DNA from: a virus
Strand: one strand, 5' to 3'
Virus record (IMG/VR): IMGVR_UViG_3300035698_008773
Coordinates: 1-25,289 of that record
Length of the DNA: 25,289 nt
Program-made: the position numbers and the translations under genes
In this document: positions 1 to 25,289 of the stretch, in pieces
Layout of the letters: each line of letters starts with the position of its first letter
How positions within the stretch are numbered: the first letter of the stretch is position 1
Notes under the pieces: generated by a model
What the model was told of the DNA's origin: nothing
Databases searched by the model: none
Seen by the model: only the letters and a program-made list of their open reading frames with translations

Positions 1-2
1 CT

Positions 3-68
3 GAAGGAAATTATGTTGCAAGATTCCAATGCAAGAAAAACTATATTGAGGAGAATAAAGATGTTTGA
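3..68 (+). CDS. C-terminal end of an upstream gene (partial)
   Basis: This reading frame is open from the left edge and stops at TGA 66-68, giving a 21-residue tail ending IEENKDV. It overlaps the ATG of the next gene at 61, the kind of tight overlap seen throughout this operon. A second frame is also open from the edge and runs into the next gene, so the choice is uncertain. Too little is visible to suggest a function. Confidence 0.35.
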   Translation, partial: EGNYVARFQCKKNYIEENKDV

Positions 69-201
69 AGAAATAAAAGAAATAGCACCATTACTAAAAC
101 AATTAAATAAAATACTTAAAAAGTTCTTTTGGGTATTAATAACAGCAACAATAGTAAATATAGCTACTCTAATAGCCATATTCTATATGATAGGGAAATA
201 A
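61..201 (+). CDS. Small single-pass membrane protein
   Basis: The product is 46 residues if started at ATG 61, which has GAGGAG about seven bases upstream. An in-frame ATG at 13 would give 62 residues but has no clear ribosome binding site. Residues 1-19 are a charged amphipathic helix (FEEIKEIAPLLKQLNKILKK), followed by one hydrophobic segment at about 20-43 and a short GK end. The family is not recognised. Helix-plus-membrane-anchor proteins of this size in phages include holin-related and membrane-tether proteins, but nothing here decides between them. The next gene starts one base after its stop. Confidence 0.6.
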   Translation: MFEEIKEIAPLLKQLNKILKKFFWVLITATIVNIATLIAIFYMIGK

Positions 202-202
202 A

Positions 203-403
203 ATGGCAACAGGACAAGCAAGTGCAAGAAAAAGAAACATTAAAAGAAGCTTAATTAAACAAATAAAAGATTTAGAAGAAGATATTAATGATAGGTGTAG
301 AAAACCAGATTGTACATATGGTACAAATTACATAGCAATATCAAAAAAACAAACAAAATTAGAAGAATTAAGGAAGAGGTTAAAAAATGTTCAAGAACAA
401 TAA
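203..403 (+). CDS. Small basic coiled-coil protein
   Basis: The product has 66 residues. It starts with a basic segment (ASARKRNIKRSLIKQ), continues as charged helix, and ends in a second charged helix (KQTKLEELRKRLKNVQEQ) that looks like a short coiled coil. Between them are two cysteines in CRKPDC, too few for a full zinc site unless it dimerises. It begins one base after the preceding stop and is followed by an overlapping 22-codon frame. It lies just before the terminase genes, so a packaging or DNA-binding accessory role is possible. The family is not recognised. Confidence 0.55.
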   Translation: MATGQASARKRNIKRSLIKQIKDLEEDINDRCRKPDCTYGTNYIAISKKQTKLEELRKRLKNVQEQ

Positions 404-455
404 TGAATTTGAAGACTTTGTAGAATACTACAATCAAGAAAAGGATGAGGACTAA
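387..455 (+). CDS. Very small ORF between two operon genes (22 residues)
   Basis: This ORF fills the only gap between its neighbours. ATG 387 lies inside the end of the upstream gene, AAGAGG sits about seven bases before it, and its TAA overlaps the next ATG as TAATG at 453-457. The predicted peptide, MFKNNNEFEDFVEYYNQEKD plus two residues, is acidic. It may be a real micropeptide. It may instead serve mainly as a translational bridge that brings ribosomes to the terminase small subunit, whose own upstream region GGATGAGGACT lies inside this ORF. Confidence 0.4.
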   Translation: MFKNNNEFEDFVEYYNQEKDED

Positions 456-910
456 TGGAAGAAAATAACAACAAAATAGCAACAAAGAGAGAAATAATTA
501 ATATACTTAAAGATAGGATTAAAGAGGAAGGCCTATGGAATCTACAATCTACAAGGGTATTGGGTAAAGAATTTGGAAAATCATATTCTGCAATTTCAAG
601 ATATATAAATGAAATAGTGTTACACTTTGATAAAACAGAGATAGACAGAGGTTTTACAGAGTTCTTAAATGCAGATAAAGAGGCACAGAAATACATTAGA
701 AGCATATTAACTAATCCAAAAGCACCACCAGAACTAAAACTAAAAGTAATACCTATGATGCTTAACCTACAAAATGCATATACTGACTTATTAGAAAAGT
801 ATGGTAAGAAGGTAAAGATTGCTGATAAAATGGAACATTTAGGATTACCAGACATTAAATTTGAAATAGTTGATGCTACTAAAAAGAAAGATGGTAATAC
901 AGACACTTAA
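455..910 (+). CDS. terS: Putative terminase small subunit
   Basis: The product has 151 residues. Residues about 8-52 form a helix-turn-helix (VLGKEFGKSYSAISRYINEI). A helical central part of about 60 residues follows (LNADKEAQKYIRSIL, LKLKVIPMMLNLQNAYTDLL) and then a polar tail. DNA-binding domain, oligomerising helices and C-terminal tail form the usual terminase small-subunit plan. The protein would recognise the viral DNA and regulate the large subunit. The main support is position: its end overlaps the start of the large terminase gene. No family signature is decisive, and an unrelated HTH regulator cannot be excluded. Confidence 0.65.
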   Translation: MEENNNKIATKREIINILKDRIKEEGLWNLQSTRVLGKEFGKSYSAISRYINEIVLHFDKTEIDRGFTEFLNADKEAQKYIRSILTNPKAPPELKLKVIPMMLNLQNAYTDLLEKYGKKVKIADKMEHLGLPDIKFEIVDATKKKDGNTDT

Positions 911-2231
911 TATAAAATGGAGTGCATCACAAAAACAACAACTTGCATGGAAGTATCTGAACGATAAAGTACATACAGAAATATTGTATGGTGGTGGAGC
1001 AGGTGGTGGAAAGTCTTATTTAGGTTGTGTGTGGTTAATTAGTAATTGTTTAAGATATCCTGGTTCAAGATGGTTAATGGGTAGAGCAGTATTAAAAGCC
1101 TTGAAGCAATCAACCCTGCTATCATTCTTTATGGTCTGTAAGGACTGGGGTTTAATTAAAGGAATCCATTATAGTTTCAATGCTAATGAAAACACAATAA
1201 CATTTCCTAATGGTAGTGAGATATATCTTAAAGACTTATTCTTATATCCATCAGACCCAGAGTTTGAGAGTTTGGGTTCAACTGAATACACTGGTGCATT
1301 CATTGATGAGTGTTCTCAAGTAACTGATAAAGCAAAGATGATTCTAATGTCAAGGTTAAGATATAAGCTTGATGAGTTTGGTTTAATTCCTAAGTTATTT
1401 ATGTGTAGTAATCCTTGTAAGAATTTCTTATATTATGATTTCTATAAACCTTACAAGAGTAAAACAATAGAAGGTTATAGAATATTTATTCTTGCCTTAG
1501 TTCAAGATAATCCATTCATATCTCCACATTATATTAATAATCTAAATAAGCTTAAAGGTAGTGCTAAAGAAAGACTATTATATGGTAATTGGGAGTATGA
1601 TGATGATCCTGCTAAGTTATTTGAATATGATCCTATAATTGATATGTTCACTAATAATGCAGAAAGAGGAAATAAATGGTTAACTGTAGACCCTGCAGGA
1701 AGAGGTAAAGATAGATGTGTATTAACTTATTGGGATGGTTTATTCATTTATAAAATAGAAACTATGGATAATATATCTGATGAAGAATTAGATAAAAGGT
1801 TGTTAGAGCATAAGATACCAAGAAGCCATTGTATTGTTGATGAAGATGGAGTAGGGTTTGGATTAGTTAAAGATGTCCCAGGAGTTATAGGATTTGTTAA
1901 CAATGGTAGACCTTTCAAAACACAAACAGAAAAGAAAGAAACACAACAGAACTATAAAAATATTAAGGCCCAATGTTGGTTTATGTTATCAAATTATGTT
2001 AATTCAGGGAAAATAGGTATTTATAGAAATGTTCCAGTGGAAATCAAGGAGTTATTAATTGAAGATTTAGAGCAAATAAAAGAAAAAGACCAAGACAAAG
2101 ATAGCCCTATTCAGATATTAAGCAAAGAAGAAATAAAAGAATTCTTAGGGCGTTCAACAGATATAGGGGATACTCTTATGATGAGGATGTATCCTGTGGT
2201 TGAAGCAAGCGAATTATTCAGCTTCTATTAA
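891..2231 (+). CDS. terL: Terminase large subunit (ATPase-nuclease)
   Basis: This is the DNA-packaging motor that pumps and cuts viral DNA at the portal. Counting from ATG 891 (446 residues), the Walker A motif GGGAGGGKS lies near 34-42, Walker B with the catalytic Glu in AFIDECSQ near 135, and the coupling motif LFMCSNPC near 170. The RNase-H-like nuclease has acidic residues in VDPAGRGKDR (about 265), VDEDGVGFG (about 316) and GDTLMMRM (about 426). All expected catalytic elements are present and the length is normal. Upstream in-frame starts exist (TTG 870, ATG 873). I prefer 891 because conserved sequence (KWSASQKQQ) begins shortly after it. The start overlaps the end of the preceding gene. 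Confidence 0.95.
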   Translation: MVIQTLNIKWSASQKQQLAWKYLNDKVHTEILYGGGAGGGKSYLGCVWLISNCLRYPGSRWLMGRAVLKALKQSTLLSFFMVCKDWGLIKGIHYSFNANENTITFPNGSEIYLKDLFLYPSDPEFESLGSTEYTGAFIDECSQVTDKAKMILMSRLRYKLDEFGLIPKLFMCSNPCKNFLYYDFYKPYKSKTIEGYRIFILALVQDNPFISPHYINNLNKLKGSAKERLLYGNWEYDDDPAKLFEYDPIIDMFTNNAERGNKWLTVDPAGRGKDRCVLTYWDGLFIYKIETMDNISDEELDKRLLEHKIPRSHCIVDEDGVGFGLVKDVPGVIGFVNNGRPFKTQTEKKETQQNYKNIKAQCWFMLSNYVNSGKIGIYRNVPVEIKELLIEDLEQIKEKDQDKDSPIQILSKEEIKEFLGRSTDIGDTLMMRMYPVVEASELFSFY

Positions 2232-2233
2232 TT

Positions 2234-2249
2234 GTAAGCTATATAAAGA
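2234..2249 (+). repeat. Promoter-like repeat, copy 1 (GTAAGCTATATAAAGA)
   Basis: This 16-base core recurs exactly at 2314-2329 and 9683-9698, and with one mismatch at 19039-19054. It contains a TATA-box-like CTATATAAAG. This copy lies directly after the large terminase stop codon and lacks the GA that follows the core in the other copies. A transcript starting about 25 bases downstream would run at once into the hairpin at 2280, so this copy may be a relic of duplication or may drive only a very short RNA. Confidence 0.6.
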
Positions 2250-2279
2250 CAAATTACATATAATCTATTACTTAAACTT

Positions 2280-2312
2280 GGACTCAGCCCCTGAGTCCTC
2301 TTATTCTTTTTG
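2280..2312 (+). terminator. Hairpin and T-rich tract after the terminase gene
   Basis: GGACTCAG and CTGAGTCC form a perfect 8-base-pair stem with a CCC loop (2280-2298). TCTTATTCTTTTT follows immediately (2299-2311). It is unusually GC-rich for this window and placed after the last gene of the first block, so a transcription terminator is the natural reading. Archaeal termination depends mainly on the U-tract, so the hairpin could also stabilise a 3' end or act as a processing site. Confidence 0.6.
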
Positions 2313-2334
2313 TGTAAGCTATATAAAGAGACAA
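2308..2334 (+). promoter_or_regulatory. Repeat copy 2, putative TATA promoter upstream of the portal gene
   Basis: These 27 bases are identical to 9677-9703. The TATA-like CTATATAAA lies at about 2319-2327, so initiation is expected near 2345-2350, giving a 70-base leader before the portal ATG at 2420. It follows the terminator directly, as expected for the start of a new transcription unit. The promoter role is inferred from sequence and position only. Confidence 0.55.
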
Positions 2335-2359
2335 CCACATTAACATATTAATACTATTC

Positions 2360-2371
2360 ATGACATGTCAT
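2360..2371. promoter_or_regulatory. Perfect 12-base palindrome, candidate operator
   Basis: ATGACATGTCAT is its own reverse complement. It ends nine bases before the TATA-like element at 2381, where a bound protein would occlude TBP/TFB. A single short palindrome can arise by chance in AT-rich DNA, although this one includes four G/C bases. No second copy was noticed elsewhere in the window. Confidence 0.35.
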
Positions 2372-2380
2372 TTAATTACT

Positions 2381-2390
2381 TATAAAAATA
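2381..2390 (+). promoter_or_regulatory. TATA box of a short-leader promoter for the portal gene
   Basis: TTATAAAAATA (about 2380-2390) lies roughly 30-35 bases before ATG 2420. Archaeal initiation about 25 bases downstream would fall near 2408-2412 and leave a leader of about 10 bases. No Shine-Dalgarno sequence sits at the usual distance, since GAGTTGAGGG is about 20 bases away. That agrees with a leaderless-type start. It is the third promoter-like element in the gap 2232-2419. Confidence 0.5.
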
Positions 2391-2419
2391 GAGTTGAGGG
2401 CTTTCTTAAGAACTGCTAA

Positions 2420-4681
2420 ATGGAAGACCTAAATAACTTTAAAGGCAAGCCAGTAGCTAATTGGTATAAGAATGTAAAAAACTTTTTCTCAAAACAAGTT
2501 GGTTTAAATGCAGTAAGTACATCTCACTCAGAGTTCAAAAAAGGTTTAGAAACTGAATGGTTCTTTCAAGCTCCTTATGGTTTAGCAAGAGGAATTAATA
2601 TGAGAGAAGTAAGAGAGTTTGGAAAAGAGTCTTTTGTACATATGGTTACTCACACTATAAAGAAAGAAGTAACACAAACACCTTGGGATATAGTTAATGT
2701 AGATGAAGAAGACGAAGAAGAATATTTAGAAGAAAAAGAAAAGATAAAACAATTCTTAGAGCAACCAAATGATTTAAACCAAACTTTTAGAGATGTTCTA
2801 TGGAGACTAATGACAGATGTCTTAGAAATAGATGCTGGAGTATTAGTTAAATACTATACATTAGGTGGAGAGTTAGCAGGTATCTATGCAAGAGATGGCG
2901 CTACCTTTACAAAAGAAACAGAACCTTGGGGAGAAGTAAAATATTGGTATCAATACAACTGGAGAAACCCAAGAGGAATACCTATCAAATATGAGAAAAA
3001 TGAAATAAGTTATTTTGTTATGAATCAAAGACCATACAAACAATATGGTTGGTCACCCTTACAATCAATACTTCAAGTTGTAGAGTTATTAATACACTCT
3101 ACAAGATACAATAAAGAGTTCTTCGAAAACAATGCATTACCTGCTGTTTTACTAAATCTAAAGAATGCTAAAGTAGAACAAATGATGAAACACAAAGATG
3201 AGTGGAATAAGTTCTTGAAAGGTAAAGGTCACAGAGCAATGTGGACTAATGCTGAAGGTTTAGAAGCTCAACAATTAGCATCAAACAATAGAGATATGGA
3301 GTGGTTAAATGGTCAGAAATGGTACTTCCATTTAGTATTTGGTGTTTATGGTTTGTCTCCTGCAGAAGCTGGATTCCACGAAGATTCAAATAGAGCAAGT
3401 ATGGACGCACAAGAGAGAGTAACTGTAAGGTCAGCAATTAAACCCTATTTACAACTAATAGAAGAAAGATTTTATTTTGATATTATTCCAGAAATTATAG
3501 GTATGAAGAAAGATGAGAAAGGCAGATATCTTCCATTACCAGTTAAATTAAAGTTTATGCCTGCAGACCACGTTGCAGAGAAGTTAGAGAAAGACCAAGA
3601 CCACTTAGATATGCAAGACAAAGTATTATCTGTTAATGAAGTAAGAAGAAAAAGGGGATTCGACCCTTGGGATAATGAATTAGCTGATGACCCTTACTTA
3701 CAAAGTGAAAGGGAAATGGAGCAACAAAAAGAACAACAAAATAACTTTGCTAATTTTAATCAAGGCAGAGGAGAACCATTTGGTAAGCCACCAGAAGGTA
3801 AACCAAATCCAAAAGAGAAACCAAAACCACCTAAAGAAACAAAACCAGCAAAGAAAGAATTAAAGAAAGTTACAGAAGAAGAAAAAGAAACAGGTACTAT
3901 GCAGTTTCCTACTGAAGTAACAGAAACAACAGAAGATTATAATCAATTCTTAAAAGGATGGTTTAGGCAGTTTGAAAAGAAAGTAATCAATTCAATTAAG
4001 AGTGGAGTATTACAAAAACAACAAGGATTAGTTAAGTTAGACAAAGGATTTAGTGAGTTCTTACAAAATCTCTTTAAGATAGTTCATACTATTTCATTCA
4101 AAGAACAAATATTCAGATTCATAAATAAAGACTACAAAGCAGGAGTAGAAGAAGCAGAAGACGAATTAAATATGTCTATGTCTAAAGGATTTGACCAAGA
4201 TATGAAGAAAAGAGTTGGGTTCTTAGCTGAACAGCAACTAAATGGTTACACACTTCCAGATGGAAAGAGATGGCACGGAATTAAAGGTGTTACAAGAAAG
4301 ATGCAAATAAAGATTTATAATATGGTTAGAGAAGGAGTAATTACAAAACAATCAAATACAGAGATAGCAGACTCTATCAAAGACATATTCAGAGTAGCAA
4401 AAGGTTCTCAAGCTATGAGAATAGCAAGAACAGAAAGCAACAGATTTACAAATGAAGGTAAGATTCATGCTTATAGAAAGTCAGGACTAAAAGGAAAGAA
4501 AGAGTGGGTAGCTTATATTGATTCTAACACAAGCCCAATATGTAAGAATTTGAATGGTATGAGTGTTGATTTAGAAAAAGAGTTTATAGACTCAGCAACA
4601 AACAAATCATATTTTACCCCACCTTCGCATCCAAATTGTAGATCCACTTTAAGATTTGTAGCTTCAGAGGAGGAAAGTTAA
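2420..4681 (+). CDS. Portal protein fused to Mu-F/SPP1-gp7-type head morphogenesis domain
   Basis: The product has 753 residues. About 1-430 is a portal of the HK97/PBSX kind, forming the dodecameric DNA channel at one capsid vertex; landmarks are YGWSPLQSILQVVELL and GLSPAEAGFHEDSNRASMDA. A Lys/Pro/Glu-rich linker covers about 430-500. The C-terminal part, about 500-753, ends in the minor head protein signature ARTESNRFTNEGK, then WVAYIDSNTSPICKNLNG and PPSHPNCRST. Portal and minor head protein are usually separate adjacent genes. Here they are one frame with no internal stop and no visible internal start signal. It may be cleaved in the linker by the viral protease. Confidence 0.92.
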   Translation: MEDLNNFKGKPVANWYKNVKNFFSKQVGLNAVSTSHSEFKKGLETEWFFQAPYGLARGINMREVREFGKESFVHMVTHTIKKEVTQTPWDIVNVDEEDEEEYLEEKEKIKQFLEQPNDLNQTFRDVLWRLMTDVLEIDAGVLVKYYTLGGELAGIYARDGATFTKETEPWGEVKYWYQYNWRNPRGIPIKYEKNEISYFVMNQRPYKQYGWSPLQSILQVVELLIHSTRYNKEFFENNALPAVLLNLKNAKVEQMMKHKDEWNKFLKGKGHRAMWTNAEGLEAQQLASNNRDMEWLNGQKWYFHLVFGVYGLSPAEAGFHEDSNRASMDAQERVTVRSAIKPYLQLIEERFYFDIIPEIIGMKKDEKGRYLPLPVKLKFMPADHVAEKLEKDQDHLDMQDKVLSVNEVRRKRGFDPWDNELADDPYLQSEREMEQQKEQQNNFANFNQGRGEPFGKPPEGKPNPKEKPKPPKETKPAKKELKKVTEEEKETGTMQFPTEVTETTEDYNQFLKGWFRQFEKKVINSIKSGVLQKQQGLVKLDKGFSEFLQNLFKIVHTISFKEQIFRFINKDYKAGVEEAEDELNMSMSKGFDQDMKKRVGFLAEQQLNGYTLPDGKRWHGIKGVTRKMQIKIYNMVREGVITKQSNTEIADSIKDIFRVAKGSQAMRIARTESNRFTNEGKIHAYRKSGLKGKKEWVAYIDSNTSPICKNLNGMSVDLEKEFIDSATNKSYFTPPSHPNCRSTLRFVASEEES

Positions 4682-4683
4682 AA

Positions 4684-5310
4684 ATGCCAACACAAAATTA
4701 CATAATTTCTGGGTCAGCAAAAGAAGGAGCAGTTCTTGGTTATGCTGAAATAAGACATACAATAGACACAAGTAATGCAGGAGCAAGTGATTTAGATCTA
4801 TCAATGGGTTCAGGTGGCACTAATGCTACAACACAAACAATTTATATTAAAAACTTAACAACAAAGCAAATAGTAACAAAAACAACAGACTCTTCAGGTA
4901 ATTATCTTTATGACTTAGCAAACTTAACTTCAGGTTATTCTAATGCAGATATTATTAAAATCTATACTTTCAATTATACAGAGATACCAGTAAAGACAGA
5001 TTTAGTTGATGACTTTATAGAAGAGAGAACAAGAGAAACAAAAGAGTGGTTAGAAGATTCAAGCTCAAGAAGAGTAAGTCCTGTAGATTTATTCGGACAA
5101 CCTTATTCAGCAGATAACCCAATGCCTGTTATCTCAAAAGATATGGATTTCTTTAGTGAGAATTATCCAAGAGTTTGGTCATACACAGGAACAAATTTCC
5201 AGCCAGATAATGAAACAGCTACTCTGCCAAATGGAGATACTTACACAAGAGCATTTACTTGGGATAGTCAGAATAGACCCTTAACAAGAGGAGCTTGGGT
5301 GAAGAACTAA
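4684..5310 (+). CDS. Structural protein with N-terminal beta-sandwich domain
   Basis: The product has 208 residues and starts two bases after the portal stop. Residues about 1-105 form a carboxypeptidase-regulatory-like beta domain with the stretch KNLTTKQIVTKTTDSSGNYL then YDLANLTSGYSNADI. Closely related stretches occur in the proteins at 13377 and 19671, so the domain is a repeated module in this virus. Residues about 110-140 are a charged helix (DFIEERTRETKEWLED). The rest is a polar segment ending RPLTRGAWVK. A capsid- or tail-surface decoration role is inferred. No enzymatic residues are evident. Its stop overlaps the next ATG (TAATG). Confidence 0.6.
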   Translation: MPTQNYIISGSAKEGAVLGYAEIRHTIDTSNAGASDLDLSMGSGGTNATTQTIYIKNLTTKQIVTKTTDSSGNYLYDLANLTSGYSNADIIKIYTFNYTEIPVKTDLVDDFIEERTRETKEWLEDSSSRRVSPVDLFGQPYSADNPMPVISKDMDFFSENYPRVWSYTGTNFQPDNETATLPNGDTYTRAFTWDSQNRPLTRGAWVKN

Positions 5311-6548
5311 TGAGAAAATTATACTTTTATATTTTAGGAACATTGTTGATGTTAGTATTAGTTGGAGCATCACAATTTCAATTTATATTTAATTCACAAA
5401 CAGGACAACCAGACATATTCTTAAATAGTACATCAGATAATGTTTCTATTCAGAATGGTTCATACTTATTCGGACAACCTATAGAGGGTGGAATAAATAA
5501 TGGTATTGTTTGGGCTGCAGAAATTGATACTTTTGGACAATTAAACCTTACTCATAATACAGGATTAAGTTTAACATATCCTGCAATGACAGTTAGAGTA
5601 GTATCAACACCTGACGGTGATGAGAAATATTGTAATATTCCAGGAGCTACAGTTACCGTAACAGATGATGCTCACAAAGCTTATCTTGTTGTTGCTTCAA
5701 CTTGTGCAATAACAACTATTCCTGTAGATACTTTTGTAAATGCAGATATTAATCAAGCAGGAAACACACCTATATTTCATTATATGGCTCATAGTGGAGA
5801 GATAGAAGCACATCAAGGATTACCTATATTAAATAGATTATATATTAGAAACAGATTATTAGCTTTAAAAACAATTAACTTAGATGTTATTAGTGGCTTA
5901 GGAATAACACCTGACCCTACAGGATTTAACTTTACAATAGCTTTAGGAGAGTATGTTTTCGTAGACCAACCAGTATCAACCACTGTTCAAAACTTAACAG
6001 ATGGTGCTACATTAGAAGTATTTTATAGAGATGGTGCAGTATATAAGTATGATGAGTATTCTGGTTTAACACAAACAGGTTTGAATATGACAAGTTGTGA
6101 AGATGCTTCTCAAGATTTAGTTACTTGTTCATTAACCTCAAGATATAGAAGATACTTTATATTTGAAACAGGTTATGAAAATGGTGATGATGATACTGAA
6201 ATACATCAAAGATTAGGTTTAGATGCAGTAAATTATGTAAATCTTGGAAGTTGTTTAAATACAGAAGCAAATAGTTTAACTTATGATTTACCTGACATTT
6301 ATACTTACACAGCTGTACCACTTTATGCTTATTGTGGTAGAGCAAGTGATTCAGCATTAGTAGCTGCACAATTTATTGATTTAAGAACAGTTAAATCAGG
6401 AGATGCTTCAGCAGGTATTGATACATCTATATTCTTAACTATTGATGGTACAAGACCACTAACAGATAATTGGGATATTGGAGATTTTAATATTACCAAT
6501 ATTGAATGTTTGAGTTTTAATAGTGGTGGAAGTATTTGTACAGGTTAA
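5310..6548 (+). CDS. Fibre-like protein with signal peptide
   Basis: I take ATG 5310, which overlaps the previous stop, rather than an earlier frame opening, because it starts a clean signal peptide: MRKLYFYILGTLLMLVLVGA, cleaved near residue 20. The 412-residue product is beta-rich with several N-x-T/S sequons and a few cysteine pairs. Near the C-terminus (about 370-400) is FLTIDGTRPLTDNWDIGDFN followed by ITN, a motif I know from phage tail-fibre proteins, where it joins repeats or the receptor-binding tip. A receptor-binding fibre or spike is the best guess. A signal peptide is unexpected for a protein assembled into virions in the cytoplasm. Confidence 0.6.
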   Translation: MRKLYFYILGTLLMLVLVGASQFQFIFNSQTGQPDIFLNSTSDNVSIQNGSYLFGQPIEGGINNGIVWAAEIDTFGQLNLTHNTGLSLTYPAMTVRVVSTPDGDEKYCNIPGATVTVTDDAHKAYLVVASTCAITTIPVDTFVNADINQAGNTPIFHYMAHSGEIEAHQGLPILNRLYIRNRLLALKTINLDVISGLGITPDPTGFNFTIALGEYVFVDQPVSTTVQNLTDGATLEVFYRDGAVYKYDEYSGLTQTGLNMTSCEDASQDLVTCSLTSRYRRYFIFETGYENGDDDTEIHQRLGLDAVNYVNLGSCLNTEANSLTYDLPDIYTYTAVPLYAYCGRASDSALVAAQFIDLRTVKSGDASAGIDTSIFLTIDGTRPLTDNWDIGDFNITNIECLSFNSGGSICTG

Positions 6549-6557
6549 AATGATACT

Positions 6558-9410
6558 ATGGCAAGAGGAAAATATAAAAGAATTTACATAACAACAATAT
6601 TTACATTAGTTACACTATTCGCAATTCTACAAGCAACAGGAGTTCAAATCACAGCAGATGGTGATAAAGTTTGTGCAGGAGATTTTAGAACAGAATTAGA
6701 ATGTAATTCTTTAGGTTTAGAATATGGTAAAAATTGTGGACCTTGTATTTCTTATTTATCTATTTACAATCCAACAGCTAAATCTATTTACATTTACAAC
6801 AAAGAAAATATTACTATGGACTTCTCTCCTGATATTAAAGATTATCAACTCTATGTAAAGTATTATGGTAAGTGGGTTCCAATGGATTTCACAATGGAAA
6901 CAAGATTAGGTAATGTACCTAAGGATAGAATCTATACATTTGTTTTCCCAAGATATTCTACTAAAGAGTTTAAGTTAGTTGGTTACAAACATAAACCTAC
7001 TGATAACATTAAATGGACTATGGGTATGCCAGGAGATGAGTTAGACCCTTTATGGAAAGGTGTTGATAGTGGAGGAATTATTCTCGGTCAAGAATTTAAA
7101 GGTTATAAAGTTAAATCTGTAACTAATGATGAAAAAAAAATATTTGGTTTTGAAGGTATAAGTATAGATGGAACTACAATTTGTTTAACTCCAAAAATAA
7201 AAGATGGAGAATTAATAGCGATAGAGAAACAAGTTTGTGATGATAAAGAAATTACAAACTGTACAACAATTATAGAAGAAAAGAAATATTACATTCCTGA
7301 TGAAATTCCTTTGTTTGATTATAATAAAAATAGTTTAATAAGCACAATAGAAAAACCATTCTTCTCAAACAAATTCTGTTATGATATAACTGACCCTATA
7401 TTATATAATTTATTGAAGTTTGGTTATGAAAGTATAATCATAGAAGGTGAGTTAAGTTATAATTCTACTGATATTAATATTACTCAATTTACAGGTGGTG
7501 CTCATTTAGAAACACCACAAGAATTAACTTCTGAAATGAGTTTATATAATGACACTGTTTTATTAATGCACTTTAATAATTTAACAGATTACGATACTTC
7601 AACTTTAGCTTATGATTCTTCTACTGGTCAAAATAATGGAACAATAACAGGAGCAGTTTGGAATACAACAGGACAAAAGTTAGGAACAGGAGCAATGACT
7701 TTTGACGGAATAAATGATTATGTTAAGATAAATGATGATGATGATTTTGATAATTTAACAGCTGTTACTATCTCCACATGGGTTAAAGTCAATAGATTAG
7801 ATAGTTATGATTGGATAATAGGTAGAGATACACGAGCATCAATCCCATACAATCATATAGGGTTACAATTAAATGCTGATTCTCCTCAAAATTTTAGATT
7901 TTTTATTAGGTCTAATGATTCAGTAACTCTTTATAACGCAGATAGTACTACATCTCCTTCTTTAGATACTTGGTATCATGTTATAGGAACATGGGATGGA
8001 AATGATGTTAAGATTTATATTAATGGAATAGAAGAAGCATCTACAAGTGCAAATATATTACAAAATGCTTCTTCAGATGATTGGTTTATTGGTGCTGAAA
8101 AAGGTGTACAAAATTGGTGGAATGGAACATTAGATGAAGTAGCTGTTTGGAATAGAAGTTTATCAGTAGAAGAAATAAAAACTTTATATGATAAAACATA
8201 TCCTAAATATGGTTCTATGAGATTTGACAATATTAATTTAGGAACAAATAATACTTTAAATTTAAGTATTGATAGTTGCTCATTAGATTCAAACACTAAC
8301 ATATCAATGCAAATAGGAGATGGAAGTAAAGTAAATATTACTTTAAATACAGCCAATGCAAGAAGTAATTTAGTTTTAAATGATGATAATTTAATTCTTT
8401 CTTACTTCTTAGATAATGATTCTTTAACAGACACAAGTCCAGATAATTATAGAGATAATAAAACTCATGTTTATGATTACTCTACAAATCAACATAATGG
8501 AACTTATGTTGGAGATGCAGGAGAAAACCCTTGGGATTGCACAAATGCAAAGTTGGGTAATTGTGCAATGACTTTTGATGGTGGTACAGATTATATTGAT
8601 GTAGGTAATATGGGTACATCACCTGCTGAAGGAACAATAGCATTTTGGATGAAATCCTATGTTGTTGATGATTATGATAATGTATTTACAACAGATAATG
8701 CAGGAAGAAATGATGCTATAAGATTTGAAGAAAAAACAGATGGTTCTTTTAGTGTTGTTATAAATTATGCCTCTGCAGCAGATGCTCATACTTTAACAAC
8801 TACACTTACAGCAAATCAATGGTATCATGTAGCTTTAAGATTTAGTAGTGTAACAAATAGAGTTCAAGGTTATTTAAATGGGGAGGAAATGTTTGATGAT
8901 GCACAAGTTCGTTGGGTTGATACATTCCCAGATGTAAATATTGGTAGAGGATGGAATGGAAGACCTTGGGATGGTTTAGTTGATGAAGTAGCAATTTGGA
9001 ATAGAACTTTATCTTCTGATGAAGTAAAACAAGTTTATGAAAATAGTAGGCCTTGTTATAATAATGACTATGACTTAACAGGAATTTCTACACTAACAGA
9101 TACTAATTTAACTTTACATTTTTATAGTAATAGTGATTTTACAGGAACACCTGTAATATTTGGAAATATAACTTTAGATAGTTGGATAGGTGTAACAGAC
9201 ACTTGTACTTATTCAGGTAGTGGAGATTGGTTAATTGATATGAGTGATTATTGCCAAATAACAACAGATTATAATGTTACAGGTGATGTTAATTTTACAG
9301 AGGTAGGTAATGTTTCATTTGATTCAGATTTAAATACAACAAGGTGGGGAATACCACCAATAGATTCAATAATTTACATATTGAGCAACGCTTTAATAAA
9401 AATATTTTAG
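6558..9410 (+). CDS. Large exported adhesin with two LamG/concanavalin-like domains
   Basis: The product has 950 residues. After a basic start, residues about 10-28 are a signal peptide or anchor (IYITTIFTLVTLFAILQATG). About 60-320 is beta-rich with cysteines. Two LamG-type jellyroll domains follow, near 330-547 and 605-830. Each shows GAMTFDG/CAMTFDGG early, WYHV in the middle and LDEVAVWNRSL or VDEVAIWNRTL at the end. Such domains bind sugars or surface proteins. The C-terminus ends in a short amphipathic segment (IDSIIYILSNALIKIF). It follows the fibre-like gene closely. It could be a viral adhesin or a protein displayed on the infected cell. The two LamG units differ in sequence, so duplication is old. 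Confidence 0.7.
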   Translation: MARGKYKRIYITTIFTLVTLFAILQATGVQITADGDKVCAGDFRTELECNSLGLEYGKNCGPCISYLSIYNPTAKSIYIYNKENITMDFSPDIKDYQLYVKYYGKWVPMDFTMETRLGNVPKDRIYTFVFPRYSTKEFKLVGYKHKPTDNIKWTMGMPGDELDPLWKGVDSGGIILGQEFKGYKVKSVTNDEKKIFGFEGISIDGTTICLTPKIKDGELIAIEKQVCDDKEITNCTTIIEEKKYYIPDEIPLFDYNKNSLISTIEKPFFSNKFCYDITDPILYNLLKFGYESIIIEGELSYNSTDINITQFTGGAHLETPQELTSEMSLYNDTVLLMHFNNLTDYDTSTLAYDSSTGQNNGTITGAVWNTTGQKLGTGAMTFDGINDYVKINDDDDFDNLTAVTISTWVKVNRLDSYDWIIGRDTRASIPYNHIGLQLNADSPQNFRFFIRSNDSVTLYNADSTTSPSLDTWYHVIGTWDGNDVKIYINGIEEASTSANILQNASSDDWFIGAEKGVQNWWNGTLDEVAVWNRSLSVEEIKTLYDKTYPKYGSMRFDNINLGTNNTLNLSIDSCSLDSNTNISMQIGDGSKVNITLNTANARSNLVLNDDNLILSYFLDNDSLTDTSPDNYRDNKTHVYDYSTNQHNGTYVGDAGENPWDCTNAKLGNCAMTFDGGTDYIDVGNMGTSPAEGTIAFWMKSYVVDDYDNVFTTDNAGRNDAIRFEEKTDGSFSVVINYASAADAHTLTTTLTANQWYHVALRFSSVTNRVQGYLNGEEMFDDAQVRWVDTFPDVNIGRGWNGRPWDGLVDEVAIWNRTLSSDEVKQVYENSRPCYNNDYDLTGISTLTDTNLTLHFYSNSDFTGTPVIFGNITLDSWIGVTDTCTYSGSGDWLIDMSDYCQITTDYNVTGDVNFTEVGNVSFDSDLNTTRWGIPPIDSIIYILSNALIKIF

Positions 9411-9422
9411 GAGGAAATAAAA

Positions 9423-9686
9423 ATGATATTTGAAGTAGATTTTCAGATAATGAAGGAAAGGATAGCAAGAGTATTAGGAACAAAGAGATGTTCTGGTTAT
9501 CCAGTAAGAGTTATAGAGACAAAGACACAGATAGATGTATATTTGGTAGACTTAGATAATCAGTTATTACACTCTAAAATGAGCAAATCTGCAATAGAAG
9601 CAGAGGGAATGGAAGTAGAATACTGGAAATCAAAAAATAATTTGACTATGTCTAATAATGTGTATCCAGTAAAGAATTTTGTGTAA
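9423..9686 (+). CDS. Small conserved-looking protein of unknown function
   Basis: The product has 87 residues, with a strong ribosome binding site AGGAGG eight bases before ATG 9423. It appears as a small alpha/beta protein: helix (FQIMKERIARVLG), strand (YPVRVIETKTQIDVYLVDLD), then helix and strand. The family is not recognised. It has no signal peptide, unlike its two upstream neighbours, so it is probably cytoplasmic. Its stop codon is embedded in the repeated promoter element at 9677-9703, so it is the last gene before the protease-capsid unit. Confidence 0.55.
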   Translation: MIFEVDFQIMKERIARVLGTKRCSGYPVRVIETKTQIDVYLVDLDNQLLHSKMSKSAIEAEGMEVEYWKSKNNLTMSNNVYPVKNFV

Positions 9687-9703
9687 GCTATATAAAGAGA
9701 CAA
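9677..9703 (+). promoter_or_regulatory. Repeat copy 3, putative TATA promoter for protease and capsid genes
   Basis: These 27 bases are identical to 2308-2334. The TATA-like CTATATAAA lies at 9688-9696. Initiation expected near 9715-9720 would leave a leader of about 6-10 bases before ATG 9726, so the mRNA would be nearly leaderless. This geometry is the strongest single argument that the repeat is a promoter. It overlaps the last codons and stop of the preceding gene. Confidence 0.65.
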
Positions 9704-9725
9704 TGCTTATTAGGAAATAAGAACA

Positions 9726-10643
9726 ATGGGTGAATTTTTGAAAAACGAAGTAAGGAAACTATGGATTCCTTTACAAAAGTCAAAAGAAGGTACTTATAGA
9801 GCTTTCTTAAGTGATGATTCTATTGATAGAGATGATGAACTTATGTCTAAAGAACTATTAGTTTCTTGGGCAAATAACAAAGCATTACCTATTTTAGTTG
9901 ACCACAAAAACCAAATGGAAAATTTCGTTGGTGGTTGGACAGATTTAAAAGTAATAGATAAAGGCAACAAACACGCATTGTCTGCAAAGTATAAATTCTT
10001 TTCACAATCAAAAGCTCAAGAGATAAAAAGACAAGTAGAAGAAGCTGTAGATATGGGACTTAACCCTGGAGTTTCTATAGGTGCAATACCTAAGAGTTAT
10101 GATGAAATTGAAATTAAAGGCAAGACATACAAGAGATGGAAATCAGCAGAATTGTTAGAAGCAAGCTTTATTCCTATTCAAAGCAATAGAGGTTCTTATG
10201 CTTATATGTCTAAAGGATTTGATTTAAATAAAGATAATAAGGAGGTCATTCAGAAAATGGCAGAAGAAAATAATGATGCAAAAAAGAAAAAAGAAGATGA
10301 AGATAAAAAGAAAGAAGATGACAAAAAGAAAGAAGACAAGAAGGAAGTCACTACTAAAGTAGACAAAGGTCTTAGCACTGATGGTAAATCAGCAGAAAAT
10401 TATATGACTAAAGAAGTTGCTGAAGATATGATTGCAAAAGCAATTACAAAGAGGACAGAAGATATGACTGCAGAAATAACTAAAGCAGTCATTGAAAAAG
10501 TTGGTAAAACAATTCTTGTTAAAAAAGGTGGAGATGAAACAATGCCTGAAACACAAGTAGCAAAGAAAACCCCAGAACCAACAATGGATAATATGATTAA
10601 AATGGCAAGTGGACTTATTCCACAAGCAGACGGAGGAAACTAA
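9726..10643 (+). CDS. Prohead maturation protease with C-terminal scaffold
   Basis: The product has 305 residues. About 1-165 is a prohead serine protease of the HK97/herpesvirus-like class. The likely catalytic His is H60 in LVDHKN and the nucleophile S117 in GVSIGA. An acidic partner is probably E145 (or E142) in AELLEASFIP. About 178-305 is a very charged Lys/Glu/Asp-rich helical region of scaffold type. The enzyme would remove scaffold and the capsid protein N-arm during maturation. An internal start at 10257 probably makes scaffold alone. The gene begins close behind a TATA box and is followed at two bases by the capsid gene. Confidence 0.85.
   Translation: MGEFLKNEVRKLWIPLQKSKEGTYRAFLSDDSIDRDDELMSKELLVSWANNKALPILVDHKNQMENFVGGWTDLKVIDKGNKHALSAKYKFFSQSKAQEIKRQVEEAVDMGLNPGVSIGAIPKSYDEIEIKGKTYKRWKSAELLEASFIPIQSNRGSYAYMSKGFDLNKDNKEVIQKMAEENNDAKKKKEDEDKKKEDDKKKEDKKEVTTKVDKGLSTDGKSAENYMTKEVAEDMIAKAITKRTEDMTAEITKAVIEKVGKTILVKKGGDETMPETQVAKKTPEPTMDNMIKMASGLIPQADGGN
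10257..10643 (+). CDS. Nested scaffold protein from an internal start
   Basis: Within the protease gene and in the same frame, AAGGAGGT (10239-10246) lies ten bases before ATG 10257 (protease residue 178). This is one of the best ribosome binding sites in the window and has no use other than internal initiation. The product would be 128 residues: an acidic-basic helical run rich in Lys/Asp/Glu, then helices containing TKEVAEDMIAKAITKRTED. This matches the arrangement of lambda C and Nu3, where scaffold is made separately in excess from the 3' part of the protease gene. Confidence 0.65.
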   Translation: MAEENNDAKKKKEDEDKKKEDDKKKEDKKEVTTKVDKGLSTDGKSAENYMTKEVAEDMIAKAITKRTEDMTAEITKAVIEKVGKTILVKKGGDETMPETQVAKKTPEPTMDNMIKMASGLIPQADGGN

Positions 10644-10645
10644 AA

Positions 10646-11713
10646 ATGGATTCTATTCAAGGAACTGCACCATTACCAAACGCAATGGATAAAGGAGATT
10701 ACTTATTCCATCAAGGATTTGGTGAAGCAGGAATATACAACAAAGAAGTTTATTATGACCCATCAAGAGGAATTGATAAAAGAAACCAAATGGGTAAAAC
10801 CATTATGGAAAAAAGGATGGCTCAAATGCAAAAAGCACCATCTATTAACACAGCAACAGGTGGAGCAGGAACTGCAGGTATTGCAATGTTCCCAGTATTT
10901 GTTGACCCTACTATTGTAGATCAAACAAGGAAAATGACTCCTTTAGTTGAGTTAGTTCCAAGAAGAGCAAACAAAGGTTTGACACACGATTACAACAGAC
11001 TAACTGCAAAAGGTGGAGCAAAATGGTTATCAGACGATGCAGCAATTTCTGAAGATGTTGATACATATTCCAGAGACAGTGTATCTATTAAATTCTGTTA
11101 TTCAACAGGTAGAGTTACAGGACCATCAATAGCAGGTATGGCACACTACCAAAATGCAATGTCTTTAGACTTAGGTGTTAAGACACAAGCATTAAAAGAA
11201 GCAGAAGAAGACGCAATCATTAATGGCGATGTAGATACATACTCAACAGAGTTTGATGGTTTAATTCAGTCAATCTCAACAAACACAACAGATGCATCTA
11301 ATAGTTATGTAAATCTAAATGATATTGATACAGAGTTAGCAACAACATTTAATGCAAGAGGTATAATTTCTCTTTGTGTTACTGACGCAGCAACACACTT
11401 TTACATTAAAGGTTTGTTAAGACAATATCAAAGACAACAAGCACCACCAGCTGAAGGATTACCATTCGGTATCCCTGGAGCATTTAGTTATAATGGTGTA
11501 GATTTTATTAAATCTCAATTCATGCCAACATCAACTTCAGCAAGAAGAATATTGTTTTTGGATATGAGATACATCTATATGGCTGTCTTACAAGACATTA
11601 CTTATGAAGAGTTAGGTAAATTTAACGATTCTAACAAATATATGCTAAAAGTATACGAAGCTTTAATTGTAACCTATGAAGGTGCAATGAGTCAAATATA
11701 CGGCATCAAGTAA
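10646..11713 (+). CDS. Major capsid protein (HK97 fold)
   Basis: The product has 355 residues, starts two bases after the protease gene and has CGGAGG before its ATG. The order protease-scaffold-capsid is diagnostic. Features fit the HK97 fold: a helical, probably cleavable N-arm (about 1-70), an E-loop and spine region (LTHDYNRLTAKGGAKWLSDD, then SVSIKFCYSTGRVTGPSI) and a helix followed by ALKEAEEDAIINGD. The A-domain and P-domain follow, ending YEALIVTYEGAMSQIYGI. A protease site after the flexible APSINTATGGAG stretch (about 65-77) is plausible but not shown. Confidence 0.85.
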   Translation: MDSIQGTAPLPNAMDKGDYLFHQGFGEAGIYNKEVYYDPSRGIDKRNQMGKTIMEKRMAQMQKAPSINTATGGAGTAGIAMFPVFVDPTIVDQTRKMTPLVELVPRRANKGLTHDYNRLTAKGGAKWLSDDAAISEDVDTYSRDSVSIKFCYSTGRVTGPSIAGMAHYQNAMSLDLGVKTQALKEAEEDAIINGDVDTYSTEFDGLIQSISTNTTDASNSYVNLNDIDTELATTFNARGIISLCVTDAATHFYIKGLLRQYQRQQAPPAEGLPFGIPGAFSYNGVDFIKSQFMPTSTSARRILFLDMRYIYMAVLQDITYEELGKFNDSNKYMLKVYEALIVTYEGAMSQIYGIK

Positions 11714-11726
11714 GGAGGACTGAAAA

Positions 11727-12023
11727 ATGGGAAGTGCAAGAACAGCAACCGAAGTTACAGATGCAAGAATAATACATTCTGATGGCAAAGTAACAAAAGT
11801 TTTCACTGGAACAACAACTGCAAGTGCAGATACTTGGGACTTAAGTACTTACTTTGAAGCTATATATGACCTTAGGGCTTGGGATACAGGTGACGGCACA
11901 GACGCAGAAGCTTTTTGTACAAGTGCAGATTATACACCTGCAGTTACTACAACTCAAAACAAAGGTGCAATCTACATAAAAGCAACAGGTACAAGTGTGA
12001 AATCCACAGGAGGTTCTACATAA
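11727..12023 (+). CDS. Decoration-type small beta protein, paralogue 1
   Basis: The product has 98 residues and follows the capsid gene, with AAGGAGGA before its ATG. It is polar and beta-rich with a single cysteine in AFCTSADY. It aligns along its whole length with the next protein: TEVT, RxIHSDGKVTK, the STYFEAIYDLRAW segment, DGTDAE and ATGTSVKSTGGST are shared or nearly so. Position and composition suggest a head decoration or cement protein on the capsid surface, where related subunits often sit at different lattice positions. No specific family is recognised. Confidence 0.6.
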   Translation: MGSARTATEVTDARIIHSDGKVTKVFTGTTTASADTWDLSTYFEAIYDLRAWDTGDGTDAEAFCTSADYTPAVTTTQNKGAIYIKATGTSVKSTGGST

Positions 12024-12024
12024 A

Positions 12025-12312
12025 ATGGCAGTAGTAACCCCAACTGAAGTTACAGCAGGAAGAAGAATCCACTCTGATGGCAAAGTAACTAAACTTTTCA
12101 CTGCAACTATGACATCCTCAGGAAGCATTGATTTAAGTGCTTACTTTGAGAATATATATGAAGTAAGAGCTTGGAAAACCACAGATGGCACAGATGCAGA
12201 AGTATTTTGTGATACAGCTTATGCAAATACATTAACAGTTACTCAAGCAGCAGGAGCAAGTTATCTTGTAGCAACAGGTACAAGTGTTAAATCAACAGGT
12301 GGTTCTACTTAG
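12025..12312 (+). CDS. Decoration-type small beta protein, paralogue 2
   Basis: The product has 95 residues and begins one base after its paralogue's stop. The two clearly arose by tandem duplication. The last 38 bases of each gene before the stop region (11982-12019 and 12271-12308) differ at only three positions, while the middles have diverged. It lacks the extra residues of the first copy around the GTTTASADTW segment. Like its partner it has one cysteine (VFCDTAY). A capsid-surface role is inferred. It ends in TAG. Confidence 0.6.
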   Translation: MAVVTPTEVTAGRRIHSDGKVTKLFTATMTSSGSIDLSAYFENIYEVRAWKTTDGTDAEVFCDTAYANTLTVTQAAGASYLVATGTSVKSTGGST

Positions 12313-12345
12313 AACCCCAATTTAAATTTTTAAGGAGGTCATAAT

Positions 12346-12600
12346 ATGACAAGCACAGGAATTATTAGAGGAGCAAATCCAGGTGAAACACATGGTACTG
12401 AATCAAAAGCAGATGGAAATACTATAGATACAGGATTAGCAACAGTAGATTCATTTGTAGCAATCCCCTCAACAGCAGGAGCAAGTGTTACAATAGATTC
12501 AATCGATGGTGGAGAAGTAACAATTAGTATAACCTCACATGCTGGTGCAGCAATAACTGGAGCAGAAGATGTTTATTGGATGGCTTTTGGGAGAGATTAA
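12346..12600 (+). CDS. Small beta-rich virion protein
   Basis: The product has 84 residues, with a very strong ribosome binding site TAAGGAGGTCATA before ATG 12346. The pattern TGLATVDSFVAIP, then GEVTISI, then VYWMAFGRD matches a style of short beta proteins found next to capsid genes in phages and archaeal viruses (dTGl..v.sfva...YW.A.G). I infer a minor decoration or head-spike component. The 33-base gap before it (12313-12345) holds only an AT-rich AATTTAAATTTTT tract and the ribosome site. Its stop lies two bases before the next ATG. Confidence 0.55.
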   Translation: MTSTGIIRGANPGETHGTESKADGNTIDTGLATVDSFVAIPSTAGASVTIDSIDGGEVTISITSHAGAAITGAEDVYWMAFGRD

Positions 12601-12602
12601 AG

Positions 12603-13019
12603 ATGGCAAAGGATAAACAATTTTATTCAAACAAAACTTTACATGTTACAGTTGCTCCAAGAGATGTGAGAACATTTCAAGCATTTAAAGATATTATCCC
12701 TGAAGAGTTCTATCCTCAAATGGAAAGAAAGTTAGTAAAAGGTTACAAACTAATTCCAGTAGAAGATTTAGAGTCACAAAACAAAGCAAAGAAAGATATT
12801 GAGAATACTAAAAGAACTCTAAAGATGGAAGAAGATAAAGATTACCCAGAGAAAGAAGCAAAGGATTTGAGTAAAAGAGAACAATTCGATTTACTTCAAG
12901 ATAGAGGAGTTATGAGAAGAGATGTTGGAAAGAAACAAGATGAAAGAGTACAACAAATAATCTCAACAAATCCATCAATTCCAATAGCAAAAGCAGTAAA
13001 GGAGAAAACTGAAGAATGA
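12603..13019 (+). CDS. Hypothetical head-module protein, basic and helical
   Basis: I use ATG 12603, preceded by GGGAGAG, rather than ATG 12576, which lies inside the previous gene. The product has 138 residues. An N-terminal strand-rich part (KTLHVTVAPRDVRTFQAFKD) is followed by a long, highly charged helical region with possible coiled coil (about 55-100). It ends QQIISTNPSIPIAKAVKEKTEE. The family is not recognised. Its place between decoration proteins and other small virion proteins suggests a structural or assembly role, perhaps linking subunits through the helical part. Its stop overlaps the next start as ATGA. Confidence 0.5.
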   Translation: MAKDKQFYSNKTLHVTVAPRDVRTFQAFKDIIPEEFYPQMERKLVKGYKLIPVEDLESQNKAKKDIENTKRTLKMEEDKDYPEKEAKDLSKREQFDLLQDRGVMRRDVGKKQDERVQQIISTNPSIPIAKAVKEKTEE

Positions 13020-13375
13020 CATCAGCAGACCCATTAACTGATACTTTTATTGGTAGAAATGGTATTGACTTTGCAGTTTTTAAGAAAGAAGGTATAGGTG
13101 AAGTTACTTTTAATTTTGGTAATTATTCTACTACTTCAGATACAGCTACAAACAGATATTTAGATGTAGGTAAAAACAATGATTATGCAACAAAGGTAGC
13201 AATAAGAGTCAAAGTAAATGCAGTTTCAATCACAGAGATTAATGGAAACGCAATTCAACCAATACCTATTATTGATGGAGAACCATACCAAATTAATTAT
13301 GGAATACAAGTAGCATCCTTAAAGATATATTTCGATACTGATAATACAGTGATTGAAGTATTGGGGGTAGCTTAA
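13016..13375 (+). CDS. Small beta-rich structural protein
   Basis: The product has 119 residues and starts in an ATGA overlap with the previous stop, so it is probably translationally coupled. It is strand-rich throughout (FAVFKKEGIGEVTFNFGNY, ATKVAIRVKVNAVSI, QVASLKIYFDTDNTVIEVLG), with no cysteines, membrane segments or catalytic motifs. It resembles short beta-sandwich decoration or fibre-base proteins in overall style only. A virion surface role is inferred from its position. Confidence 0.5.
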   Translation: MTSADPLTDTFIGRNGIDFAVFKKEGIGEVTFNFGNYSTTSDTATNRYLDVGKNNDYATKVAIRVKVNAVSITEINGNAIQPIPIIDGEPYQINYGIQVASLKIYFDTDNTVIEVLGVA

Positions 13376-13376
13376 A

Positions 13377-13694
13377 ATGCCAACAAGAGAATATGTATTA
13401 GATATTACATTAACAACAGGAGCAGCAGTAGGAAGATTATTTTTTATAAGAAACGAAACAACAAGAGAAACTGTTACAACTGCTATGGATTCAAGTGGAA
13501 ATGGAATATATAATTTAGCAAATTTGACAAGTGGTTTTGAAAATAATGATAGAATATTAGTAAGTGTATCTGGTACACATTATGGTGTTGCAGATGTAGT
13601 AATAATAGCTTCAGGAGAAGATGGAGCAAATGTTGATATTACTGGTGTTGCAGAAGATGTAACATCATCAAAAAGAATCACAATCGGAGGATAA
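13377..13694 (+). CDS. Small beta-sandwich protein, member of a repeated family
   Basis: The product has 105 residues. It is essentially a single carboxypeptidase-regulatory-like domain: FFIRNETTRETVTTAMDSSG then YNLANLTSGFENNDRILVSV. The same core occurs in the N-terminal half of the protein at 4684 and at the start of the one at 19671. Here it is free-standing, so the domain can act alone. Surface decoration or host contact is inferred. It starts one base after the previous stop. Two bases separate it from the exported protein that follows. Confidence 0.55.
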   Translation: MPTREYVLDITLTTGAAVGRLFFIRNETTRETVTTAMDSSGNGIYNLANLTSGFENNDRILVSVSGTHYGVADVVIIASGEDGANVDITGVAEDVTSSKRITIGG

Positions 13695-13696
13695 CA

Positions 13697-15355
13697 ATGG
13701 ATAAAAAAATATTCACAATTAGTATTATGACAATCTTAGTTCTATTAGGTAGTTTGTGGGTTATGGCAACAGTTGATTCAACAGACCCTGTTGTACAGAA
13801 TAGTTATCCCATAAATAATTTTACTTGGAATAATAATTCAAATATTGTTTTTACAGCAATAGGAAACGAAACAAATCCAAATGAGTGTGCTTTATGGCAC
13901 AATATGTCAGGTTCATGGGTTGAAAATCAAACAAAAACATTTGTAAATAGTACAAGAATAGTTTTTGATTCAGTAGGTGTAGTTGGTTTTGAAGCAAGAG
14001 GAAATTATACTTGGAATGTTAGATGTACTGATTTAGCAGGAAACTATGGCTGGGGAATAAATAATACAGTAGGAATTGATTATACAGCTCCTTCTATAGC
14101 TTTAAGTAATTATACAGATAATGTTTGGTTAAATAGTTATAATTCAAATTGTGTAGAAAATAGCACATGTAATCTTACATTTTCAGTAACAGTTTTAGAT
14201 TATGTGCCAGTTAATTGTACATTATATGCTGATTTAAATGGTTCAGTATTATCATTAAACGAAACAGTTGAATCCATAACTAATGGCACATTAAAGAGTT
14301 TTGATTTTATAACAGGAGTAGCAGAAAACAATACAGGATATAGTTGGAATATAAAATGTTGTGATGCAGGAAGTTTATGTTCTTGGGCAGATAGTACAAG
14401 TAATCTAACATTAAAAATAGATACAACATTACCTACGCAACCAATACTTGCATGGCCAGTTAATTTATCTTATGTAGCAGATTTAAATCCTACATTAAAT
14501 TGGTCAGCATCTGTAGATGAAAACTTTGAAAGTTATATTTTATTAGCTGGAAAAGCAGCAGCATGGGGAGCTTCCACTACTTATGTATCTAAAATAACAG
14601 AAGATAATGCTATAAACTATACAACCTCTGCAATGGATTATACAAATCTAACAGCTGATTTTACAACAAGGTATTGGGCAATAAATGCTACTGACGATGC
14701 AGGGCAAGGACATATGTCACAAATAAATATAATTAACTTTACTTGGTCTTGTTCAATATTAGAAGCTGATGAATATAGTTATTGTACAATAATCAGAGCA
14801 ACAGAATGTACAAATTGTGATGTGAGTATGTCTCAAGTTGCAGCAGAAACAGGAGCAGATTATGTATACAAATGGTTGGCTAATCACACTTGGTTAACAC
14901 ATACAACTGGTTCAGCTGTTAATGCTAATGAGAACTTTACAAGAGGTCAAGTAGCAGTAATGCACATAGATTCAGCAGATGGAAATCAAACATGGAGTGG
15001 ACCAAGAATATGGAATGCAAGTAATTACACTAAAACAGAGTATTACTTTAACTTTACAAATAACTCAAATTCCAACTGGAATTTAATACCTTGGGCAAAC
15101 CAATCAAAAATAACCTTTGAAAAGCTTGAAGATAGTTTAAACTTTACTTTTGGGGACGCATTAAACGAAACTAATGATGGAAACTTTACATACTTTAGTT
15201 ATCCAAACCCTAATGGTACTGGTTTAAGATATTTAGGTTATGTATGGGGTAGAGGTTCACCATGGCAAGACACAGAGATAAAACCAGGACATGCTGTTTG
15301 GGCAGCTTATGATGGCCCATCGGAGTCAAGTTGGAACTGGAGCGAAGGTACTTAG
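13697..15355 (+). CDS. Exported Ig-like surface protein rich in N-glycosylation sequons
   Basis: The product has 552 residues. A signal peptide covers about 1-26 (KIFTISIMTILVLLGSLWVM). About 30-350 holds three Ig/fibronectin-like units with ITYTAPSI-, TTLPTQPILAW- and NLSY-type linkers and cysteine pairs. About 355-552 is another domain containing ECTNCD and NWNLIPWANQSKITFEKL, with GHAVWAAYDG near the end. By eye there are more than 30 N-x-S/T sequons, far denser than in any neighbour. This style is common in DPANN archaeal surface proteins. I infer export and glycosylation, but no C-terminal anchor is visible. Its place between capsid and connector genes is odd for a cell-surface protein. 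It ends in TAG. Confidence 0.65.
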   Translation: MDKKIFTISIMTILVLLGSLWVMATVDSTDPVVQNSYPINNFTWNNNSNIVFTAIGNETNPNECALWHNMSGSWVENQTKTFVNSTRIVFDSVGVVGFEARGNYTWNVRCTDLAGNYGWGINNTVGIDYTAPSIALSNYTDNVWLNSYNSNCVENSTCNLTFSVTVLDYVPVNCTLYADLNGSVLSLNETVESITNGTLKSFDFITGVAENNTGYSWNIKCCDAGSLCSWADSTSNLTLKIDTTLPTQPILAWPVNLSYVADLNPTLNWSASVDENFESYILLAGKAAAWGASTTYVSKITEDNAINYTTSAMDYTNLTADFTTRYWAINATDDAGQGHMSQINIINFTWSCSILEADEYSYCTIIRATECTNCDVSMSQVAAETGADYVYKWLANHTWLTHTTGSAVNANENFTRGQVAVMHIDSADGNQTWSGPRIWNASNYTKTEYYFNFTNNSNSNWNLIPWANQSKITFEKLEDSLNFTFGDALNETNDGNFTYFSYPNPNGTGLRYLGYVWGRGSPWQDTEIKPGHAVWAAYDGPSESSWNWSEGT

Positions 15356-15364
15356 GAGGACAAG

Positions 15365-16135
15365 ATGAAGAAAAATATTTTTTTACTTTTTATTTTATTT
15401 ACACTTTTAATTAGTTTAATAACTGTAATTGCTGCACCAACACCACCTTATACTTTTGCAGGAGAGATTTCAATAGATGGTGAAGTATGTGATAATTGCG
15501 AAGTGAAATATAAATATATTGATTCAAGAGACGATACTGCACAAAAGACACAAAAAACAATAACTGGATGGTATCAATTTACTAATAAAGAATTTAAAGA
15601 TGGAGATTGGTACAGACCTGGAGATAGGATGGAAGTCTTGTTTTGTGATGAAAATCTTAATGCTCAATGTAAACAAATAATTCCTTTTACAGACGGAGCA
15701 GGAACTTTATATCATGTTCAAATTGAAAATAGTGATGATTACACAATAAGAAACCCAAGAGGAATAACTTTAATTCTAAGAACAGAAGGAGAGTCCTTAA
15801 TTAATCCGAGTTATCAATGTGAAGATGATTCTTGGGTATATAATAAAAATCTTTGTAAAGCAGTTGAAGAACCACTTATTTTGTATGAATGTTCTGATGG
15901 TACTACAGTAGAAGACAAATCAGAATGTCCAGAAGATACAGTAGAATGGTATCATGCTTTAATAGCAAGTTTGCTTTTAGTATGTTTGTTCTTACTTGAA
16001 AAAAGGTATGCATGGGGAAGAGGTTTCTGTGCATTAGTTAAATACTATATCAAGAAAGGAGATTACAAAAGAGCAGTAAAGATGATGAGAACAGCTATTA
16101 CAAAAGCAAAAGCTGGCAAGTACAAGGGGAGATAA
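15365..16135 (+). CDS. Membrane-anchored Cys-rich exported protein
   Basis: The product has 256 residues, with TTAGGAGGACAAG before ATG 15365. A signal peptide covers about 1-22. An ectodomain of about 170 residues starts with a beta domain (TFAGEISIDGEVCDNCEVKY). It carries several cysteine pairs and the segment YECSDGTTVEDKSECPED, a phrase typical of DPANN membrane proteins. A transmembrane helix lies near 195-213 (ALIASLLLVCLFLLEKRYAW). The last 40 residues form a basic helical tail inside the cell (KKGDYKRAVKMMRTAITKAK). It is probably expressed with the preceding glyco-rich protein and could be its anchor or partner at the host membrane. Confidence 0.65.
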   Translation: MKKNIFLLFILFTLLISLITVIAAPTPPYTFAGEISIDGEVCDNCEVKYKYIDSRDDTAQKTQKTITGWYQFTNKEFKDGDWYRPGDRMEVLFCDENLNAQCKQIIPFTDGAGTLYHVQIENSDDYTIRNPRGITLILRTEGESLINPSYQCEDDSWVYNKNLCKAVEEPLILYECSDGTTVEDKSECPEDTVEWYHALIASLLLVCLFLLEKRYAWGRGFCALVKYYIKKGDYKRAVKMMRTAITKAKAGKYKGR

Positions 16136-16141
16136 ATCCCT

Positions 16142-17476
16142 ATGTCTTATAGTACCAATACCCAATTTGGTAGGATATCTGGTTTAGGTGTCAAAGTAGT
16201 AAATGAGAATGTAGGTACAGGAAACAATACATTAACTTCTTTTGATTTAGATAATGATAGAGTTATATCTGACAGCTATACTCTTTATTATGCTGCAGCT
16301 TTAAGTAATGATTTTACAGCTTTGACTGAAACAACAGATTATACATTAGATAAACTTTCTGGTAGGATTAATCTTACAGATACTGGAAAATCAACAGTTG
16401 ATACAAATATTATTTATGCAGATTATGATTATTGTGGAGCAGACAATATAGATGATGCAAACATTACTTCTTTTTTGTCAGAAGCAGAAGCAGAGGTAAA
16501 TGACTTAACTGGATGGTACTGGGGAACTTCAACAGAAGTTATAGAATATCACAATGGTGTAAGGTCAAGTCAGTATCCAGTAACCGATGAACCCTATATG
16601 GCGGATTATGACGCACCAGATTACGTTCAACTTAGAGAACCCCCAATCTCAAGTTTAAATAGTGTTTATTTCTTGGCAAGAGGTACAAGTTTAAGTTATG
16701 TCTATTCTTATGATTTGGGAACTACAACCTTTACAGATTATACAAAAGAAGCAATAAACCCATCAGAGGATAATTTTTATACGTTTGGTACAGTTCCAGC
16801 AGTTGGTGACATCATCTATTTTGGCTCTTCATATAAATTTTTAGGATTGCATGTAAGAAATGGAGTTCAAGGTACAGGAAGCCCAGCATTAGATTGGGAG
16901 TATTATAACTCTGTAGCTGAAGCTTGGCAAGATATTACAGAAACAGAAGTAGATTCAGGCAGTAGCACATTTACAGCAGATGGAAGATTTACTTGGACAG
17001 AACCTAATAATTGGGGAAAAAATACTATTAATTCTGTAGAATCATATTGGATTAGAGCAAAAGTTGGAACAGTTTATACTATTGCACCACAAATGAAAGA
17101 GGTAGCAATGGATCAAGATTTAGTAATAAACAAAGAATTACAATTATCAAATTTAGATTATAGTGAATCAGGAAAACTAACTTTTTTAGGTGATGATATT
17201 CCAGACGGAACAAGAAACATAAGAATAACATATAACAAAGGGTTATCAACTGTTCCTACAGCAATTAGTGAATTAACATCAATATTGGCTTCTATCAGAG
17301 CTTATGCCCACATTACAGGTGCTTCTTATGATGCTATGACATCTTATACATTAGGAGCAAAGTCAGTAACTGTAGGTGAACAATATGTAAATGTAAGAGA
17401 AGTAGTTAGACAATTTGAAGTAAGAGCAAAAGAACTATTAAAAAATTACGGAGTTCGGGCGGATTTTATAGCTTAA
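16142..17476 (+). CDS. Head-tail connector (adaptor) with inserted beta domains
   Basis: The product has 444 residues. The connector core of gp6/gp15 type is visible as an N-terminal helix set (DDANITSFLSEAEAEVNDLT, about 95-120) and a C-terminal helical part (LTSILASIRAYAHITGAS, then REVVRQFEVRAKELLKNYGV). Normal adaptors are 100-200 residues; the excess here is added beta domain. One lies N-terminally, about 25-93 (TLTSFDLDNDRVISDSYTLY, then DYTLD). Another is inserted at about 180-330 (DWEYYNSVAEAW then FTWTEP and SYWIRAKVGT). It would sit under the portal and bind the head-closure protein. The added domains probably project from the neck. Confidence 0.65.
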   Translation: MSYSTNTQFGRISGLGVKVVNENVGTGNNTLTSFDLDNDRVISDSYTLYYAAALSNDFTALTETTDYTLDKLSGRINLTDTGKSTVDTNIIYADYDYCGADNIDDANITSFLSEAEAEVNDLTGWYWGTSTEVIEYHNGVRSSQYPVTDEPYMADYDAPDYVQLREPPISSLNSVYFLARGTSLSYVYSYDLGTTTFTDYTKEAINPSEDNFYTFGTVPAVGDIIYFGSSYKFLGLHVRNGVQGTGSPALDWEYYNSVAEAWQDITETEVDSGSSTFTADGRFTWTEPNNWGKNTINSVESYWIRAKVGTVYTIAPQMKEVAMDQDLVINKELQLSNLDYSESGKLTFLGDDIPDGTRNIRITYNKGLSTVPTAISELTSILASIRAYAHITGASYDAMTSYTLGAKSVTVGEQYVNVREVVRQFEVRAKELLKNYGVRADFIA

Positions 17477-17477
17477 A

Positions 17478-17657
17478 ATGGCAGAAGATAAAACATTTAT
17501 TAGGATAACTAACAAAGATATCTATAAAAAATTACTTGATGTAGAAACTCATGTCATTAAAACAAATGGTAAAGTGAGGTTAAATGGTTGGGTTTCAAAG
17601 TTTGCATTATCTTTAGTTCTAATAATTATTGCTGGTTTAGTTAGTGGGGTAGTTTAG
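17478..17657 (+). CDS. Small membrane protein, XhlA-like topology
   Basis: This 59-residue ORF fills the space between connector and head-closure genes, starting one base after the previous stop. Residues about 8-33 read FIRITNKDIYKKLLDVETHV then IKTNGKV, resembling phage XhlA/holin-associated proteins in which such a helix precedes a membrane anchor. Residues about 39-59 are a hydrophobic segment (SKFALSLVLIIIAGLVSGVV). Its TAG is followed at once by the next ATG. Function is not proven. A lysis or membrane-association role is possible, as is an inner-membrane assembly factor. Confidence 0.6.
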   Translation: MAEDKTFIRITNKDIYKKLLDVETHVIKTNGKVRLNGWVSKFALSLVLIIIAGLVSGVV

Positions 17658-18044
17658 ATGACTAAAACAAGAGCATCTGAAATGATTTCTTTAAGTAGAA
17701 AGCACCAAAATGTAATTCTTGACAGATTTGGAAGGAAAGATATTACTAAAAGAGTTTATACTAATATAACAGATGTAAGAGGAAGGATAACAAAAAGAAC
17801 AAAAACAGATACCACAATTACTGGAGACTTACAATATGGTCCTGAAGCAGACAAAGTCTTAGAATCTCTTGGTTGGGACGCAAAAGGTGATGGTGTATTC
17901 TTTGCTAAGTATTCAGAAACATTAAGTGAAAGAGATATTATTGTAGTAGATTCTATTGAGTGGGAATTAGTACAGAAAAGAAACTTACCTACTGCTGGAG
18001 GAGCAGGTTCAGCTCACCAAGAGTGGCTTGTTAAAAGAGTATAA
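17658..18044 (+). CDS. Putative head-closure (stopper) protein
   Basis: The product has 128 residues and sits between connector and HK97-gp10-like genes, where the head-closure protein normally lies. It is beta-rich with features seen in stopper proteins: early RFGRKDITKRVYTNIT, a central FFAKYSETLSERDIIVVDSI carrying the strand that precedes EWELVQKR, and a closing HQEWLVKRV. It would plug the connector after packaging and receive the tail. The assignment rests on gene order, size and secondary-structure style. Its stop overlaps the next start (TAATG). Confidence 0.6.
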   Translation: MTKTRASEMISLSRKHQNVILDRFGRKDITKRVYTNITDVRGRITKRTKTDTTITGDLQYGPEADKVLESLGWDAKGDGVFFAKYSETLSERDIIVVDSIEWELVQKRNLPTAGGAGSAHQEWLVKRV

Positions 18045-18391
18045 TGAGTTTAGAGAAACTCGGACATTTAATTGTTAATGAGATACAGGATGAAATCAGA
18101 AAGATGGGTCTTGTAAAGTCAGGAAGGTTAATGGGTTCTATAACATTTGAAATAAAAGGTGGAAATCTTATTATTATGGATGGTGTGAAATATGGCCAAT
18201 ACCTCGAATTTGGATCTACAACTCACTTTGTAAAGCCAAAAAGTAAGAAAGCATTACACTGGAAAGATAGTAGTGGTGATAAATTCTCTAAAGGACATTG
18301 GGTTAGAGGAATTAAAGCTCACGGATTTATGCGACGTGTTTTGTATAATCAAATGAAAATGAAAGAACTAATCGCCAGAGCATTTAAATAA
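18044..18391 (+). CDS. HK97-gp10-like neck/tail-completion protein
   Basis: The product has 115 residues. The family landmark is the Tyr-rich strand and turn YGQYLEFGSTTHFVKPKSKK followed by ALHWKD, preceded by an N-terminal helix and SGRLMGSITFEI and followed by HGFMRRVLYNQ. This matches the Y..ylEfGT..h...P pattern of HK97-gp10-like proteins, which connect head and tail. Length is normal. It is translationally coupled to the head-closure gene and is the last gene before the endonuclease insertion. Confidence 0.8.
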   Translation: MSLEKLGHLIVNEIQDEIRKMGLVKSGRLMGSITFEIKGGNLIIMDGVKYGQYLEFGSTTHFVKPKSKKALHWKDSSGDKFSKGHWVRGIKAHGFMRRVLYNQMKMKELIARAFK

Positions 18392-18400
18392 AACACAACC

Positions 18401-18410
18401 CTTATATATA
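18401..18410 (+). promoter_or_regulatory. TATA box of a leaderless promoter for the endonuclease
   Basis: CTTATATATA lies about 25 bases before ATG 18431, with the A/C-rich AAAACACAACC upstream in the TFB-recognition (BRE) position. Initiation at the normal archaeal distance would fall on the ATG itself. There is no Shine-Dalgarno sequence. This makes a leaderless transcript likely and supports independent expression of the endonuclease. Confidence 0.65.
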
Positions 18411-18430
18411 CGCTTACATACCTTTATTCT

Positions 18431-19042
18431 ATGGAATTAGATATTGAATTTATAAAACAAAAATATAAAGAAGGATTATCTTGTCAGAACATAGCTAAGT
18501 TATTAGGTGTTGGGTCAACAACAATTCATAGAAGGTTAACTAAAGTTAATTTTAAATTAAGACCACAAAGATATCAAAAAGGACATAAATCTATTGCTTG
18601 GAATATAGGATTAACAAAGGAAACAGATAAAAGGGTGGCTAAATATAGTGGTGAAAGACATTATAAATGGCAAGGGGGATGGAAAGAAAGGGAGGGATAT
18701 GTCTTTCTTTATAGAACAAAACACCCAAGAGCAAATAGTACAGGATATGTTAAAAGAGGTCGTTTAGTTATGGAAAAATATATTGGAAAGTATTTAACTA
18801 AAGAAGAAGTAGTACATCATATTAATGGAGATAAAAAAGACGATAGAATAGAAAATTTACAACTATTCCCTAACAATAGTGAACACCAAAGATTTCATGG
18901 AAAAGAAAGGTATAAAAGAAAAGAAGGGAACATATATGAATTAAATAAGATTCAAAAGAAAGAAAAGCACCCCATGTGGGGAAAGAAACATACAGAAGAA
19001 TCAAAAGAAAAGAACAGATTAGCTCATTCTAAATTTGTGTAA
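18431..19042 (+). CDS. Free-standing HNH homing endonuclease with NUMOD3
   Basis: The product has 203 residues. About 1-42 is a helix-turn-helix (LSCQNIAKLLGVGSTTIHRR) for DNA recognition. About 50-70 is a NUMOD-like segment (GHKSIAWNIGLTKETD). About 110-150 is the HNH nuclease: VVHHINGDKKDDRIENLQL with the metal-binding HH and the Asn/His ligands in FPNNSEHQRFH. The C-terminal 25 residues (HPMWGKKHTEESKEKNRLAH) are a clear NUMOD3 motif. It cuts an allele lacking the gene so that repair copies it in. It has its own promoter before it and a restart promoter overlapping its stop, as expected for a selfish insert in the neck-tail border. Confidence 0.9.
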   Translation: MELDIEFIKQKYKEGLSCQNIAKLLGVGSTTIHRRLTKVNFKLRPQRYQKGHKSIAWNIGLTKETDKRVAKYSGERHYKWQGGWKEREGYVFLYRTKHPRANSTGYVKRGRLVMEKYIGKYLTKEEVVHHINGDKKDDRIENLQLFPNNSEHQRFHGKERYKRKEGNIYELNKIQKKEKHPMWGKKHTEESKEKNRLAHSKFV

Positions 19043-19056
19043 GCTATAAAAAGAGA
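19037..19056 (+). promoter_or_regulatory. Repeat copy 4, putative promoter of the tail module
   Basis: GTGTAAGCTATAAAAAGAGA matches the repeat seen at 2312 and 9681 with one change (ATATAAAG to ATAAAAAG), which keeps it TATA-like. It overlaps the endonuclease stop codon. Initiation near 19070 would give a leader of about 35-40 bases that includes AAGAGGT (19096-19102) before ATG 19108. It would resume transcription after the insertion. Confidence 0.5.
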
Positions 19057-19107
19057 GGAATACTAATACTATAAGGCAAGAGCCATTTAAAATCCAAGAG
19101 GTAAACT

Positions 19108-19671
19108 ATGCAAATAACAGAACCAAGCGAAGTAGTCGTAGAATTCTTACACTCTCAGATTCCAGAACCAATAAGAGAATACAATGGTACACAATATGCT
19201 CAAAGATTAATCACAGCTTCACAGACATTTACTGGAGATGCTTCAACAACAAGATTTACAATAACTCAAACAAGTATAGTATGTATCACAGCTGTAACTG
19301 ATGGAGGTACAGCAAAAACAAAATACAAAGATTATGATATTGATTTACAAAGAAGGCAAGTTATATTCAAAACAGCACCAGCAAATAATAATGCTGTTGT
19401 GGTTACATACAAATATGGCTCTCCGACATGGATATATCCCGACCAACCAAGACTTGACTTAACAGATTCATCTTTTCCAAGAATAGGTGTAGTTCTACTT
19501 AACAACTCAGGAGAATCAAGAGGTTTTCAAAGCACACAATATTGGAATGAATGTTCTTTACAAATAGATATCTTATCAAAGAAAGGAGTTATGTGTTCTC
19601 CTATTACTAAATCACACACAATAAATACAAGAAATCAAGGAGTATCAGATTTATCTCTGACTATAGATTAA
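19108..19671 (+). CDS. Tail terminator, N-terminal portion, with inserted beta domain
   Basis: The product has 187 residues. Helix TEPSEVVVEFLHSQIPEPI at the start and FPRIGVVLLNNSGESRGFQS then YWNECSLQIDILSKKG near 122-165 match the first half of a tail terminator, the ring capping the tail tube at the neck. Residues about 37-104 are an added beta domain (FTGDASTTRFTITQTS, then DYDIDLQRRQVIFKTAP and VVVTYKYG), a type common in phage virion proteins. The second half expected of a terminator (helix plus strand) appears only in the next frame. The tail SPITKSHTINTRNQGVSDLS looks unrelated. AAGAGGT precedes the ATG. Confidence 0.55.
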   Translation: MQITEPSEVVVEFLHSQIPEPIREYNGTQYAQRLITASQTFTGDASTTRFTITQTSIVCITAVTDGGTAKTKYKDYDIDLQRRQVIFKTAPANNNAVVVTYKYGSPTWIYPDQPRLDLTDSSFPRIGVVLLNNSGESRGFQSTQYWNECSLQIDILSKKGVMCSPITKSHTINTRNQGVSDLSLTID

Positions 19672-20090
19672 TGAGTCCAGTAGAAAGTTATATTATGGAT
19701 GGTGTAGTTTATGAAAGTGATGGAACTACAGGTTCTAATGCTGTAACAATTTATTTTAAAAATAATAGAACTTTAGAAATAGAGCAAGTAAAAACAAGTT
19801 CAGATGGAACTTTCATATTTGATTGTGCTAATTTTCCTTCAGAGTATATTAATACAGATGAAATAAGTTATTATGTAAGAGAAGGTGGATTCAGAGAAGG
19901 GCAAGATGTTGTAGATTACTTAGCAAGAAAACTAAGAACACAACTAACAGCAAACTGGCAAAATATCAAAAGAAAGATATTTTATCCAAGAATACTAAAT
20001 GATTCACAAATACCTTATGATGAAGACCACCAAATGTTCAGAAGAACACTAACAATAAACTTCAATGGATTAAATCAAGGAGAGAGCTAA
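19671..20090 (+). CDS. Beta-sandwich module joined to tail terminator C-terminal portion
   Basis: The product has 139 residues and starts in a TAATG overlap with the previous gene. About 1-80 is the beta-sandwich found also at 4684 and 13377 (TIYFKNNRTLEIEQVKTSSD, then FIFDCANFPSEYINTDEI). About 84-139 is a helix and strands, DVVDYLARKLRTQLTANWQN then FRRTLTINFNG, which read as the missing second half of the tail terminator in the preceding frame. The likely history is insertion of the beta module into a terminator gene, with the two halves now made as coupled polypeptides. Without a structure this remains inference. Confidence 0.5.
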   Translation: MSPVESYIMDGVVYESDGTTGSNAVTIYFKNNRTLEIEQVKTSSDGTFIFDCANFPSEYINTDEISYYVREGGFREGQDVVDYLARKLRTQLTANWQNIKRKIFYPRILNDSQIPYDEDHQMFRRTLTINFNGLNQGES

Positions 20091-20215
20091 TGAAAAGAAC
20101 AAAACCATATATTAGAAGATGTAGGAGATGTAATGAGTTATAGCCTACCCCTAAAAAGAAGTCCAGAGTTTGCAAAAATTGTGTTATCTGGAATAAAGGA
20201 AGAGGACATAGGTAA
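20090..20215 (+). pseudogene. Small zinc-ribbon protein interrupted by an in-frame TAG
   Basis: From ATG 20090 (TAATG overlap with the previous stop) the frame reads MKRTKPYIRRCRRCNEL, then TAG at 20141-20143, then PTPKKKSRVCKNCVIWNKGR, and stops at TAA 20213. Ignoring the TAG, it is a 41-residue CxxC...CxxC zinc ribbon of a kind common in archaea, where the position after NEL is usually aromatic. A TAT/TAC to TAG change is the simplest explanation. Readthrough or a sequencing error is also possible. The intact frame and conserved cysteines after the stop argue that damage is recent or the stop is tolerated. Confidence 0.6.
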
Positions 20216-20226
20216 GTAGAATTAAA

Positions 20227-20571
20227 ATGATATATACAAACAACACACAAGGAAGAATGAAAATTTACGATAAAATTCTTAAGAAAGTATTATACATACA
20301 ACCTAATAAGAGTTATGAGTGTGGTAAAGACAAACCTAAAGAAATAGTTAAAACTATACCTAAATCTGCTAAAACTAAGCAAAAAAAGGATTTTAAAGAT
20401 GAATTGATTGCTATAAAAGGTATAGGTAAAGAAAGAGCAAAAGACATTATGGTTATTTATCCAGCAAGAGCAAATCTTGTTAGTGCAGTGCTGAAAGGAG
20501 AAGAACAAAAAGAAGAATTACCTTTTAGAAATGACATAAATTTAATTTTAGGGAGGAAATTTAGAAAATGA
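20227..20571 (+). CDS. Helix-hairpin-helix protein in the tail module
   Basis: The product has 114 residues. About 1-35 is a beta segment (MKIYDKILKKVLYIQPNKSY). A Lys-rich linker follows. About 57-92 is a helix-hairpin-helix, ELIAIKGIGKERAKDIMVIY followed by PARANLVSAV, with the GIGKERA turn that grips DNA backbone in repair proteins and polymerases. It ends GRKFRK. The domain implies non-specific DNA contact or a protein-interaction use of the fold. Its place just before the tail tube gene suggests a role at the neck or tail tip with exiting DNA. The upstream ribosome site is weak; the stop overlaps the tail tube start. Confidence 0.6.
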   Translation: MIYTNNTQGRMKIYDKILKKVLYIQPNKSYECGKDKPKEIVKTIPKSAKTKQKKDFKDELIAIKGIGKERAKDIMVIYPARANLVSAVLKGEEQKEELPFRNDINLILGRKFRK

Positions 20572-21518
20572 GCGCCAACAGATTATTAGTTTCAGGAGTC
20601 GATTCATTCTTAATGTATTCAGGAGAAACAACATATAAAGATGGTACAACTCCAGCCACACATTTTGGTATTGTAAAAAGTATTAATCCATCAAGCAGAA
20701 GAAATCTAAATAAACATTATGGTTTTGCAGGTTCAACTTATGGTGGAAGAAATCCTGCTAAATTCACAGGTGGAAAATTTGAGGGTTCTATGACTGTAGA
20801 ATTAGAACCACAAACTTGGGACTGGCTTCAGTATGTAATGTTAGGAGACAGAACAGGAAGTGGAACAAGTGGAAGTCCTTATTCATATCCAGAAGGTAAT
20901 AGTACTAAATCATTATCTATATCTCACTGTTTAAATAATGATACAACAGACAGAGAAGAAAAATACACTGGTTGTGTTATAAACTCTTGTTCAATCAAGG
21001 CAGCAATAGGAGAACCAGTATCTGTTAGTTTAGATATTATGTATGGTAACTTAGACAAAGATGCAACAATATTAAGTAACTCTGCATTAAGCACTTCATC
21101 AGTTTACACTTTTGTAGGTGGTAGTATTGAGTGGCCAGATGGCTCAGCAATATCTGCTAATATACAATCTGTAGATTTAACAATAACAAATACTTATGAG
21201 TTAAGATATGGTTTAGGTGCTTATGAAGCAGTAGCAGCAGTTGCAAAACAAAGAGAGTATGCAATTAAATTCACTGTAGATTATTTGGATGAAACCTTTA
21301 TAGATGACTTTATGGGTAGTGCTACACAAATCTCTGCACCAACAGTTGCAGCAACAGCAGCATTCAAGTTTACAGATGGAGCAAGTAAGTATATTGATTT
21401 TGTATTCACAAATGTTTATATCGATGAGTTTGCAGAAGGAGCTACTTTGAATGAAGTAATCACAGAAGATATTACTTGTGTAGCTCAAAGTTTAACAGTT
21501 GGAGAACAACAAACCTAA
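20568..21518 (+). CDS. Major tail (tube) protein
   Basis: The product has 316 residues, starting with an ATGA overlap and GGGAGGA upstream. It lies directly before the tail chaperone pair, the normal place for the tube protein. Features fit a phage tail tube: an N-terminal strand (LLVSGVDSFLMYSGETTYKD), GKFEGSMTVELEPQTWDWLQ in the first sheet, CVINSCSIKAAIGEPVSVSL as the long beta pair, and late VDLTITNTYELRYGLGAYEA then YAIKFTVDYLDETFIDDFM. It forms stacked hexameric rings around the tape measure. It is somewhat long, so a surface insertion near residues 95-130 is possible. Confidence 0.75.
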   Translation: MSANRLLVSGVDSFLMYSGETTYKDGTTPATHFGIVKSINPSSRRNLNKHYGFAGSTYGGRNPAKFTGGKFEGSMTVELEPQTWDWLQYVMLGDRTGSGTSGSPYSYPEGNSTKSLSISHCLNNDTTDREEKYTGCVINSCSIKAAIGEPVSVSLDIMYGNLDKDATILSNSALSTSSVYTFVGGSIEWPDGSAISANIQSVDLTITNTYELRYGLGAYEAVAAVAKQREYAIKFTVDYLDETFIDDFMGSATQISAPTVAATAAFKFTDGASKYIDFVFTNVYIDEFAEGATLNEVITEDITCVAQSLTVGEQQT

Positions 21519-21537
21519 CTTTAAGGAGGTGAATGGT

Positions 21538-21933
21538 TTGAAAGAAAAAATATTAAAAGAGGTTCCTGGATTTGAAGGGAAAGAAATAGTTATCAAGAAA
21601 TATTCTTATGGTAACAAATGTCTAATGGTAGATAAGTTAGCAAAGGTAGAAGTAGTTGGTGGCAGACAACAAACAAATGTTGTGATTAGTGCATTAAAAC
21701 TTTATGGCTTAGCTTATGGTATCAAGACATCACCTTTCTTTGTTAATGAAACCTTAGATTGGAATATAGGAATATTAGAACATCAGGCAGAAAAAAGATT
21801 ACCAGTAATAAAGAATCTTGATAATGAAACTGGAGAGTATCTCTTCAAAGAAATTGCAGAGTTTAATGGAGAGCTAACTGATGATTTAAAAAAAGGATTA
21901 GTCTCGTCATCAAAGGACGAAGTCAAGACTTAG
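21538..21933 (+). CDS. Tail assembly chaperone, short (G-like) product
   Basis: I start at TTG 21538 because AAGGAGGTG lies seven bases before it; the frame is open further upstream from TTG 21499. An ATG at 21533 in another frame stops after two codons. The 131-residue product (MKEKILKEVPGFEGKEIVIK onward) sits between tail tube and tape measure, as gpG-type chaperones do. It would hold the tape measure and recruit tube subunits. Near its end, codons TTA AAA AAA provide a slippery site through which part of the ribosomes continue in the -1 frame. It ends in TAG. Confidence 0.75.
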   Translation: MKEKILKEVPGFEGKEIVIKKYSYGNKCLMVDKLAKVEVVGGRQQTNVVISALKLYGLAYGIKTSPFFVNETLDWNIGILEHQAEKRLPVIKNLDNETGEYLFKEIAEFNGELTDDLKKGLVSSSKDEVKT

Positions 21934-22085
21934 AAGCTACAAAGAAAGTTGTCGAGACAATGCTTTGTAAAGCATTCAAGTGTAGGCCTTCAGAACTTGA
22001 AAAAGAAGATGCAGAAAAGATAGAAACAATGTCTTATGTGTTTTTTGAAATGATTAAAACAAATCCAATGTCTGCATTTATGTAA
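21538..22085 (+). CDS. Tail assembly chaperone, long (G-T) frameshift product
   Basis: After a -1 slip at 21885-21894 the reading continues from base 21891 for 64 codons to TAA 22083-22085, with no stop between. The product is 118 residues of the short form plus a 64-residue T domain: mostly helical, containing DLEATKKVVETMLCKAFKCR, PSELEKEDAEKIETMSYVFF and a closing KTNPMSAFM. It fills the otherwise empty stretch 21934-22085 before the tape measure gene. In lambda and many siphoviruses the T extension binds the tape measure while the G part binds the tube protein, and a low ratio of GT to G is required. Confidence 0.75.
21885..21920 (+). promoter_or_regulatory. Programmed -1 ribosomal frameshift signal
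   Basis: T TTA AAA (21885-21891) overlaps A AAA AAA (21888-21894), two canonical X XXY YYZ heptamers in the correct phase. Starting ten bases after, TCGTC (21904-21908) can pair with GACGA (21916-21920) around a seven-base loop, and GTC 21901-21903 may extend the stem with GAC 21927-21929. Heptamer plus downstream hairpin is the standard -1 frameshift layout. Confidence 0.75.
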
Positions 22086-22094
22086 GGAGAAACA

Positions 22095-22997
22095 ATGCCA
22101 GAAGCAAGTATGAAATTCAATATAGGTGTAGGTGGTTTAGCTACTGCAGGTGCTGCAGGAGGAATTGCAGGAGCAGGTATCGGTGCTATTCTTAAAATCT
22201 TAGAACAATTCAAACCTTTAATGACTATCGTTAGATCTATTAGTAAAATATTAATAGAGTTCTTAAGACCAATAGCAGATGTTGTTACAATACTTTTAAT
22301 GCCTATTTTAGCTATCTTGAAACCATTACTTATAATATTTAAAACATTGATGGCTCCTTTTAAAGCAGCAGCATATTCATTATCCGCAACAGGTTCACAA
22401 CAAATTGCAAGTGGGAATCTTAAAGGAGGTTTAGAAAATGTATTTGCTGCCTTAATGGTAATGATGCAACCATTTTTTGAAATAGGTGTAAGATTTGTAG
22501 AACAAGCATTAATGTCTGCTTTAGATTTAATAGTAGGAATTATAGATTTATTAACTTTTGGAATCTTTAGTGATAAACTTGAAGAAGTAAGAGAATTTTT
22601 AGGAGATAAAATAGGAGAAGGTGCAGACGCAGTAATAGATAGTTCAAGAACAAAATTAATTGAAAAGATAGCAAAAGTGGATAAAGATATAGCAGCACAA
22701 TTAAAAAGCTCTTTAGGTATAATAGATACAGATGTAAAAAATCTTACCAACCCAGAAACATATAGTTTAAAATCAAGGATAGATTCTTTAGGAAGTGACA
22801 TATCTGGATGGGTAGGTTCAATGATAAGTAGAATAAGAGCTGCAGCAAGATCTGCAACAGGAGAAGGTGGAGAAACCACTCCAACAAACCTTGTATCTAT
22901 TCCTACTGGTGGAATAATAGGTAGACAAGGAATGCAGGATGTAGCAGTGGAGGGAAGTTTGGATGAGTATTTTGCTCAACAAACAATGAATGAATGA
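22095..22997 (+). CDS. Tape measure protein (short)
   Basis: The product has 300 residues. It follows the chaperones directly, with TAAGGAGA before ATG 22095. The first third is Gly/Ala-rich and hydrophobic (LATAGAAGGIAGAGIGAILK, then ILIEFLRPIADVVTILLMP and ILAILKPLLIIFKTLMAPFK), the middle is hydrophobic helix, and about 155-245 is charged helix (EEVREFLGDKIGEGADAVID onward). A helical protein with membrane-like segments here is the tape measure, which sets tail length and is ejected with DNA. Most are 600-2000 residues, so this one implies a short tail. A coupled start of the next gene overlaps its end (ATGA). Confidence 0.75.
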   Translation: MPEASMKFNIGVGGLATAGAAGGIAGAGIGAILKILEQFKPLMTIVRSISKILIEFLRPIADVVTILLMPILAILKPLLIIFKTLMAPFKAAAYSLSATGSQQIASGNLKGGLENVFAALMVMMQPFFEIGVRFVEQALMSALDLIVGIIDLLTFGIFSDKLEEVREFLGDKIGEGADAVIDSSRTKLIEKIAKVDKDIAAQLKSSLGIIDTDVKNLTNPETYSLKSRIDSLGSDISGWVGSMISRIRAAARSATGEGGETTPTNLVSIPTGGIIGRQGMQDVAVEGSLDEYFAQQTMNE

Positions 22998-23461
22998 CAT
23001 CTGTAACAATAGCAAATGCAGGAGGAACAATATTTACTTTTAATGAAGGAGATATAACAACTATTGTATCTACGATTGTTGGAGATATAGATAGTAGTGC
23101 TATGCCTTTGTCTGGACCAATGGGTGCAATGCTTTTTGATATTGCAGGTGTTACTAAAAATATAGTTTTAACTGGAAAATTAACAACAGCTTTAACAACA
23201 AGGACATCAGCAGGAACAACAAAAACAATATTACAACAAAAACAATGGCTTGAATCTTTAATGGATGGATTCCAATCAAAAGTAGCATTCACTTCAAATT
23301 ATGAAAGTTATTCTGTAAAAAATCAAGGAGATTCCATAGTTGATTCAACAGAAGAAGACGAAAAAACAAAAGTTATGGTTCAAAAAATGAATTTTACAGA
23401 ATCAACAGGGCAACCAGAAATACTCTCATTTACAATTAATTTAATAGTTGGAGGGTTATAA
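22994..23461 (+). CDS. Putative distal tail / baseplate protein
   Basis: The product has 155 residues, starting in an ATGA overlap with the tape measure and ending in an overlap with the hub gene (ATAATGG). It is beta-rich with a central helix: TIFTFNEGDITTIVSTIVGD, then KNIVLTGKLTTALTTRTSAG, then ILQQKQWLESLMDGFQSKV, and a last strand pair VMVQKMNFTES, LSFTINLIVGG. Position between tape measure and hub, size and the final beta hairpin fit a Dit/gp19-like ring at the tail tip. No motif is specific enough to exclude another small baseplate protein. Confidence 0.6.
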   Translation: MTSVTIANAGGTIFTFNEGDITTIVSTIVGDIDSSAMPLSGPMGAMLFDIAGVTKNIVLTGKLTTALTTRTSAGTTKTILQQKQWLESLMDGFQSKVAFTSNYESYSVKNQGDSIVDSTEEDEKTKVMVQKMNFTESTGQPEILSFTINLIVGGL

Positions 23462-25269
23462 TGGCTGAAGGCATACCTAAACTAACACAAATTCTAATAA
23501 ATGGTATAAATATAACAAGTTATGTGACTAAATGGAGACATCATAGGTATTATAATAAGATTATAAAAACAGCTCAAGTTTGGTTAAACAAGAATGTTAG
23601 AGATGTTATAGAACTTAAATCTTCAGCAATAGGAAACACAGTAGTAATTAAAAGGGGAGTTAATGAAGCAATAGAATTTACTATTTTTAGTGGTGTAGTA
23701 GTAAAATCTCAAATAGATGGTGGTTTTTTAAAAATAGATTGTAAAGATAGATTATATGAAACAGTTTATTCACAAGTAACTTATTCTTATGACAAAACAG
23801 TAGATACTGCACAAGCTGGAGTTATATCAAGAATATTTAAAGATTTGATTAATAACTACACACCTTTGTATGCAGATAATATTTCTATTCAAGATTCTGG
23901 GACAACATTTACATTAGATAAATTTATTTGTAATAATTCTTCAGTATACCAAAAATTAGAAGAGTTAGCTAAATTATTAGATTGGCATTTTTATTATAAT
24001 CCTTCTGATGATACTGTTTACTTTGAACCCAAAGGTAAAGTTGTTAATTCAGACACATTAAAAGTAGGAACAAATGTAACAAAAGTTCCAAAATGGGATT
24101 ATGATTCTACAAAGATGATTAATTCTGTAAAGGTTTATGGCAGTGAATCAGAAATTGAAACAACAGAATCAGGACAGATTGATACAACAACTGGATGGAG
24201 TACAACATCTGTTCCATTAACTTACACTCCTAAATCGGTAAAGGTTTACGCAGATGCAGCAGACCCCCCAACTACTTTATTAACAGGGGGTATTTCAGGA
24301 GTTACTTCAGGAACATATCATTATACTGTTGACCATGATGAAAAGAAAATATTATGGGAAACTGGAGCAGTAAGTGCAGATGATTATGTAGAAGTAAGAT
24401 ATTCTTTTTTAAAACAATTACCTATCATAGCAAAAAGTAATCCTTCAATAACAGAGTATAAGATGGAGAAAGAAAAAAGAATAATCGATAATAATCTTTT
24501 AACACAAACAGATACAGAAGAGTATGCAAGAAGATATATCCAAAAGTATAAAGACCCTTTTATTTATACTACTTTGGCAGTAGTTAATGTAGATGATTTA
24601 CAAGCAGGACAATCAATAAGAGTTGTAGACACAATAAATAATGAAGATAGAATTCTATTAATGAATGAAATAAAAATGAGGTATCCTTATAAATTTGACC
24701 AAGTAAAAGTAGGAGATAAGATTCCAAGAACAGCTGATTGGTTTATTAATGCTGCAGAAAGAATAGATAATTTAGAAGATAAAAACCTAAGAACAGATGA
24801 TGTATTAAACCATTTAGAAGATTTTAATCCTTCAGTAATATTTGAAAACAGATATTTAAAAGTTCAACATAAAGATATTTCAGATAATGATGATTTAATT
24901 TGGGGCCATCCTACAATGGGTCAATGGGACGAAGAAAAATGGGATGATGACAATGCAGTTCCAGACGGTACTTTAGTAACAAAAAGAGTAATACAAGGAA
25001 ATAATACTTACAGAGAATACTTTTATGATGATGATTTTAATGACACATCAAACACAACAGCAACTTGGAATAAGGATTTAAGAAAAGCAACAGCAAGTTC
25101 ATCACAAGTTGTTCAAACAGAACCAATACATTTCAATGATATTTCAGTAAAGTCAGTAAATCTGAATGGAACAAAAGTAGGTAGTGAAGGAGATATAGTT
25201 ATTGTGTTAGATACTATGAAAAATCCCAATGGCCTTTTGAGCCAGGATATAATTGAAAAGGTAGTATAA
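23461..25269 (+). CDS. Tail hub / tail-associated protein
   Basis: The product has 602 residues. Residues about 1-230 and 325-440 read as a gp27/gp44-type hub that caps the tail tube: ILINGINITSYVTKW at the start, GFLKIDCKDRLYETVYSQVT, LEELAKLLDWHFYYNPSDD then YFEPKGK, and DTEEYARRYIQKYKDPFIYT with LQAGQSIRVVDTINNEDRIL. About 243-320 is a separate beta domain dropped into the hub (VPLTYTPKSVKVYADAA, then YHYTVDHDEKKILWETGAVS). The C-terminal 160 residues look like a fibre attachment (DLIWGHPTMGQWDEEKWDDD). No lysozyme or peptidase motif was seen. Confidence 0.7.
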   Translation: MAEGIPKLTQILINGINITSYVTKWRHHRYYNKIIKTAQVWLNKNVRDVIELKSSAIGNTVVIKRGVNEAIEFTIFSGVVVKSQIDGGFLKIDCKDRLYETVYSQVTYSYDKTVDTAQAGVISRIFKDLINNYTPLYADNISIQDSGTTFTLDKFICNNSSVYQKLEELAKLLDWHFYYNPSDDTVYFEPKGKVVNSDTLKVGTNVTKVPKWDYDSTKMINSVKVYGSESEIETTESGQIDTTTGWSTTSVPLTYTPKSVKVYADAADPPTTLLTGGISGVTSGTYHYTVDHDEKKILWETGAVSADDYVEVRYSFLKQLPIIAKSNPSITEYKMEKEKRIIDNNLLTQTDTEEYARRYIQKYKDPFIYTTLAVVNVDDLQAGQSIRVVDTINNEDRILLMNEIKMRYPYKFDQVKVGDKIPRTADWFINAAERIDNLEDKNLRTDDVLNHLEDFNPSVIFENRYLKVQHKDISDNDDLIWGHPTMGQWDEEKWDDDNAVPDGTLVTKRVIQGNNTYREYFYDDDFNDTSNTTATWNKDLRKATASSSQVVQTEPIHFNDISVKSVNLNGTKVGSEGDIVIVLDTMKNPNGLLSQDIIEKVV

Positions 25270-25289
25270 TGATAAAAAGAGATAAACTC
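25269..25289 (+). CDS. Start of the next tail gene (partial)
   Basis: ATG 25269 overlaps the hub stop (TAATG), as at many junctions in this operon. Seven codons (MIKRDKL) are visible before the window ends. Gene order predicts another baseplate or fibre protein, but the fragment itself says nothing. Confidence 0.45.

Follow-up and report, generated by a model that had tools for sequence, protein, structure and literature searches.

Why the head operon of a tailed virus should carry, between its capsid and connector genes, two genes for proteins that appear destined for the cell surface is the question raised by a 25,289-base linear virus record (the whole stretch analyzed here, referred to as the window). 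The gene set of the window is that of a head-tail virus: the large terminase TerL (Terminase_3 match, 1.6e-13), a portal protein (Phage_portal match, 1.2e-30) fused to a MuF-like domain, the major capsid protein (MCP), the connector, an HK97-gp10-like protein, and the tail tube (Phage_tube_2), followed among the tail genes by a candidate for a short tape measure and by a hub protein that weakly matches a baseplate hub. By its HK97-type MCP, portal, and large terminase, the virus is a head-tail member of the Caudoviricetes. The module also encodes an HNH endonuclease (18431-19042), which is free-standing and contains HTH and NUMOD3 motifs, and HNH genes are present also in the related loci L011, L012, and L038. 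The slot in question is bounded by the following two genes.

10646..11713, + strand: major capsid protein, slot boundary (SU10_MCP match, 3.8e-9; 22.6% to the HHTV-2 MCP)
16142..17476, + strand: head-tail connector, slot boundary (44% to L011_6986)

The protein L011_6986 matches the head-tail adaptor family phrog_442 (5.9e-8). The placement of the gene pair between capsid and connector genes, as proposed in an earlier sequence-only reading, is thus confirmed by an SU10-type MCP upstream and an adaptor-family connector homologue downstream. The sole named match of the MCP is HHTV-2, a tailed Haloarcula virus. Because this match, although only at 22.6%, is accompanied by the same gene order (TerL, portal-MuF fusion, protease, MCP, connector region, tail tube), the host of the window virus is likely archaeal; the sequon enrichment of the virus group described below is compatible with archaeal N-glycosylation. 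Membership in the Saparoviridae, to which HHTV-2 belongs, was rejected owing to the low MCP similarity and to the lack of any connector match among named phages. HHTV-2 also differs from the window in that no signal-peptide ORF is called between its MCP and tail tube genes.

The slot of the window contains two adjacent genes, coding for the proteins P552 and P256, with the following features.

13686..13690, + strand: GGAGG Shine-Dalgarno motif of P552, which overlaps the 3' end of the preceding gene
13697..15355, + strand: P552, predicted exported, sequon-rich, Ig-like glycoprotein of 552 aa (ORF; sequon count)
13697..13768, + strand: predicted signal peptide of P552, residues about 1-24 (hydropathy segment 4-28 after MDKK; exact cleavage site deduced)
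13769..14092, + strand: P552 Ig-like domain 1, residues 25-132 (self-similarity to domain 2)
14114..14434, + strand: P552 Ig-like domain 2, residues 140-246 (self-similarity to domain 1)
15355..15359, + strand: GGAGG Shine-Dalgarno motif of P256
15365..16135, + strand: P256, membrane-anchored partner of 256 aa with predicted type I topology (hydropathy, model, composition)
15365..15436, + strand: predicted signal peptide of P256 (hydrophobic segment 1-28, KD19 3.03)
15437..15937, + strand: P256 ectodomain, 8 Cys, net charge -17 (composition)
15938..16012, + strand: P256 transmembrane helix, residues 192-216 (hydropathy; model helix 192-212, pLDDT around 80)
16013..16132, + strand: basic cytoplasmic tail of P256 (14 K/R, 1 D/E; model helices 216-249)

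Both genes are packed closely into the head operon: P552 starts 2 nt and P256 9 nt after the preceding stop codon, and the connector gene starts 6 nt past P256. Signal peptides were predicted by a hydropathy rule, which was also applied throughout the virus group. In P552, the N-terminal segment 4-28 is the only hydrophobic one, with no further transmembrane segment. Its C terminus, SSWNWSEGT, accordingly lacks a PGF-type S-layer sorting signal, and P552 was rejected as a PGF-sorted S-layer protein. The two tandem domains, each of about 108 residues, align with each other at 32% identity (E 2e-11), which supports the label “Ig-like,” although the AlphaFold model, calculated without an alignment, is too poor to establish the fold. 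The body of the protein contains 36 N-x-S/T sequons versus 12.6 expected from composition, while the reversed S/T-x-N control yields 12; in 2,000 shuffles of the full-length sequence, the mean was 12.7 (s.d. 3.0) and the maximum 24. The earlier description of a 552-residue Ig-like protein with more than 30 sequons is therefore borne out.

The same is true of the signal peptide, Cys-rich ectodomain, single transmembrane helix, and basic cytoplasmic tail ascribed to P256, which reappeared in the hydropathy profile and in the counts of 8 Cys and 14 K/R. Counted from residue 214, the tail comprises 43 aa with 14 K/R versus 1 D/E. The AlphaFold model of P256 (also without an alignment) is confident only at helices 1-23 and 192-212, with pLDDT around 80. 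The number of sequons in P256 is zero, which was counted against the surface-complex reading given below. By prediction only, the two proteins together display the signal peptides, sequon enrichment, and membrane anchor that characterize Sec-exported membrane or surface glycoproteins.

The window encodes two more predicted exported proteins, P417 and P950, located between the portal and the MCP and absent from the earlier reading. Each exported pair is directly preceded by a small gene, and these two small genes are paralogous.

4684..5310, + strand: 208-aa protein, paralogue of 13377..13694, directly 5' of P417/P950 (same BLASTP alignment as below)
5295..6548, + strand: P417, first member of the second exported set (signal peptide; 8 sequons versus 4.4 expected; relative L063_632, E 7e-164)
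6558..9410, + strand: P950, predicted exported, two LamG domains and a C-terminal Cys-containing domain (PF13385, 1.3e-51; 27 sequons versus 13.4 expected)
13377..13694, + strand: 105-aa protein directly 5' of P552/P256, paralogue of 4684..5310 (BLASTP 46% over 57 aa, E 3e-13)

A third small paralogue is found at 19671-20090, so that the three measure 105, 208, and 139 aa, two of them directly preceding exported pairs. Their profile had no relative in the other viral loci, and P256 was tested and rejected as a homologue of this family. The C-terminal Cys-containing domain of P950 aligns with domains of exported proteins from other viral contigs; neither the N terminus of P950 nor P417 had a match among named phages.

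Searches with MCP and connector profiles yielded 67 viral loci (L-numbers), some of which are pieces of the same contigs. The contents of the slot were counted in 27 non-duplicate viral records, the window included, that have both MCP and connector in place. Signal-peptide proteins of at least 120 aa occupy the slot in 8/27; in 14/27, only non-exported proteins of at least 200 aa are present, and 5/27 have neither. In one of the eight, L053, the sole signal-peptide protein is a membrane-anchored one, encoded beside non-exported LamG-type proteins. In the MCP tree, the exported state appears in the window, L005, L002/L003, and a clade of L012, L014, L016, L055, L058, L059, and L062; L017 and L019, with non-exported slot proteins, are nested inside that clade. 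This distribution places the exported state on several branches of a tree whose deep forks are resolved only in part. In the ∼39-kb relatives L055, L058, and L062, all 10 of the 10 sequon-enriched signal-peptide ORFs are located inside the slot and none elsewhere.

Several of these cassettes combine a long secreted protein lacking any further transmembrane segment with a small Cys-rich membrane-anchored one. L053_9087 shares with P256 both the layout (signal peptide, Cys ectodomain, transmembrane helix, cytoplasmic part) and the place directly before the connector. Its Cys-rich ectodomain is common to proteins of L055 and L059, and the cytoplasmic part (L053:9087-9983) matches phrog_18926, a phage family of unknown function (3.7e-27). 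Clustering of the exported proteins gave a LamG/C-terminal-domain family of 11, a fiber-like family of 8 with the recurrent mature start WTPxSDIDLRNYY or similar, the small Cys-rich membrane-anchored family of L053, L055, and L059, the pair of P417 and L063_632, and many singletons, among them P552 and P256. Some modules occur in both forms. Thus, L002_13616 (with a signal peptide) and L017_10908 (without one) occupy the same slot (E 1.9e-20), and L002_4541, an exported protein of the portal-MCP slot, is related to L051_7538 and L042_3550 (E 5e-19 and 6e-18), which lack signal peptides and are encoded in the MCP-connector slot. The simplest account of these patterns is a locus for fiber- or adhesin-type genes that has been filled with exported versions in several lineages.

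Sequon enrichment separates the two classes of proteins sharply. The 31 signal-peptide proteins from non-duplicate records contain 661 sequons versus 313 expected (observed/expected ratio 2.11; reversed motif, 1.03), whereas the ratio for the 412 other proteins of the same records is 1.14 (reversed motif, 1.08; Mann-Whitney p 4e-12). Taken singly, non-exported LamG- or fiber-like proteins have ratios from 0.2 to 1.4, and exported LamG proteins exceed their non-exported homologues in sequons in most aligned segments. Export and N-glycosylation of the signal-peptide proteins are therefore well supported as predictions. A 188-aa repeat ORF on the minus strand of the L062 contig (G014; 38210-38776), with NSTxC/DNST-like repeats, has 20 sequons versus 5 expected and no signal peptide.

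The exact P552-P256 pair is so far unique to the window, with no second example found: it is absent from 19 related contigs and from the 67 viral loci, pattern searches of IMG/VR for P256, P552, and the Ig-like domain gave no match, and neither protein has a match among named phages or a relative in Pfam, PHROGs, NCBIfam, or PDB. The weak Pfam hits, Pput2613-deam on P552 and TPR_8 on P256, fall below the cutoffs and were disregarded. Comparison and clustering likewise led to rejection of both proteins as homologues of the exported proteins of the relatives. Fold searches with the AlphaFold models returned nothing below 1e-3, only weak Ig/FN3-type matches that include the Methanosarcina surface protein 2l0d. 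The sequence-only reading, which had named absence of the pair from all relatives with an otherwise identical operon as a refuting result, is supported in part: the pair itself is missing from all relatives found, while comparable exported proteins recur. Anchoring of assembling virions to the membrane by the basic tail, which that reading also suggested, is a conceivable role. Chance insertion is unlikely, since the exported kind recurs at the locus even though the exact pair does not. Because several related viruses carry other proteins of this type at the same site, the slot has the look of a rapidly changing, undescribed means by which such viruses place their own proteins outside. The mainly open-access papers searched gave no description of exported, sequon-rich sets in a tailed-virus structural operon, in agreement with the earlier statement that no described head-tail virus system of this form was known.

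The export signals, topology, sequon enrichment, operon coupling, and recurrence of cassettes at the locus, all shown by computation, are best explained by P552 and P256 forming a late, Sec-exported, N-glycosylated surface complex, which may well be displayed on infected cells as an adhesin or shield. P552 would be secreted through Sec, with N-glycans added by the host, and P256 would serve as its type I membrane anchor, with the Cys-containing ectodomain outside and the basic helical tail inside. Exported versions would thus fill, here and in several related lineages, a locus that carries fiber/LamG-type genes in relatives. P552 would bind P256, and the complex, if displayed on the surface of the infected cell, could mask or alter that surface late in infection, keeping progeny from adsorbing to debris or to cells that are already infected; alternatively, it might promote contact with new hosts. 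It is the combination of a soluble Ig-like glycoprotein with a type I anchor that indicates display on the infected cell. This reading is further supported by the restriction of sequon enrichment to signal-peptide proteins, the sequon excess of exported LamG proteins, the strict location in the slot, the recurrence in 8/27 records, the operon coupling, the pairing of secreted with anchored proteins in other cassettes, and the topology that L053_9087 shares with P256. Against it was counted the size of the L002 cassette, in which ∼3,670 codons in four exported proteins seem a large expense for a simple shield, as were the single occurrence of the exact pair among the records searched and the dependence of the group-wide signal-peptide calls on hydropathy.

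The same large coding investment would fit virion spikes or fibers that take the secretory route, become glycosylated outside, and join the particle either at the membrane or once lysis has occurred; the anchor and its basic tail would then link the spike to the capsid. This alternative is possible but somewhat unlikely. The locus does hold fiber/LamG-type genes without signal peptides in relatives, with homologous modules in both forms, and the ∼39-kb cassette relatives have no obvious fiber genes downstream of the tail hub. However, the view that these genomes have no other candidate attachment protein is weakened by the candidate non-exported surface proteins of 260-373 aa that many cassette genomes keep in the same slot, and the window pair is Ig-like rather than fiber-like. 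We know of no precedent for a secreted protein attaching to the virions of archaeal head-tailed viruses. Such virions are described as free of membrane lipids and as being released by lysis (PMC10384203), which also argues against spikes. It is quite unlikely that the lineage makes host-recognition spikes via the secretory pathway, N-glycosylated and membrane anchored, and that these become attached to its HK97 head, either at the membrane or through wrapping; if true, a glycoprotein strategy otherwise tied to enveloped viruses would extend to HK97 heads.

The high turnover, and the 5/27 slots that lack such genes, would be accounted for by cargo (moron-type) surface genes that serve the virus only by altering its host, as in lysogenic conversion or competition. 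An exported cassette in L014 includes a signal-peptide ORF, truncated at the end of the contig, that matches a calcineurin-like phosphoesterase (L014:11648-12076; PF00149, 3.6e-7), which also fits cargo. Yet the layout is not that of morons: the genes are embedded in a structural operon with 2- to 9-nt gaps, their position is identical across lineages, and a scan of 84,980 cellular species with the MCP profile found no provirus of the group, making this explanation improbable.

Recent capture of host S-layer or adhesion genes acting unchanged, related to the captured host surface layer suggested by the sequence-only reading, is very improbable. Ig-like, LamG, and Cys-motif architectures are indeed familiar from archaeal surface proteins, and the weak fold similarity to the Methanosarcina surface-protein domain points the same way. 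However, scans of cellular genome contigs with the MCP and P950 N-terminal profiles revealed no cellular homologue and no host genome, P552 has no match in plasmids or PDB, the third-position GC of the pair is like that of the neighboring viral genes, and the cytoplasmic part of the L053 anchor belongs to a phage family. A reading in which the hydrophobic N termini do not act as signal peptides, and an Asn/Thr-rich composition explains the sequons, is scarcely tenable: prediction was by hydropathy only, but shuffles and the reversed motif reject a composition effect, P256 has confident model helices at both hydrophobic segments, and signal-peptide proteins differ sharply from the others of the same genomes.

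Among known systems, each analogue shares one aspect with the pair and fails another. PblA and PblB of the Streptococcus mitis phage SM1 are adhesins from a phage structural operon that are found on the cell surface; they are not known to carry signal peptides, and lysis delivers them to the surface, whereas export signals and N-glycosylation sequons are built into the P552/P256 set. Llp of phage T5 and its kin, small superinfection-exclusion lipoproteins that mask receptors, resemble the pair in possible function, i.e., masking of the host surface. Assignment of P552 and P256 to such lipoproteins was rejected for lack of a lipobox Cys at the predicted cleavage sites (...LWVMATVDS in P552, ...TVIAAPTPP in P256). 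Pleolipovirus spikes (HRPV-1, HRPV-6, HFPV-1) are, like the pair in its predicted form, virus-encoded, membrane-anchored glycoproteins, and glycosylated spikes have been reported for HRPV-1 and HFPV-1 (PMC10384203). Pleolipoviruses, unlike the window virus, have enveloped vesicle-like virions and no HK97 head-tail module, and the absence of any Pfam, PHROGs, NCBIfam, or PDB match to a spike or fusion family led to rejection of the pair as such spikes. The head turrets of HFTV1, likened to the pair by description, are surface projections on the head of an archaeal tailed virus, for which possible binding to the host S-layer has been discussed; they are virion proteins, and the paper does not mention signal peptides (PMC12494034). 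A survey of tailed viruses from archaea assigns the adhesins that set host range to tail fibers, and the term “signal peptide” is absent from it (PMC8651126).

The usual view is that the surface proteins of tailed viruses are built within the cell. If a conserved locus alternates between cytosolic proteins and exported, probably glycosylated ones, some archaeal tailed viruses would be investing heavily in proteins for the cell exterior, either for reprogramming of the host surface or for virion spikes made in a way not known from this class. The locus also provides concrete candidates, with a natural comparison of exported and non-exported forms, for how viruses recognize, protect, and reshape mostly uncultured hosts.

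Exported sequon-rich sets are encoded also in L063, L092, L093, L097, and L098, some with more distant head modules; the cassette type therefore extends past the MCP relatives studied. An exported protein of 1841 aa (L002:15201-20726) combines LamG domains with 79 sequons; by eye, one part resembles a polysaccharide-degrading enzyme, and its N terminus has a relative at the tail end of L006 (19593-21020). The terminase ORFs L003:2613-4865 and L004:282-2660 look intein-interrupted, and the terminase region of L003 contains a second, HNH-like-looking ORF that overlaps in another frame.
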